Assembly: GCA_024280015.1 (NCBI GenBank)
Contig: JAJRQY010000157.1
Coordinates: 99,235 to 163,234, forward strand
Source of the DNA: Actinomycetes bacterium
GTDB lineage: Bacteria; Actinomycetota; Acidimicrobiia; Acidimicrobiales; SZUA-35
DNA: 64,000 nucleotides
Reading direction: 5' to 3'
Shown one piece after another: positions 1-64,000 of the stretch (position 1 is the first letter of the stretch; each line of letters opens with the position of its first letter). A model generated the notes under the pieces. It saw nothing but the letters and a program-made list of their open reading frames with translations. It was not told the DNA's origin and searched no databases. The position numbers were made by a program, and so were the translations under genes.

Positions 1-1
1 G

Positions 2-142
2 TTGCTGGCGGCGACGCAGACGTCGGACATTGTTGATGCCCACGTAGCCCTTTGCGCACAACGTTTAGGGCAAACGGTTCTGACCAGCGATCCCAACGAC
101 ATTGCCTTGCTTGGGCCCTCCCTGGAAATCCACCGGGTCTAA
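2..142 (+). CDS. C-terminal fragment of PIN-domain (VapC-like) protein, truncated by window start
   Basis: Frame 2 reads LLAATQTSDIVDAHVALCAQRLGQTVLTSDPNDIALLGPSLEIHRV*, resembling the DxxDA...TSDPxD end of PIN-domain proteins. Confidence 0.6.
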   Translation: MLAATQTSDIVDAHVALCAQRLGQTVLTSDPNDIALLGPSLEIHRV

Positions 143-186
143 CCCTCAGTCCTGTGGCCTCCGATGAGAGGCCGTAAGGTTCGCAC

Positions 187-675
187 ATGCCCGACCTCAT
201 TCTCGTTGATGCTTCCTTTGCCAATAGTGCTCCCCGGCGAATCGAGGTTGAACATCGTGTCGCCGCAACCACGGCCGAGGTATGGAAGGTCATTGTTGAC
301 AACTCGACCTGGACTAGTTGGTTTGACGGCATGTCCAGTTGCGAGCCAACCTCGGATCCCGAGTCTGGGGTAGGAGCATCTCGTCGAGTCAAGGTCGGCC
401 CGATGCAGCTTGACGAACAGTTCACCACTTGGGAGGAAGAATCGCGCTGGTCCTTCACCGTGACCCGGACCAGCGTTCCCTTCGCCAAACGGATGCTGGA
501 ACAAATTGAGCTGACTGCGATCGGCACAACCGATCAGCCACGGACGATGGTCCGTTACACCGGAGCGATCGAGCCTCACCCGTTGACCAAGCTCATCTTC
601 CCCCTGCTGGCTCACCAACTCAAGGCCACTTGGCGAACATCGTTTGCCAACCTAGACAAGATGATCACTGCCTAG
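187..675 (+). CDS. SRPBCC family protein
   Basis: IEVEHRVAATTAEVWKVIVDNSTWTSWF N-terminus typical of polyketide cyclase/START-like fold. Confidence 0.75.
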   Translation: MPDLILVDASFANSAPRRIEVEHRVAATTAEVWKVIVDNSTWTSWFDGMSSCEPTSDPESGVGASRRVKVGPMQLDEQFTTWEEESRWSFTVTRTSVPFAKRMLEQIELTAIGTTDQPRTMVRYTGAIEPHPLTKLIFPLLAHQLKATWRTSFANLDKMITA

Positions 676-690
676 TTCAGCTGAGCTTCC

Positions 691-2424
691 TCAAACGATC
701 CGGCCTTGTTCGAGTCGGATGATCTGGTCGGCGCGCTCAAGCGCTACAGCCCGATACGAGACAGCAAGAACCGTCATTCCCGCTTCGGCCAGGTTCGCCC
801 AGAGTTCAACCTCAGTCTCCACGTCAAGAGCGCTGGACAAGTCGTCCAGCACAACCAGCTCAGGCGAGTGCACCAAGGCGCGCGCGGTGGCCAAGCGTTG
901 GCGTTGGCCACCAGACAGGCGGAGGCCACGAGGCCCGACCATGGTCTGGATGCCGTCGGGCATGGCCTCTAGGTCCTCGGCAATTGAAGCAAGCTCCAAC
1001 GCTCCGGCGAAGGCATCATCGTCTCGAGGGCCCAGGGTGACATTGTCGGCCAGTGAATCTGAAACCAGTTGCGGGACCTGAGGAAGGAAGGCCGCATTAG
1101 GAGGCACGAGGAAGGCCCCAAGGTCAACAATCGGTTCGCCGTTCCAAATCAGCTGGCCTGCCTGGTCGGTGTCCCACGACAAGCCAAGCATGGCCCGAAG
1201 CAGGGTGCTTTTCCCACTTCCAATTGGGCCAGTCAGAACTGTGAACGAGCCACGCTTAAGGGTGAAGGAGACAGTGTTCACCCCGGCCCCGCTGGCGTAG
1301 GTTGCACTGAAGGCCCGCAACTCCAAAGTTTGGAGTTTGACCCGGCCTGGTCGGGTAACAACAAGAGGAGGCACACCACCTTCGCGGCCAGAGCGGGCAT
1401 CCATGGGTAGATGGCGCGGTAGCACCGTGTTGGCTGGGTCTTCGTCCGCAACCAGACGACTCATTCGGTCGAAAGAAATCCCGGCTTGCTTGTAGCGGGC
1501 AAGCAATCGACCAATCATCCGGGGCAAGAAATCCAGCCAGGAGAGATAGGCAACGAACAAGGCAAGCTCACCGACCCCGAATGCCCCGGAGACTAACGAG
1601 TTAGCACTGACGAGCAGGACAAGTCCAAGAGCGACTCCGGAAGCGCCCTTGCTGGCGGCGTAGACACCCTCATCAAGCACCGCGTCGCGCACTGCGGTTG
1701 TCTCCCGAACTCGGACCAGCTTCTCCAGTCGACTCATCACTGGGTCAATGGCACCGTTGACCTTGACTGTTGTCGCTCCCGACATGAGGTCGCCAACCAT
1801 TCGACTGACCTCAGATGCGGCTTGGCGATCAGCACTTCGGTATGCCTTGATCTTGGTATCAAGCGAGCGGACAACGAGGACAACTGCAGCCAACGGAACT
1901 ACGACGATCAGGGCGGCCCGTGGCTCGGCTGCGCCAAGAATCGCTCCCGCGATCAGCGCAAACAGGAGGGCCCCCATGGTGTCCAGAACGCCGTCGGCCA
2001 ACAAGACAACGTCGTGAGGGTCATCACGGAAGTAGGTGATGGCCTCGCCCGATGAGGCGACAGGTCGACCGGCATCGGAGCCTCCGCTGGCCATCTGCGC
2101 CCGCAGGAGATTGCCTCGAAGGATGGTCTCCATATGAGTCCAAGACCTGGTCCATTCGATGACACCAAAGTAGAGGGTAATGATCCGGCCGATCTCGGAT
2201 ACGGCAATGACGGTGGCCCATACCAGGACCGTGGTCAGGCTGCCGTCAGTGACCTCCCCCTCTACTCCAGCACTATCCAGCGAGCGAAGGGCGGTGAAGC
2301 CCTTTCCGAAGGCCCAGCCCGTGAGGGCAGGTGACATGAAGAAGATGACGAACAAGGACCAGCCTCGGGTGAGACTGACTGGCTCATGAATCATGGTGCG
2401 CCACAACCATCGCCAAAGATTCAT
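691..2424 (-). CDS. ABC transporter ATP-binding/permease, degenerate-site subunit
   Basis: Walker A TGPIGSGKST, signature LSGGQRQR, Walker B VVLDD (Asp in place of catalytic Glu); TM domain N-terminal. Confidence 0.88.
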   Translation of the reverse strand: MNLWRWLWRTMIHEPVSLTRGWSLFVIFFMSPALTGWAFGKGFTALRSLDSAGVEGEVTDGSLTTVLVWATVIAVSEIGRIITLYFGVIEWTRSWTHMETILRGNLLRAQMASGGSDAGRPVASSGEAITYFRDDPHDVVLLADGVLDTMGALLFALIAGAILGAAEPRAALIVVVPLAAVVLVVRSLDTKIKAYRSADRQAASEVSRMVGDLMSGATTVKVNGAIDPVMSRLEKLVRVRETTAVRDAVLDEGVYAASKGASGVALGLVLLVSANSLVSGAFGVGELALFVAYLSWLDFLPRMIGRLLARYKQAGISFDRMSRLVADEDPANTVLPRHLPMDARSGREGGVPPLVVTRPGRVKLQTLELRAFSATYASGAGVNTVSFTLKRGSFTVLTGPIGSGKSTLLRAMLGLSWDTDQAGQLIWNGEPIVDLGAFLVPPNAAFLPQVPQLVSDSLADNVTLGPRDDDAFAGALELASIAEDLEAMPDGIQTMVGPRGLRLSGGQRQRLATARALVHSPELVVLDDLSSALDVETEVELWANLAEAGMTVLAVSYRAVALERADQIIRLEQGRIV

Positions 2425-4226
2425 GACATTGGGCTTTCTTCTTGGTTCGGAGTCGTGGCTGCAGTCGGCTCCAAGGCAAGATCCAAGAGTTGACGGAACC
2501 GACTGGTCTCTTCTCGCACCAGGTCCTCCCGCTTGCCAAACTCACCAACGCCACCATGATCAAAGACCACAATGTCATCCACAGTTTCCAGGGTCGAGAG
2601 ACGGTGGGCAATAATGAGGGTGGTTCGCCCTTCTCGTAGGGCGGCAACAGCCTGATCGATGCGAGCTTCGGTTTGCGGGTCGACGCGAGCAGTTGCTTCG
2701 TCCAACACAATCAGATCTGGTTGACGTAGCCAGACCCGGGCCAGGGCCAGAAGTTGGGCTTCGCCTGCCGATAGCCCCAGTCCGCCCGATCCCAGCTGGC
2801 GGTGGATTCCCTCATCAGATCCGGTTCCGGCGAGAGATTCCAGGCCGACACTACGCAGTGCGTCAGTAACCGCAGCATCAGTTGGGGATGGATCGAACAG
2901 GGTGACGTTCTCCCGGATTGTCCCGGAGAACAGTTCAACCTCTTGAGGAATCAGCGCCACTCGCTGTCGCAACTCAGCCAGTGGGATGTCACTGATGGGA
3001 ACTCCGCCCAAACAGATCGTGCCACTGGTTGCTTCAGTGATCCGCAGAACAAGTCGGGAATAGGTGGTTTTTCCACTGCCGGTGCGGCCAACAATGCCGA
3101 CCGAGTGGCCGGCCTCGATGCCCAGATTGATGTGGCTCAGTACCGGCTGCTCATCGTCATAGCCAAAGGAAACGTCGCGGAAGGAAGCGGCCATCGCCCC
3201 CGATGGTGGACTCGTGGTTCCATCATCAAGTATCCCGGAACGAACCTGGCGCAGTTCAACCACACGGGTCATTGCGCCGTTCGCCTTTTGCACAATCTCC
3301 AGTTGATCAATTACATCCTCGACCGGTTTGGCAATGAGCTGGGTGTACTGGAACAACAAGAAGGCCGTTCCCAACGAAAGTGACCCGTGCGAAACCAGGA
3401 CCCCTGAAACAATGAGGGCGATGATGCTTCCCAACGAGACGGTTCCTTGGATCTGGGCCCACATCTTCATGAACGCTCGTTCTCGCTCAACGCTGCCGTT
3501 GAGAACACCACGGCTGTCTTCGACGAAACGGTGCATGACATAGTCGGCGGCGCCGTTGGCTCGCAGGTCCTCCGATGCGGTCAGGTGTTCCTCGATACCG
3601 CCATACATCTTGGCTGTCAGGCTCATTTCCTTGGCTGCTTCATCCACGGAGCGTCCGCGTGCTCGGAAGGTCATCACCGTCGCCGCTATCAGGTAGACGG
3701 CCATGCCAAGGCCCAGGCGCCACTCGGTAACGGTGAGGATCAGCAATGTTCCGCTGACGATGACCAAGACGGCCAGGACTTTCGGCACGACCTTGGAGAG
3801 GAAGTCCGACACCGCGGTCACGTCCCCGTCAACGCGCTGGATCAGCTCACCTGGGGTGTGGGACCGGTGAAACTCGTGATCCAGGGAAAGCACATGACGG
3901 ACAAGATCAAGCCGGATCTGGTTGGTGGTCTTCCAGGCGGCAACCGCTGACAGTTGGATACCAATGACCGCCATGATCTGCACAATGACAGCCACCACCA
4001 AGAACCAAAGGGCGAGGCGGCTGATCTCGTTAACCTCGACACCGGCGATGGAGCGGTCAACAATTCGCCCGATGATGAGAGGTCCGACCAGATTGAGGCC
4101 TGCCCCAATGGCAACAAATAGTCCGAGGCCAAGCCAACGCGAAAGGTCTGGTCGGATGAGATCAAGCAGCAACCGCCACCGTCCAACGTTCGCTCCTTGG
4201 GTTGTCTCCCCCTCCATTCCAGACAC
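2421..4226 (-). CDS. ABC transporter ATP-binding/permease, partner subunit
   Basis: Walker A GRTGSGKTT, signature LSAGEAQ, Walker B LIVLDEATA; overlaps the downstream ABC gene by 4 bp. Confidence 0.88.
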   Translation of the reverse strand: MSGMEGETTQGANVGRWRLLLDLIRPDLSRWLGLGLFVAIGAGLNLVGPLIIGRIVDRSIAGVEVNEISRLALWFLVVAVIVQIMAVIGIQLSAVAAWKTTNQIRLDLVRHVLSLDHEFHRSHTPGELIQRVDGDVTAVSDFLSKVVPKVLAVLVIVSGTLLILTVTEWRLGLGMAVYLIAATVMTFRARGRSVDEAAKEMSLTAKMYGGIEEHLTASEDLRANGAADYVMHRFVEDSRGVLNGSVERERAFMKMWAQIQGTVSLGSIIALIVSGVLVSHGSLSLGTAFLLFQYTQLIAKPVEDVIDQLEIVQKANGAMTRVVELRQVRSGILDDGTTSPPSGAMAASFRDVSFGYDDEQPVLSHINLGIEAGHSVGIVGRTGSGKTTYSRLVLRITEATSGTICLGGVPISDIPLAELRQRVALIPQEVELFSGTIRENVTLFDPSPTDAAVTDALRSVGLESLAGTGSDEGIHRQLGSGGLGLSAGEAQLLALARVWLRQPDLIVLDEATARVDPQTEARIDQAVAALREGRTTLIIAHRLSTLETVDDIVVFDHGGVGEFGKREDLVREETSRFRQLLDLALEPTAATTPNQEESPMS

Positions 4227-4393
4227 TTCGGAACCCTAATCGCAGAGGTCACTCTCCCCAAGCGAATAAGCCCCACGCTTGACAATCCCAACGTCTGATA
4301 GCCAAGAGCTGACAAGGAACGACGTTCTAGTTGGCCCGAATCGTGGGGTCCATGTCATTGACGCCGGACAGTTTCGAGTCAATGCTGAGTCCC

Positions 4394-5401
4394 ATGTCCA
4401 ATCTCTCGGTCTGGTTCCTGGCCTATCCCGGCATCCAAACCCTTGATCTCACTGGCCCCTTCGAAGTCTTCAGCACCGCAAACCTGATCCTCGAGCACCG
4501 CCAAGACGGCGCAGACCGATATGAGCTTCGGGTGGTTTCTTCCCAGCAGTCGATCCCGACGAGTTCGGGTCTTCAGCTCTCGGCCACGACCACCACGGCT
4601 GGCTTGCCATCATCAGGATCGAGTCCTCACACCCTCGTTATCCCTGGCGGCAGCGGAGTGCGAGAGGCATGCCAACAACCCGAACTCGTCCAGTGGGTTC
4701 GCGAGACCGCAAGATCCAGCCATCGTGTTGCCACTGTATGTACCGGCGCCTTCCTTGCCGGCGCTGCCGGCCTGCTCACAAGCAAGCGGGTGACAACCCA
4801 CTGGGATCATTTGCGGGACCTCCGGATTGCCTTTCCCCATGCGCTCATCGACACCGATGCCCTTTTCATCCACGACGACGGCCTCTGGTCATCGGCCGGT
4901 GTCACCGCCGGTATCGACCTGGCTCTAGCCCTGGTCGAGACAGACTTCGGAGCCGACATTGCCCAAGAAGTCGCCCGCCATCTTGTTGTCTTCCTTCGTC
5001 GGCCCGGAGGACAATCACAGTTCGCTCCACCAGTCTGGTCCAATCAGGCAGAGTCCTCACCAATTCGGGCCGCCCAGGACCTGATCAACAACGACCCTGC
5101 TGGTGACCTATCCGTGTCGGCGATCGCTTCCCAAGTCGGCATGTCTGCTCGACACTTCAGTCGGCTGTTTGGCCACGAGGTCGGCCAATCACCCGGCCGT
5201 TACGTTGAAGCGGTTCGGATTAGCGCGGCACGGCATCATCTGGAATCGTCGACGATATCCATCGACAAGATCGCATCGCTCTGTGGATTTGCCAGCACCG
5301 AGGTTCTCCGACGGGCATTCCATCGCCAGGTCGGTACGTCTCCCGATACCTATCGCAAGCATCATTCGGTCAGAGACCCAAGCAACCAGCAAGTCGGCTA
5401 A
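4394..5401 (+). CDS. GlxA-type transcriptional regulator (DJ-1/PfpI domain + AraC HTH)
   Basis: VCTGAFLAGAAGLL DJ-1/PfpI motif and C-terminal AraC HTH (MSARHFSRLFGHEVGQSPGRYVEAVR); start chosen at MSNLSVWFLAYPG. Confidence 0.85.
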   Translation: MSNLSVWFLAYPGIQTLDLTGPFEVFSTANLILEHRQDGADRYELRVVSSQQSIPTSSGLQLSATTTTAGLPSSGSSPHTLVIPGGSGVREACQQPELVQWVRETARSSHRVATVCTGAFLAGAAGLLTSKRVTTHWDHLRDLRIAFPHALIDTDALFIHDDGLWSSAGVTAGIDLALALVETDFGADIAQEVARHLVVFLRRPGGQSQFAPPVWSNQAESSPIRAAQDLINNDPAGDLSVSAIASQVGMSARHFSRLFGHEVGQSPGRYVEAVRISAARHHLESSTISIDKIASLCGFASTEVLRRAFHRQVGTSPDTYRKHHSVRDPSNQQVG

Positions 5402-5450
5402 TTCACCGATGACATCAATCTCCAATTCATCCAACGAGAAACGAGCATTC

Positions 5451-6089
5451 ATGCAAATCGCAATCCCCCTGTTCCATAACGTGACCTATCTTGATGCCAT
5501 CGGGCCCTATGAGGTTCTTCGCCAACTACCGGAGACCCAGGTTGTCTTTGTCGGCGACAAGAAAGAACTCATACGTACGGGAAATGGCGACATGGGGGTG
5601 ATGGTCGATGCCTGCTTCGAGGATGTCGTCACACCGGAGGTGATAGTCGTGCCTGGCGGGTACGGGACACGAGCCGTTGTCGCCGAGGAGGGCCACCCGC
5701 TTGTTCGTTGGATTGCTCAAGCACACCGCTCGACTCTTTTTACTACCTCTGTCTGTACCGGTTCCTTGGTTCTGGCCAAGGCGGGACTCTTGCCTGGGCT
5801 GACGGCTGCCACCCATTGGAGCGCCTACAAGGGTTTGGAGGGCCTTGGTGCGAGATCAACGACAAGCCGGGTTGTCGAGCACTTGGATGACCGGGTCATT
5901 ACCGCGGCGGGAGTTTCCTCTGGCATTGACATGGCTCTGCGATTGGCCGAGCTTCTGACGGACGAAACAACAGCCAAGGCGACCCAACTCATGATCGAAT
6001 ACGACCCTCAGCCGCCCTTCAATGCCGGAAGCGTCGACAAGGCAGGCTCCGAGGTGATGAATCGCTTGATCGAGATGCAAACCTCTTGA
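5451..6089 (+). CDS. DJ-1/PfpI family protein
   Basis: MQIAIPLFHNVTYLDAIGPYEVL...VCTGSLVLAKAGLL; ORF track start (5103) is too far upstream. Confidence 0.85.
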   Translation: MQIAIPLFHNVTYLDAIGPYEVLRQLPETQVVFVGDKKELIRTGNGDMGVMVDACFEDVVTPEVIVVPGGYGTRAVVAEEGHPLVRWIAQAHRSTLFTTSVCTGSLVLAKAGLLPGLTAATHWSAYKGLEGLGARSTTSRVVEHLDDRVITAAGVSSGIDMALRLAELLTDETTAKATQLMIEYDPQPPFNAGSVDKAGSEVMNRLIEMQTS

Positions 6090-6140
6090 GAGGAGCCACC
6101 AGGCGGACCGGGGGCTGCGTTCGTCCTGCCGCTGGTACTT

Positions 6141-6656
6141 TTGATTCTTGTGAACCAACCAATTGACGTCGCCGGTCTTCCCCAGCTTGACGACAGTGAT
6201 TTTGTGGGGGTCAGCCCCGACTACCTCAAGATGGCGGCAATCCCGTTTCGGGTACTTCAAGCTGTGATCATCGCCGCAACGGTGGTTGCTGCAGTACTTC
6301 TCAGCCCATGGCTCCTCCTGGCCGGTTTGACACTGGTTGCCCTGGTTCAGCTCGTTCCCGGCATCCGTCGCTTGGCCTACCCCTACCTCGGCTATCTGGC
6401 GAGGGAGCACGATTTCTCGGTCCGTTATGGACTCATCAACCGAACGGTCACCACCATCCCGTTCAAGAGGATCCAGAACTCCGTGGTCAACCAAGGACCC
6501 TTGGAACGTCGCTTTGGCCTATCAACACTGCGAATTTCCTCGGCTGGGGGCTCCTTGTCCATTCCCGGAATGCCGTTCGAAGACGCCTCTCGACTCCGAG
6601 CTTTCGTGGCTATGAATGCCTCACTTCTGGTCGAGGACGATGCGGATGGAGCTTGA
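6141..6656 (+). CDS. PH domain-containing membrane protein (YdbS-like)
   Basis: Two TM segments then FSVRYGLINRTVTTIPFKRIQNSVVNQGPLERRFGLSTLRI bacterial PH-domain signature. Confidence 0.8.
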   Translation: MILVNQPIDVAGLPQLDDSDFVGVSPDYLKMAAIPFRVLQAVIIAATVVAAVLLSPWLLLAGLTLVALVQLVPGIRRLAYPYLGYLAREHDFSVRYGLINRTVTTIPFKRIQNSVVNQGPLERRFGLSTLRISSAGGSLSIPGMPFEDASRLRAFVAMNASLLVEDDADGA

Positions 6657-8235
6657 CCACAGTAACGACCTTGCCCTCCTTCGCAATCCAGCGAGGCAGT
6701 CTCCCGTTGCCATCGGTGAGTGGATTCTTACTCGCTTGCGAGGAATTGGCGCCATCAATATGGTCATCGGATTCGGTCTGCTGTTCAGCGGCCGAATACC
6801 GAACTGGGTACTGGGTTTCGCTCCTCTGGTTGCTGTGCTTGTCATTGCCATCGGTGTTGGATCCTGGTGGCGTCTGACCTTTCGAGCCACAACCGAGGAG
6901 CTAGTAGTCACCCGAGGGATTTTCTCTCGGGAGACCATGGTGATTCCATTCTCGAAAGTGCAGAGTGTGAGCATCGAGGAAGGGCTCCTTCAGCGGATCT
7001 TTGGACTGGTATCAGCCTCGATTGATACTGCAGGCTCAGCCCTCGTTGAGTTTTCTATTCATGGAATCCGGCGAGAACAGGCAGAGGCCTTGCGAAGACT
7101 CGCTTCACAAGCCCACCGCTCAGCGCAGACACCGGCTGGTTCAACCTCCGTATTGGCTCCACCGTCTGATCCCGCGATCGGTGGACTCATCCCACCGACG
7201 GGACCCGCTCCTGTCACCGAACAGCCACCAGAGCAACAAACTACGGTGCTAGCCAAGCGGACACCCAAAGAACTAATGCTGATTGGAATGCTGGGGAATC
7301 CGCTTGGTGGGTTGGCTCTGTTGGGTGCACTCGTCATCTTCGCTGACGACTTGGTTGACGTGGTCGGAGACCGGCTGCCTGACGTTGATAGTTCCACGAT
7401 TCAGCCCTCTACCACCATCGCCGCGGCGGTCTTGGCAGTGGCTGCAGCCGTCTTCCTCCTCTCCTGGATAGCGATCGGGCTGAGGACCGTTGTGGTGGAT
7501 TGGGACCTGGAGCTGTCTTCCACTGGGCAAGGGCTACGTGTTGTCGCTGGCTTGCTCAAGCGCCGTTCACAATCAAGCCGTCTCAACAAGGTGCAATCCA
7601 TCGAGGTCACCCATGGACCTCTTCTCCGCTTGATCGGTTTCTGCAGACTGCGGCTCCACACCATTGGCAGTGGAGACCTCATCATTCCTGGTGTCTCCGT
7701 TCACGAACTGGCGGCGATTCGCGAGCAAGTCTCTCTTCCATTTCACCCGGACATCGACCGCAGGGTTTCTCGACATCTCATGTTCCAACGCGTCCGCATG
7801 ACGCTCTACCTGACGGTTCCCGCAGCTATCGCCACAGCATTTCTGAACTATCGACTTGCCGTCGTCTGGCTTGTTCTACCCCTCCTTATTGCTTTCAAGG
7901 CCTTCTTGTTTCATCGGAGTTTTCGCTGGGACCTTGCTCATGGAGTGATCTCTCGACGAAGCGGCAACCTCTTTATCACCGAGACCGGTATGGCCGTTGG
8001 TAAGACCCAGAAGGTCGAGGTGAGCCAGAGCTTTTACCAGCGGAGGCGTGACCTGTCCTCCATCAGCATTTCCAACGCCGAGTCTTCGCTGAGCATCCCC
8101 ATGCTGGCCCTGCACGAGTCACGGGCATTGCGAGATCTACTCCTGGCTGATTCCACTCACATCAAAAGTCAGGCCATTGCCTTGGAAATCGACCTAGGGC
8201 AAAACTCCAAGTTGCCGCTGGCCCCGGGCGACTGA
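6640..8235 (+). CDS. PH domain-containing membrane protein (YdbT-like, repeated bPH domains)
   Basis: Repeated V(T/S)RG..SR...IPFSKVQSVSIEEGLLQRIFGL-type motifs; overlaps the preceding gene. Confidence 0.8.
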   Translation: MRMELDHSNDLALLRNPARQSPVAIGEWILTRLRGIGAINMVIGFGLLFSGRIPNWVLGFAPLVAVLVIAIGVGSWWRLTFRATTEELVVTRGIFSRETMVIPFSKVQSVSIEEGLLQRIFGLVSASIDTAGSALVEFSIHGIRREQAEALRRLASQAHRSAQTPAGSTSVLAPPSDPAIGGLIPPTGPAPVTEQPPEQQTTVLAKRTPKELMLIGMLGNPLGGLALLGALVIFADDLVDVVGDRLPDVDSSTIQPSTTIAAAVLAVAAAVFLLSWIAIGLRTVVVDWDLELSSTGQGLRVVAGLLKRRSQSSRLNKVQSIEVTHGPLLRLIGFCRLRLHTIGSGDLIIPGVSVHELAAIREQVSLPFHPDIDRRVSRHLMFQRVRMTLYLTVPAAIATAFLNYRLAVVWLVLPLLIAFKAFLFHRSFRWDLAHGVISRRSGNLFITETGMAVGKTQKVEVSQSFYQRRRDLSSISISNAESSLSIPMLALHESRALRDLLLADSTHIKSQAIALEIDLGQNSKLPLAPGD

Positions 8236-8724
8236 GGCCCAAGCAGCGATAGCCGCTGGCATGTGCCCGGGAAACCCGATCCTACTCGGAAGCTCTTGGG
8301 GACCGAACCATTCCGCTCGACTGGCCTCGTTCAGGTCAAGAGTGATGGAAGGAGGTTCGTCACTGTCCCAGCGGGCTAGGTAGTAGACATTGAGAATCGA
8401 CTCGGCGTTGGTGTCCTCACCGTAGGTATCCATCCACATGCCAAGCAAGCCTGTGAGGGTAATGTCGAGTCCGAGTTCTTCTTTAACCTCGCGAACAGCA
8501 GCATCATTTGGATGCTCACCCCCATCACAAAATCCGCCGGGGATGTCCCAGTGGTCCTTCCACGGCTCGAATGCTCGGTGGAGAAGCAGGACCTTCCCCT
8601 TGTGTTGGATCAGGACACCGGCACAAGGTTTTGGATTACTCCACTGCCAGGTGTCACAAGCCGGACACTGGAATGGGCGAACCAGGTCAACTCGTTGGCC
8701 ACAGTGGGGGCAGAAATTCATCAC
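8194..8724 (-). CDS. NUDIX hydrolase with N-terminal zinc ribbon
   Basis: CPHCGQRVDLVRPFQCPAC and Nudix box GGFCDGGEHPNDAAVREVKEELGLD. Confidence 0.9.
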   Translation of the reverse strand: MMNFCPHCGQRVDLVRPFQCPACDTWQWSNPKPCAGVLIQHKGKVLLLHRAFEPWKDHWDIPGGFCDGGEHPNDAAVREVKEELGLDITLTGLLGMWMDTYGEDTNAESILNVYYLARWDSDEPPSITLDLNEASRAEWFGPQELPSRIGFPGHMPAAIAAWASVARGQRQLGVLP

Positions 8725-8790
8725 CCACCCATGATTGCCCTCGGCAGTGATCGTTCGTGCGATGCTCTTCGTCCAACTTTTTCCCTACGG

Positions 8791-9555
8791 CTAGCAGCGC
8801 CGGGCGATCAGATGGAACTGAGAGGCCACCCAGCGATAGGGGTCTCGACGGCCTGCTTGTTCCTCGGCATCCAACAGGGCCAGAAGGTCTTCGGCCTCTG
8901 CAATAGTCATGGAACTTGGAATGCCGTCATTGAAGACTCGGACCCCATACCACTGCGAGGTCTCGAAGCCACAGGTATTCAGGGTTGCCTCGATGTCTTC
9001 GAGCCGGTCAGCCCTGGCTTCAACCCCAAGACCATTCACATAGGTGTCGGTATCAAAGGCCTTCGTTGCTTGGGACCACTGACGACGAAGGCCCGGCCGC
9101 ATGGCCAAGGCGTGAGCGTTGCGGAACGTGAGAGACAAGAGCCCACCAGCAGCGACCCGTCGGCAGAGCGACGCTACAAACTCATCACGGTCTTCGACAT
9201 ACATCAAGATGCCGTGGGCACAGACCACATCAAAGCTGTCTGATTGCGAGAGGAGGGAGTCCGAGTCCAGGTCGTGAAGATCACCTTCTCGCAGATCAAT
9301 GGCCAAGCCTCGATCCTCTGCATCCGCTCGGCACAGGTCCAGAAGCGCTGTCGAACGGTCCAAACCGGTGACTTGACAACCTCGTTCAGCCAATCGCAAG
9401 GCTTGAGTCCCTTGGCCACAGCCAACATCCAGAACCGAACTATTTGCCGCCACATGTTCGTTGACTTGTCTGGCGATAAGTTCTTGTCGGATCACGTTGC
9501 GCAAGTTCCCAAGACCCTTGATCCAGTTCTCTTCCACGGTCTCAAAACTGCCCAT
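8791..9555 (-). CDS. class I SAM-dependent methyltransferase (SmtA/CmoM-like)
   Basis: VLDVGCGQGTQALRLAERGCQVTGLDRS motif I; start at MGSFETVEENW. Confidence 0.85.
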   Translation of the reverse strand: MGSFETVEENWIKGLGNLRNVIRQELIARQVNEHVAANSSVLDVGCGQGTQALRLAERGCQVTGLDRSTALLDLCRADAEDRGLAIDLREGDLHDLDSDSLLSQSDSFDVVCAHGILMYVEDRDEFVASLCRRVAAGGLLSLTFRNAHALAMRPGLRRQWSQATKAFDTDTYVNGLGVEARADRLEDIEATLNTCGFETSQWYGVRVFNDGIPSSMTIAEAEDLLALLDAEEQAGRRDPYRWVASQFHLIARRC

Positions 9556-9624
9556 GCCGCTACCTCTGAGTCTTCGATGGGGAATGTGTAGAACCAAATC
9601 CTAGATCTCGGTCAAGTCATGCGG

Positions 9625-10104
9625 TCACTCGACCCGCATGGTGACCTGGGCTTGAAGCGAAACGTCTCCGACGAGCCAACCAACTAGCGGCACATCGGTT
9701 GGAGATTGGTAGGTCACCGTCGCCGTGGCTGAGTCACCAGTCGAACTCCCCCCAGTAAGACTGACACTCATCCGACCCGACTCAAGGTTGGATCCCCCGA
9801 AAGCTCCGGCTCGAGCTGCCGCCTGAGTCGGATCAACCGCTGCCGCCCTCGCCGCTTCTCGAGCTGAATGGTTCACCAGTAAGAAATCCTTGGCAACCAA
9901 TCCAGCCTGGATCACCATCAGGGCAAACAGAACGGCAAGGGGAAGAGTCAGCGCCAGTTCGACCGTGGCCTGGCCTCGCTCGGTCCAACGCGCTTCGGAC
10001 TGATTTCCCGCGGCTTGACGTCCCTTGTTCTGACGCCTCACCTCAGCGAATCGCCCCAGCGCGGTGGCCCAAGCAGTCTGAGCGCTGCTCTCCCCCCGAC
10101 TCAT
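9625..10104 (-). CDS. TadE family pilus assembly protein
   Basis: ERGQATVELALTLPLAVLFALMVIQAGLV; position in Tad locus. Confidence 0.85.
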   Translation of the reverse strand: MSRGESSAQTAWATALGRFAEVRRQNKGRQAAGNQSEARWTERGQATVELALTLPLAVLFALMVIQAGLVAKDFLLVNHSAREAARAAAVDPTQAAARAGAFGGSNLESGRMSVSLTGGSSTGDSATATVTYQSPTDVPLVGWLVGDVSLQAQVTMRVE

Positions 10105-10310
10105 CAGCCGACCCGCCCGATCACCGAATCAAGCACGGTGTTGAGCAGATCAGAGATCTTGCCCGTACTTGCAGCCCAGGCCAGAACAAGTCCGGCAATC
10201 GTTGCTGCCCCGACAATGACAAGGGCGTACTCCGCCGTTGCTTGACCAGCCTCACTGGACTGCCGAGCAGCATGGATTCGGGTGGACACTTGGGTATAGA
10301 GCATCAGCAT
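10104..10310 (-). CDS. DUF4244 / Flp-like pilin-type small protein
   Basis: SEAGQATAEYALVIVGAATIAGLVLAWAASTGKISDLL, GQATAEYA prepilin-like motif; ATG at 10308-10310. Confidence 0.8.
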   Translation of the reverse strand: MLMLYTQVSTRIHAARQSSEAGQATAEYALVIVGAATIAGLVLAWAASTGKISDLLNTVLDSVIGRVG

Positions 10311-10351
10311 TCTGCTGTCTCCTTCTCTTGGTAACGCATGAATATTTGGGT

Positions 10352-10408
10352 GACAGCCGAGACTGTGAGGGACAGCCGAAGCTGCAAGTGACAGCCGAAG
10401 CTGTGAAT
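10352..10408. repeat. three tandem 19-bp repeats; two units form cUUCGg tetraloop hairpins on the minus strand
   Basis: GACAGCCGAGACTGTGAGG / GACAGCCGAAGCTGCAAGT / GACAGCCGAAGCTGTGAAT; minus strand ACAGC-TTCG-GCTGT. Confidence 0.85.
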
Positions 10409-10411
10409 CGA

Positions 10412-11173
10412 CTAGGCCAGGAACCGGCCTGCGGCCACGATCACCAGCGGCAGCACCGCTCCAAGCAAGACGGCAGGCAAGAAGCAAACAACCAGTGGGA
10501 ACAGGAGCTGGACGCTCAACTGCTTGGCCTTGGCTTCAGACGCTCTGCGCCGATTAGCGCCTGCCTCCTCCGCCAGGCGGACAAGCAGGCTGGCAATTGG
10601 AGCACCGTCCCGCTCAGTCGCAATCAAGGCACGAGCCAGAGGACGATACGGCTCACCAAGCTGATCAGGAAGACAATGCAGGACCGTGACCAACGACTGG
10701 CCGGCTTCTCTACTCGTCATCAGCTGTTGGAAGATTGGGCTTACCGTGTTGTCACCGCGTTTGGCCACCATTCGTATTCCCGAAGAGATCGTTCCACCAG
10801 CACCGAGCACGACCGCTAGCAGATCCAGGGTTCCCGGGAGAGCAGCAAGTTTCTTGGTGGTCTGGCTCGCCCGGTCCACCCGAGCCCTCCATCGCGATCC
10901 TCCAGTTAGGGCGACAACTCCGACCACTGCCACCAGAGGATGCAGCAGCCAAGCCGCAATCCCGGCGCCCACCAACCAGAGGCCAGCTCGGTGGCTTCCA
11001 GCGAACCGACCACCAACCGAGGGAGACAAACCAGACCCTTGATGACCAGAAGTTGTATGCCCAGCGGCGGTGAGCAGGCTCAGTCTCTCCAGCCGTCTGG
11101 CACGTCCAGATGGTGCAAGAAGCAAGATGCAACTCCCACTTATCGCCGCCAGGGCCAGAGCAATCACTGCCAC
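10412..11173 (-). CDS. type II secretion system F family protein (TadC-like)
   Basis: T2SSF helices; GAGGTISSGIRMVAKRG...SLLVRLAEEAGANRRRASEAKAKQLSVQLLFPLVVCFLPAVLL; GTG start at 11173 proposed. Confidence 0.78.
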   Translation of the reverse strand: MAVIALALAAISGSCILLLAPSGRARRLERLSLLTAAGHTTSGHQGSGLSPSVGGRFAGSHRAGLWLVGAGIAAWLLHPLVAVVGVVALTGGSRWRARVDRASQTTKKLAALPGTLDLLAVVLGAGGTISSGIRMVAKRGDNTVSPIFQQLMTSREAGQSLVTVLHCLPDQLGEPYRPLARALIATERDGAPIASLLVRLAEEAGANRRRASEAKAKQLSVQLLFPLVVCFLPAVLLGAVLPLVIVAAGRFLA

Positions 11174-12000
11174 ACCAGCTTCTGGATCCAGGTCCAGCCT
11201 GCGGCCACCAAGAGCAGGGAGCCAACAATGCAAACCGCTCCCAGCATCGAGGAGAAGTAGAACCGGGCAATCCGATGGTCAGCACCGGCAAGGAGTAGAG
11301 CAAACATCAGGGGCAGGCCAGCCAACACCGCAGCTGATGCCGTGGCCTGACTGGCTTGGGTACGGGTCTCCTCAAGCCCAGCCTGGTGGGCACGCAGCGT
11401 TTCGGACAGTCGTTCGATTGCTGGCCCAGCCGGGCCACCAGACTCGACAAGAACAACAACGGCTATGGCCAATAGGCGAAGGGCCGGGGTGGTTTGCTTG
11501 CCTTGCTCAGCTTGAAGCATCCGCTCCAGAGCGACCTCCAGCCGTTCTCCAGCGGTGACGGCATCAGCAACGATGCGCAGTGTTGAGACCGTCTCACTAC
11601 TGGACCGCTTCTCTTCTTCACCGCCTGAGGGGTGCTGGCAGCCCAGGGTAAATGCGGTAGCCAGAGAGTTTCCCGAGCGAAGTTCGAGAGCAATCTGATC
11701 GACGATAGCCAGCAGTTCTCGCTCGTTGTCCTGCGCCTGTTTTCGTCCCCGGGATGTTCGATACAAGCTCAGACACCCCGACCAGACCAAGGGGCCGGCA
11801 ATGAGCAATGACGGACTGCGGACAACAAGCCCAATGCTGGCCAGGACCATCGGCCCAACGCGATTCACACCCCAGAACAGCTCACCGGTCTGGAAGTGGA
11901 AAGGTTCAACTGGTCGAACCGACCGCTGATTGCCTGTCCCAGAGGTGAACGTCAAGAAGAATGCTGTGGCCGCCAACAGAGCGAGAACAACAGGCATCAT
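11164..12000 (-). CDS. type II secretion system F family protein (TadB-like)
   Basis: Membrane protein in Tad gene order; internal LELRSGNSLATAFTLG and GPAIERLSETLR. Confidence 0.75.
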   Translation of the reverse strand: MMPVVLALLAATAFFLTFTSGTGNQRSVRPVEPFHFQTGELFWGVNRVGPMVLASIGLVVRSPSLLIAGPLVWSGCLSLYRTSRGRKQAQDNERELLAIVDQIALELRSGNSLATAFTLGCQHPSGGEEEKRSSSETVSTLRIVADAVTAGERLEVALERMLQAEQGKQTTPALRLLAIAVVVLVESGGPAGPAIERLSETLRAHQAGLEETRTQASQATASAAVLAGLPLMFALLLAGADHRIARFYFSSMLGAVCIVGSLLLVAAGWTWIQKLVWQ

Positions 12001-13070
12001 TGGCTGGACCAGATGGTGTGTGCTCGTGGTCGCTCACCCATCTGAACCGCAGCAACCGACGACACCTGACGCACCCCGTCTTGGCCACGAACCAGATGCA
12101 CGATCACATCGATGGCCGACCCAATCTGATCCCTGATTGCCGACATTGGTAGATCAACTCCACCCAAGAGGCACAGGGTTTCCAGCCGACGAAGACCCGA
12201 TTCGGGGTCATTGGCATGGCAAGTGGTTAGCGATCCGTCATGCCCCGTGTTGAGTGCTAACAAGAGATCCAGTGCTTCGCCACCTCGTACCTCGCCAACT
12301 ACGAGGCGGTCGGGCCGCATTCGCAACGCATTGCGAACCAGTTGACGCAGGGTGACTTCGCCAACACCTTCACTATTTGGTGGCCGGGCCTCCAGCCGGA
12401 TGATATGCCTGCCCGGAAAGCGAAGCTCGGAGGTGTCTTCGACGACGATGATGCGCTCATCGAGATTGATGAGGCCACCGAGCCCATTCAGCAATGTTGT
12501 CTTTCCGGTACCCGTGCCGCCGACGACCAGGATGGTGGCCCGTTGGCTGACAAGCTCAACCAACATCTGGATGACCTCCTCCGGACCAAAGGCTTCGAGG
12601 GCGATCGGTTTGGCCGAGAACCGACGGATGGTGATGACTGGTCCATCGATGGCTAGAGGAGGAACCACGACATTGACTCGGCTCCCATCAGGAAGGCGGG
12701 CATCGACCATCGGACTGGTTCTGTCGACTCGCAACCCAAGGGGATCAAGGATTCGCTCCACCAGCAACCAGATGTCGTCAGAGGTCACGACAGTCGATGT
12801 CGAGCACACGCCATCCACAGAATCAACCCAGACAGGCCCCGGCCCGTTGATCATGACTTCGGTAACGTCGCTCCTTTCCAGAAGCCCGGCAATGGCTCCG
12901 TAACCGTTGGCACGTGCCAACGCTCGGTCGACGCTTTGGGCTACTGACCCGCCGTCCAACAAGGGTTCATCGTGACGAACCCATTCGATCAGCTCATTGC
13001 GGTCACTTGTTGGGGCGCCAGCCAGTCGGTGGATGAGACGATGAACGAGTTCATCGGCGTGCGAACTCAC
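11997..13070 (-). CDS. TadA/CpaF-family secretion ATPase
   Basis: VVGGTGTGKTTLLNGL Walker A, RIIVVEDTSELRFPGRHIIRLEARPPN, HDGSLTTCHANDP. Confidence 0.95.
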   Translation of the reverse strand: MSSHADELVHRLIHRLAGAPTSDRNELIEWVRHDEPLLDGGSVAQSVDRALARANGYGAIAGLLERSDVTEVMINGPGPVWVDSVDGVCSTSTVVTSDDIWLLVERILDPLGLRVDRTSPMVDARLPDGSRVNVVVPPLAIDGPVITIRRFSAKPIALEAFGPEEVIQMLVELVSQRATILVVGGTGTGKTTLLNGLGGLINLDERIIVVEDTSELRFPGRHIIRLEARPPNSEGVGEVTLRQLVRNALRMRPDRLVVGEVRGGEALDLLLALNTGHDGSLTTCHANDPESGLRRLETLCLLGGVDLPMSAIRDQIGSAIDVIVHLVRGQDGVRQVSSVAAVQMGERPRAHTIWSSQ

Positions 13071-13696
13071 AAGACCACCTTCAACTTGTTGAGCGATCGA
13101 GGCAGGCGGGACTCCAGCAATCCGGCATCAACTGCCCGAGCCACGGCAGGGTCCCAGGGGATCGAGGCGGTGACCGGAGTATCAAGGGCAGCAGCAACGT
13201 CGGCTCGACGAAGGACTCGGCCGGGCTCAACCACGAGCACCACATCGTCGGGAGGGGGACCGCACTGGGCTCGACGCAAGGCGATGTAGCAAGCTCGTGT
13301 TACCAGGACTGAACGCTCAGCTGCATTCAGTAGAGCGACGGCGGTGATCGACGATGTTCCAATGTCGACCACAACCCGTCGGCCTTCCGACGCAAGCAAT
13401 CTGGCTAGGAGGCGAAAACGATCCGTTGTTCCCGCGGGATGACATTCACCGGTTGGCAACAAGGAAAGGCGATCCGAGACACTGATCTCCAACCGATGAA
13501 GAGCATCGGCCGGGGGCTGCTCAGATCGAAACCAGTCAGCGAGGCCGGGTCCGGCGGCATCAACACCAAGGATTGCCGGCAGGTCACCGTTGAGGTCGAC
13601 CAGCAGGGTTGGGTGTTGTTGGGCGCTGAGAACAGCGGATGCGGCCGAGACAACAGAGCAGCCGACGCCACCCTTGGCCGTAAAATAGCAAAGCAC
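13067..13696 (-). CDS. TadZ/CpaE-like ParA/MinD-family protein
   Basis: MLCYFTAKGGVGCSVVSAASAVLSAQQHPTLLVDLNGDLPAILG, deviant Walker A; first gene of Tad locus. Confidence 0.8.
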   Translation of the reverse strand: MLCYFTAKGGVGCSVVSAASAVLSAQQHPTLLVDLNGDLPAILGVDAAGPGLADWFRSEQPPADALHRLEISVSDRLSLLPTGECHPAGTTDRFRLLARLLASEGRRVVVDIGTSSITAVALLNAAERSVLVTRACYIALRRAQCGPPPDDVVLVVEPGRVLRRADVAAALDTPVTASIPWDPAVARAVDAGLLESRLPRSLNKLKVVL

Positions 13697-14081
13697 GAGA
13701 TGCCTCCAGAAAACCTGAATCAGGAACGGAGGGGGAAGAAACGCTTAGGAGGAAGTCCGCTTGCGAGCCGGTGACCGCATGCCCAATCAGGTGGATCGTG
13801 GCAGGCTCCGGGGAAGGGGGCGCTGGCATCACACTAGGGGGACTGTTGTGTTTTTGCGCCAACTAGTTTTCTGAAACTTGACTCCTAGAGTCGCAGCTGC
13901 AGTGTCTCGGTATGGGATTCAAGGACTCGCGGCTGTCAAGTATCCAACTCTGGGCGGTGCCATCGAGCTGGCGGGAAGTGACGACGAGTACATCGCAGTC
14001 GGCATCGTCCTTATCGACTTCCCCGATCAACTGACCCCACGAGAGATCTGCTGGCGTCAGCGGCGAGATACATTTACCGGT

Positions 14082-14177
14082 GGAGGTGTCCGAGTACCTG
14101 GTGGGCTCCCCCGCCTTCAAAGCGGGTGTGCGGTGTGATCCATCGCAGGCGGGTTCGATTCCCGTCCACCTCCGCCA
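14082..14177 (+). tRNA. selC: tRNA-Sec (anticodon TCA, 14117-14119)
   Basis: GGAGGTGTCCGAG...CCCGC-CTTCAAA-GCGGG...long variable arm...GGGTTCGATTCCC...CACCTCCGCCA; extended acceptor and encoded CCA. Confidence 0.93.
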
Positions 14178-14213
14178 AATATCTTTCGCCATCAAATCAG
14201 CGGAAGTATTGGC

Positions 14214-14576
14214 CTAGGGCAGTCCAAGTGCTGCTCCAGCCAGGATGAACAAGCCAACGCCAGCCACGACGATGCCGACAATCAAAACCGTTCCGACTCC
14301 GGCCAGGAAGCGACCCTGGAAAAACGATGGTCGAAGGGGGCTCTGTGTTCGAACGATGTCCCGGAGGCGGACTTGCCACAGGGTGCAGGCTCGACGGTAG
14401 GTATATGCACTTGCTGTGCCCGCCAAACCTCCACTCAGTAGCAGCGCCGACCCAACGATCATCGGTGATGACCGGTTCGGCGATGCCAAGGCGGGTGGGA
14501 TGATCACGGGGATCACGACCCCAAGTAACAGCCATCTAAGAACCAGCTTTAGTTCGTCCTTTGTTCCGGTTCTCAT
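14214..14576 (-). CDS. hypothetical membrane protein
   Basis: 120-aa ORF with predicted TM segments (LVLRWLLLGVVIPVIIPPALA, VLIVGIVVAGVGLFILAGAAL). Confidence 0.55.
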   Translation of the reverse strand: MRTGTKDELKLVLRWLLLGVVIPVIIPPALASPNRSSPMIVGSALLLSGGLAGTASAYTYRRACTLWQVRLRDIVRTQSPLRPSFFQGRFLAGVGTVLIVGIVVAGVGLFILAGAALGLP

Positions 14577-14676
14577 TGGGACGGACCCTAGGACAGCAAC
14601 GTTTCCTCCCCGTTAACCAGTCCAAGGTGAGCGGTTGTTCATGTCGGACAAGGCTTGCTACTGCTAGGTGCTGGAC

Positions 14677-15996
14677 CTAGATGGTGCGGGAGTGAGAAAT
14701 GCCTCCTCGTGTGGAGTGAACCAGGACGTCGGCCAGCAGGTCAACTACCTCATCAATCTGGTTGTTGGACAGGGCGGAGATTGTGACCCGAACTGCTGGG
14801 GCCGAGGCAATTCGGTACCCACTGGCGCCGCGGATGGCATAACCCCTGTCCCGAAGAGCCACAATCGCTGGCTCTTCCTCAGCAACCGCTATCCATACTT
14901 GGAATCCCGACGTCGCCCTCGACGCGATCCCTTCCTTGGCCAAACCATCGACCAGGCGGTTGCGACGACTGGTATAGGTGGCAGCGGCCGCCTCCATCTT
15001 TTTCTGAGCTACGGGGTCCGACAGCAGGCTGGCGACGATTCGTTGCAAGAAGTGGCTGACCCAACCACACCCCATCTGCATTCGTCCCTCGATCCGGTCC
15101 AGGGTTTGCTCATCACCAACTACTAGGGCCAGCCGATAGTCAGGTCCTAGGCTCTTGGCCACTGACCGAACCACTACCCAGCGCGGGCGGTCGTGATTCA
15201 TATAGTGCACGGGCACACCAGCGACTGGTCCAGCGTGATCATCCTCGACCACTAGAACACTTGGATGGGCAGCAAGGACCGTCCGCAGTTCTTCTGCCCG
15301 ATCGGCATCAAAGGCCGCACCGGTGGGATTCTGGGCTCGCGGGGTGAGCACCACCACGGACACGCCGAGTTCCAGCGCACCGCAAAGTGCGGCTGGCGTT
15401 ACTCCACGTTCGTCAAGTTGCATGGGTACGGCAACAAGTCCAAGGGCAGCCACTATCTGATGTACCGGCGCGTGGCCAGGGTCTTCCACCCCAATCCGGT
15501 CACCGACCGAGCAATGCGCACCGAGGATCCGTTCGATGGCATCCATCGCTCCAGAAGCAACGGTGAGTCGCTTCACCTTCAGTCCGTCCTTAGACAGCCA
15601 ACGGGATCCAGCTTCAATGAGTTCATCAACCACCATGGCATTGCCGTAGCGTCCTCCCAGTTTGGCTGCAGCGGCAAGCATCTTGGTACTAACAGGAGGA
15701 AGGAGGGAATCGTCGGGGTTGCCCGAGGCGGCATCAATCAGATCATCGGGCATGGGGAAATAGGGACTGGCCAGCACCGTCGTGCGGGCGGCGACAATGG
15801 TCCCCTGCCGACCACGTCCAACAACCACGCCTCGCTCGCGCAAACGCCTATAGGCCGCAGCAACGGTGTTTGGGGCCACGCCCAGTTCAGCGGCCAAAGC
15901 CCGAACTGCTGCCAGCTTGGCTCCTGGCTTCAGATTGCCACTGGCCACGCGTCTCTCGACGTCACTAACAATTTCATTCGCCGTCCATTTCGACAT
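14677..15996 (-). CDS. MocR-type GntR regulator / class I aminotransferase fusion
   Basis: N-terminal GntR HTH (LKPGAKLAAVRALAAELGVAPNTVAAAYRRLRERGVVVGRGRQGT) fused to aminotransferase fold (VAKSLGPDYRLALVVG). Confidence 0.9.
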   Translation of the reverse strand: MSKWTANEIVSDVERRVASGNLKPGAKLAAVRALAAELGVAPNTVAAAYRRLRERGVVVGRGRQGTIVAARTTVLASPYFPMPDDLIDAASGNPDDSLLPPVSTKMLAAAAKLGGRYGNAMVVDELIEAGSRWLSKDGLKVKRLTVASGAMDAIERILGAHCSVGDRIGVEDPGHAPVHQIVAALGLVAVPMQLDERGVTPAALCGALELGVSVVVLTPRAQNPTGAAFDADRAEELRTVLAAHPSVLVVEDDHAGPVAGVPVHYMNHDRPRWVVVRSVAKSLGPDYRLALVVGDEQTLDRIEGRMQMGCGWVSHFLQRIVASLLSDPVAQKKMEAAAATYTSRRNRLVDGLAKEGIASRATSGFQVWIAVAEEEPAIVALRDRGYAIRGASGYRIASAPAVRVTISALSNNQIDEVVDLLADVLVHSTRGGISHSRTI

Positions 15997-16002
15997 TGTG
16001 TT

Positions 16003-16034
16003 ATTGTATCAGTATATGACTAGTAATGTATCAG
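16003..16034 (+). promoter_or_regulatory. putative MocR operator: direct repeats (A/T)TGTATCAG 22 bp apart
   Basis: attgtatcag (16003-16012) and aatgtatcag (16025-16034) between/at the starts of divergent MocR and PNPOx genes. Confidence 0.5.
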
Positions 16035-16729
16035 AACAATTAGGATTAGACGATGCAGTGTTGGGCCATCCCCCGTCCGAAGCCGTCAGGATCAAGCGGG
16101 GCTTGAATCGGGCAAGCTACGAACAAACCATCGTGCACGAGATTCTCGACTCGGGCTGGCTGGCCCACGTTGGAACGGTCCGCGACGGCCTGCCGGTGGT
16201 CATCCCCATGTTCTATGTGCGTGACGGTGACTCGATCCTCATCCACGGCGCACCTGCCAGTGGTGTGATCCGGCGAGGCAAGGGCCTCGACGTTTGCATC
16301 ACGGTGACCTACCTGGACGGCTTTGTCCTCGCCCGGTCCTCCTTCCACCATTCGGTGAACTACCGGTCGGTCGTCATTATCGGTGAAGCCGAGCTGCTCA
16401 CCGATCCAGTGGAGAAAGAAGCTGCTCTGGACCTGTTCGTGGAGAACTTGGTGCCTGGACGCATGGCCCAGCTACGTCCGACGAACAACAAGGAACTGAC
16501 GGGAACCTCGGTCCTTCGCGTCTCGTTGGAGCAGGCTTCGGCCAAGGTCCGAACCGGTGGCCCAATCGATGACGAAGAGGACTATGACTTCGATGTGTGG
16601 GCTGGCGAAGTGCCGTTAACCGAAACAGTCGGGCAAGCCATTGCTGACCCACGATTGAAAGCCGGTATCAACTTCCCCGAGAATCTACGAGCCATGACCG
16701 GGTTCGACTCGGCGGTCGATGGCGGCTGA
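16016..16729 (+). CDS. pyridoxamine 5'-phosphate oxidase family (FMN-binding split barrel) protein
   Basis: ILDSGWLAHVGTVRDGLPVVIPMFYVRDGDSILIHG. Confidence 0.85.
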   Translation: MTSNVSEQLGLDDAVLGHPPSEAVRIKRGLNRASYEQTIVHEILDSGWLAHVGTVRDGLPVVIPMFYVRDGDSILIHGAPASGVIRRGKGLDVCITVTYLDGFVLARSSFHHSVNYRSVVIIGEAELLTDPVEKEAALDLFVENLVPGRMAQLRPTNNKELTGTSVLRVSLEQASAKVRTGGPIDDEEDYDFDVWAGEVPLTETVGQAIADPRLKAGINFPENLRAMTGFDSAVDGG

Positions 16730-16832
16730 GTGGTTCGGCCTGACGCAGGCGAGTCGTTGGAATGGGCCAAACCTGTGGATTGTGACCTGTTGGTTGGTCA
16801 CAAAGTTGACCCATATTTGAATTCTTGACGAC

Positions 16833-18263
16833 TTAGCCGCACCCACCACCACCACCGCCGGTAGCGGCAACCGTAGCTGCCTCGCTCGGTAGCTGAACGG
16901 TTCCTGGAATCGAAATGTAGGCCGGGATCTTCTCTGAGCTTCCCATCATCCATTCCCTCACCTGGTCCTGATAGTCGGCAACACTCGGTATCGGAGAAGA
17001 TTCCTTGCTGGCGTTCTCGCTAACGACCCAGCCCGGCCAAGCATGGTCACCGGAGAGTACGACCTCGTTCCAGGCCTCGGATCCACCCTCCAGCAACATG
17101 GCGTTCAGGCCCTGAACTCGCAGGTCCACCACCAGGTCGCGACCTGCGGATGAGTCAACATGATCGACAACGACCAGCGGCTTGTTCTTGTCGGCCTCGT
17201 CCAAGACTTCGTCCAACAGGGCAACGGCGGCGTCATGACGCTCTGCCATCATTCCATCGGGGAGAGTGAGTGCCCCCCGAATGGGGGTTCTGTCGCGCTC
17301 GGGCTGCTCGCGCAGGTCAAGGATATGGGCATTGGGTGGGGCCTCTTCAACTTCGCGATGGGCATCCAGAATCATCCATCCCACAAGGCTGAGGGAGTCA
17401 ACGGTTTCCACCGACTCAGCATCAACGGCTACTACGGCCGGGATCTCGGATCCAATCGCCAGTGCCTCATCCTCACTGGCTCCGATCTGTAACAATCCGA
17501 GGAATACCACCAAGGATCCAATCAGTCCGATACTCAGTTTCTCGGGCCATCCCGGAGCGGGTCGCTTAACCGGTGGCCGCTTCTCCGCTGACTTCAGTTG
17601 GGCCGGTGTGAGCATCCCCAATCGTTGCTCAAGGATGTAGAGGTAGCGGAAACTCAAGAGCACACCAATGGTGACACCGATGGCCCAGATCCAGCCGGGA
17701 GCATCCCCGTTGAGGGTCTGGACCGCAGCGTCCTTGGGCAGGTAGAAGTTCTGGAACCACGAACCTGCTTCGGCATTGTCGAAAAGCAGGGCGAAGCCGT
17801 AGATTCCGAACACGATTCCGAACAGAAAGACCACAGCATCCAGGCGACCTCGTACCGCAGATACCACGGCGGTGCCCGGACAGAATCCTCCGAAGTAGAA
17901 ACCGACCCCGAAGAGAAGCCCACCAAAAAACATCGGTGCTAGATAGGTGGTGTTGATCTCCAGTAAGTGAAATTCCAACAGTCCGACGGCGGAGAGGACC
18001 TGGGTCCCGATCATGGCTGTGAGCAGGGCGGTGAACATCACCCGGTAAACCTGCCAGTCCCGCATGATGAACACCGCTGTCAGCATCTTGGCCGATCCGA
18101 ATCCGGAACGCTCCAGGAAGAAGCCAAAGCCAATACCCATCAGTCCGGCCATGAAGAGAAAGGTAAGCGGGGAGCTGCCGTTTAGGGGAATGTAGGGAAG
18201 CTCCGCACCCACAATCGGGGTTGCTGTCATTGCCGAGGCCACCATTGAGATACTCATCGCCAT
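16833..18263 (-). CDS. YeeE/YedE half-transporter fused to rhodanese-like domain with GGGGGGCG C-terminus
   Basis: GFGSAKMLTAVFIMRDWQ and YFGGFCPGTAVVSAVRGRLDA YeeE motifs; rhodanese-like HILDLREQPERDRTPIRGALTLP; terminal GGGGGGCG then TAA. Confidence 0.82.
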   Translation of the reverse strand: MAMSISMVASAMTATPIVGAELPYIPLNGSSPLTFLFMAGLMGIGFGFFLERSGFGSAKMLTAVFIMRDWQVYRVMFTALLTAMIGTQVLSAVGLLEFHLLEINTTYLAPMFFGGLLFGVGFYFGGFCPGTAVVSAVRGRLDAVVFLFGIVFGIYGFALLFDNAEAGSWFQNFYLPKDAAVQTLNGDAPGWIWAIGVTIGVLLSFRYLYILEQRLGMLTPAQLKSAEKRPPVKRPAPGWPEKLSIGLIGSLVVFLGLLQIGASEDEALAIGSEIPAVVAVDAESVETVDSLSLVGWMILDAHREVEEAPPNAHILDLREQPERDRTPIRGALTLPDGMMAERHDAAVALLDEVLDEADKNKPLVVVDHVDSSAGRDLVVDLRVQGLNAMLLEGGSEAWNEVVLSGDHAWPGWVVSENASKESSPIPSVADYQDQVREWMMGSSEKIPAYISIPGTVQLPSEAATVAATGGGGGGCG

Positions 18264-19540
18264 ACCTTCTTGAAAGCAAACGCCGCCCCAAATCCCCCGA
18301 TAAACACTGCCACGAGGAAGGCCCAAGACCCCACGGACAATAGTGCCGCCCCCGATAGGTGGTGGGAGGTACAACCCCGGGTGATACGGGTGGAGAACCC
18401 AACCACGATCCCGCCGGCCAGCGCCAGACCAAGTCGAGTGGGGCGAGAGATCATGCTGCCTCGATCAATGCCAAACTTGATTCGGCGAGCCAACAGGGCA
18501 GAGACGAAGCCACCGATAGCGATGCCACCTACGGTCCAGGTCAACCAATAGTCCCAGAACCCTCTATCCAGAACGGGGCCCCAATAGTCGTTGTCGGCCA
18601 CGTGGTCAGGGGCAACTTGGGCCAGGCTGTAGGCACCGGCTCGGGAAAAGAAACCCGAGGATCCGGGGCCATGACCGAGCACCAGGAAGCCAGCCAGCAC
18701 GACCAGTCCTAAGCCGATTCCTGCCAGGTAGGGATTCCCCAGCTTGTGGGGTTCGGCGTTGTGCGCCTTGAGCACCTGACCTTTGAAGAAACGGAAAACA
18801 ATTCGGGGCAGAGCGTACTTCTCCGCCTCCAGCAGGGGCTCTCCCTCTTCGCTGTGTGCCTCAAACCATTCGGCGTGATGGTGTTCCACATACTCTTGAT
18901 CGATCTCACCCTTGACCATGCTGACCAGGGCTGGTCGTTCCTCCTTGAGAAGGGCCGCCATAGAGAAGTGGACAAAGAAGAAGGAGATAACCACCCCGAC
19001 GGTCATCAGGTGAAGCAGAACCAGGGACCGACCGAGGGCTCCACCCCCCGTCCCAATCCACATGAGGAGCCCCGATATTCCAATGATCACCGAGCCAAGA
19101 AGAACAACGACCCCGAAAGCTTTCTGGCCAGCGTTGTAGGCACCCTGATCGGGAAGCTTGGTATCGGGATCAATCTCAGCCTTGCCTCGAACCTTAAACC
19201 AAACCAGATCGTTATGAGTGGGAACCAGGTCCCGGAGGAAGCGAACGGACAAGCCATGCGGATCAAGGAGGAAGGAACCCACCAGAACGGCGAACCACAC
19301 CACTCCAACAAGGATGTGGGTATGCAACAAGTTGGTCGCTCCGCCAAAGAGCCCGTTCACGGCGTCTATGTAGAAGCGGGGGCCAATCTGATAACCGGAG
19401 TTGCTGATCATGGCGATCCCAGTCAGCCAAAGGAAGAGGAAACTGGCGGCGTTGAACCAGTGCAGGATCCGTTGCTGTATGGGGTGCTTGATCAGATGTT
19501 TCTCAGCCGTTTGTTGTTCAGACAACTGGTTTTCAGGCAT
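18254..19540 (-). CDS. formate dehydrogenase gamma-like cytochrome b fused to YeeE/YedE half domain
   Basis: HPIQQRILHWFNAASFLFLWLTG...HTHILVGVVWF cytochrome b; C-terminal STRITRGCTSHHLSGAALLSVGSWAFLVAVFIGGF YeeE motif. Confidence 0.82.
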   Translation of the reverse strand: MPENQLSEQQTAEKHLIKHPIQQRILHWFNAASFLFLWLTGIAMISNSGYQIGPRFYIDAVNGLFGGATNLLHTHILVGVVWFAVLVGSFLLDPHGLSVRFLRDLVPTHNDLVWFKVRGKAEIDPDTKLPDQGAYNAGQKAFGVVVLLGSVIIGISGLLMWIGTGGGALGRSLVLLHLMTVGVVISFFFVHFSMAALLKEERPALVSMVKGEIDQEYVEHHHAEWFEAHSEEGEPLLEAEKYALPRIVFRFFKGQVLKAHNAEPHKLGNPYLAGIGLGLVVLAGFLVLGHGPGSSGFFSRAGAYSLAQVAPDHVADNDYWGPVLDRGFWDYWLTWTVGGIAIGGFVSALLARRIKFGIDRGSMISRPTRLGLALAGGIVVGFSTRITRGCTSHHLSGAALLSVGSWAFLVAVFIGGFGAAFAFKKVWR

Positions 19541-20375
19541 TGACTTCTCCGTCCTCTTTCGATGCCTCTGCCCTGGTTGCCTTGTCGAGCTCCATCTGCT
19601 CAGCGGCCGCCGCCAGGGCAACCTTCTCCTTGCGGTCTCGCAAGACATGTACTCCAACCATGCCTCCCATAAATACGGCGCTGGCCACCCCAAGTCCTCC
19701 GATGGCCTTGCCGGCGCCATTTCGCCAGAGCATGCTGGCTTGACTTCCGCCCCCTTGTGGTGGCCTCTGCTCCTTGAGCAACGCAAGATCTTCGGGTCGC
19801 CCACTGAAGCGGAGTTGAGGTAATGGATTCACCTCATCGCTTACGAGATGAATGGCCTCGTGACCTTCATCAATGGCGTGAACGTCTCCAACGCTGATAA
19901 CCCGTTCCTCGCCGTCGATCTCGACCACTTCATAGAAGCTTCTGGCTCCGGCCGGGCACACTTCCATACAGGCTGGGGCCTGCCCGTTCTGAACCCGCCC
20001 TTCACACATATTGCACTTCTGCAGCTTGTTGGTTTCCGGCGAGACGTAGCGGGATTCATAGGGACAGGCCGGGACACAGAGTCCGCAACCAATACAGAGA
20101 TCCTCATCCACCAGGACCCGACCGTCATCGGCGGTGTAGGAAGCTCCAGTAGGACAGGCTTGAACGCAGGGTGCGTCCTCACAGTGATGACACATGGAGG
20201 GGACAAAGGTGGTGTTGCCTCGTACAACAGCATCCCCGTTGATGTCCTTTTCCTCCAAGAACTTCACCCAGTTACGAGACCCGGTTGGTGGTAGGTCGTT
20301 GGCGGTTACGCATGCCACTTCACATGCTCGGCAGCCGATACAACGCGAGATGTCCAATCGAAATTCAAAAGCCAT
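19533..20375 (-). CDS. 4Fe-4S dicluster ferredoxin subunit (PsrB/HybA/NrfC-like)
   Basis: CIGCRACEVACVTAND, CHHCEDAPCVQACPTGAS, CIGCGLCVPACPYESRYV, CNMCEGRVQNGQAPACMEVCPAGA; C-terminal TM. Confidence 0.92.
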   Translation of the reverse strand: MAFEFRLDISRCIGCRACEVACVTANDLPPTGSRNWVKFLEEKDINGDAVVRGNTTFVPSMCHHCEDAPCVQACPTGASYTADDGRVLVDEDLCIGCGLCVPACPYESRYVSPETNKLQKCNMCEGRVQNGQAPACMEVCPAGARSFYEVVEIDGEERVISVGDVHAIDEGHEAIHLVSDEVNPLPQLRFSGRPEDLALLKEQRPPQGGGSQASMLWRNGAGKAIGGLGVASAVFMGGMVGVHVLRDRKEKVALAAAAEQMELDKATRAEASKEDGEVNA

Positions 20376-20388
20376 TTTGGCTTCTCCT

Positions 20389-22740
20389 TCAGGCCGAGTT
20401 CGGCTTTACCAAACGCACAAAGTTCACACGCATCCCGGTCCCACCCGAAAGGGGATCGACCGCGTACTGGGTCATCAATGCCGAGTCATCTACGCCTCGT
20501 TTGTAGGCACGGGTGAGCTGGCGGCTGTTGTGGCCAAATCCGTGAGTGACATAGATGGCGTCGTCGCGCATCCTGGCCGTCACCTTCAATCGGACCGGTC
20601 CTTGTCGGACCCCGTCCTGGTTGATGACCTCGATCCACTCATCGTCCTCCAGCCCATAGGCGGCAGCGGTTGCCGGGGAGGCCCAAACTGAGTTCTCATC
20701 TTCACGTCCAGCCAACACCGGGGTGTTCTGGGTTCGACCAAAAGTGTGCACGGGCGAGCGACCATAGAGGAGGCGAACATGGGCGGGGGGTGGTGCTTGG
20801 GGCCGGTAGTAGGTTGGAAGGGGTTCATAGCCGGTGGGATCATCCCCAGCCGCCACCTTGGACCGCCAAAGCGTGTCGAGGTCGGGCGAATACAGCTGGA
20901 CTCGGCCATCTCCTTCGCCGCCGTCAAATGCAGGGAACTTCAGTTCGGCACCGGCACGCTCGATCCCATCAGACCCAAGGCCATGCCCCTCTCGGTAAAT
21001 GGGTCGATCATGACTCACAACCACGTAGCCATCTTGAATGAGTGTGTCCCACTCGATCTGATCGAAGTCAGTTTCGGTGGCGTTGTAGTGAGCGATGGTG
21101 TCCTTGGAGAGCTGCTCGACCGAGTCCCATAGCCAATACTTCCTCAGGCCAAGTTCAGCGCCGATATCGCGGGCAATCTGATCCTCGCCTCGACACTCGC
21201 CAATGGGTTCGGTGGCCTGCGCCTTCACCGCGACAAAGGGGTCACGACTGTGAGAGGAGCAAAGGGTGTCGTAACGCTCGAGGTAGGAGGCGGCCGGAAG
21301 CAAGACGTCGGCATAGCGAGTGATCTCGGTGGGCAACACGTCAACCACGGCCAGAAAGTCCAGCTTCTTGAGGGCAGCAATAGTTTCGTGCTGGGCTGGG
21401 AGCGAGGTGATGAGGTTGGTCCCCACCACCACCCAGGCCTTGATCTTGCCATCAAGAGTCGCTTGGCGGATTCCGTTGACGTTCACTCCCAAGGCAAAGG
21501 GATAACCGGAGTCTCGACGTTCGGCCAATTCGGGAAACTCGGGGAGTTCGGGGTAGACGTCCTCAACCGTCGGAAGCTTGGCTTGCTGGGGCAGATAGTA
21601 TCCGCCGCGCGATCCCCAGGATCCCGAAATTGCCACCAGGATGGCCATGGCCCGGGCTCGTTGGGTGTCGTTTCCGTACCAGACCACGTGCCGACCCGGA
21701 TGCAAAGCCATGTGGGAACCGGCGGCACCAATCATGGCGGCAGAGTCCTCGATCTCCTGGACCGAGAGCCCGGTTTCCTTCGATGCCCACTCGGGTGTAT
21801 TGGCCGCAACGTGTTCGGACAGGAGTTCGAAACCGGCAGTGAAGTCACGGACAAACTCGTGGTCATACTTGCCGTCACGGATGAGGATATTGGTCCAGGC
21901 CAGAAGCAATGCCAGATCGGTGCCGGGCTTGATCTGCAACCAGATGTCAGCCCGCTGAGCCGCCGTTGACTGGCGGGGATCAACCACAATCAGATTGCTG
22001 CCGTTGACCTGAGAGGTAATGAATTCCTGCACCTGGAGGTTGTGCATGTTCTCCCCCAAGTGAGAACCGATCAGCACCAGGCAATCAGTATTCTCAATAT
22101 CCACCGGTTCGGGCGACTTGAGAGCGTGTCCGAAGGTGAGCTTGTAGCCAACCTCTCGGGGGGCCTTGCACTGGTCATAGGCCGGGTGGGCGTGGTGACC
22201 GGTTCCCAAGGCTGCGGCCAGATGCTCGAAATGAACCTCGGCGGCGCCATGGGTGAGGAAAGCGACAGCTCCCGGCCCGTCGGACTCGATGATTTCCCGG
22301 AGGCGTTGCCCCATCTCGGAGTTGGCTTCGTCCCAGCTCGCATCACGAAAGACTGCCTCTCCCCGTTCCCCGGTACGAATCTGCGGCTTCAGGAGACGAT
22401 CGGGGTCTTCATAGAAACCAATGCCACCAACTCCCCGGGGACAGAGGCGACCTCGGCTGAGGGGGTGTCCTGGAGAGCCGCTGATGTGCAGGGGTGTTCC
22501 ATCTTCGTTCAGCTCAACATTGATGCCGCACTTCCAGAAGCAGACTCCGCATACCGATCGAACGGACCGAACCGAGGCCGGTGGATCGAACCTTGGGTGG
22601 TCTGCATCTTCAAGGACGTTGCTTGCCTCTTCGGGGCTGGCGCTGGCCGGTCCGGTGGATAATTCGCTGGAAACGACACCTGCCGTTCCGGCTAGTCCAA
22701 GACGCATAAACTGGCGTCTTGTGTGACCGTTGACACTCAT
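20389..22740 (-). CDS. TAT-exported molybdopterin oxidoreductase, Cys-ligated (PsrA/PhsA/formate dehydrogenase-like)
   Basis: HTRRQFMRLGLAGTAG twin-Arg; VCGVCFWKCGINV 4Fe-4S motif; AYDQCKAPREVGYKLTFG Mo-ligand region with Cys; start at MSVNGHTRRQF preceded by AGAGG. Confidence 0.88.
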   Translation of the reverse strand: MSVNGHTRRQFMRLGLAGTAGVVSSELSTGPASASPEEASNVLEDADHPRFDPPASVRSVRSVCGVCFWKCGINVELNEDGTPLHISGSPGHPLSRGRLCPRGVGGIGFYEDPDRLLKPQIRTGERGEAVFRDASWDEANSEMGQRLREIIESDGPGAVAFLTHGAAEVHFEHLAAALGTGHHAHPAYDQCKAPREVGYKLTFGHALKSPEPVDIENTDCLVLIGSHLGENMHNLQVQEFITSQVNGSNLIVVDPRQSTAAQRADIWLQIKPGTDLALLLAWTNILIRDGKYDHEFVRDFTAGFELLSEHVAANTPEWASKETGLSVQEIEDSAAMIGAAGSHMALHPGRHVVWYGNDTQRARAMAILVAISGSWGSRGGYYLPQQAKLPTVEDVYPELPEFPELAERRDSGYPFALGVNVNGIRQATLDGKIKAWVVVGTNLITSLPAQHETIAALKKLDFLAVVDVLPTEITRYADVLLPAASYLERYDTLCSSHSRDPFVAVKAQATEPIGECRGEDQIARDIGAELGLRKYWLWDSVEQLSKDTIAHYNATETDFDQIEWDTLIQDGYVVVSHDRPIYREGHGLGSDGIERAGAELKFPAFDGGEGDGRVQLYSPDLDTLWRSKVAAGDDPTGYEPLPTYYRPQAPPPAHVRLLYGRSPVHTFGRTQNTPVLAGREDENSVWASPATAAAYGLEDDEWIEVINQDGVRQGPVRLKVTARMRDDAIYVTHGFGHNSRQLTRAYKRGVDDSALMTQYAVDPLSGGTGMRVNFVRLVKPNSA

Positions 22741-22911
22741 GTATACCTCTTTGTTGCTACTTGCAATCATAGAAGTACTTTGAAAACTCTCTTGGAGTCG
22801 AAAGACACTAAAGCGGTCGTACTGTGACCGTTAACACGTCTATTTAGTGGATTTGACTATAATGTGTCGGCTATCACAGCACAGTCTAAAGCCAGCTTTA
22901 CAAGGGAGACC

Positions 22912-23498
22912 TTACAGGTCACTCCGCGGCTCGTAAATCCCATCCAACGGCCTCCTGGCCACGAACTCGCCGTACCAGGGCGCAGGGAAGTCTGATTCAA
23001 CAACGACCATTCCTGCCCGTTCGATCATGCCTTCGATGATCCAGGAGAAGGTCGAGAACTCCTCCCGAACATGCGTCTCGAACATCTCCTTGCTAAATCC
23101 TTCACCCTCAGGCTTTGCCATTGCTGAGATCCCTGGTTCTCATAGCTGAGGAATCCTGCGTGGTGATGATGGAGCGATACGCCGTTGGTGTCAGCTCGCT
23201 GGCGGGCAAAACTGATCATGTTTTCTGAGACGTCAACGGCATGGGACTCAGCACCACGCAACGCGGCTCGAACCGGGAGTGAGCCAGTTCCGGTTCCAAG
23301 ATCGACAAAGACGCCTTCAGCAACGGACAATCGGTCCAGCAGTTCGTTGTCTTTGGCGGTGGTTGTCCCTTGGTTGTCGTCATAGGCCTGAACGCTCGCA
23401 GGCGAGCCAAGATCAACACCAACCGGATCAAACTCGGTGAACATCCACGGGGGCAAGACTGGGCCAGACATGCCCAATGTCCTAGCAGCTCCGGTCAC
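22912..23498 (-). pseudogene. SAM-dependent methyltransferase broken by out-of-frame internal deletion
   Basis: N-half (23025-23498 ORF) ends usable homology at GFLSYENQG; C-half (22912-23121 ORF) in another frame gives EGFSKEMFETHVREEFSTFSWIIEGMIERAG; central ALHHLP/PGG region absent. Confidence 0.65.
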
Positions 23499-23501
23499 GT
23501 C

Positions 23502-23891
23502 TCAACCGCCAGCCGCGAGACTTCGGAGCAATCCAGCAATCTCATCAACAGTGATGTTGCCAGTGGCCACCGCTAGAACGAGGTCATAGACCGCGTCATT
23601 GCTGGCCTCGCTGACGCTGGAATGACTGATCTCGAGGAAGACCGCCGTTGCCAACCAGCCGAGACGCTTGTTCCCGTCGATCAGCGCGTGGTTGTTCACA
23701 ATGGAGTGCAAGAGGGCTGCGGCCTTGGTCCAGATGTCGGGATAGGCATCCTCGCCAAACACAGTTGTTTGCGGACGGGCAACGGCTGAACCAAGAAGAC
23801 CCATATCCCGAACCGGTGGTGGGTCCCCCAGAAACCGTCGAGCCAGGTCGAGGAGGTCATCAAGGTCCAGATATTCAGGAACCTGAGTCAT
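23502..23891 (-). CDS. Fic/Doc family (death-on-curing) toxin
   Basis: NNHALIDGNKRLGWLATAVFLEI Doc core motif. Confidence 0.88.
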   Translation of the reverse strand: MTQVPEYLDLDDLLDLARRFLGDPPPVRDMGLLGSAVARPQTTVFGEDAYPDIWTKAAALLHSIVNNHALIDGNKRLGWLATAVFLEISHSSVSEASNDAVYDLVLAVATGNITVDEIAGLLRSLAAGG

Positions 23892-24091
23892 TCGCCGAGG
23901 CGACGTAGTGCATCAGCGTGGTTCTCACCGATCCGATCCGCGGCCTGGCCAACCCGGTCTCGATGATTACCGCGAGAAACGAACTCACGAACCGCTCGAC
24001 GAGCAGCTTCTTGCATCGAGATTCCCTCAATCTCCGCCCGAGCCTTCAGCGCTTCTTGTTCGTCATCAGTGAGCCGGAGTGTCATAGCCAT
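23888..24091 (-). CDS. ribbon-helix-helix type antitoxin
   Basis: MTLRLTDDEQEALKARAEIEGISMQEAARRAVREFV; overlaps Doc gene by 4 bp. Confidence 0.8.
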   Translation of the reverse strand: MAMTLRLTDDEQEALKARAEIEGISMQEAARRAVREFVSRGNHRDRVGQAADRIGENHADALRRLGE

Positions 24092-24191
24092 GCAGAAACG
24101 GTATCACAGTGATACCACCGGCTGGCTGTATATTGACAGCACCTCAGCATTCTGACAGCACCTCAGTGACGTAGCCGAGACAAAACAACGA

Positions 24192-24509
24192 TCACCCGTT
24201 GGTTGGCTGTCCAAGGGCCTGAAGAAGACCCTCGGGATCATCGGTACCAATTCGAAAGACCCTGCCAGAGCAGAGCGTTAACTCAACTGCATCGAGGCCC
24301 CAGATGTTGTACATCCAACCGCATCGGACCTTGCGGATTCCCCAACCAGAGATCCAGCTATTTCGAACCTGGCGAGCATCCACAACATCAACAAGATCGA
24401 CCGTTCGGCATGGCCACCCCCACCCAAACGCCGCTCGAACCTGGCCACCAGAAACCGTCACCTTGAGGGGGATTACAAGGAGGCCTTTCTGGACATGGCG
24501 ATAGCTCAC
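24192..24509 (-). CDS. hypothetical PH-like small protein
   Basis: 105-aa ORF; GWPCRTVDLVDVVDARQVRNSWISGWGIRK...AVELTLCSGRVFRIGTDDPEGLLQAL resembles bacterial PH-like regions. Confidence 0.55.
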   Translation of the reverse strand: MSYRHVQKGLLVIPLKVTVSGGQVRAAFGWGWPCRTVDLVDVVDARQVRNSWISGWGIRKVRCGWMYNIWGLDAVELTLCSGRVFRIGTDDPEGLLQALGQPTNG

Positions 24510-24562
24510 GTTTCCAGTATGACGGGCTGGCTACTGGATAGCGACGGCCACACCCATTCTCG

Positions 24563-25354
24563 ATGACGTCACGACACCTGCTAGCTTCCTCCGCTATGTC
24601 TAATGTGATGTCTGACGTGATGCCCGGGGCCGAACCGTTCGAGCAAGCCGGAGGGCCAATAGGTGTACTGGTTGTGCACGGCTTCACTGGCAGTCCTTCG
24701 TCCATGCGGCCTATCGCCACCGCCATGGCCGAAGCCGGACATACCGTGCACATGCCTCGCCTGCCTGGACACGGAACCTCGGTTGGCGACATGCTGGACA
24801 CCCGCTGGACCGACTGGTCCAGCACTGTTGAAGAGACATACCAAGAGCTAGCCAATACTTGCGAGAGGGTGGTCGCTGTCGGCCTCTCCATGGGTGGCAC
24901 CTTGATCCTAGAACTGGCCACCAGACATCCTGAGCTAGCCGGAATCGTTGCTATCAATGCTCCATCGACCACCAACGCCACCACCGTCGAACAAGTACGA
25001 GGCTTGATGCAAAGCGGTGAGACACTCATTGACTCCATCGGCAACGACATCGCCAAACCCGACATTGACGAAGGCTCATACGACGCCACCCCACTAGGTC
25101 CGCTACTCAGCCTCTTTGAAGCAGTCGAGTCGCTACAACCCGACCTGGTCAAGATCACGATGCCTACCCTGCTCATCACCAGTCGACAAGACCATGTCGT
25201 TCCACCCAGCGACAGTGACAACACTGCCACTGCGATCGGCTGCGTGGCCGAACGTCTCTGGTTAGACGACAGCTACCATGTCGCCACCCTCGATTACGAC
25301 CGCGACATCATCATCGATGCCGTCACCAACTTCGTCAGTCGAGTTACTTCCTAG
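24563..25354 (+). CDS. alpha/beta hydrolase (carboxylesterase/lipase type)
   Basis: GVLVVHGFTGSPSSMRP, VAVGLSMGGTLILELA nucleophile elbow. Confidence 0.88.
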   Translation: MTSRHLLASSAMSNVMSDVMPGAEPFEQAGGPIGVLVVHGFTGSPSSMRPIATAMAEAGHTVHMPRLPGHGTSVGDMLDTRWTDWSSTVEETYQELANTCERVVAVGLSMGGTLILELATRHPELAGIVAINAPSTTNATTVEQVRGLMQSGETLIDSIGNDIAKPDIDEGSYDATPLGPLLSLFEAVESLQPDLVKITMPTLLITSRQDHVVPPSDSDNTATAIGCVAERLWLDDSYHVATLDYDRDIIIDAVTNFVSRVTS

Positions 25355-26295
25355 ACGGCGAGAAGATCTCGGGCGCCTGTGTCCGAGCTTGGGTGACGCA
25401 GTTTCGACATGGCCCGGGCTTCAATCTGTCGGATCCGCTCACGAGTCAGGTTGAAATACTCGCCAACCTCTTCCAGTGTGCGAGGCTCGCCACGATCAAG
25501 ACCGAAGCGCAACTTGAGAATCTCGCGTTCTCGCTCATCCAACGGCGAGAGCAGACGTGAGATCTCGTCGGGAAGCAATGAGGTTGCTGCCACTTCGAAC
25601 GGCGAGTCGGCCCCACGGTCTTCTACCACGTCACCAAGTTCTGCGTCGCCGTCCTCACGAAGAGGTTCGGACAACGAAAGAGGCTCAGCAGCGAAACGCA
25701 ACGCTTCGGTAACCTTGTCCTCGGGCATCTCGACTTCAATGGCAAGTTCGGAAATGGTGGCCGCACGCCCATATTTGAGTTCGAGACGAGCCCTGGCCTT
25801 CTGGAGCCGAGCCAAGGTATCGCCAGCATGCACAGGCAAACGGATGGTCCGGCCAGTGTTGGCAATGCCACGGGTGATCGCTTGGCGGATCCACCAGGTG
25901 GCGTAGGTAGAGAACTTGAAGCCCTTACGCCAGTCGAACTTCTCAACCGCGTGCATCAGGCCCAAGTTGCCTTCTTGGATCAGATCGAGCAGGGGCAGTC
26001 CCGAAGCTTGATACTTCTTGGCGATGGAAACGACGAGTCGCAGGTTGGATTGGACGAAGGAGCGTTCGGCCTCGCGACCCTTGCGGATGGTCCGGCGCAG
26101 TTCGCGCTTCTTGACCGATGTGACGTTTGGGTCGGCTTCGAGCTCTTCGCTCGCGGCCTTGCCCGCCTCGATCGCCTGTGCCAAACGGACTTCGTCTTCC
26201 TTGGTCAGTAGCGCGTACTGACCAATATCCGTGAGATACAGCCTGACAAGATCTTCCTCGTCTCTCTCGACTCGCTCCTTAGCCAAGGACCCCAA
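25351..26295 (-). CDS. RNA polymerase sigma-70 family factor (RpoD/SigB-like)
   Basis: DLIQEGNLGLMHAVEKFDWRKGFKFSTYATWWIRQAITR; LREREILKLRFGL-type region 4. Confidence 0.95.
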   Translation of the reverse strand: MGSLAKERVERDEEDLVRLYLTDIGQYALLTKEDEVRLAQAIEAGKAASEELEADPNVTSVKKRELRRTIRKGREAERSFVQSNLRLVVSIAKKYQASGLPLLDLIQEGNLGLMHAVEKFDWRKGFKFSTYATWWIRQAITRGIANTGRTIRLPVHAGDTLARLQKARARLELKYGRAATISELAIEVEMPEDKVTEALRFAAEPLSLSEPLREDGDAELGDVVEDRGADSPFEVAATSLLPDEISRLLSPLDEREREILKLRFGLDRGEPRTLEEVGEYFNLTRERIRQIEARAMSKLRHPSSDTGARDLLAV

Positions 26296-26496
26296 CCTTC
26301 CATCGCTCGAATGTCACCAAGACTGACTGATCATCTTGAGTAATTTCGTGTCGATCCTATCGACTCGACCTCGAAATTGTGATACGCAGCCTACTGGACG
26401 ACAAAACCAGCTCCGAAAGATCTTCCCGGGCGGGCGGTTTCTTCGCTCTAACCAACGGCACGGAGTGATCGCGGCTTAAGAAAAGACTGCAAACAA

Positions 26497-27165
26497 TCAG
26501 ACTTCAGCAATTGGTTCGCCACCCAGATTTCCGTCAACCAGGCCAGTGATTCCCCCGGAAACACGAAGGAGTTTGCTCAACTTCGCTTGGTGCTGAGTAG
26601 CCCTGTCAATTGCCACATCATCAATCAGGAGGGATTCCAGCATCATTTCACCCTCTCGCCATTCCTGCATGTCATCAGTCAGGCACAGCTCGAGATTGCG
26701 CATGGTCGGCCCATCAGTGATGCTCGAAGTGTTGTTCAGGTGATAGGTGTAGGAACCAATCAGGGCCGGAAGCAAGACCCGATACATGCCCGTCAGTTTC
26801 TCGATGGTGGATTCAGAATCCATTGGTTCACCAGGGACCGGCTGTCCCATCGCATCGACAAACGTCTCAAACTCGATATTGGGTGCGATCGTAATTCGGA
26901 CGGGGTCAAGCTGGCGAAGCTCTGGTAGCCGCTTGTGCCAGATCTCGGCATGAAAGGCATGGTGATAGCAATGGTTGCCCAACTGCATCTTGACCTCGAG
27001 TTCGGGGGCGAGGGCAACCCAACCGCCCATGATCTCGAAGATCTTCATCTCGATCCATGTGTAATTCCCGACTCGCCGCGCCGTCTCCTCGACGCTGAAC
27101 AGGCTCGGGAACTCCCGTCGAACCCATGCTGGCCGTCCGTCCTTGGCTTTTCTGCCGCCAGTCAT
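26497..27165 (-). CDS. hypothetical protein (ferritin-like helical family?)
   Basis: ORF from MTGGRKAKDGRPAWVRREFPS; helical, His/Glu-rich; family assignment tentative. Confidence 0.55.
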   Translation of the reverse strand: MTGGRKAKDGRPAWVRREFPSLFSVEETARRVGNYTWIEMKIFEIMGGWVALAPELEVKMQLGNHCYHHAFHAEIWHKRLPELRQLDPVRITIAPNIEFETFVDAMGQPVPGEPMDSESTIEKLTGMYRVLLPALIGSYTYHLNNTSSITDGPTMRNLELCLTDDMQEWREGEMMLESLLIDDVAIDRATQHQAKLSKLLRVSGGITGLVDGNLGGEPIAEV

Positions 27166-27172
27166 CGGGCAG

Positions 27173-28450
27173 TCATCGACCGTTGGTCGACCAATGCCAC
27201 GGCTCACTCGGCAGGTTGTAGAAGCCATAGTCAGCAGCGTGAGCCTTGAGCCACTTGTAGGCCTTGGAGGACCGGCTACCAATGGTGCGCCCGTTGTAGG
27301 TGAAGTCAATGGCCATGCCACGCTCATGCATGGACGAGCCTGGGCGTGCAGTCGGAGGGCGACAGCGACTGGCCGACATCTCATAGATGGCGTAGTTACT
27401 GGTTCCGCAGTGTGCCTTGCGCAAGCGAATCTGGGTGCTGTTGTCACGCCAACCCCAACCCCCAAGCGTGATTCCCGCAGCAGCAGCATCACCAACCATG
27501 CGATCAACATTGTTGGAGATGGATTCGTGAACCCGGAATCCACGTACGGTCACGATCTCGCTCGGCGCGGGGATTGGGATCCTGCCTCCGCCACCACGAG
27601 ATCCTTGGCGCTTCTTGGCTAGCTCGGCTGCGATCCTGGCCGCCTCGGCCGCGAGAGCCTTGTTCAGCTTGGTTTTGAGGTTGGCATCGACCGCTTCGAT
27701 CTCGGCCAATCGATTCAGCTTGTCGTCCAGTCTCTGCTCTGCCTCCGCGCTCAAATTGGCCTGCACGTCCCGCACCTGTTCGAGCTCGACCAGTTGAGCG
27801 GCGATCTGAACCTTGAGTTCCTCCGCCTGGGCCTGAGCATCCCGAGCGATCGCACGGTTGACCTCCAGGTCTTCCTGGGCGGCGCTCAGGCTCTCGGCGA
27901 TCTCAATATCGGACTTGGTTGCCCCATTGACCAGCTCCTGCATCCGGGCGGCCTGGGTTGGATCCGATGCTTCCAAGAGGGGTGAGGTCTCACCATCGCC
28001 GCTAGCAACGAATGAACTGACAGCTCGTGAAGCCAGCTGATCTTCAAGATCACCAATCTCAATGATCTTGAGCTCAACCGCCTCAATGGCGGCCGCCGAC
28101 TCTCGTTCTCTGGCCGCAAGCTGCGCTTTGGCTTCGCCCAGCCGCGCCTCTTGGTCATTGACTTCGGCCTGCATGACCTGCAAAGCATCAAGCAGCACGT
28201 CCAGCTCAGCCGACGCGGCGTCAACCTTCTTGGCTTGTTCGGCTTTCTCGGCCTGGACTTCTTTGCGTTCCTTACGGATTGATTCAATTTCCTCATTGGT
28301 CTGGGCATCTGAAGGAATGGCAGACGCGCCAACAATGACCATCAAAAGGGCCAAGAAGAACGAACGAGCAGTCGAAACAGCTCGCCGACTAGAGAGTGTT
28401 GTTTGCATTGGTTTCATCGCTTCGCACAAGACTAGTTGGCGAGCAGCCAC
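27173..28450 (-). CDS. secreted coiled-coil protein with C-terminal D-Ala-D-Ala carboxypeptidase (VanY/M15-like) domain
   Basis: Signal peptide, long Ala/Glu/Lys coiled coil, SSMHERGMAIDFTYNG and PSEPWHWSTNG metal-site motifs. Confidence 0.82.
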   Translation of the reverse strand: MAARQLVLCEAMKPMQTTLSSRRAVSTARSFFLALLMVIVGASAIPSDAQTNEEIESIRKERKEVQAEKAEQAKKVDAASAELDVLLDALQVMQAEVNDQEARLGEAKAQLAARERESAAAIEAVELKIIEIGDLEDQLASRAVSSFVASGDGETSPLLEASDPTQAARMQELVNGATKSDIEIAESLSAAQEDLEVNRAIARDAQAQAEELKVQIAAQLVELEQVRDVQANLSAEAEQRLDDKLNRLAEIEAVDANLKTKLNKALAAEAARIAAELAKKRQGSRGGGGRIPIPAPSEIVTVRGFRVHESISNNVDRMVGDAAAAGITLGGWGWRDNSTQIRLRKAHCGTSNYAIYEMSASRCRPPTARPGSSMHERGMAIDFTYNGRTIGSRSSKAYKWLKAHAADYGFYNLPSEPWHWSTNGR

Positions 28451-28549
28451 TACAACAGGTCAGGTCCTAGGTCGATCACCCTGGGTGACTCCATCACTAC
28501 GACACAGAACAGGCCAAGTTCTACCCTGTTTTGGCTTCTAGAGACCTGA

Positions 28550-30265
28550 TCAGCCCCGGTACCGGTTGGTGATCGGCACTCGCCGGTCGCGGCCGAACGC
28601 CTTTGAGCTGATGCGAATACCAGGAGGGCTCTGGCGCCGCTTGTATTCCGCAATATCAACAAGCCGGACAATTCGTCGAACGATGGCCTCATCGTGACCG
28701 GACTCAATCAGCTCCGTTGCCGTCAAGTCTTGCTCGACATAGCCCTGAAGGATGGCATCCAGAACCGGGTACGGCGGCAGGCTCTGGTCATCGCGCTGGT
28801 CGGGTCGGAGCTCGGCAGATGGGGGCTTGGTGATGACATGGTTGGGGATGATTTCCTTACCCGCTGACTCGTTACGCCAGCGGCACAGGTCATACACGTC
28901 GGTCTTCCACACATCCTTGATAACAGCGAAACCACCGGCGGTATCGCCATACAGGGTTGAGTATCCGACGGAGACCTCGCTCTTGTTGCCGGTGGTCAGA
29001 ATCATCCAGCCAAGCTTGTTGGATAAGGCCATCATCAAGACGCCGCGAATTCGAGACTGCAAGTTCTCTTCGGTGGTGTCAGCCTCGCGTCCTTCGAAGG
29101 AGGGTTCCAACATGTCCAGCAAACCCTGATGGGCCGGTTCGATCGCGATGGTTCGGTGCTCAACACCAAGGTTCTCACACAGCTTTACTGCATCACTGAC
29201 AGAATGGTCGCTGGAGTAGCGGCTGGGCATGAGAACGGCATGGACCTTGTCCGCTCCTACTGCTTCGACCGCAATGGCAACCACAATGGTTGAGTCGATT
29301 CCACCCGAGAGTGCGACACCAACCTCGCTAAAGCCGTTCTTTCGCACATAGTCACGCGTCCCAACAACCAACGCTTTCCACGCCTCGGCCTGGAGATCCA
29401 GTAGCTCATGGATCTCGCCCATCAACTTTGGACTGTCAATCGGTTCTGCGTCGGTCAGTTCCTTGACTGGAAGGGCTGGGGTTGGGGACAACTGTCCGCG
29501 CGGATCAAGCCTGCGTTTGCGATAGGTCGGCTTGACGTCAAGGTCCAGAACCATGATGTGCTCATCGAACTGGGGGGATCGGGCCAGCAACTGCCCTTCA
29601 TGATCAAAGACAACCGAGCCACCATCGAACAGCAACTCGTCTTGTCCACCGACCTGGTTGACATAAACAATGGCGCAGGAGTTATCAACCGAGCGGGAGC
29701 TGACCAGGACCTCTCGGGCAATGGACTTGCCGACCTGATAGGGGCTGCCATTGGGGACCATGACCACTTCGGCGCCACCAGCAGCCAGGTCAAGCAGCGG
29801 CCCAGTCGGGCTCCAAATATCTTCGCAGATGGCCAAGCCAATCTTCACACCCTTGATTTCGACCAGTTCGAGCGGCTCGGTTCCACTGGTGAAATAGCGA
29901 CGCTCATCAAAGACGGCGTAGTTGGGAAGAAGACGCTTGTTGTAGGTCAACTCGACCCGACCTTCGCGGCAAAGGACCGCCTGGTTGAACAGGTCCCGGT
30001 CACCGGCCACGGTTCCGATGACGACTGCGGTCGATCCTGACCGGGCGGCAACCTTGGCCACTGCTTCTTGACAGTCCTCGACAAAGCCGGGTTTCAACAC
30101 GAGGTCTTCGGGCGGATAACCACAAACCGTCAACTCCGGAAAGACCGCGATGTCAACGTCCTGGGACTCAAGCTCTTCCAAGACATCAAAGATCATGGCC
30201 ACATTGCCGTCAATATCACCAAGCACGGGGTTGATCTGGCAGGTAGCAACTCGCAGTCGACGCAT
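28550..30265 (-). CDS. nadE: glutamine-hydrolysing NAD+ synthase
   Basis: Nitrilase domain (AVFPELTVCGYPPEDLVLKPGF, LAICEDIW) plus VALSGGIDSTIVVAIAVEAVG and TTGNKSEVSVGYSTLYGDTAGGF. Confidence 0.96.
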   Translation of the reverse strand: MRRLRVATCQINPVLGDIDGNVAMIFDVLEELESQDVDIAVFPELTVCGYPPEDLVLKPGFVEDCQEAVAKVAARSGSTAVVIGTVAGDRDLFNQAVLCREGRVELTYNKRLLPNYAVFDERRYFTSGTEPLELVEIKGVKIGLAICEDIWSPTGPLLDLAAGGAEVVMVPNGSPYQVGKSIAREVLVSSRSVDNSCAIVYVNQVGGQDELLFDGGSVVFDHEGQLLARSPQFDEHIMVLDLDVKPTYRKRRLDPRGQLSPTPALPVKELTDAEPIDSPKLMGEIHELLDLQAEAWKALVVGTRDYVRKNGFSEVGVALSGGIDSTIVVAIAVEAVGADKVHAVLMPSRYSSDHSVSDAVKLCENLGVEHRTIAIEPAHQGLLDMLEPSFEGREADTTEENLQSRIRGVLMMALSNKLGWMILTTGNKSEVSVGYSTLYGDTAGGFAVIKDVWKTDVYDLCRWRNESAGKEIIPNHVITKPPSAELRPDQRDDQSLPPYPVLDAILQGYVEQDLTATELIESGHDEAIVRRIVRLVDIAEYKRRQSPPGIRISSKAFGRDRRVPITNRYRG

Positions 30266-30330
30266 CTGGGCATTCTAGAAGCTGACAGGTGAAGACATGC
30301 GAGTAAGGGCCAGCACAGCCAGACCCACCA

Positions 30331-30360
30331 GACCAGTCACACTGACCAGTCACACTGACC
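30331..30360. repeat. 13-bp tandem repeat (GACCAGTCACACT)x2 plus partial third
   Basis: 30331-30343 and 30344-30356 identical, then GACC. Confidence 0.8.
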
Positions 30361-31024
30361 AGGCGACCGCGCGGCGCGTGACTGCCCCGACCAGGCCAGC
30401 CGAGGCAATCACTGTTCTATGGGGAGATACTTGTGTGGTCAGTGCTGCTTCCTTTGCATCACCACCGGTGTTGCCGGGCCGACCCACGGACCGATCTGGT
30501 CGCCCACCGGGCCGACCGCCTTCACGATCGCCTCGCTCACCAGGGGTGCGGTTCACCATGTTGGAAATCCGCTCCTCCAGGTGGCCTTCAATCTCTGCGA
30601 GTCTGCCATCATCGATCCGGCCGTCTTCGGCGGCGGTGTCAAGGCGGTCTTGGGCACCAGTGATCAGAGCATCAACCAGGTCTTCCTCAGAAATCCCTGC
30701 GGCTGCAGCGGTCTCCGCCAGGGACTGACCAGCTTCGTGACCAGCTTTGAGGTCATCTGCGGTCAAGCCGAGTTCCTCCAGAGCTTCTTTGCCGAAGCCC
30801 CCACGCCGGTGCTGTCCTGGCCGACCATGTCGGCCTCCTTCACCGGGCTTGTCAACATCGGTGTTGCGGTTGGATTCGGGAGCCGGAACCGTTGTTGGGT
30901 CAGCACCGTCACCGGCCGAACCATCCGACTGTGCGCTGGAGAGACTGATTGGGCTGAAGATGGCTCCGAGAACCATGCCGCCGCTGATTAGTGAGGTGGG
31001 GATGATGTATTTGAACTTACTCAT
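30350..31024 (-). CDS. hypothetical secreted protein, Gly/Arg-rich
   Basis: Signal-peptide-like N-terminus MSKFKYIIPTSLISGGMVLGAIFSPISLSSAQS; low-complexity flanks. Confidence 0.6.
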   Translation of the reverse strand: MSKFKYIIPTSLISGGMVLGAIFSPISLSSAQSDGSAGDGADPTTVPAPESNRNTDVDKPGEGGRHGRPGQHRRGGFGKEALEELGLTADDLKAGHEAGQSLAETAAAAGISEEDLVDALITGAQDRLDTAAEDGRIDDGRLAEIEGHLEERISNMVNRTPGERGDREGGRPGGRPDRSVGRPGNTGGDAKEAALTTQVSPHRTVIASAGLVGAVTRRAVAWSV

Positions 31025-31158
31025 GATTGGCTATCGCCTTCTGTTGGGGGGATGCCTCTACTTTCGTCCTCGTTCATTAGGGCAATGTGATGAGTGGCTC
31101 AGGGCTTGGACAAGATGCAGCTTGCTCTCAGCGGCTGAGAGTCTGCTAGACCAGGAGC

Positions 31159-31485
31159 ATGATTGTCACCATCGTCCGATTTCCAGCTACCGCTCCCGTC
31201 AGCCTGGATGAGGCCCGCACCAAGTTTGGAGCAAATGCCACCTCATACCTGGATGTGCCTGGATTGTTGTGGAAGGCCTATCTCCGCTCCGAAGATGGCA
31301 CCAAGGTCGGCGGTGTCTATTGGTGGCGCGACCGGGCCAGTGCCGAAGCCAAGTACAGCTCAGAATGGTTGGCTGGCCTGACGGAAAAGTACGGCGCTGA
31401 ACCCGAAATTGAATGGTTCGATGCCCCAGTCGTTGTCGATACCCGCAGCCAATCAGTCCACGTTCAAGCCCCGCCAACACCATGA
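31159..31485 (+). CDS. small monooxygenase-like (YdhR-type ferredoxin-like fold) protein
   Basis: VPGLLWKAYLRSEDGTKVGGVYWWRDRASAEAKYSSEW. Confidence 0.7.
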   Translation: MIVTIVRFPATAPVSLDEARTKFGANATSYLDVPGLLWKAYLRSEDGTKVGGVYWWRDRASAEAKYSSEWLAGLTEKYGAEPEIEWFDAPVVVDTRSQSVHVQAPPTP

Positions 31486-31598
31486 CGCCAGTCCCCGGCA
31501 AGAGATAGTTCGGTTGGTGTCCGCCCAAAACCGCAACTGGTGCCCAACCGACTCGAAGTCAGGAGGACACCAGTGGCAACGAGCTAGGAGTTGGTGAA

Positions 31599-32705
31599 TT
31601 AATCGGCTAGAGCAGCACAAACCGTGTTGGTCATCAGGGTGGCCAACACATAGGGATCGGCGTTGGCGTTAGGGCGACGATCTTCGATATAGCCCTTCTG
31701 GTCCTTGGCCACCTGCCACGGGATGCGGATCGAAGCACCACGATCGGATACTCCATAGCTGAATTGGTCGAAGCGCTGGGTCTCATGCGCTCCGGTAAGG
31801 CGCTCTTCAATTCCCGCGCCATAGCCAGCCAGGTGCTCAGCAACCTTGCCCTCTGCTCCCAGTGACTCACAAGCAGCGATGATCGGGTCATACCCCTCAC
31901 GCATGGCCTTGGTGGAGAAGTTGGTGTGCATGCCTGCGCCGTTCCAGTCGCCCTTCATTGGCTTGGCTTCGATGCTGACCTCAACCGCGTGGTTTTCGGC
32001 CAGGCGGAACAGGAGGTAGCGGGCCATCCACATATGGTCTCCAACGGTGACCGTGTCCACTGGACCGATCTGGAATTCCCACTGGCCAGGCATGACCTCG
32101 GCGTTAGTTCCCGAGATGGCCAGTCCAGCGTCGATGCAGGCTTGGGTGTGTTGCTCGATGAGCTCACGACCGTGAATCTTGATGTAGCCGACACCGCAGT
32201 AATACGGACCTTGGGGTGCGGGGAAACCATTGGCTGGGAAGCCGGCGGGCCAGCCGTTGTAGGGATTAAGCAGTGTGTATTCTTGCTCCAACCCAAAGAT
32301 TGGGGCCTGGTCGCCGTACTTCTCAAAAGCGGCGACAGCAGCGGCTCGAGTGTTCGTCGGGTGCGGCGATAGGTCATTGGTCAGCAGGGTCTCGCACAAG
32401 ACCAAGATGTTGTCGCCACCGCGCAGTGGATCCGGGCATTGGAAGACCGGGTTGAGCACGACATCAGAATTATCACCGGTTGCTTGTCCGGTGCTTGAGC
32501 CATCAAAGCCCCAGATGCTCGGCGTCTTGTCGTCGTCCAGGACTCGGGTCTTTGAACGAACCTCAGGGGTTGGTTCGGTTCCGTCAATCCAGATGTATTC
32601 AGCCTGATATGCCACGTTGGTGTCTCCAACCGTTTCTGCACCCATTGGTGCGATGTCCATGTCGAGATGACGTTTTGTGAAGTCATCACCGCTCAGCGTC
32701 GCCAA
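31599..32705 (-). CDS. glutamine synthetase, GSII (eukaryotic-like) type
   Basis: YIWIDGTEPTPEVRSKTRVL, IWGFDGSSTGQATGDNSDVVLNPV, GQWEFQIGPVD, NGAGMHTNFSTKAMR; TTG or internal ATG start. Confidence 0.93.
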   Translation of the reverse strand: MATLSGDDFTKRHLDMDIAPMGAETVGDTNVAYQAEYIWIDGTEPTPEVRSKTRVLDDDKTPSIWGFDGSSTGQATGDNSDVVLNPVFQCPDPLRGGDNILVLCETLLTNDLSPHPTNTRAAAVAAFEKYGDQAPIFGLEQEYTLLNPYNGWPAGFPANGFPAPQGPYYCGVGYIKIHGRELIEQHTQACIDAGLAISGTNAEVMPGQWEFQIGPVDTVTVGDHMWMARYLLFRLAENHAVEVSIEAKPMKGDWNGAGMHTNFSTKAMREGYDPIIAACESLGAEGKVAEHLAGYGAGIEERLTGAHETQRFDQFSYGVSDRGASIRIPWQVAKDQKGYIEDRRPNANADPYVLATLMTNTVCAALAD

Positions 32706-32780
32706 CTGTCCTGCTAGCTGATCGCCTCGGTGCTATCACTCAATCATCGGATGGACCAAGATCCACACTCCTTGTGTTAA

Positions 32781-34184
32781 TTGAGTGTGAACAGCTCCCG
32801 ATCGAGCTCTTCAGGGCGACGAACACCTCGCAATCCTGCTATCACTCTTGGGGTGGAACGACAGAACGAATACGTCCTGCGGGCGGTCGAAGAACGTGGC
32901 ATCAAGCTGATACGGCTCTGGTTCACCGATGTGCTCGGCCAACTGAAATCGGTAGCTATCTCACCCGTCGAGCTGGAAACGGCCTTCGAGGAAGGCATTC
33001 ATTTTGATGGTTCATCCATCGATGGCTTCAGCCGGATCCAAGAATCCGATGTGCTGGCTCGCCCTGATGCCAACACCTTCGAGACACTCCCATGGGCCGA
33101 AGATGGCTCGACCGGGCGCATGTTCTGTGACATTCGTCAGCACGACGACAGCCCGTTTGAAGGCGACCCTCGCTATGTGCTTCGCCGCAATCTGTCCAAG
33201 GCACAAGATGCTGGCTACTCGTTCTTTGTCGCCCCAGAAATGGAGTTCTTCTACTTCGGTGACGGTGACCCGTCCCACCCGCCCGAACTGCTGGACTCTG
33301 GTTCCTACTTCGACCTGACCACCAGTGACGTTGCCTCAGATCTCCGGCGCCAGACCATCTCGGTGCTGGAGGCGATGGGAATCCCGGTTGAGTACTCCTT
33401 TCATGAAGACTCACCTTCCCAGCATGAGATCGATCTGCGATACACCGACGCCTTGTCAATGGCCGATCAGATCATGACTTTCCGGCTTGTTGTTCGGGAG
33501 CTCGCGTTGGAGCGCGGCCGCTTCGCCAGTTTCATGCCAAAGCCCATTTCCGGGATGCAGGGGTCTGGCATGCATCTACATCTATCTCTCTTTGATGACA
33601 ACGGAAATGCCTTCCACCAAGAGGGCGCGGAGTATTCGCTCAGTACCGTCGGCCGCCAGTTCATGGCTGGGCTCCTCCATCACGCTCGCGAAATCACCGC
33701 CGTCACCAACCAGCTTGTGAATTCCTACAAGCGCCTAGTCATGGGCTATGAGGCGCCGGTCTGGGTGAGTTGGGCCCAGAACAATCGCTCTGCCCTGGTG
33801 CGAGTGCCAGTAACCAAGGCGGACAAGACCAGCTCGACCCGTATCGAGTTCCGATCCCCCGACCCTAGTTGCAATCCCTACCTGGCTTTGTCCGTCATTC
33901 TGGCTGCGGGAATGAAGGGAATCAGTGAGGGGTACGAGTTGCCACCCGAGCTGACCAAGAACCTGTTTGAGCATGAACCAGCCGAGCTGCGCAAGGCTGG
34001 CCTGCAACCGCTGCCGACTTCGCTGGCCGAGGCGTTGGATGAGATGGAGAAGTCTGAACTGGTTCGAGAAGCCTTGGGCGAGCACATCTTTGAATGGTTC
34101 CTCCGCAACAAGCGAGCTGAGTGGACCAGCTACAAGGCCCATGTCAGCCAGTGGGAAATGGACCGCTACCTGCCTTCCTGGTAG
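32781..34184 (+). CDS. glutamine synthetase, GSI type
   Basis: IHFDGSSIDGFSRIQESDVLARPD, MPKPISGMQGSGMHLHLSLFD, NRSALVRVP, RIEFRSPDPSCNPYLA; true start possibly downstream GTG. Confidence 0.95.
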   Translation: MSVNSSRSSSSGRRTPRNPAITLGVERQNEYVLRAVEERGIKLIRLWFTDVLGQLKSVAISPVELETAFEEGIHFDGSSIDGFSRIQESDVLARPDANTFETLPWAEDGSTGRMFCDIRQHDDSPFEGDPRYVLRRNLSKAQDAGYSFFVAPEMEFFYFGDGDPSHPPELLDSGSYFDLTTSDVASDLRRQTISVLEAMGIPVEYSFHEDSPSQHEIDLRYTDALSMADQIMTFRLVVRELALERGRFASFMPKPISGMQGSGMHLHLSLFDDNGNAFHQEGAEYSLSTVGRQFMAGLLHHAREITAVTNQLVNSYKRLVMGYEAPVWVSWAQNNRSALVRVPVTKADKTSSTRIEFRSPDPSCNPYLALSVILAAGMKGISEGYELPPELTKNLFEHEPAELRKAGLQPLPTSLAEALDEMEKSELVREALGEHIFEWFLRNKRAEWTSYKAHVSQWEMDRYLPSW

Positions 34185-34199
34185 GAGCTGGATCCCACC

Positions 34200-34877
34200 A
34201 TGACCGAGTCTTTCCTCGTCTTCCCCGATCCCGCCCCACCCGACATTGTCCGCCAATTGGACTTCGATGGGTATCAGTGGCGCGCCGTGTCCAGCGTGGA
34301 GCAGCTGGTTGAGGCTGAGCCCGAGGAGGGTTGGACCGGGGCCATTGTTGATATCACCGACAATTCTGAAAAGGCCTGGGCCTTGTGCCGCGAGCTCCGT
34401 CGACGTGACGTTCCCGTTGAACCGTTGCTGATCCTGGCTTCGGGGAGTCAGCTGGATGAACTCGCCGAATTTGACGAGCTATTCGACGAGTTCATGGTGA
34501 CCCCCTTTCACTCCAAGGAACTGGAGGCCCGAGTCCGACATCTGCTGTGGAAGGCCGGTCGAGGAGCTCGACCCGAGCTGGTGACCTATGGCGATCTGGT
34601 CCTCAATCTGGAGACGTATCAGGCTGTGCTCGATGGTCGCCCCCTTGATCTGACCTATATGGAATATGAGCTACTTCGATTCCTGGCCGCCCATCCAGGC
34701 AAGGTTTTCAGCCGCGAAGCATTGCTCAGCCAGGTCTGGGGATATGAGTACTACGGGGGTGCTCGCACCGTTGACGTCCATGTTCGCCGTCTTCGATCCA
34801 AGTTGGGTGAAGAACATGCCAGCCTGATCCAAACCGTGCGCTCCGTTGGCTACAAGCTGGGCCAAGGCCGATGGTAG
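34200..34877 (+). CDS. OmpR-family winged-helix response regulator (GlnR-like)
   Basis: C-terminal LTYMEYELLRFLAAHPGKVFSREALLSQVWGYEYYGGARTVDVHVRRLRSKLG; receiver atypical; downstream of glutamine synthetase. Confidence 0.85.
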   Translation: MTESFLVFPDPAPPDIVRQLDFDGYQWRAVSSVEQLVEAEPEEGWTGAIVDITDNSEKAWALCRELRRRDVPVEPLLILASGSQLDELAEFDELFDEFMVTPFHSKELEARVRHLLWKAGRGARPELVTYGDLVLNLETYQAVLDGRPLDLTYMEYELLRFLAAHPGKVFSREALLSQVWGYEYYGGARTVDVHVRRLRSKLGEEHASLIQTVRSVGYKLGQGRW

Positions 34878-35929
34878 AACCAAACACCAACCCCGAATCT
34901 GACTATGTGACCTACCTTCGTTCGATGGGGGCGACAGATGAATTACTGGAGGAGTATCGCGACGAGCTAGGGGCACTGGGTCTTGTTCTGGTGCTCCAAC
35001 CTGGCGAGGCGACCCTGACCCTTGAGGAGTTGGCCGAGCAAAGCGAACTCTCCTTGCCTGACGCACTCAATCTGCGTCTGGCCATGGGGCTACCGAGTCC
35101 AGAATCGAATGAACTCATCGCCAGCGAACAAGACATCAAGTTGTACACAACCATGCGTGATGTTGGCGACCTGTTTGGCTGGGAAACAATCCTTCGTCTC
35201 GCCCGCGTCATCGGCACCTCGGCCGCAACGGTGGCCAACGCGGCAACGTCAGCCTTCCTGGTCAATGTTGATGTTCCGTACCGAGATGAGCTTGGTAATG
35301 AGCACGCAACCAGTCCTGAAATGCTGGCCCTCACCGGAGACTTCGTTGACCGCCTTTCTTATGGTTCTGACGTTGTTCTGCGTCACCATCTGGTTCGGGC
35401 TCGCCGCAAGAATGAAGTCGTTGTCGTTGATGGTTTTGAGATCAGCCAGTCGACCATCGGCTTCGTCGATCTGGTCAACTCGACCGGGATTGCCCAGGAC
35501 TTGGAGATCACCGAGCTTGGGCGAATGCTGATGGTATTCGAGAAGTTGTCCAACAATATCGTCACCCAGAATGGAGGGCGGACCGTCAAACTCATCGGCG
35601 ACGAGGTCATGTTCTCGGTAGAAGACCCCGAGGCGGCCGTACAAATCGGGGCGGAGATTGCCAAAGCCGCCTGTGATCATCCCGACCTGCCCGATGTACG
35701 AGTCGGAATCGCGACGGGTGAAGTACTCGTTCGTGATGGTGACTTCTTTGGCCCAACCGTCAACCTGGCAGCACGGTTAGCCAGTGCTACGGAACCAAAA
35801 ACGGTGTTAGTGGACCAAGCCATCGCCGATGGGCTCAACCTCGACTTGGACATTGAGCAGACAATCGAGTTGACCCTCGCCGGATTCGCCGATCCGGTGA
35901 GGGCTTCGATTATTCGTTGCAGCTCGTGA
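34871..35929 (+). CDS. adenylate/guanylate cyclase domain protein with N-terminal regulatory domain
   Basis: STIGFVDLVNSTGIAQDL...GGRTVKLIGDEVMFSVEDPEAAVQIG...VRVGIATGEVLVRDGDFFGPTVNLAARL. Confidence 0.92.
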   Translation: MVEPNTNPESDYVTYLRSMGATDELLEEYRDELGALGLVLVLQPGEATLTLEELAEQSELSLPDALNLRLAMGLPSPESNELIASEQDIKLYTTMRDVGDLFGWETILRLARVIGTSAATVANAATSAFLVNVDVPYRDELGNEHATSPEMLALTGDFVDRLSYGSDVVLRHHLVRARRKNEVVVVDGFEISQSTIGFVDLVNSTGIAQDLEITELGRMLMVFEKLSNNIVTQNGGRTVKLIGDEVMFSVEDPEAAVQIGAEIAKAACDHPDLPDVRVGIATGEVLVRDGDFFGPTVNLAARLASATEPKTVLVDQAIADGLNLDLDIEQTIELTLAGFADPVRASIIRCSS

Positions 35930-35939
35930 AACGGCTGAG

Positions 35940-37748
35940 CTACTTCTCGTAGAGGGCTTGAATCTCCGCATCGAACGTCGACAAGATGCCGCGGCGCTTC
36001 AGCTTGGAGGTTGGGGTCAGCAGCTCGGTGTCTGGCATCCATTCTTCACCGAGCACCTTCACCTTCTTGATTGCTTCAGCATTATTGAACTTAGACATGG
36101 CGCCAGCGAGGCCTTCTTCGATCTCGGCAATCACAGTCGGGTTGTCGGCCATAGCTGTCATGGTTGCAGCCTCGCCTTCGAGACCATTCTTGGTGGCCCA
36201 TACTGCCGATGCGTCGGGATCAAGCACCACGAGGGCAGCCACGAAGGGACGGGCTTCGCCAACGGCACACACCTGTCCAACAAGCGGAATCATCTTCATG
36301 GCCGACTCAAGGTTGGCTGGGCTGATGTTCTTGCCACCGGCAGTGATTATCAGCTCCTTCTTACGGTCAACGATCTTGAGGTAGCCGTCATCATCAATCA
36401 CCCCAATATCACCGGTGTGGAAGTAGCCGTCTTCGTCCAGGGCTTCGGCCGTCTTGTCCGGAGCATCTAGGTAGCCGCCAAAGATGCAGCCACCCTTCGC
36501 CAACACTTCGCCGTCTTCTGCGATCGTTAGTTCCACTCCGCTCGCAGCCATGCCGACATAGCCAGCCCTGGCCTGATGAGCCCAGCTCAGGATGGCCGTT
36601 GTTTCTGACAGGCCGTACCCCTCAGAAAGCGGAACACCGATGGTGCGGAACCAGGTCAAGATCTCGGGCGGAATAGGCGCAGCACCAGTGATACCAACCC
36701 GGCATTCGTCCAATCCGATCAGGGGACGAACCTGACTGAAAGCCACAGCATCAAGGAATTCATAGGTCTCGATTTCTTCCTTGGTAGCCGTGCCAGCATC
36801 CATCTTTGCCACGATTGGCATCGCGGCTTCAACGGCCTCGTTGAAGCTCTTGGCTTTCTCCGGGTCAGCGGCCAGGGCCGCCTGCACTCCGGCATAGAAC
36901 TTCTCCCAGACGCGGGGCACACCAATGAACAGGTTCGGCTTCACCTCGCGGGCATAGGCGGCCAGTTCGGCGGTGTTAGGGCAGCAGATGACTTGGGTAG
37001 CGAGGTCGACCAGGTAGTAGTGGCCGATCAGCCGCTCAAAGATGTGAGCCATTGGCAAGTAGGACAAGTGCCGCAGGCCGGCGAACGATTCGATATCGGT
37101 TTGCGCCCTCATGCTCTCGCTGATGGAAGCCAGGGTCCAGCACACGTTGTAGTGGCTGAGCATGACACCCTTTGGTGGGCCCGTAGTTCCCGACGTGTAG
37201 ATAATGGTGGCCAAGTCTTCGGGTTGGGCGATGTTGACGAACTCGTTCAGATCTGCTGGTTCGGCGGCGGCCAAATCGTCGTAGCGAAGGACATCACTGC
37301 CACCAGCGCCAAGTACCGCCATGTGCTCGATGGTCGCTAGTTTGTCCTTGACCGCCTCGAACCTCTCCAGGAAGTCATCTTCGATGATGGCCATCTTGGC
37401 GCCGCAATGATTAACCAGATAGTCGATCTGGTCTGGGGCCGAAGAGTTATAGATCGAGACTGGCGTGGCGCCAACAAACAAGACGGCGATGTCCAAGGCA
37501 TGGAACTCCGGCCGATTCTTGAGCATCATCACGACACGGTCACCGTGCCCAACACCCAAGTCTTTCAGTGACGTCACCAGACGGGCGGTGACGTCAGCCA
37601 GTTTCGTGAGCGACCAACTCTGCCAGTCGCCAGAACTGTCTTTCCAACGCAGGACCTCAACGTCGGCATGCTCGGCCAAGGTCGAGAGAAATAGCTGAGG
37701 AATGTTCTGACCAGCGACGCGGTCATTGAGGTCTTGGAAAGTCACCAT
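35940..37748 (-). CDS. long-chain fatty acyl-CoA synthetase (AMP-dependent)
   Basis: TIIYTSGTTGPPKGVMLSHYN; GYGLSETTA; FHTGDIGVIDDDGYLKIVDRKKELIITAGGKNISP. Confidence 0.95.
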   Translation of the reverse strand: MVTFQDLNDRVAGQNIPQLFLSTLAEHADVEVLRWKDSSGDWQSWSLTKLADVTARLVTSLKDLGVGHGDRVVMMLKNRPEFHALDIAVLFVGATPVSIYNSSAPDQIDYLVNHCGAKMAIIEDDFLERFEAVKDKLATIEHMAVLGAGGSDVLRYDDLAAAEPADLNEFVNIAQPEDLATIIYTSGTTGPPKGVMLSHYNVCWTLASISESMRAQTDIESFAGLRHLSYLPMAHIFERLIGHYYLVDLATQVICCPNTAELAAYAREVKPNLFIGVPRVWEKFYAGVQAALAADPEKAKSFNEAVEAAMPIVAKMDAGTATKEEIETYEFLDAVAFSQVRPLIGLDECRVGITGAAPIPPEILTWFRTIGVPLSEGYGLSETTAILSWAHQARAGYVGMAASGVELTIAEDGEVLAKGGCIFGGYLDAPDKTAEALDEDGYFHTGDIGVIDDDGYLKIVDRKKELIITAGGKNISPANLESAMKMIPLVGQVCAVGEARPFVAALVVLDPDASAVWATKNGLEGEAATMTAMADNPTVIAEIEEGLAGAMSKFNNAEAIKKVKVLGEEWMPDTELLTPTSKLKRRGILSTFDAEIQALYEK

Positions 37749-37826
37749 GCCACTAGTGTGCCTGATGGCATAGAACTTCGCCAGACCAAGCGAACTCTGC
37801 TCGAAACGGGGGCCGGACCGGGCTCC

Positions 37827-39122
37827 CTAAGGAAAGATTCCTCGCCGGTCATAGACGTCGGCCAGACGCTCAAGAGCAACGGCGTAAGCAGCCTCTCGAC
37901 GGGTGCAGTTCAGACTCTTCTTGGTGACAACCACAGCATCGTGAGCATCCCACACCAGGGTTCGCAGTCGACGGTCGACTTCTTCTTCGCTCCAATAGCT
38001 GGATGACTTGTTTTGCAACCACTCAAAGTAAGACACGATGACACCACCGGCGTTGGCCAGGATGTCGGGCACAATGGCCACCCCTTGTTCGGTCAACAGC
38101 TCTTCAGCTTCCGGAGTTGTTGGACCGTTGGCGGCTTCAACGATGAGGCGGCACGTCATGGTTCTAGCCCGCTCCAGAGTGATCTGATTCTCCAGCGCGG
38201 CGGGAACAAACACATCAACGTCAGTAGAAAAGAGCTCTTCGGCATCGACTGCTCTGGCTCCGGGAAAGCCATCGACGCCACCATTGTCAGCCACCCAAGG
38301 ACCCAGTTCTTCAATATCGATGCCGTCATCGTTGCGGATGGTTCCGGTGTGATCACCAACCACCTTGATGGTGCAGCCATCCTTGTAAGCGAGGCGGGAG
38401 AAGTGGGCACCAACGTTGCCAAACCCCTGTACCGATATGGATAGCGAGTCCAGACGTTCACCAACCTCGCCACACCAGTGACGAAGGGAGTACAAGACAC
38501 CCTGGCCGGTTGCGGCATTTCGTCCGAGTGATCCACCACACGCCAGAGACTTGCCGGTGACGACACCCTTCACAGTCTGGCGGCTACCCGGCCCAGACAG
38601 GTTGGTATAGGTGTCCATGATCCAGTCCATCATCATGGCGTTGGTGCCAACATCAGGAGCGGGAATGTCGTGCTCGGGGCCAATATTTGCACCCAAGGCA
38701 TGAGTGAAGCGGCGAACAATTCGTTCCATCTCCGAATCGGAATAGTCCCGAGGGTTAATGGTTACGCCGCCCTTGGCTCCCCCGAAGGGAATGCCGGCGA
38801 GCGCGCACTTGAAGGTCATCCATGCCGCTAGGGCTTTGACCTCGTCTAGGTCGACGTCGGGGTGGAAACGAAGGCCACCCTTGTAGGGGCCGATGATGTT
38901 GTTGTGTTGGATGCGAAAGCCCCGGAAGACTTCCCAACGGCCATCGTCCAGTTGGACCGGGAAGTTCACGATCACTTCGTTTTTTGGGTGAGACAGGATC
39001 GAGCGGTGGGGCTCGGGCAATCCAACCAGATCAGCGGCACGGTGGAATTGATCAACCGCGGTTTGATGCAGGCTCCGTTGAGCCTTCTTGGCCGCTGGCT
39101 TTGCTTTGGTTTTGGCAACCAT
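37827..39122 (-). CDS. Glu/Leu/Phe/Val dehydrogenase (glutamate dehydrogenase)
   Basis: GGLRFHPDVDLDEVKALAAWMTFKCALAGIPFGGAKGG; SVQGFGNVGAHFS. Confidence 0.95.
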   Translation of the reverse strand: MVAKTKAKPAAKKAQRSLHQTAVDQFHRAADLVGLPEPHRSILSHPKNEVIVNFPVQLDDGRWEVFRGFRIQHNNIIGPYKGGLRFHPDVDLDEVKALAAWMTFKCALAGIPFGGAKGGVTINPRDYSDSEMERIVRRFTHALGANIGPEHDIPAPDVGTNAMMMDWIMDTYTNLSGPGSRQTVKGVVTGKSLACGGSLGRNAATGQGVLYSLRHWCGEVGERLDSLSISVQGFGNVGAHFSRLAYKDGCTIKVVGDHTGTIRNDDGIDIEELGPWVADNGGVDGFPGARAVDAEELFSTDVDVFVPAALENQITLERARTMTCRLIVEAANGPTTPEAEELLTEQGVAIVPDILANAGGVIVSYFEWLQNKSSSYWSEEEVDRRLRTLVWDAHDAVVVTKKSLNCTRREAAYAVALERLADVYDRRGIFP

Positions 39123-39274
39123 GTGTTGTTGTCTCCTCGGACGGCGTCATTGACGTCGAGCAACATGCGAATAGAGCAGTATCTGAAGTACTTGAGGCGG
39201 TTCAACCTCTGTCGGCGAAACCGTCTGCAAGGTTAGGACCTGACGGTCAACAACACATGCTTTCATTGAGGAAA

Positions 39275-40534
39275 CTAGGCCTCGCGAGGACCGATGACTT
39301 CGAGCCCACCGCAATAGGGGCGCAGAACCTCAGGCACGACGATTGTTCCGTCGCTTTGTTGATGATTCTCAAAGATCGCCAGCAGGGTTCTGCCGATGGC
39401 ACAGGCCGTCCCATTGAGGGTGTGCAGCACCGTGGTTGCGCCGTCCTCTTTGACCCGTGTTCCCATTCGGCGCGCCGAATAGTCGGTGTAGTTTGAGCAG
39501 CTGGTGACTTCCCGATACTGCTGCTGCGAGGGGATCCAGGCTTCGATGTCGTACTTCTTGGCCGCGGCATTACCAAGATCTCCCGAAGCCACCGTGATCA
39601 CCCGGTAGGGGATTTCAAGCTCAGTAAAGATCTCTTCTTCCAGGGTGCGCAGCAATTCGAGCTCGTCCCAAGCGGTGTCTGGATGGGAGTAGACAAACAT
39701 CTCGACCTTGTCGAACTGATGGACCCGGAACAGGCCAGCGGTGTCCTTACCGTAGGTGCCAGCTTCTCGACGAAAACAACTTGAGTAGCCGACATAGCGC
39801 TTCGGCAGCTCAGCGGCGTCAAGGCGTTCACCCCGGTGGATTCCGGCTAGGCCGACCTCGGAGGTGCCGACTAAGAAGAGGCCGTCCTTTTCCAACTCAT
39901 AGACCTGGTCACGGTCAGTTGGGAAGAATCCAGCATCAACCATCATGTCTTCACGGACCAGGACCGGCACCACGGCAGGCACAAAGTCGTGACCCATGAG
40001 CTTGTTCATGGTCCATTGGATCAGGGCGAACTGGAGGCGCACGGCGTCACCAAAGATGTAGGCAAAGCGGCTGCCCGACATGCGAACGGCCCGCTCGGTG
40101 TCGACGATGCCGAGGCTCTCACCCAGCTCGGCGTGGTCCTTTGGCCCGGCCGGGGTGCGCTCGCCGACCTCACGCTCGAGGCGGAAGTCTTCTTCACCGC
40201 CATCTGGCACTGACTCATGTGCCGGGTTGGGGATCTGGAGGGCGAGGTCGGTGACAGCTGTTTGGGCAGTCTGGAGTTCGTCCTCCAGGGCACCAAGCTT
40301 GGCCTTGAGGGTGTTGGCGGCCTCGATCTTGGCTGGCCGATCTTCCGGAGTCGCTCGGCCAATTTCTTTCGAGACGCTGTTCTGCTCGGCCCGTAGGTTC
40401 TCAACCGCGGTGAGCACCTCGCGTCGCCGGGCCTCCGAAGCCAGCAGCGCATCAATGTCGCCAGCAGATGCACCCTTGCGGATTGCGCCATCTCGATAGT
40501 CGGTGTCGTTGGCCAGCTTGCGTAGATCGATCAC
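39275..40534 (-). CDS. serS: serine--tRNA ligase
   Basis: MIDLRKLANDTD..., PRYVGYSSCFRREAGTYGKDTAGLFRVHQFDKVEMF, SCSNYTDYSARR, LHTLNGTACAIGRTLLAIFENHQ. Confidence 0.97.
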   Translation of the reverse strand: MIDLRKLANDTDYRDGAIRKGASAGDIDALLASEARRREVLTAVENLRAEQNSVSKEIGRATPEDRPAKIEAANTLKAKLGALEDELQTAQTAVTDLALQIPNPAHESVPDGGEEDFRLEREVGERTPAGPKDHAELGESLGIVDTERAVRMSGSRFAYIFGDAVRLQFALIQWTMNKLMGHDFVPAVVPVLVREDMMVDAGFFPTDRDQVYELEKDGLFLVGTSEVGLAGIHRGERLDAAELPKRYVGYSSCFRREAGTYGKDTAGLFRVHQFDKVEMFVYSHPDTAWDELELLRTLEEEIFTELEIPYRVITVASGDLGNAAAKKYDIEAWIPSQQQYREVTSCSNYTDYSARRMGTRVKEDGATTVLHTLNGTACAIGRTLLAIFENHQQSDGTIVVPEVLRPYCGGLEVIGPREA

Positions 40535-40658
40535 GTCGAAACGTTACCCGGTCGTACCGCCACTGCCCGACCATTACTGCGTGCTGGCACCGCAGTCCCC
40601 CGGCTACTGACACCGCTGGAGCACGCACCAGCGTGCTCTGCGGGTGCCAGAAGGCGAT

Positions 40659-40817
40659 CTATTTGTTGCACTCCAGCAGTTCGCTATCGGCGTGGATGGT
40701 TTCGGCGTTGCTCTTCAGGAGCTCGCCAATGAGTGCGGCTACCGCCGTTGTACTCATCAAGAAGCCAACCGGGATAGCAACAAGGATGACGAATGCGATG
40801 ATAATTGCGCCGATCAT
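40659..40817 (-). CDS. small membrane protein, 52 aa
   Basis: MIGAIIIAFVILVAIPVGFLMSTTAVAALIGELLKSNAE; single TM; start at 40815-40817. Confidence 0.6.
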   Translation of the reverse strand: MIGAIIIAFVILVAIPVGFLMSTTAVAALIGELLKSNAETIHADSELLECNK

Positions 40818-40958
40818 GGCCCCAGTGTGCCACGACTTTGTTCCGTGTCGCGTTTGCGACCCGGTAGAGGGTCGAAACCGCGCCACCCGACCGCTGGCCG
40901 AAGATGCCGCCAGTCCGGATACTCAAGGTCACCACTTCCGGCACCGAAAACCAGTCCC

Positions 40959-41675
40959 ATGATCGCGGCAGAACCATCGGCAGAACACGGGTCCGGCTAC
41001 GTAATCGAATACGATCTCTCCGGGAGAGACGTCAGGTCGGCATCTAAGGCCATACAACGCTTTGCATACCCCTACCTGATCGGGCCGCCGTGGGTTCTCT
41101 GCGCCGTTGGACTAGTGGCAGGCATACCGATACTGGTCATGACCGGCTTGCTTCTGCTGATAGCCATGGTTTTAATCTTGTGGGCCGGTGCCCGGTCCAT
41201 TCAACGCGTGTTCCTCAAGGCAAAGGGAATCAAGTCGGGCGAATCACTAAGAGTTCGATTGAATCTCACCAGTAACGCTCTACTCTCCGAAGACCAGGCC
41301 ATCATCACCCAGGAAGCCTGGCATCGGTTTGACAACTTCGTGGTGACAGATGACTGGCTCATCATCCTGAACAGCAAGACAGAACTTGTCATCGTTCCTC
41401 GCAGCCAGGTCAAACCACAAGATGTGAACGCAATCCGACAACACCTCATTGCCGCCGGAGTGAAGCAACGGGCACGTATTTCTCGGCCCAAGCTTGCTCT
41501 GGTCTCTGTTGGAATCCCTCTCCTCTTCATCGGATTGTTGATCATCCTCGAAGCAGTCGCTCAGCCCGCTAGCACACAGGGAGATCTCAGCCAGCTGACT
41601 CGATTCTGCGATCAAGATGAGATCGGCGTGGTCACCGAAACCGCAGACGGCGGCTTCTCCTTCTATTGTTCCTAG
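40959..41675 (+). CDS. YcxB-like membrane protein
   Basis: Two N-terminal TM, LSEDQAIITQEAWHRFDNFVVTDDWLIILNSKTELVIVPRS. Confidence 0.65.
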   Translation: MIAAEPSAEHGSGYVIEYDLSGRDVRSASKAIQRFAYPYLIGPPWVLCAVGLVAGIPILVMTGLLLLIAMVLILWAGARSIQRVFLKAKGIKSGESLRVRLNLTSNALLSEDQAIITQEAWHRFDNFVVTDDWLIILNSKTELVIVPRSQVKPQDVNAIRQHLIAAGVKQRARISRPKLALVSVGIPLLFIGLLIILEAVAQPASTQGDLSQLTRFCDQDEIGVVTETADGGFSFYCS

Positions 41676-41693
41676 CCAGACTCGCTGAACGTT

Positions 41694-42038
41694 CTATCCC
41701 ATGTAGGCGGAGGCTTCGATCTCGACGACGGCGCCGAGAGGAAGTTGGGCGACGGCCACAGCGGAACGGGCCGGGCGGTGATCGCCGAACAGCTCGGTAT
41801 AGATGCCATTCATGACGGCATAATCCGCCATGTCGACCAGGAAGACCGTGGTCTTGGTCACGTCAGACAATGACGCACCCTCACTCTCTAACACCGCGGC
41901 GAGGTTGGCCATGGCCTGACGAAGTTGGGCCTCAAATCCGTCAGCCAGAGCGCCGTCAGCAATCCCGATCTGACCAGACGTCACCAGCCAAGGACCGGCC
42001 TTGACGATGGGGGTATAGGGACCGACGGGCTTGCTCAT
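41694..42038 (-). CDS. RidA/YjgF family protein
   Basis: GPYTPIVKAGPWLVTSGQIGI...MANLAAVLESEGASLSDVTKTTVFLVDMADY...RSAVAVAQLPLGAVVEIEA. Confidence 0.92.
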   Translation of the reverse strand: MSKPVGPYTPIVKAGPWLVTSGQIGIADGALADGFEAQLRQAMANLAAVLESEGASLSDVTKTTVFLVDMADYAVMNGIYTELFGDHRPARSAVAVAQLPLGAVVEIEASAYMG

Positions 42039-42112
42039 GGTTCTACTCCTGTAGGTAATTCGTGTATGTATGAGACGCGGTTCGCGGCTGAATAGATTGT
42101 GAAGGGATCGTA

Positions 42113-43765
42113 CTAGTCCGAGGTAGCGACAGAAATTCCTGCTTGGAATAGTTGGCCAGGGATCAGTTTGCCGATTGGCCAATCCTGATGGAAGCTTGCA
42201 GCCTTCCAGCCAGCAGCAGCTACCGCGACGAAGACGGCGTCGGATCCGTTCATTGGTTCGCGATCGTCTTCGATATCAATATCGACCTCGATGGGCGGCG
42301 TATCGATTGCCCGCAACACTCCGAAGCTTCGGATTGTCAGATCCTGGGCGACACCATCAGCATCAACGGTGAGGGCTTCAGACGTCAGCCATGACCAGGC
42401 CATGTGGGCCGCACCAATGCAGTAGGACCGCAAGACAATCTCGTCCAAGGGCCGTCCGCAGCGGACATGAACCTTGATGACCCCATCTTCTAGAACAACC
42501 TCGGCGGTTGCGCCATTGGGCGCCGTGATCGACTGTGAGGTAGCGGAGACATCACCCTGTCCCGGGGGACCCCCAGAGCCATCACCATTGGCCAATGAAG
42601 CCACACCAGCCAGGAGAATGGTCGCTTCGGCCCAGCCTGCTGCCCGAATAGCCGATGATGTCTCCGGCTTGGTCACCTCCACCAGTTCAACCACCAGATC
42701 TGGGGCCACAGACTTGATCGCCTGTTCGATCCCCGGGCAGGCAACGACACGGATCACACCGGTTCCGTCAGCCTTGATGCCACAAGCAACTGGTGGACGC
42801 TTCGGCCCCCACAACACCGTGTCCTCACGGGTCCCAAACGCTAAGACCGTCCTATCGTGCTCGTTGGCCAGGTCTTGAGCAGCCTGTCGGACCGGTGAGT
42901 CCTGCTTGGCCCCGAACGCACCACCATTGCCAATGAGTGGTGACGGTTCGCCGCCGGGCTCACACCAGGAAGCATCCGTTTCCAAAATCGCAGGCTCTAC
43001 CCAGGTGGTACGTAGGGTGAGATCCCAATCACCGGGCGGAATCTCCAGCGGCCACGAATGCTCGATGGTTGTTCGCCGGCCCTGGGTTTTGCCCGCCGCG
43101 TTCTTGGCCCCAGGCAGGTTCTCCGCGACGTGCCACACCCCCGCATCATCACGTGCTGCCACCAACGCACCCGCGGGGACGGTGTCAGAAGAGAACGCTC
43201 CCCGGCCAAGGGCAACCTCTGGTGACACCACTTGGGGCGCGCCACCCTCAAGCTCAGCCCGTTGTGAAGCGGCTTCCAGATCGCGGCCGGTTAACCGCTC
43301 AGAACCAAACGCGTCCCAGGCCTCGACCACGGTTTGCCACCCGGTGCATCGACAAAGGTGAGCCAACAATGCCTGTCGAACAGCGTCATGATCATCCGCC
43401 GCAATACCCTTGTTCTTGAGCGATTCTAGTCGCATCACAATGCCAGGAGTACAGAAACCGCACTGGCTGCCTCCAGTTGAGCAGAAGGCATCACCCCATT
43501 GTTTGGCCCGATCAGGGTCAAGCCCATCAACGGTTGTCACCGAACGATTCCGGACCCGCTTGACCGGCGTCACGCAAGCAACCCGAGCCTGGCCATCGAC
43601 CAGGACCGTGCAACAGCCACACTGTCCCTGTGGGCTGCACCCAGCCTTCGGGCCTTGGAAACCCAGCTTGTAGCGCAGTACGCCCAGCAGGGTTGCGCCA
43701 CTATCGGGAACCGAAACCGGCTTTCCATCGACTTCGAATGAGATAACCCGCTCTACATCAGCCAC
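42113..43765 (-). CDS. fusion of xanthine dehydrogenase-type 2Fe-2S subunit with reduced molybdopterin-subunit-like domain
   Basis: GCSPQGQCGCCTVLVDG, CGFCTPGIVMRLESL, LCRCTGWQ; then GNGGAFGAKQDSP and WSWLTSEALTVDADGVAQDLTIRSFGVLRAIDTPPIEVDI. Confidence 0.82.
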   Translation of the reverse strand: MADVERVISFEVDGKPVSVPDSGATLLGVLRYKLGFQGPKAGCSPQGQCGCCTVLVDGQARVACVTPVKRVRNRSVTTVDGLDPDRAKQWGDAFCSTGGSQCGFCTPGIVMRLESLKNKGIAADDHDAVRQALLAHLCRCTGWQTVVEAWDAFGSERLTGRDLEAASQRAELEGGAPQVVSPEVALGRGAFSSDTVPAGALVAARDDAGVWHVAENLPGAKNAAGKTQGRRTTIEHSWPLEIPPGDWDLTLRTTWVEPAILETDASWCEPGGEPSPLIGNGGAFGAKQDSPVRQAAQDLANEHDRTVLAFGTREDTVLWGPKRPPVACGIKADGTGVIRVVACPGIEQAIKSVAPDLVVELVEVTKPETSSAIRAAGWAEATILLAGVASLANGDGSGGPPGQGDVSATSQSITAPNGATAEVVLEDGVIKVHVRCGRPLDEIVLRSYCIGAAHMAWSWLTSEALTVDADGVAQDLTIRSFGVLRAIDTPPIEVDIDIEDDREPMNGSDAVFVAVAAAGWKAASFHQDWPIGKLIPGQLFQAGISVATSD

Positions 43766-43797
43766 CTCGTGAGGATACGGTCGCCGCTGTGCAATCA

Positions 43798-44754
43798 ATG
43801 CCCAACCCACCGTCTAGGCGAGAACCCGAGTCCTTTGACCTCAATCGCCGGTCATTCCTGATTCGTGGTGGGCTATTTGGCGCAGGGACGGCGCTTTCGC
43901 TGGCAGGCTGCGGGCGATTCGGTGAGCCTGCCGCTCCCCCACCCCAGCTCGTCGCTCTCTTCAGTACCGATCATGTGATTGCCGCCGGGCAACTCCAACG
44001 CCTCCCATTTGGACTGGTGGATCAGGGCCAGCCACTCGTCGGTGAATCAGCACAGGTCAAGGTTGAGGTGCTGTTCCAAGGCGAGATCATCGATCAGCTG
44101 GACGTGCCAAGTCGGATCGTGACCCACGACCATCCCGACGGCAACGGCAGTACCGAACACGAACACGCCGACATTCTTCGCTACTTCGCTGTACGGACAA
44201 CACTGCCCGAACCTGGCGTCTATGACCTGATCGTGGAAGTGGACGACTACAAGATCAGTCTCCCGGTACAGGCGTTCGCGACCGAGGACGTAGGAGTCCT
44301 GTTACCCGGCCAACCAATGCCGCCGCTTGTCACCCCAACCTTTGACGACGGTCTGGGTACCGATCCGCTGTGCACCCGTTTTCCCAACCCGTGCCCCTTT
44401 CACCAGCAGACCCTGGCCGACCTGCTAGCCACAAAGCAGCCGATCGCTGTCCTGGTCTCGACCCCCGCGGTTTGCGCAACCGCCTATTGCGGTCCGGTGC
44501 TCGAAGCCCTAATTGAGGCTGATCGGTCCTTCGCCGATGTAGCCAAGATCCATATCGAGGTCTATGCCAACGCCAAGGAAGTCAACTTCGATCTGAGTAG
44601 CAAAGATCTACGACTGGCCCCAGCCGTTGTCGACCTGGGTTTGGAGTTCGAGCCATCACTCTTTCTGATTGACAGCAGCGGAATCATTGTGGAGCGAATC
44701 GACAATGTCTATGACCAGTTGGAACTCGAAACGGCTCTGTCAAAACTGCGCTAG
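43798..44754 (+). CDS. TAT-signal lipoprotein-like, thioredoxin/SCO-like secreted protein
   Basis: NRRSFLIRGGLFGAGTALSLAGCG TAT/lipobox; LVSTPAVCATAYCGPVLEALIEADR CxxxxC in thioredoxin-like context. Confidence 0.72.
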   Translation: MPNPPSRREPESFDLNRRSFLIRGGLFGAGTALSLAGCGRFGEPAAPPPQLVALFSTDHVIAAGQLQRLPFGLVDQGQPLVGESAQVKVEVLFQGEIIDQLDVPSRIVTHDHPDGNGSTEHEHADILRYFAVRTTLPEPGVYDLIVEVDDYKISLPVQAFATEDVGVLLPGQPMPPLVTPTFDDGLGTDPLCTRFPNPCPFHQQTLADLLATKQPIAVLVSTPAVCATAYCGPVLEALIEADRSFADVAKIHIEVYANAKEVNFDLSSKDLRLAPAVVDLGLEFEPSLFLIDSSGIIVERIDNVYDQLELETALSKLR

Positions 44755-46595
44755 TCGAACTCGATCACGGTCATGACCGCAATGTCTCCGGGAACCCATT
44801 CGTTGCCGTTCCATAGTTCTGGTTCGTAGTCACCAACGTCATCCCACCTGCCGTTGCCAGTGACCATGGCTGCATAGTCTTGGCCACCGCCGAAGTCGCT
44901 TGGTTCGCCAGCCATCCACTTGGTGAAGGTGACTTCTTCACCATTGCTCCAACGGAAGTCTCCCTCGTTCTCATGGTCCGAGAGGGCCACCCAGACCGCA
45001 CCATTGGCCCCGAAAGTGTCCTTAATGAAGCTGTTCTCGGCATCATTGCTGATCGTGACCAGGTGGCCTCCCGCAGCTATGGCCTCCGCAACCGCATCGG
45101 GCCAGCTCAGCCCGAGGGTGCCAGCAACATAGATGTGGCCGTTGAAAGCAACTCCTCCAGGGATCGATGTTGTGGTCGGCGCCGTGGTGGTCGTTGTCGT
45201 TGGGGTGGTGGTCGTTGGACCGGTTGTCGTTATAGTCGCTGGAACGGTGGTCGTTGGTGCCGCAGAGGTCCTCGATGTGCTGGCCGTGCTTGCGGTCGTT
45301 GAGGCCAACGCTCTGGTCGTGGTCGTTGACATGCTGGTGATTGACGTTGAACTCTTTGCCGATGACGTTGGACGCACCGATGTTGTTGTGTCCGAACTTG
45401 TCACGATTGGAAGCTCAGTTGTAACCACAAGGTCAGGCTTCGTCGTTGTTGTGGTTTCGGCCACGACGGCTGTTGGCACCTCAAAGGCCAACTGTTCGGG
45501 TGGTTCCGGGGGAACAGTCATCACGCTGGCGACAGCTAATGCCGCACCTGTTACCGCGATGACTGGGGTATGGACCACCGCTGTTCCAACCTGACCAACG
45601 GGTAGGTCACTCAACCAGGCCAGCGGACCAAACGTCCAGCGTCGTCCGATGGATACGGCAAGGAAGGCACGAACGACTTCCGGGTCAAACTGGGAACCCG
45701 AACACTCAACGAGCTCGCTTCGAGCAGCCTCCGCAGACATCGGCTCCTTATAGGAGCGCTTTGAGGTGATGACGTCATAGGCATCGGCAACCGCGGCAAT
45801 CCGGCCAGCCAAAGAGATTTCACTTCCTGCGGTCCCGTTGGGGTAACCGTTACCGTCCCAACGTTCGTGATGGTCCTCAGTAGCGGAAAGCCATTCGCCG
45901 AGCCAGCCGGACAAGGGTTTCAACAGTTCGACCCCAGCCGTTGGGTGCTTCTGAAGGATGTCCCATTCTTCCGCGGTCAGTTTGCCCTCCTTGTTCAGAA
46001 TCTCACTGGGAACATGAAGCTTGCCGATGTCGTGAAGCAAGACACCCCACGCCAGATGCAGGCGATCCGAATCGCTCAGCCCCATCTCTTGCGCTATCAG
46101 GTCAGAGTAGGCACGCACTCGCTCGGCATGCCCCCTCGTCAACCGGTCATGGTTGCTCAACAAGGAGACCAGTTCCAACGCGGTCGCCGCCGCTTCATCA
46201 GGAGAGGCACCAAGACCAGTGGATCGAATCTCATCCAGTCTTCGTTCGAGATTGCGCACACTACCCGAGCGCAAGGCAACACTGAACCGGGACGGAGCCT
46301 GGTCAGGAAACACCAAACTCATATTGAGCAGGCTGGCTAGCGGGAGGAACCGACGAGTGCCCCGTTCAACCAAGATCGAGGCTGCGGCCCCAACAGGAGC
46401 CGCCTGAACAACCCACAACGCCAGGCCACCCCAACCCGGAGGCCGGTACAAAAGCCTACCTACGAGCCGGATGGCCAATACTGAGGCGAGGAATGGAAGC
46501 AGGAAGGCAAGAACACGAACGAGGGCAGCAAGACCACGGTGGGCGTGCCACGAACTCTTCTCTACTTCAATTGCCCCACTAGTCGGCCCAGGCAT
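44751..46595 (-). CDS. HD-GYP phosphodiesterase-like membrane protein with Thr-rich linker and C-type lectin domain
   Basis: HAERVRAYSDLIA...LLHDIGKLHVP...HHERWDGNGYPNG; TM; long T/S linker; NGHIYVAGTLGLSWPDAVAEAIAAGGHLVTISNDAENSFI...WVALSDHENEGDFRWSNGEEVTFTKWMAGEP lectin fold. Confidence 0.9.
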   Translation of the reverse strand: MPGPTSGAIEVEKSSWHAHRGLAALVRVLAFLLPFLASVLAIRLVGRLLYRPPGWGGLALWVVQAAPVGAAASILVERGTRRFLPLASLLNMSLVFPDQAPSRFSVALRSGSVRNLERRLDEIRSTGLGASPDEAAATALELVSLLSNHDRLTRGHAERVRAYSDLIAQEMGLSDSDRLHLAWGVLLHDIGKLHVPSEILNKEGKLTAEEWDILQKHPTAGVELLKPLSGWLGEWLSATEDHHERWDGNGYPNGTAGSEISLAGRIAAVADAYDVITSKRSYKEPMSAEAARSELVECSGSQFDPEVVRAFLAVSIGRRWTFGPLAWLSDLPVGQVGTAVVHTPVIAVTGAALAVASVMTVPPEPPEQLAFEVPTAVVAETTTTTKPDLVVTTELPIVTSSDTTTSVRPTSSAKSSTSITSMSTTTTRALASTTASTASTSRTSAAPTTTVPATITTTGPTTTTPTTTTTTAPTTTSIPGGVAFNGHIYVAGTLGLSWPDAVAEAIAAGGHLVTISNDAENSFIKDTFGANGAVWVALSDHENEGDFRWSNGEEVTFTKWMAGEPSDFGGGQDYAAMVTGNGRWDDVGDYEPELWNGNEWVPGDIAVMTVIEFD

Positions 46596-46682
46596 ACCCC
46601 GGAACTATCGGCAAGAGCTGTGCCAAGTTGAGGCCAAAAACAACGGCCAGACCCGGTGGGCTCTACTACTCAGGCACTACTG

Positions 46683-47006
46683 CTAGGAGAAGGATTCTCC
46701 ACAGCCACAGGTGCTCTGGGCATTGGGGTTATCAATGGAGAAGCCTGCCTGCTGAAGACCGTCCTTGTAGTCCAGGGTGGCTCCAGCAAGTAGCTGGGCG
46801 CTGCTGGGGTCAACAACAACCTTCACTCCCTCGCCGTATTCGGCAGAAAGATCATCCTCAGCACGGTCGCCGTCGAAGAACATTTCATAGCTGTATCCCG
46901 AGCAGCCGCCGGGGCGCACGGCAACCCGCAGTGCGAGCGACTCGTCGCCCTCATCGGCCAACAGATCTTTGACCTTGCTTGCGGCACTATCAGTAAGAGT
47001 AATCAT
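46683..47006 (-). CDS. A-type iron-sulfur carrier (IscA/ErpA/HesB)
   Basis: ITLTDSAASKVKDLL...GGCSGYSYEMFFD...STCGCGESFS. Confidence 0.95.
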   Translation of the reverse strand: MITLTDSAASKVKDLLADEGDESLALRVAVRPGGCSGYSYEMFFDGDRAEDDLSAEYGEGVKVVVDPSSAQLLAGATLDYKDGLQQAGFSIDNPNAQSTCGCGESFS

Positions 47007-47078
47007 TGGGTGGAACCTCCAGAAGGTCTATGGAGCCTACAACGCCAAATCGCCACCGGATAGTCCCATGGCCATAGA

Positions 47079-48281
47079 ATGTTGGGAGTGCCTGAACAAC
47101 CTGTTTCTGACCCGACCGTCACTTCAGAAGACGTCATGTCCATTTTGCGCGGAGTTATCGACCCCGAGTTGGGTTCTGACATCGTCGATCTTGGTATGGC
47201 CAAGGGGGCAACGGTCGATGAGGACGGGCTTGTCACCATCACCATTGCCCTGACCACCATGGGTTGCCCGCTACGGGCTCAGATCGCTAAGGATTCCAAG
47301 GGGCGAATCAATTCTCTTCCTGGAGTCACCGGCGTCAAGATCAATTGGACTGAGCTGTCGGCTGATGAGAAGGCAGCGACCATGAGCCGGGCCAGACTGA
47401 ATGCGGCCAGTGAAGCCGGAGACACCATGATCCCGGCCCCAACCAGGGTTCTTGCCATCTCCTCAGGCAAGGGCGGCGTTGGCAAGTCTTCAGTCACCGT
47501 CAATCTGGCTGTCGCCTTAGCATCGATGGGCTATGCCGTTGGTGTTCTGGATGCGGACATCTGGGGGTTCTCGGTACCAAGAATGCTTGGTATCGAAGGT
47601 CGCCTGGACGCCACCAAGGTGGAGGACCGGACAGTGATGACCCCTCATTCGGTCGCCATGGGTGAGGGTCGGATTGATGTTGTTTCCATGGGCTTTCTGG
47701 TTGAGGACGAAGAGTCAGCCCTTTTGTGGCGCGGCCTGATGCTCAATCGGGCGGTCCAGCATTTCCTCGAGGATGTCAACTGGGCTGAAGACCTGGCCTA
47801 CATCCTTATTGATATGCCACCCGGTACCGGGGACGTTGCCATGGGCATGGCCCGCATGCTGCCTCGGGCAGAAATGATTGTTGTCACAACGCCGGCGACA
47901 GGGGCGCAGAAAGTGGCTGCTCGTGCCGTCAGCATGGCCCGCAAGTCACACCTTCGGGTGGCTGGAGTGATCGAGAACATGTCGGTTTTCATCAACGAGA
48001 CCGGGACCCGCTACGAACTCTTCGGATCCGGTGGCGGGGCCAAGCTTGCCGCCATGGCCGGTGTTGAGCTGCTCGGTCAGATTCCCATTGAAGCCGATGT
48101 CTCACTTGGCGGCGATACCGGCCAGCCGGTGGCGTTGGGCCAGAGCGACGCAGCCAGGGTCTTCGCCGACATTGCTCGCCAGATCGTCGAGGTTGTCTCT
48201 CCCCCGGTCGAGATGGCCAGTTGTTCGGCTCGATTATTCGAGCTTATTGATGCCGTCTTTGATGAGGCCGACCGAGCCTGA
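47079..48281 (+). CDS. Mrp/NBP35 family ATP-binding Fe-S carrier (ApbC)
   Basis: SSGKGGVGKSSVTVNLAVALASMGYAVGVLDADIWGFSVPRMLG; N-terminal MIP18-like domain. Confidence 0.95.
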   Translation: MLGVPEQPVSDPTVTSEDVMSILRGVIDPELGSDIVDLGMAKGATVDEDGLVTITIALTTMGCPLRAQIAKDSKGRINSLPGVTGVKINWTELSADEKAATMSRARLNAASEAGDTMIPAPTRVLAISSGKGGVGKSSVTVNLAVALASMGYAVGVLDADIWGFSVPRMLGIEGRLDATKVEDRTVMTPHSVAMGEGRIDVVSMGFLVEDEESALLWRGLMLNRAVQHFLEDVNWAEDLAYILIDMPPGTGDVAMGMARMLPRAEMIVVTTPATGAQKVAARAVSMARKSHLRVAGVIENMSVFINETGTRYELFGSGGGAKLAAMAGVELLGQIPIEADVSLGGDTGQPVALGQSDAARVFADIARQIVEVVSPPVEMASCSARLFELIDAVFDEADRA

Positions 48282-48287
48282 TCAGAC

Positions 48288-49034
48288 CTAGTCTGCAGCT
48301 ACGGGAGCGGGCTTGTCCGCTCGCTTGATGGTCACGGTCTCACCCAGGAATCGAGACGAGGGGATCAGGACTTTGCGGCCACTAACCGTTTCGATCTCGA
48401 CCGCGGTCGGGTGAAGATTGATGACGGTTCCAGCAATGTCATCCAAGGAGATTTCGTCACCATTCTCAATCATGCGTTTTACTGCTCGAGTCGAGGCAAC
48501 CTGGCTAGCCACATTTCGGCCCCCGAGCCCAACGAGCAAGGTGAAGCTCGCCGCCAGAGCAAAGAAGATTGCCGCCACTCCAAGATTAACTACCGTTGTG
48601 TCGATGCCAAGCTGGGGAACGGCAATCAGCACAGCCAAGCCCAGAATCGTCGCCCGAGTAAGAGCAACAGCTTGACGTTGCACGGTGCTTGAGGCCCGGG
48701 CCAGCGCCTTTGATAGAGCAGCGGTAGCAAACGCAGCCATCACGTTGGCCCCAATGACCACGATCGCCGCCGACAGCAACTTGGGTAGGAAGGCAATCAG
48801 ATCCCGCGGCAACTCATCCAATGCGTCCGGGGCCATCACTCCTAAGGCGACAAGCAGCCCGATAATGACGCACGTCCACAATCCGAGGGACGACAGGGGT
48901 CCAGCGGCTTGCTGGAGGGGTTCTGGCCGGGTTGGTGAGCCAAGCACGGTCGCGATGATGCGCGAAACGATCATGCCAATCAAGAAGCCAGCGGCGATGG
49001 CGGCAGCAACGACAATCCAATCAGTTGAGCTCAC
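48288..49034 (-). CDS. MscS-like mechanosensitive channel / conserved TM-helix protein
   Basis: GIDTTVVNLGVAAIFFALAASFTLLVGLGGRNVASQ; beta-domain VINLHPTAVEIETVSGRKVLIPSSRFLGETV. Confidence 0.78.
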   Translation of the reverse strand: MSSTDWIVVAAAIAAGFLIGMIVSRIIATVLGSPTRPEPLQQAAGPLSSLGLWTCVIIGLLVALGVMAPDALDELPRDLIAFLPKLLSAAIVVIGANVMAAFATAALSKALARASSTVQRQAVALTRATILGLAVLIAVPQLGIDTTVVNLGVAAIFFALAASFTLLVGLGGRNVASQVASTRAVKRMIENGDEISLDDIAGTVINLHPTAVEIETVSGRKVLIPSSRFLGETVTIKRADKPAPVAAD

Positions 49035-49159
49035 GATTGTTCCTCTTCTTGATTCTCGACTCCCTCAACGATCGGCTGAGGGAAACGTTGGTTACCAGCT
49101 TTGATGGCCGTCGGCGCAGGGAATACCCGTACGAACAAGAGACGTTAGAGGAGTTCGCA

Positions 49160-49483
49160 TCAATCCTCCACCGGATCATCAATCAAAAACAGTTTGGATG
49201 TTTCCAGACCGGCACCAAACAGGTCAGCCAGATAGCCAAGAACCTGCCGCGAATCGAGTTTTTCAACCACCCTGGTTTCGATGGTTGCGCTCAGGTCGGG
49301 GGGCGGCGCCAAGACACGATGAAGTGAGGCCGCAATCGATCCATCTGAATGCGCTTCGCTGATTGTTTCAAGATGTGACGCGCAACGCTCACACGTTGCC
49401 AGGTGCGCATCGATGGCCGGAGCATGCTCGTCGTTGAGCCAGCTTTGCAGTTTACGTTTGGAGGGGTGACCGATCATTCCCAC
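49160..49483 (-). CDS. anti-sigma factor with zinc-finger (zf-HC2-like) motif
   Basis: LNDEHAPAIDAHLATCERCASHL; overlaps upstream ECF sigma gene. Confidence 0.82.
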   Translation of the reverse strand: MGMIGHPSKRKLQSWLNDEHAPAIDAHLATCERCASHLETISEAHSDGSIAASLHRVLAPPPDLSATIETRVVEKLDSRQVLGYLADLFGAGLETSKLFLIDDPVED

Positions 49484-50229
49484 TCCTTCAAGGCTGTGCT
49501 GAGGCGGCGTCTGGCTCGCAGCAGGCGGGTCTTCACCGTCGGCAGAGGAACGTTCAGTACTCGGGAAATCTCGTCGTAGGCCATGCCCTCAACCTCGCGA
49601 AGGACCACGATACTTCGGGATAGGTCATCAAGAAGGTCCAATGCCTGCACGAAGGCATCCATTGCTTCGTCACCCTCGACCTTGCGTTCCACGGTTCGTT
49701 CTGATGCTGAAGCCCGCTCGGGCATGTCGGCGGGATCGGTGACCAAGGCCCGCCGCGTACGCAGGGTTGAGATTGCGGTGTTGTGAGCAATGCGCATGAT
49801 CCAGCTTCGCAGCGACGAGTCGCCTCGAAAGGTCGGCAGAGCAATCCAAGCCTTGACCATGGTGTCCTGGGCAACGTCTTCTGCCAAGGCTGAGTCTCGG
49901 ACTACTGAGTAGGCCAAGCGATAGACGGCATCAGCGTGTTCTACCACCAAGTTGTGGAGTTGTTCTGGGTCGCCCTGCTTCGCCTGGCCATTGTCGTTCT
50001 GTTTGGCTGATCCGCTCCCGGACCCACCGTCACCAACAGCCAGTCCGGCAAGGGGCGCGCCAGCTCCGGGCTCAATCGCCCAAAGCACCCGCACAAAGAG
50101 GCGACGCCTGGGAACAAGGCGGTGGAAAAAACGCATGAGGTTCATCAGACGCTTGAGACGGTAGAGGAGTCGCGCCCGATCTGCATATTTTTCTGAAACT
50201 CCTGCACCATCCCCAACAATCCCTGCCAA
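49474..50229 (-). CDS. ECF sigma-70 family RNA polymerase sigma factor
   Basis: AYSVVRDSALAEDVAQDTMVKAWIALPTFRGDSSLRSWIMRIAHNTAISTLR; region 4 REVEGMAYDEISRVLNVPLPTVKTRLLRARRRL; start uncertain. Confidence 0.92.
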   Translation of the reverse strand: MAGIVGDGAGVSEKYADRARLLYRLKRLMNLMRFFHRLVPRRRLFVRVLWAIEPGAGAPLAGLAVGDGGSGSGSAKQNDNGQAKQGDPEQLHNLVVEHADAVYRLAYSVVRDSALAEDVAQDTMVKAWIALPTFRGDSSLRSWIMRIAHNTAISTLRTRRALVTDPADMPERASASERTVERKVEGDEAMDAFVQALDLLDDLSRSIVVLREVEGMAYDEISRVLNVPLPTVKTRLLRARRRLSTALKEWE

Positions 50230-50447
50230 ACGAACGAGACACCCGTTTACACCGAGTCGAAATTCTCACTGGAGATACGTTTAACCGGATATAAGCACCT
50301 ATGGTTCTCACTGGGCGCCTTCTTTCCACTGGCTTCGGGCAGAAAAAGCTGTTGCCTTCGAAACAAATCTGAGATTTCTCGCGACTAACTCGAAACTCGA
50401 GACGTCTCTATTCTCGTAACCGATGCCCGTGGAAGGGGCCCACAGAA

Positions 50448-51140
50448 ATGAATATTGTTGCTATAGACCTGAAGTTTGGCGAAGCGCTTTCAAGCGCTGT
50501 CGACCAGCTCGTGAGTTTCGTACCCAAGCTGGTTGTCTTCTTGGTCGTGCTGCTTGTCGGCAGCTTCGTAGCCAAGTGGATTCGCCGGATTGTCGTCTCG
50601 CTACTCCGCAAGATCAACTTCGATTCCTACATCGACAAAGCTGGCCTTGGTAGCCATCTGGAACGGGCAGGGTTTGCCGACAGCGGCCGATTCATTGCTC
50701 AGATCCTCTACTACCTGATCATGTTGCTCGTACTCAAGATGGCTCTCAGCGCCTTCGGGGACAATGCAATCAGTGACGCACTGGACGATCTTGTTGGCTT
50801 CATCCCCAAGATGATCGTGGCCATCGCCATCATCATCATCACCGGTCTGGTGGCGAACGCAGTCGGCGGAATGCTCCGCCCTGGGCTCTCCGAGGTCGCT
50901 GCCGGTGACACGGTCGCTCGACTCGCCGTCGCCGCAATCTGGGTAGTCGGAGTCTTCGCCGCAATCGATCAGATCGAATTCGCCGAAGACATCGTCGACA
51001 CCCTCTTCACCGCAATTGTCGGCAGCCTCTCCATGATCATGGTGATCAAGTTCGGAGTCGGCGGAATCTGGGCAGCCAGAGACCACTTCTGGCCAGCCGC
51101 TTACGATCGCATCTCAGGCAAAGACTCCTCGGAGGTCTGA
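50448..51140 (+). CDS. conserved TM-helix / MscS-related membrane protein
   Basis: Repeated FVPKLVVFLVVLLVGSFVAKWIRRIV and GFIPKMIVAIAIIIITGLVANAVGGMLRPG units. Confidence 0.8.
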   Translation: MNIVAIDLKFGEALSSAVDQLVSFVPKLVVFLVVLLVGSFVAKWIRRIVVSLLRKINFDSYIDKAGLGSHLERAGFADSGRFIAQILYYLIMLLVLKMALSAFGDNAISDALDDLVGFIPKMIVAIAIIIITGLVANAVGGMLRPGLSEVAAGDTVARLAVAAIWVVGVFAAIDQIEFAEDIVDTLFTAIVGSLSMIMVIKFGVGGIWAARDHFWPAAYDRISGKDSSEV

Positions 51141-51184
51141 GAAGCAAGTTCTCCTGGATCCCACCTCGGTAGGAATCAGGACTC

Positions 51185-51436
51185 GGGACAGAGTTAGGTC
51201 GGGCGATCCGACTCTGTCCCATCTAAGTCTCGCTCGCCGCAGCGAGGGTCCTGGCTTGAATCAATCCCTCCTCAAGCCGGACCACCTTTCTGGAGAAGGG
51301 CGACCTCCAGTCGCCTGGCCTGGAGTTCCCTCCCCAGGTCAGGCATCAATCTCCTCCGGCTAGACCGGAAACAGTTTCCGACCACGATCGGGAAAAGGAA
51401 AGTGCAGGGCCGGTGGGCGATCCGGTCCTGCGCTTT
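51185..51436. other. hairpin-rich intergenic region (possible structured RNA and/or tandem terminators)
   Basis: GGGACAGAGT...ACTCTGTCCC (51185-51220), CTCGCT/AGCGAG, GGCTTGA/TCAAGCC, GGCGAC/GTCGCC, AAAGtGCAGGGCCGG/CCGGTCCTGCgCTTT (51399-51436). Confidence 0.6.
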
Positions 51437-51530
51437 CGCCGTTTTACCTTCTGTGATTTCGCCTACCGGTCTTTGGTCTCCACCGGGTCGCCAAGACTGG
51501 GACTAGCGAGTCAGGAAGATCGGGTTGCAG

Positions 51531-51570
51531 CCAGGGAGACTGGGCTACTGCCAGGGAGACTGCTACCGGG
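51531..51570. repeat. imperfect 20-bp direct repeat overlapping the stop codon of the MBL-fold gene
   Basis: ccagggagactgggctactg / ccagggagactgctaccggg. Confidence 0.75.
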
Positions 51571-52141
51571 CCAAGAACGTCTTGGCGTCCTCGATGTACT
51601 GGCCGTGTCCAGGAGCTACCGATTTCAGCCGGTAACTCTTCACCCGAGCCGGGAACCCTTCAGGTACTGAGTCCATCATCAGGTCTCCGGGGATCAGCGA
51701 ACGCTCCTGTTCCAGCACAAAGACGTACTGGCCAGCGTCGGCATCAATATCAAAAGCGAATACACGGAACTCGGTGGCATCAATCTTGAAGCCATCAACG
51801 AGTTCAACATCAGCGCCTTTGAATCCAGCGGGCGCGATCAGTTCAGCGCCAGTCTTCTTCTTGAGGGCAACAGCTCCCGCAGCATTGGCATCGCACGAGT
51901 CCGTCATGATGATCCAACGGATCCGATCACCACCACAACCAGCAAGAACATCAAGATGATCGGCATCTCCTGGCCCCGGATCAATGATCACGATCTCATC
52001 AATACCAATCAGGTATGTGTTGAGCCCCGGATCTTCGCTGTCACCTTCGCACTTGTTGGCAATACGCCGAACAAGAGGGCTGAGCGCCCTGGCAACACCA
52101 GGAGTAATTGGTGGTAGTGGAATCGGTTCTTCGATGGTCAT
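51563..52141 (-). CDS. MBL-fold metallo-hydrolase-like protein, divergent
   Basis: LNTYLIGIDEIVIIDPGPGDADHLDVL...VFVLEQERSLIPGDLMMDSVP...VAPGHGQYIEDAKTFL; canonical HxHxDH replaced by SCDANAAG. Confidence 0.75.
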   Translation of the reverse strand: MTIEEPIPLPPITPGVARALSPLVRRIANKCEGDSEDPGLNTYLIGIDEIVIIDPGPGDADHLDVLAGCGGDRIRWIIMTDSCDANAAGAVALKKKTGAELIAPAGFKGADVELVDGFKIDATEFRVFAFDIDADAGQYVFVLEQERSLIPGDLMMDSVPEGFPARVKSYRLKSVAPGHGQYIEDAKTFLAR

Positions 52142-52167
52142 CTGAGTTTTCTCCTCCGCAGGCGGAG

Positions 52168-52641
52168 CTAGCCCAACTCGCGTTGAGCCGGTGGGTAGGC
52201 ATCACGAGGAATCGAGTCACCGTCGACAACAACACTGTCGACGTCAACCACTGATCGCCCGAAACGCTGATAGGGCCGGATCCATGTCTGAATCCGGGAT
52301 CGAACCGCCGGTCGAGCGAGGGCCCGAATCGGTGGAACAAACAACAAGATGGCCAGGATGGCCGAAACGAAACCAGGAAGGACAAGGAGAAGGCAGGCAA
52401 CCAGGACAAGAGCCCGGTCTGCAATCTTGTCCGCGACCAATGAGTCACCATTGGCCACACTAGAAATAGTCGAGCGGAAGAAGCCTGCACCCTGCCTTCG
52501 CAAGACAACCACACCAAGAACTGAGAGCGCGACGAGCAGAAGGGCAGTCGGAAGTGCACCAAAAACACTGGCGAGCTGAACCATTGCGAACAGCTCGACC
52601 ACCGTGATCACAAACAAGAAGACCGCTACCGGAGAGAACAT
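52168..52641 (-). CDS. FxsA family membrane protein
   Basis: FALVVELFAMVQLASVFGALPTALLLVALSVLGVVVLRRQG-type N-terminus and VLPGFVSAILAILLFVPPIR. Confidence 0.85.
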   Translation of the reverse strand: MFSPVAVFLFVITVVELFAMVQLASVFGALPTALLLVALSVLGVVVLRRQGAGFFRSTISSVANGDSLVADKIADRALVLVACLLLVLPGFVSAILAILLFVPPIRALARPAVRSRIQTWIRPYQRFGRSVVDVDSVVVDGDSIPRDAYPPAQRELG

Positions 52642-52758
52642 CAGCAGCCCATTCTACCCGGCACACCACTCTCCGAGACCGCACAACACTCAGGCATGCC
52701 AGTTTGCCCGGTACAGCACGCGCCCGCGACGGACCCACAATCTCTATCATCGGAGACA

Positions 52759-54111
52759 ATGACACCGCCATCCGGCTCAAAAAGACCGCCATCCGACCCC
52801 GAACGACCACCCTCCGTCGACAAGCTTGCTCGTTCAATCTCTCATCTTGATCTTCCTCATCCACTTGCGGTTGAGGTCGCTCGGCAAGCAATCTCCACTG
52901 GTCAGATCGAGTCCATTGAAGACCTCGCCCAGGCACGGCGGCGGCAAATGCTCATGCCAGTCATCAACGCAACCGGCGTTTTGCTGCACACCAATCTTGG
53001 CCGGGCTCCCCTCTCAGCAGCGACGTCAGAATCACCCTCAGCAGCCAAGGGCGCATCGAATCTTGAGCTCAGCCTGGCCGACGGCAAGCGAGGCAGTCGC
53101 CAAAAAGCCGTTGGCGATTTGTTGGCCAGCGCAACCGGAGCCGAAGCCGCCATGGTGGTCAACAACTGTGCTGGTGCTGTCCTGCTCGTTCTTGCTGCTC
53201 TGGCTTCGGGGCGAGGTGCCGCGGTCAGCCGTGGTGAGCTGGTCGAGATCGGCGGCGGCTTCCGAATACCAGATGTGATGAATCAGTCCGGGGCCAACCT
53301 GATTGAGGTTGGCACCACCAACCGCACCCGCATCGGAGACTTTGAGCAGGCGGTTTCGGAGACGGCGAATGACCTGGCTCTCATCATGCAGATCCACCAG
53401 TCCAACTATCAGATCGTTGGATTCACCGAGTCAGTTCCACTGGCTGACCTCTGCCAGCTTGGTGTTCCCGTCGTTGCCGACATTGGTTCAGGATTGCTGG
53501 ACGCGGCGTGCCCTTGGCTGAACGGACCACCTCCAGCGTGGCTTGCTTCGGAGCCCGCGGCCAAGCAAGCGTTAGAAGCGGGAGCCGGACTCGTCCTCTT
53601 TAGTGGCGACAAGCTTTTTGGTGGTCCCCAAGCTGGCATCATTGCCGGGGATGCCGATCTGGTCGCCGCCTGTAGCAAGCACCCTCTTGCTCGGGCCCTT
53701 CGGCCAGGGAGCCTGGTGCTTTCAGCTCTCCAAGAAACCGCACTGTCTTACCTCAATCGAGCAGGCGAACAGATCCCCTTCTGGCAAATGACCACTCATT
53801 CCATCAATGATCTGACCGTCCGGGCCCAAGCAATCCTTCTTGCTTTGAGAACCGGACACGACGCCTCGACTGTCGCCACCGAAGCAGTTCCCGGTGGCGG
53901 AACCCTGCCCGGCGTGAGCATTCCCAGTGTCGGTATCGAACTAAGGGGCGAACATGTTGATGATCTCCGATCACAATCTCGACCAATTATTGCTCGTGTC
54001 ACCAGTCAGAAAACCACCGTCTTAGATCTGCGAACGATCGAGCAGCAAGACGATCAATACATCGCCGAGACCCTCCGGCTTCTACTAGCAACCGACCAGC
54101 CTCCGGCATGA
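52759..54111 (+). CDS. selA: L-seryl-tRNA(Sec) selenium transferase
   Basis: VINATGVLLHTNLGRAPLS, NNCAGAVLLVLAALASGR, EVGTTNRTRIGDFEQAV, SGDKLFGGPQAGIIAG; ATG at 52759 chosen. Confidence 0.95.
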   Translation: MTPPSGSKRPPSDPERPPSVDKLARSISHLDLPHPLAVEVARQAISTGQIESIEDLAQARRRQMLMPVINATGVLLHTNLGRAPLSAATSESPSAAKGASNLELSLADGKRGSRQKAVGDLLASATGAEAAMVVNNCAGAVLLVLAALASGRGAAVSRGELVEIGGGFRIPDVMNQSGANLIEVGTTNRTRIGDFEQAVSETANDLALIMQIHQSNYQIVGFTESVPLADLCQLGVPVVADIGSGLLDAACPWLNGPPPAWLASEPAAKQALEAGAGLVLFSGDKLFGGPQAGIIAGDADLVAACSKHPLARALRPGSLVLSALQETALSYLNRAGEQIPFWQMTTHSINDLTVRAQAILLALRTGHDASTVATEAVPGGGTLPGVSIPSVGIELRGEHVDDLRSQSRPIIARVTSQKTTVLDLRTIEQQDDQYIAETLRLLLATDQPPA

Positions 54112-55829
54112 GCGTTATTGCAACTGCGGGACATGTCGATCACGGCAAATCCACCCTGGTCCGTGCGCTAACTGGAACCGACCCCGACCGTTGGGCCGAG
54201 GAAAAGGAACGTGGCTTAACCATCGATCTCGGCTTCGCCAACCTTGTCCTGGAGTCAGGCCAGGAAATTTCGCTGATCGATGTTCCTGGCCATATTCGTT
54301 TCTTGCGAAACATGTTGGCCGGTGTCGGAGCCGTTGATGGCTGTCTCTTTGTTGTCTCTGCGGTCGAAGGCTGGAAGCCTCAATCAGAAGAGCACCTTCG
54401 AATCCTGCATCTGCTTGGCATTTCCCATGGCGTGATTGCTCTAACCATGATGGACCAGGTCGATGAAGACCTGCTGGAACTGGCCCTGCTGGACGTTGAG
54501 GAACATGTGGAGGGAACCTTCTTAGAAGGTTCTGCCATCGTGCCCGTGTCTGCGCCAATGGGAACCGGGTTAGATGATCTGCGGGCGGCCATCGAGTCGC
54601 TGATGGCCAATATTGGCGAAACCCCGGACCGGGATCAGCCCCGGATCTGGATCGACCGTGCCTTTGCCCCCTCTGGTGCGGGAACCGTCATCACCGGCAC
54701 TCTGACCGGCGGTTCCTTGGCCGTTGGTGATGAGGTGTTGGCCCTACCCGGCGAACAGACGGCCCGAATTCGAAGCCTGCAAAGCCATCATCGATCGGTC
54801 GACCAAGTTGGTCCCGGCAACCGGGTAGCCGTGAACCTGACAGGGATCAATCATGGTGACCTGGCCCGAGGCCATGTTCTGGTTCGTCAGGGGCAATGGC
54901 ATCGGAGCAAGATGATCGATGCTGAGCTGAAGGTACTGGCCAGCTTGAGCCACCCCGTCTCTCGCCGAGGGGCTTATGCCGCCTACTTGGGTTCAGGAGA
55001 GTTTCCGGTAAAGGTACGAGTATTGGGTCCAGACACCCTCAAGCCCGGTGACCAGGGTGCGATCCGCCTTCATTTCAAGACCACGGTTCCGGTCCTGCCC
55101 GGTGACCGCTTCATCCTTCGAGAAAGTGGGCGAGACGAAACCATCGGCGGTGGCCAACTTCTGGATATCGACCCCCGTGTCCGAGCAGCCGACGCCAAGC
55201 CAGATCGATCAGTGGAACGAGTGATAGCCGAGCGCGGCTGGGTCCAGGTCGATGAAGTTCTGCGACTCACCGGTGAGCGGTTGGAACCAATGATTGGCCA
55301 CTGGGTCGTTGACCCTGAGGTTCTCCAGGCGACGACAACAAAGCTGTTGAGCCTGGTGGAAGAGGCCGGCCCGCTTGGCTTAGACCTCGCCTTGCTCACT
55401 GACCAGGAACGAGGTCTCGCCCAGTCATTGGAAGAGATCGAGATCGAGGCGGGCCGGGCAACCATTGGTGAGCCGGATGACCCACTGGCCGATCACCCGT
55501 GGGTTGCGGCCCTGGAGGCCAATCCATTCACGCCTCCCACTGCGGAGGGTGTTGACCGGACCGAAATTCGTGAGCTCGTTCGCCGCGGCACCGTTGTCGA
55601 ACAAGACGGCGTCTTCTTCGCCCAAGCATCACTACTGAGAGCAGGAAAGCTACTGGCCGAACGGTTCCAAACTCAGCCAGAAGGACTCACCGTGGCCGAA
55701 GTTCGAGACCTGCTCGCTACGACTCGGAAGTTCGTGCTGCCTCTACTCAATCATTTTGATCAAACCGGTCAGACGCGACGCCGCGAAGACCTACGAATTG
55801 CCGGCCCGCGCTTGCCCGAACCTGACTAG
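54108..55829 (+). CDS. selB: selenocysteine-specific translation elongation factor
   Basis: ATAGHVDHGKSTLVRALTGTDPDRWAEEKERGLTIDLGFA, DVPGHIRFLRNMLAG; C-terminal winged-helix region; overlaps selA. Confidence 0.95.
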   Translation: MSVIATAGHVDHGKSTLVRALTGTDPDRWAEEKERGLTIDLGFANLVLESGQEISLIDVPGHIRFLRNMLAGVGAVDGCLFVVSAVEGWKPQSEEHLRILHLLGISHGVIALTMMDQVDEDLLELALLDVEEHVEGTFLEGSAIVPVSAPMGTGLDDLRAAIESLMANIGETPDRDQPRIWIDRAFAPSGAGTVITGTLTGGSLAVGDEVLALPGEQTARIRSLQSHHRSVDQVGPGNRVAVNLTGINHGDLARGHVLVRQGQWHRSKMIDAELKVLASLSHPVSRRGAYAAYLGSGEFPVKVRVLGPDTLKPGDQGAIRLHFKTTVPVLPGDRFILRESGRDETIGGGQLLDIDPRVRAADAKPDRSVERVIAERGWVQVDEVLRLTGERLEPMIGHWVVDPEVLQATTTKLLSLVEEAGPLGLDLALLTDQERGLAQSLEEIEIEAGRATIGEPDDPLADHPWVAALEANPFTPPTAEGVDRTEIRELVRRGTVVEQDGVFFAQASLLRAGKLLAERFQTQPEGLTVAEVRDLLATTRKFVLPLLNHFDQTGQTRRREDLRIAGPRLPEPD

Positions 55830-55885
55830 GGCCCTGTCTTTTGCTGGCAAGCCAGTATCCAAGACCTAAGCTCTTGCTCACGGAA

Positions 55886-56146
55886 CTAGGCCGTGACGGC
55901 AGCGACCTCTCGGCGCTCGTTCTCCGTGAGCCCACCCCAGATGCCGTGTTGTTCACGGATCCCGACGGCGTAGTCCAGACACGGATCCTTTACCGAGCAC
56001 GTGAGACAAATCTCTTTTGCTCGTGCCTCTCGGCGCCTCTTGTCCGTCCTGCGCTCAAGGCGCGACGGGGGGAAGAAGATGACCTGATTTGGTCCACGAC
56101 AGGCCGCTGCTTGCTGCCACAGGTCGCTTACTTCTTGGATGCTCAC
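55886..56146 (-). CDS. WhiB family Fe-S regulator
   Basis: DLWQQAAACRGPNQVIFFPP...AKEICLTCSVKDPCLDYAVGIREQHGIWGGLTENER; GTG start at 56146 preceded by AGGAGG. Confidence 0.93.
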   Translation of the reverse strand: MSIQEVSDLWQQAAACRGPNQVIFFPPSRLERRTDKRRREARAKEICLTCSVKDPCLDYAVGIREQHGIWGGLTENERREVAAVTA

Positions 56147-56228
56147 CAGCAATCCTCCTAGTCCGTTTACGCAGACCTTAGGGCGGGTGTGACATACAAC
56201 ACAAGACCAATTCTCTAGGTCGTTTGAC

Positions 56229-57581
56229 CTAGTCGTGCTCGCGGTAGTCCTTTGCCCCTCCTTCAAGGGGGGCAACCTCCAGCAGAAGGCGGCTAATTCC
56301 GACCACTCGCAGGGTGTCTCCGGCCTTGGCCGGGGTAGCCCGATTGGTGAGTGCTCGCCACGGGGTGCCATCCACCTGGACGGTTCCTTCGGGGTCAATG
56401 TCGGTAGCGGCGATTGCTTCGGAACCAATCATCCACTTGCGGCCGATGGTTGGTGTGGAGAAGCGGGTTCGCACCATCGAGGGCATGCCGGTGTAGATGT
56501 AGAGCATCATGCCGATGACGCCGAAACCGGCAGTGACCCACGACATGCGAAGACCGTCATAGAGGAACCAGGTTCCGATCACGAACATGACCATCGATAG
56601 GAGGGAGTACAGGCGGGGGATGTTGGTTTGGATGTCGATCGCTGCGGCCAGGAACGAGAGCACAACGAGGGCCAGGGCCCATGTCCTGGTTGGTAGGGCT
56701 GCCATCCCATAGCAGCCAAGGACAAAGAGGAAGACCCCAATGACTCCAGCGACTCCAACGCCTGCGGTGTAAAGCTCAAAGATCAAGATTCCGAGGCCGA
56801 GAACGAGAAAGAGGTAGGCAACTTCGGGGCTGGCAACAGTATGGAAGAGTTGGCCACTGAGGGGCAGGGTGACAAATTCAGTGGCCGTGAGGTTGACGAC
56901 ACCGTCGCCGTTGTCAGTGACTTCGTAGCCATCTAGATAGGCCATGAACGGACGCAAGGTTGAGATGTTGACCAAGGGCCCTTCGGAGATGCCAAGGGCG
57001 ATTGCTTCTTCATCGCGAACCTTGAAGTCCAACAGTCGCTCGTATCCATCAAAGCTGACGGGGAACTCTTCCTGGGAGAGACGGGGCGTGCCAATGTCGC
57101 CAATCCATGAGCCTTGGGGCACACCGATCAGGTCGGCAGTGACCAACAACTCAGCGGTTCCACCGAGGGCGGCCGATCCGGTGGGGCCAACCCACATGGC
57201 AATCTGGAGAGGCGAGTCACGCAAGCGAGTGGCAAGATTGATGAAACGTTCGTCATCCAGAATCGAGCCGTTGGAGTTGATTCGAAGGACCAGTGCCAGC
57301 AGGCCTTCGTCTTCGGCCCGGTCCAGTTCCTTGATGAGGTAGTCATACATGACTGGGTCAAGCAGGCCGGTGAGTTCAACGATGCGGACCTTGTTGTCCG
57401 CTCCTTCGGCAATCTGAACCGTGTCGACAACCGCAGCTTCGTCAGTGCTTTCGGCGGGACTGGCCACTGCCGGACCAGAGAACACCATCATCAGTGCAGC
57501 AAACCCCAAGAGGGTTACCGCTAGGATTCGGGCCAGTGAATGCTGCCGATTTTCTGAATGCCGCTGACTTCTTTGCTGCAT
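56229..57581 (-). CDS. NfeD family protein with ClpP-class serine protease domain
   Basis: Signal peptide; VRIVELTGLLDPVMYDYLIKELDRAEDEGLLALVLRINSNGSIL; multi-TM; C-terminal OB-like domain. Confidence 0.85.
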   Translation of the reverse strand: MQQRSQRHSENRQHSLARILAVTLLGFAALMMVFSGPAVASPAESTDEAAVVDTVQIAEGADNKVRIVELTGLLDPVMYDYLIKELDRAEDEGLLALVLRINSNGSILDDERFINLATRLRDSPLQIAMWVGPTGSAALGGTAELLVTADLIGVPQGSWIGDIGTPRLSQEEFPVSFDGYERLLDFKVRDEEAIALGISEGPLVNISTLRPFMAYLDGYEVTDNGDGVVNLTATEFVTLPLSGQLFHTVASPEVAYLFLVLGLGILIFELYTAGVGVAGVIGVFLFVLGCYGMAALPTRTWALALVVLSFLAAAIDIQTNIPRLYSLLSMVMFVIGTWFLYDGLRMSWVTAGFGVIGMMLYIYTGMPSMVRTRFSTPTIGRKWMIGSEAIAATDIDPEGTVQVDGTPWRALTNRATPAKAGDTLRVVGISRLLLEVAPLEGGAKDYREHD

Positions 57582-58525
57582 CTCGCGTCCTGATCGTGGC
57601 CGGTAAGGGGGGTGTTGGCAAGACAACGGTAGGGGCAACTCTTGGCATCGCGGCAGCCAGTGTTGGACTACGGACTCAACTCATCGAACTTGACGGCCAT
57701 TCCAGCCTCGGCTCGCCCTTCGGGCTGACCGAACTTCCCTATGAAGAGGTCGAGATCCAGCCAGCTACCCACTCGTTGTCTGGCCGCTTGAGCGGGCGAC
57801 GAATTACTCCCGACAACGCCCTCGTTGAGTACCTGAGGGACCATGGTCTGAAGCGAATTGGTGGGCGGCTCGTCAAGACCGGAGCCATCGATGTTGTCTC
57901 GACCGCTGCCCCAGGTATTCATGACCTGTTAGCCCTCGGCAAGATTCGGGCCTTGGAACAATCTGGTGAGTCTGACCTGATCATTGTTGATGCGCCCGCT
58001 GCTGGTCACGCATTGACCTTCCTTCGCTCCCCGGCCGGTCTGGCCGACGCCGTTGGGGACGGTCCGATTCACGAGCAGGCCGAGCAGGTACTTGAGATGC
58101 TCGGTGATGATCGCCGCTGCCAAGTCATGCTGGTCACCCTTCCGGAAGAGACTCCAGTTAGTGAAGCCATCGAGACCGCGTACAGCTTGGAAGACGATGT
58201 TGGTCTGAAGCTTGCGCCCCTGGTTGTGAACGGAATCCTGTCTCCCATTGATGGGCTGGGTTCAGCCTTGTCGGCCTTACGAGGTCGAACCAAGGAAGCG
58301 AAGGCACTGCGAGCCGCAGCCCGGTATCGCCAGGCTCGGCGTGAGGGGCAGGTCGAGGAGCGAGATCGCTTGTCTGGCGAGTTGCCATTGAACCAGATCG
58401 GCCTAACCCAGCTCCCGACGGCTCATCTGGACGAGGCCGACATTCATGTTCTGGCCGCCCAGTTCAATCAGCAGATCAGCCAACTCGTTGTTGATGATGA
58501 TGCTGACATTGGAACCAAGTCATGA
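57536..58525 (+). CDS. ArsA-family (GET3-like) ATPase 1
   Basis: VLIVAGKGGVGKTTVGATLGIAAASVGLRTQLIELDGHSSLG; start uncertain (57494-57580). Confidence 0.85.
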   Translation: MNAADFLNAADFFAASRVLIVAGKGGVGKTTVGATLGIAAASVGLRTQLIELDGHSSLGSPFGLTELPYEEVEIQPATHSLSGRLSGRRITPDNALVEYLRDHGLKRIGGRLVKTGAIDVVSTAAPGIHDLLALGKIRALEQSGESDLIIVDAPAAGHALTFLRSPAGLADAVGDGPIHEQAEQVLEMLGDDRRCQVMLVTLPEETPVSEAIETAYSLEDDVGLKLAPLVVNGILSPIDGLGSALSALRGRTKEAKALRAAARYRQARREGQVEERDRLSGELPLNQIGLTQLPTAHLDEADIHVLAAQFNQQISQLVVDDDADIGTKS

Positions 58526-59706
58526 GCGCGGCAGCTACATCCTCTGACACTCAGGGCTTGTCGGAATTGATCCAATCTCGCTCTGTCATTGTCTGTTTGG
58601 GGCCTGGTGGGGTTGGCAAGACAACGACGGCTGCTGCCATAGCCATTGCCGGCGCCAAACTCGGGTTGCGGGTCGCTGTTCTCACGGTCGATCCTGCCAG
58701 ACGCTTAGCCGAAGCCATGGGCCTCACTCCGGCCAAGTCACCATCGAACCTGGAGATGAAGACGGAGCCACACAGCGACGGCGGCCGAGGGTTAGGAAAG
58801 GCCGCCGGGCTGGACAATGAACCCCGCCTGATCGATGGCCCTTGGGACGGTGAGTTGTGGGGCGTGATGTTGGATGTTCGCGCCACCTTCGATGGCCTGA
58901 TTTCTGAGTACGCCGAGTCGGACAAGCAACGCGACGCCATCTTGAACAACCGTCTGTATCAGAACTTGACCACCACCTTGACGGGGACCAATGAGTACAT
59001 GGCGGCTGAACGACTGCGTGCCCTACACGCCGATGACCGTTTTGATCTGGTGATTCTGGACACGCCCCCAGCTCACCACGCCATCGACTTGCTGGATAGC
59101 CCCGGTCGCCTGAGTCGCTTTGTCGACCATCGGGTCTATCGCACGGTCCTGTCCCCAAAACCCGGTGTCTTCCGCGCGGTAACCTCCGCCGCCAACATGG
59201 TGGTTCGCGCCATTGGCCAGGTTGTCGGCAATACCTTGTTAGCCGACGCCATTGCCTTCTTTAATGACTTCCAAGGCATGGACCAGGGGTTCCGTGATCG
59301 GGCGGCGGAGATTGACGACATCCTTCACTCCGACGAGACGGCCTATGTGTTGATCTCTTCGCCTCGCTATCAGCCTCTGCAAGCCAGTCGTTGGATAACC
59401 GGGCAGCTGGCTGAGCGGGGTCGATCGGTCGCAGCTGTGGTTTTCAATCGGATGACGCCAGTGTTCTGGCCGGTTGATGATGGGGCTCGTTGGGAGGGAT
59501 CAGCCGATCCGTTGGAGCAGAATCTGGCCGAGCTGATCCGCTTGCGTCGCGCGGAAGAAGAACTGGTCGAATCTGCTCTGGGTGACCTGTTCCCGGACAA
59601 CAAAACGGCTCAAAAAGGCCGGCTACGTCAGATTCTGATCGAAGAAAAGTCCACGCCAGTCAATGATCTTGGCGCCCTCGCGGACTTGAGTAAGTCGTTC
59701 CTGTAG
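58522..59706 (+). CDS. ArsA-family (GET3-like) ATPase 2
   Basis: VIVCLGPGGVGKTTTAAAIAIAGAKLGLRVAVLTVDPARRLAEAMGL; VILDTPPAHHAIDLLDSPGRLSRFVD. Confidence 0.9.
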   Translation: MSAAATSSDTQGLSELIQSRSVIVCLGPGGVGKTTTAAAIAIAGAKLGLRVAVLTVDPARRLAEAMGLTPAKSPSNLEMKTEPHSDGGRGLGKAAGLDNEPRLIDGPWDGELWGVMLDVRATFDGLISEYAESDKQRDAILNNRLYQNLTTTLTGTNEYMAAERLRALHADDRFDLVILDTPPAHHAIDLLDSPGRLSRFVDHRVYRTVLSPKPGVFRAVTSAANMVVRAIGQVVGNTLLADAIAFFNDFQGMDQGFRDRAAEIDDILHSDETAYVLISSPRYQPLQASRWITGQLAERGRSVAAVVFNRMTPVFWPVDDGARWEGSADPLEQNLAELIRLRRAEEELVESALGDLFPDNKTAQKGRLRQILIEEKSTPVNDLGALADLSKSFL

Positions 59707-59733
59707 GCACCTGTTGTCGCCGGGTTTACCCCG

Positions 59734-59759
59734 GGACGTCGAGCTGGGACGTCGAGCTA
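59734..59759. repeat. 13-bp tandem duplication GGGACGTCGAGCT x2
   Basis: ccGGGACGTCGAGCTGGGACGTCGAGCTagg at the 3' end of the STAS gene. Confidence 0.8.
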
Positions 59760-60104
59760 GGACTCGGCGGGCTCGGCCAGGGCTTCTTCGGCCTCTTCCA
59801 AGGTTTCGGTGACCGGCACAATCCGGTCGAATCCGGTGGTGTGTAGAAGCCTAGTGAGCGGTGGCCGGTTGCAAGCAACGACAACTGCGCCTTCGGCCTC
59901 ACGGGTACGGCGGATCCCACCAATGAGGGCACCCAGCCCGGCGGAGTCCATAAATGGTACGTCCGAGAGGTCAATCAAGAGCCGCTTAGCATCGGCCAGA
60001 CTGGCCAGCGATTCTCGAAACGCGCCAACGGTGTACGCGTCCAGCTCACCGGAAGGTCGGCACAGTGTGTAATTTTCGGTTTCTTCAACATGAATCTCGA
60101 GCAC
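59757..60104 (-). CDS. STAS-domain anti-sigma factor antagonist
   Basis: RPSGELDAYTVGAFRESLASL...RLLIDLSDVPFMDSAGLGALIGGIRRTRE. Confidence 0.92.
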   Translation of the reverse strand: MLEIHVEETENYTLCRPSGELDAYTVGAFRESLASLADAKRLLIDLSDVPFMDSAGLGALIGGIRRTREAEGAVVVACNRPPLTRLLHTTGFDRIVPVTETLEEAEEALAEPAES

Positions 60105-60282
60105 GAGCTTCGTCCCCTTTGAGGTACCTGAGACACCGTAGCAACTACAGAGCGAACGTTGCTTTCGGGATTCAGGAGAAGTCAGCTTGTCCACATAGGT
60201 GAACCTACCGACCGCAGGATGCTAGCGCTGAAACGTGCAGTGTTGCCTTTTCGTTCCACTGTCGTTTCGCCGTTCGTTGCTA

Positions 60283-60339
60283 TCTCGCTGTCCTCTCGCT
60301 GTCCTCTCGTTGTGTTTCCGTTGTCGTCTCGTTGTGTTT
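60283..60339. repeat. degenerate short tandem repeat (TCTCGYTGT-based)
   Basis: TCTCGCTGTCC TCTCGCTGTCC TCTCGTTGTGTTT ... TCTCGTTGTGTTT. Confidence 0.8.
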
Positions 60340-60379
60340 GATGTTCCCCAAAGCCACAAAAACAGCTAGTCTTATCGAC

Positions 60380-60781
60380 GTGACTGTTGTACTCCTGGCA
60401 ACCGATTCAGACGCTCTTTTCACCGAAATCGATGGGATTTTGGCTGACGACGACACATCCGTGTTTCGTGTGCGAGAAGGGGCAGACGTCACCCGTGCCA
60501 TCGCAGCCAAGCGACCTGACCTGGTTCTTCTCGATCTCCAGATCGGCAATATGGGTGGTGTTGCCAGCTGTATCGCTGTTCGTCAAGAAGAGGGCTTTGG
60601 TCGTTTGGACGAACGGCCAGTTGCACTCTTGCTCGATCGGGATGTCGATTCGTTCATTGCCTCTGAAGCTGGGGCCGACGGCTGGCTGATCAAGCCGATC
60701 AACTCTCTGCGGTTGAAGCGGATGGCCAAGGTTCTGTTAAGCGGCGAGTCATCTTTTGAGGGTCAATCAGTCGCAAGCTGA
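60380..60781 (+). CDS. stand-alone response regulator receiver-domain protein
   Basis: VTVVLLATDSDALFTEIDGIL...PDLVLLDLQIGNMGG...AGADGWLIKPINSLRLKRM; GTG start. Confidence 0.85.
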   Translation: MTVVLLATDSDALFTEIDGILADDDTSVFRVREGADVTRAIAAKRPDLVLLDLQIGNMGGVASCIAVRQEEGFGRLDERPVALLLDRDVDSFIASEAGADGWLIKPINSLRLKRMAKVLLSGESSFEGQSVAS

Positions 60782-60803
60782 GGTAAGATCCGGAGGCTAC
60801 AAA

Positions 60804-60880
60804 CGGGTTGTGGCGCAGCTTGGCAGCGCGCCTCGTTCGGGACGAGGAGGTCGGGAGTTCAAATCTCCCCAACCCGACCA
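60804..60880 (+). tRNA. tRNA-Pro (CGG)
   Basis: CGGGTTG...CTCGT-TCGGGA-CGAG...GGGAGTTCAAATCTCCC...CAACCCG-A-CCA; anticodon CGG. Confidence 0.93.
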
Positions 60881-60890
60881 CTGTGATGAG

Positions 60891-60921
60891 AGCCGCCACT
60901 GCCTCCGGGCTGGCGGCTTTC
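60891..60921 (+). terminator. putative intrinsic terminator after tRNA-Pro
   Basis: AGCCGCCA (60891-60898) / TGGCGGCT (60911-60918) 8-bp perfect stem followed by TTTC. Confidence 0.6.
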
Positions 60922-60982
60922 ATCGTTCCTGCTGGCCTCGCCTGGCCCTGTGCCGCCTCTACCCGGCCTGCCCGCCCCAGCA

Positions 60983-61031
60983 AACTTTCTGGGTTACACG
61001 ACCCTTTACTGGTCGCTGAATCCAGAAAGTT
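60983..61031. repeat. hairpin A flanking AbiEi/DUF559 gene (outer arm = 21-bp inverted repeat)
   Basis: AACTTTCTGGgttacaCGACC-ctttact-GGTCGctgaatCCAGAAAGTT. Confidence 0.85.
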
Positions 61032-61039
61032 CATGACTA

Positions 61040-61966
61040 CTAACGGTTCACTGCAAGATTGGAGACAATCACAGACATGACCCAGTCCCAATGACCAGTG
61101 AACTGTGTCCATGTGAATCGTCCTACGTTCCATCCCTGACGAGAGAGGTCTGCATCGCGTCGGCGATCCACTTCGAAAGCTTGCCTGCCAAGGTGATACT
61201 CCACACTGTCGAGTTCAATTGCGTAGCGCTGTTCGGGATAGGCCAAGTCAACCTGAGCGAGGAAAGCACCATGCTCATCATGAATACGCCACTCCATCCG
61301 TGGCCGAGGTAGGCCACTTCTCATCAGTTCTGCCACGAAGTCGCGGCTCCATTTGGAAAGAGGGATCGAACGATCGGCTGAGCGTTCGTTCACAATCTGT
61401 GAAATTGTTCTCGACCCGGCTCGGCCTTGTTTGGCGTATCGGCTGAATACGCCTTCGATCCGGTTCCAAGTCGAGAGCTGCTTCCGTAGACACTCGTCAA
61501 TGAGCTCGTGTAGCTCTGCTCGGCCAGTGAGACCTGCTACCGATGCCAAGCCAAGTTCGAGGGAAGCGGTTGCGATGCCTTGACGCCTGGTATGGGGCAA
61601 GGTCTTCAGTCCAGTCACAAAGTGGGGCACCATTTTCTCACTCTGTAGATCGCGTTCGAGCGCAATCGTTGGCCTCGACGGGTGCTCGCACAGACCCCAG
61701 AGGGCAAGGGCCGATTGTCCCCAGGCGATGGCGTTTGAGCCGATAGTGGCTGCGGTGAGCGGGGCCAGCGGATTGTCGGCGTGGCCGGACAAGATGAGGG
61801 TGCCTCGTGCCGGGCCGGGGATCCACTGGCGTTGGCGGACCCGTCGGTCGATCTGAGCCCGGGTCATGCCAGCGGCTTGTGCTTCACTGCGCAAAATCAC
61901 ACCATGATTGGATCGAAGCGCGGCTTGCTCAAGGCGGGTGCGGACTTCATGGTTGTGCGCAGGCAT
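61040..61966 (-). CDS. AbiEi-like winged-helix N-terminal domain + DUF559/Vsr-like PD-(D/E)XK nuclease domain
   Basis: HGVILRSEAQAAGMTRAQIDRRVRQRQWIPGPARGTLIL; C-terminal LAQVDLAYPEQRYAIELDSVEYH...DRRRDADLSRQGWNVGRFTWTQF. Confidence 0.82.
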   Translation of the reverse strand: MPAHNHEVRTRLEQAALRSNHGVILRSEAQAAGMTRAQIDRRVRQRQWIPGPARGTLILSGHADNPLAPLTAATIGSNAIAWGQSALALWGLCEHPSRPTIALERDLQSEKMVPHFVTGLKTLPHTRRQGIATASLELGLASVAGLTGRAELHELIDECLRKQLSTWNRIEGVFSRYAKQGRAGSRTISQIVNERSADRSIPLSKWSRDFVAELMRSGLPRPRMEWRIHDEHGAFLAQVDLAYPEQRYAIELDSVEYHLGRQAFEVDRRRDADLSRQGWNVGRFTWTQFTGHWDWVMSVIVSNLAVNR

Positions 61967-62067
61967 CGGAGTGATCTCCTCGGTTGACCGGGTGTGGCTG
62001 GTTCCGGGAGCGAGACTCCGATGACTGCGAGACTAGGTGAGCCCTGTGACATCGAGCGACATCAGCA

Positions 62068-62116
62068 AGGTTTCTGGACGCCGCGACCCTTTGCTGGTCG
62101 TCTAACCCAGATAGTT
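62068..62116. repeat. hairpin B, second copy flanking AbiEi/DUF559 gene
   Basis: AGGTTTCTGGacgccgCGACC-ctttgct-GGTCGtctaacCCAGATAGTT; reverse complement of 62096-62116 matches 60983-61003 at 19/21. Confidence 0.8.
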
Positions 62117-62420
62117 CACCCGGCAGGGCGGCCTGGGAGATCTTCCTATCGATCTGGGTATCGAGGGTGGCCTAGCGTTGAACGATGGCGGAAAGTGGAA
62201 CGAGAATTCGCGGGGATAGCGGGACCGGCGTTGTTGGCACTGCTGGCCAGACCAAGACTGTTGATCTGGCTAGAGCCGTAAACTGGGGCGCGTCTTCTGG
62301 CGGATCCGTGATGCGGGTGGTACCGTCGAGTTCCCGGGCATTGCTCGGCTTCGGCGTTGTCTCGCCCAGAAACCATGATCGTCTCCGTTGTCTTGGAGGC
62401 GCAATCAATGAAGGTGCTGG

Positions 62421-63026
62421 ATGCTGAAGAGACGATCGAGACTGACGGGCCCAACAGGACTGCCGCGTAAGTCATGGCATGCCGTATTGCTAATGACTGC
62501 GGTCGCCGCGCTAGCAGGCTGCACCGGAGGCTCCAACGAAGCCGCTCCAATACCAACCATTGAGCTCACGACCACAACAGTCCTTGCAACTACCACGACA
62601 ACCGAACCAACCACCACCACCGAAGACCCCAACCTCGCCGAAATCATGGCGGCAATCGAGGGGTACTTCCTCTATTTACCGGCGAAGGGAGTAACAGGAG
62701 ACAACACATCGCTCGATCAATTCGCCGCTGATCCGATTCTCACACGAGTCGCCGACAACCTCGATTCATGGTTTTCCGCAGGAATACGCGTCAGTGACAC
62801 GTCCTATGACATACACATCGTTGATGTGACGATCGATGACGGCAGGGCGACCGTGACCACTTGCAACTTGGACGGAGTATCCACTGAGACCCAGACCGGA
62901 GAAGAGTTTCTCCCGGCAGATGCCGTTCGTTACCTTCGACGTACCGAACTCCAACTCTTGGATCAAGGCTGGCGAGTGACCGAGAACGGGTTTGTAGAGG
63001 GGGAGAGGACGATATGCGAGGCATAA
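62421..63026 (+). CDS. hypothetical lipoprotein with Thr-rich linker
   Basis: LLMTAVAALAGCTGGSNE lipobox; TTTTVLATTTTTEPTTTTE linker. Confidence 0.7.
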   Translation: MLKRRSRLTGPTGLPRKSWHAVLLMTAVAALAGCTGGSNEAAPIPTIELTTTTVLATTTTTEPTTTTEDPNLAEIMAAIEGYFLYLPAKGVTGDNTSLDQFAADPILTRVADNLDSWFSAGIRVSDTSYDIHIVDVTIDDGRATVTTCNLDGVSTETQTGEEFLPADAVRYLRRTELQLLDQGWRVTENGFVEGERTICEA

Positions 63027-63910
63027 CAGGAGTGCTTCTAGGCATGTTGTTCTTCCTTGCGGGAAGCTCCACCGCTCTAGCCGGCAGTGTGGACGGATCT
63101 GATCCCAAGCTACCCCCGCCGCCGAGTACGGATCGGGAATATGACGCAACAATCGGAGTCGACTTCGATGGCTCGGGAACTTCACCCAAAGGCAAAGACA
63201 TCCTCAAAGGATGCGCCATCGTCACCAACCTCAACCCCGAACAACTCCTGGACTACCTCGGCGGAACCGGCCAAGACCTCATCAACTTCGACCCCGCCAA
63301 CCTGCCCGAAGACACCTTCTTCCACTTCATCTCCTGCCCCGTCATCACGTTCGGCAATATCAACTGGATGGTCTGGGAAGTTACCGATCCCGTCCCCAGA
63401 CCGGTCATCGAGGCTGTGGCCCTTGCCGCCTACAATTCCGCAGTTGTGCCCCTCCCAGCGCCACTGACTTCTCCCGACGGAACCCGAGACATCCCCCTCA
63501 TCACCCAACTCCCCACCTGGTACTGGACCGACTCCACCCTTTGGCAACCCGGCTCCGTCACCGCCACCATCCCCGAATTCAACATCTCCGTCACCGCAAC
63601 CGTCACCCCAACAACCTCCTGGTGGGACCCAGGCGACGGCTCAACACCAATCACCTGCCAAGCAGGCGATACCTGGACACCAGGCTCCAACGACAACGAC
63701 GCCCCCTGCAGCTACACCTACACCAACACCACCCAACACGACGGCACCAGCGAGCCCTACAAACTCACCACCACCATCGAGTGGACCGTCACCTACACCT
63801 GCGTCCCCGCCAACAACTGCACCGGACCACCCAACGTCCCCGGCTCCATCATCACCAACGTCACCCGCGACATCTGGGTCACCGAAATCAAAGGCCTCAT
63901 CACCCACTAG
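63014..63910 (+). CDS. hypothetical secreted protein
   Basis: Signal peptide MRGITGVLLGMLFFLAGSSTALAG; overlaps the preceding lipoprotein gene by 13 bp. Confidence 0.7.
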   Translation: MRGITGVLLGMLFFLAGSSTALAGSVDGSDPKLPPPPSTDREYDATIGVDFDGSGTSPKGKDILKGCAIVTNLNPEQLLDYLGGTGQDLINFDPANLPEDTFFHFISCPVITFGNINWMVWEVTDPVPRPVIEAVALAAYNSAVVPLPAPLTSPDGTRDIPLITQLPTWYWTDSTLWQPGSVTATIPEFNISVTATVTPTTSWWDPGDGSTPITCQAGDTWTPGSNDNDAPCSYTYTNTTQHDGTSEPYKLTTTIEWTVTYTCVPANNCTGPPNVPGSIITNVTRDIWVTEIKGLITH

Positions 63911-63958
63911 ACCTAGCGCCAGGCTAGCGACCGGTGCTTTCATCTACTAGAGAAGAGA

Positions 63959-63996
63959 GTGCAGTTCACGACCCAATAGTGGGTCGCCAACTGCAC
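63959..63996. repeat. hairpin C at window end with CGACCC/GGGTCG core
   Basis: GTGCAGTTcaCGACCCA-atag-TGGGTCGccAACTGCAC. Confidence 0.75.
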
Positions 63997-64000
63997 AAAG

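Follow-up and report, generated by a model that had tools for sequence, protein, structure and literature searches.

Two imperfect palindromes of about 50 nt, W1 and W2, bracket a 308-aa AbiEi/DUF559 gene in the window (the whole 64,000-nt stretch of actinobacterial DNA analyzed here, from genome G000), and related palindromes are dispersed between genes elsewhere in this genome. Gene and palindromes together resemble the pairing of REP repeats with their transposases, but with an enzyme of another kind, and appear not to have been described before. On balance we favor a REP/RAYT-like system in which the protein would recognize its cognate palindromes, and cutting followed by repair would spread the palindromes, the gene and sometimes cargo. 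The features of the locus are given in Table 1.

Table 1. Palindromes and genes at the nuclease locus, in window coordinates.
Feature	Position	Strand	Remarks
Palindrome W1	60983..61031	+	3′ side of the nuclease gene, ending 8 nt beyond its stop codon; 53.8 bits with model R1
Nuclease gene, 308 aa	61040..61966	-	AbiEi-like N-terminal part and Vsr/EDxHD-like nuclease domain
Palindrome W2	62068..62116	+	About 100 bp upstream of the nuclease gene start, same orientation as W1; 46.3 bits with model R1
Cargo gene 1, lipoprotein-like ORF, 201 aa	62421..63026	+	Flanked by W2 and the 63953 copy; contig C145 carries a related sequence, likewise between palindromes; 45% relative in G001
Cargo gene 2, ORF, 298 aa	63014..63910	+	Signal-peptide-like start; 82% identical copy on C145 and 62% homolog on G001:C174, both between palindromes
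Third palindrome, GTGCAGTT arm type	63953..64000	+	Truncated where the window ends; contigs C139 and C141 also start with it

In direct orientation, the 49-nt units of W1 and W2 are identical at 36/49 positions, while the best chance match to a W1-type 49-mer in 60 Markov-simulated windows of the same composition was at most 29/49. A repeat comparison places both in a 56-nt family (60978-61033 and 62063-62118, identity 77%). Each unit has two 22-nt arms with 6-7 nt between them; the arms of the 49-nt units are AACTTTCTGG and CCAGAAAGTT, and the core is CGACC-CTTTRCT-GGTCG. In the window there are exactly two occurrences of the core CGACCCTTTRCTGGTCG. Across the whole 4.8-Mb genome, a 37-nt structured pattern allowing up to 3 mismatches gave two matches, and the genome-wide pattern search found no further close copies of the window pair. 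BLASTN with one unit returned no usable relatives because the arms diverge while their pairing is kept, and tRNA was the sole match in an Rfam search. An 18-nt degenerate pattern, which was of the wrong length, was rejected after giving hundreds of chance matches; one among them was a related palindrome adjoining a nuclease paralog.

The first-pass annotation had described a gene between two related imperfect palindromes at 60983-62116, and both coordinates and sequences are correct. We also reproduced its 19/21 match between the outermost 21 nt of one copy and the reverse complement of the other, and the first palindrome does begin just past the stop codon. Its reading of the units as terminal inverted repeats is not supported, however. 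W1 and W2 also match when inverted because each is nearly palindromic, but as whole units they are direct repeats. Its term hairpin suits only one of them: as single-stranded DNA, W1 has a convincing fold (z -6.0) but W2 does not (z -1.1). Since W1 alone of the pair folds convincingly, "paired inverted half-sites" fits better than "hairpins". A terminator scan found no U-tract or terminator-like site at W1 or W2, in agreement with the earlier view that these are not simple terminators. W1 starts 103 nt after a tRNA-Pro gene, about the distance given before, but we judge this neighborhood to be incidental. With a third family member at 63953-64000, the system reaches past the range 60983-62116.

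Elsewhere in the window, the palindrome model scores weakly (22.8 bits) on the minus strand at 40841-40890. Two good inverted repeats at 51398-51437 and 34456-34495 (scores 13 and 11) are unrelated to the palindrome family. ARAGORN predicts a tRNA-SeC gene with anticodon tca at 14082-14177.

The protein appears to be an AbiEi-like part joined to a domain resembling the homing endonuclease I-Bth0305I. Its weak Pfam matches, all under the gathering cut-offs, are to REase_MTES_1575 (PF18741, E 4e-8) and DUF559 (PF04480, 1.6e-3) at the C-terminus and to AbiEi_4 (PF13338, 4.6e-3) at the N-terminus; they cover residues 17-45 for AbiEi_4 and about 225-303 for the MTES_1575/DUF559 domain. The AlphaFold (AF2) model of the 308-aa protein has a pLDDT of 91. 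Foldseek matched it to the Streptococcus agalactiae AbiEi antitoxin (6y8q, E 1.3e-5) and to the I-Bth0305I catalytic domain (3r3p) with a probability of 1.0 and a TM of 0.77 on the target, but an E of only 0.013. The conserved residues of the nuclease are E225, D240, E251, D253, H258 and D267; of these, D240, E251, D253, H258 and D267 are invariant across 40 homologs with identity down to 24%. A PDB sequence search and an IMG/VR search returned no relatives. The neighboring ORFs encode a response regulator and a lipoprotein-like protein, and no AbiEii (DUF1814) toxin gene is among them. The site bound by AbiEi consists of two 23-bp inverted repeats separated by 3 bp (PMC7319586), close in size to the 50-bp unit with its 22-nt arms.

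To follow the family we used R1, a covariance model built from 14 palindromes of two genomes; G001, G035 and G036 lay outside the training set. The R1 units, which had been picked by pairing, show covariation above shuffles. An R1 search located about 29 palindrome sites in G000 and 28 in G001, another species of the genus. Most of the dispersed sites lie between genes, near the 3′ ends of these, with many solo copies between convergent genes and close to both stop codons. Their ends are sharp against unrelated flanks. The unit is (g)AAGAT..TGSAGTTGRCGACCC-N6-GGGTCGYCAACTSCA..AAGYT(cg) in G000 and GAACTTTGAGC-N5-CGACCC-N6-GGGTCG-N5-GCTCAAAGTTC in G030 (24 copies), and units end in AAG/AAC...STT or TTC...GAA. 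In the G030 units and in sponge MAGs, the arms are almost invariant and the sequence separating arm from core is freely variable. One dispersed palindrome is kept at the orthologous site in two genomes that are ~89% identical. Near-invariant arms together with this retained site suggest selection on the sites, beyond recent dispersal alone.

In many G030 units (L289-L308) the inner core is repeated by an outer pair, CGACCCC ... GGGGTCG, in the flanks at about -16 and +16, and the full G030 unit may be ~82 nt. The nuclease pair of G036 (L132:4533-4614 and 5691-5772) is a compound unit, 82 nt long and with CGACCC palindromes nested inside it, in contrast to the 50-nt units elsewhere.

Of 61 related genomes, five (G000, G001, G030, G035 and G036) have 25-70 R1 matches with both strands counted, and the other 56 have 0-4. 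The same five encode the closest nuclease homologs (E 6e-93 to 1e-71), although that of G035 is a split ORF with a 57% segment. The link between the hairpins and DUF559 genes that the first-pass annotation suggested looking for genome-wide is therefore present, with R1 abundant only where a close homolog is encoded. Part of this co-occurrence is co-divergence because R1 is sequence-specific. Within genus g10, 3/10 sampled genomes have both the palindromes and the nuclease and the rest have neither, except for G010 with a distant nuclease homolog and four weak R1 matches.

Pairs of related palindromes bracket not only the window gene but also each of its paralogs on C139 and C141, both nuclease genes on C180 of G001, and the homologs in G030 and G036. 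Each pair is also specific to its gene. For the three nuclease genes of G000, the two palindromes of a pair are mutually nearest (similarities of 0.72, 0.90 and 0.86 versus 0.52-0.68 between genes), as are those of the two G001 genes (0.68 and 0.76 versus 0.44-0.52). Among 20 other G000 copies the nearest pair is that of C141 for 13, of C139 for five and of the window for two. In the R1-scored pairs of G000, G001 and G030, the same strand is favored for both members; inverted pairs are found in one GTDB clade. The C139 paralog (L123:11343-12188), next to asd, lacks ~44 N-terminal residues, which form the AbiEi_4 part, and its upstream palindrome lies in their place. This truncated paralog is probably in decay, though palindromes of its type remain at other sites.

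We also compared insertion sites between G000 and G001, whose DNA is only ~70-80% identical, so that the presence or absence of a site can be compared but exact insertion points and target duplications cannot be read. In G001, ParA and PAP2 are adjacent convergent genes with no palindrome between them. In G000 they are separated by a ~3-kb palindrome-cargo-palindrome-nuclease-palindrome block, joined across C145 and C141. Four solo palindromes of G000 are likewise absent from the orthologous intergenic sites of G001. The comparison covers loci other than that at tRNA-Pro, where the G001 sequence ends about 120 nt past the tRNA. The empty sites that the annotation had thought worth seeking thus exist in the sister species for the block and the four solo copies, but the nuclease paralog next to asd is syntenic between G000 and G001, and at least that gene is therefore vertically inherited.

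The cargo (62421-63910) is present in two copies in G000 and one in G001, each between palindromes, and its second gene matches no Pfam family. With such genes also between palindromes, the earlier reading as a minimal element is not supported. In four hairpin-less genomes with a cargo homolog, no palindromes are found at the cargo. The C15/C139 flanks are syntenic with those of C174/C64 in G001, so the C145 cargo copy is probably the newer of the two in G000. Contigs C15, C145, C139 and C141 fork exactly at the 63953-64000 palindrome, where a ~138-nt identical stretch ends that joins two upstream and two downstream contigs. The fork suggests recent copying or gene conversion there. The genomes compared are mostly fragmented MAGs, and the C145-C141 and C15-C139 joins rest on the ~138-nt overlap together with synteny.

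To determine whether the arrangement extends beyond these genomes, we scanned GTDB for nuclease relatives, found 80 loci, and computed flank enrichment on 55 of them. Strong palindromes are present in 22/55 of the 3′ flanks versus 82/938 control ORFs (8.7%, P 2.5e-9) and in 18/55 of the 5′ flanks versus 61/938 (6.5%, P 3e-8). In about 22/60 cases the similarity between the 5′ and 3′ flanks exceeds the 99th percentile of the controls, with sequences that differ between lineages. In a distant, sponge-associated nuclease lineage (L198/L201) the layout recurs, but its palindrome is an unrelated one, also dispersed. Of the two cognate genomes, G062 has 8 and G063 has 6 sites that match TCTGCGCG-N25-CGCGCAGA exactly, while five control genomes have none. 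Most of the sites are intergenic; their arms are invariant, an inner YYACA/TGTRG is conserved, and the spacers vary. The bracketed DUF559 gene of L201 has as its neighbor a DUF4268 gene with a palindrome on each side, both of the same type (L201:4791-5895). For the L244 (Microthrixaceae) pair, only the pair itself was found and no dispersed copies. In five sponge MAG loci (L180, L182, L185, L186 and L190), the nuclease flanks are tandem arrays of ATCTCGGG...-type repeats, inverted between the two sides. The wider proposal of the first-pass annotation, a possibly mobile nuclease bracketed by cognate palindromes in the manner of REP/RAYT, is partly supported, by the DUF559 association, the insert-free sister sites and this second lineage, while its minimal, terminal-repeat and hairpin elements are unsupported or doubtful.

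In the mechanism we favor, the AbiEi-type DNA-binding part would recognize two ~22-bp half-sites facing each other, that is, a palindrome, and is joined to a predicted nuclease domain of the EDxHD/Vsr-like homing endonuclease type. The cognate sites would be the palindrome upstream of the gene, which perhaps doubles as an operator, the one just past the stop codon, and the dozens dispersed between genes. A palindrome that is cut or nicked would be repaired from another copy and so spread. DNA bracketed by two palindromes, the nuclease gene and sometimes cargo, would be carried along by the same repair, and recombination between two direct copies could leave a solo palindrome as the excision product. 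The computational comparisons show the association of palindromes and nuclease, the matching of each pair to its gene, and insertion; from them we infer binding and cleavage of the palindromes by the protein, and movement by this nuclease rather than by another enzyme.

Foremost among the alternatives is a protein whose many binding sites are maintained but which takes no part in spreading them. The palindromes would then be operators or chromosomal landmarks bound by the AbiEi nuclease and kept by selection for a host or defense function, for example autoregulation with a regulon or the marking of self DNA, and the protein would not move them. We consider this unlikely but a serious contender. 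Members of the AbiEi family bind their own promoters at paired 23-bp inverted repeats (PMC7319586), and the nearly invariant arms with variable spacers, the site kept between sister species, and W2 as a poor hairpin but a good half-site pair are all consistent with it. It accounts less well for the palindrome after the stop codon of each gene, for solo copies mostly in intergenic positions near gene 3′ ends and not in promoters, for sharp-ended units absent at orthologous sites, and for bracketed cargo at an extra locus. Spread by the nuclease and maintained binding sites can both be true. Such a dual view has likewise been proposed for REPINs.

It is decidedly improbable that an unrelated transposase or recombinase moves the palindromes and the genes between them as non-autonomous elements, in which the nuclease would be cargo, as TnpB is in IS605-type elements. 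Other genes are indeed found between palindromes, both the lipoprotein/ORF cargo and the DUF4268 gene by the L201 nuclease. But a PF01797 search found no Y1 transposase in G000, each nuclease paralog matches its own palindrome type, and it is the nuclease with which the palindromes co-occur. That the palindromes are bidirectional transcription terminators of the lineage, surrounding the gene by chance, is very unlikely despite the many solo copies between convergent genes and close to both stops. They have no U-tract, number about 29 per genome, have conserved sharp ends, are missing from orthologous intergenic sites, and are confined to nuclease-bearing genomes. Chance palindromes or an assembly artefact, which contigs breaking at palindromes in a MAG assembly could have suggested, are scarcely credible given a similarity far above shuffled expectation, and are refuted by recurrence in independent genomes, assemblies and lineages.

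Dispersed palindromes are among the commonest repeats of bacterial chromosomes, with a dedicated enzyme mainly for those linked to RAYTs and none for some families (PMC3733652). If our reading is true, a second, unrelated enzyme class is tied to its own palindromes, the abundant unassigned AbiEi_4/DUF559 genes of Actinobacteria gain a defined substrate, and the REP-like way of life has more than one origin, with differing chemistry. The system also explains together the duplicated cargo genes, the contig breaks at repeats and the inserts missing from the sister species. It is possible, though we hold this more tentatively, that such AbiEi-homing-endonuclease fusions are widespread selfish or domesticated elements, which spread their own lineage-specific ~50-bp palindromes and the genes between them by break-and-copy without a transposase, and that they may supply the missing enzyme for some transposase-less palindrome families. 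The open-access literature, to which our search was confined, with subscription papers and preprints outside it, yielded no description of DUF559 or AbiEi genes linked to palindromic repeats.

Several known systems share parts of this arrangement. Integron attC cassettes also place genes between palindromes, but attC identity was rejected on inspection as the R''/R' boxes RYYYAAC / GTTRRRY are absent from the unit ends. IS200/IS605 elements have palindromes of the same orientation at both ends, but G000 has no TnpA (Y1). CGTC-tagged REPs are dispersed palindromes without a dedicated transposase (PMC3733652). Like them, the palindromes here are short, dispersed and without a tyrosine-transposase partner found; they differ in sequence and length. 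With EDxHD/Vsr-like homing endonucleases (I-Bth0305I, 3r3p) the nuclease shares the catalytic fold and conserved acidic and His residues. Unlike them, it is encoded by a free-standing chromosomal gene outside any intron or intein, has an AbiEi-like N-terminal part, and has an intact copy of its presumed site on either side of its gene. The N-terminal fold is that of AbiEi antitoxins of type IV toxin-antitoxin systems (6y8q, Rv2827c), whose known members have two 23-bp inverted repeats as DNA sites, and the upstream palindrome, a predicted site, is of the right size. However, no AbiEii toxin gene adjoins, the protein is a nuclease fusion, and palindromes are also found downstream and genome-wide.

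In REP/RAYT systems, the gene is flanked by two short palindromes, copies are dispersed between genes, the palindrome type is specific to the enzyme, and distribution is patchy (PMC2817692). All four features are shared by the nuclease and its palindromes. The enzyme here is AbiEi-like with an EDxHD/Vsr-like nuclease, whereas RAYT (TnpA-REP) is a Y1 HUH transposase, for which PF01797 had no match in G000 (a control search was positive in 5/14 known genomes). The pair is direct rather than inverted, and the units of ~50 nt, in about 30 copies, have no GT(A/G)G (GTAG) head. Lacking a Y1 enzyme in G000, an inverted pair and the GTAG head, the system is set apart from REP/RAYT and fails its defining features, yet it is REP/RAYT that it works most like.
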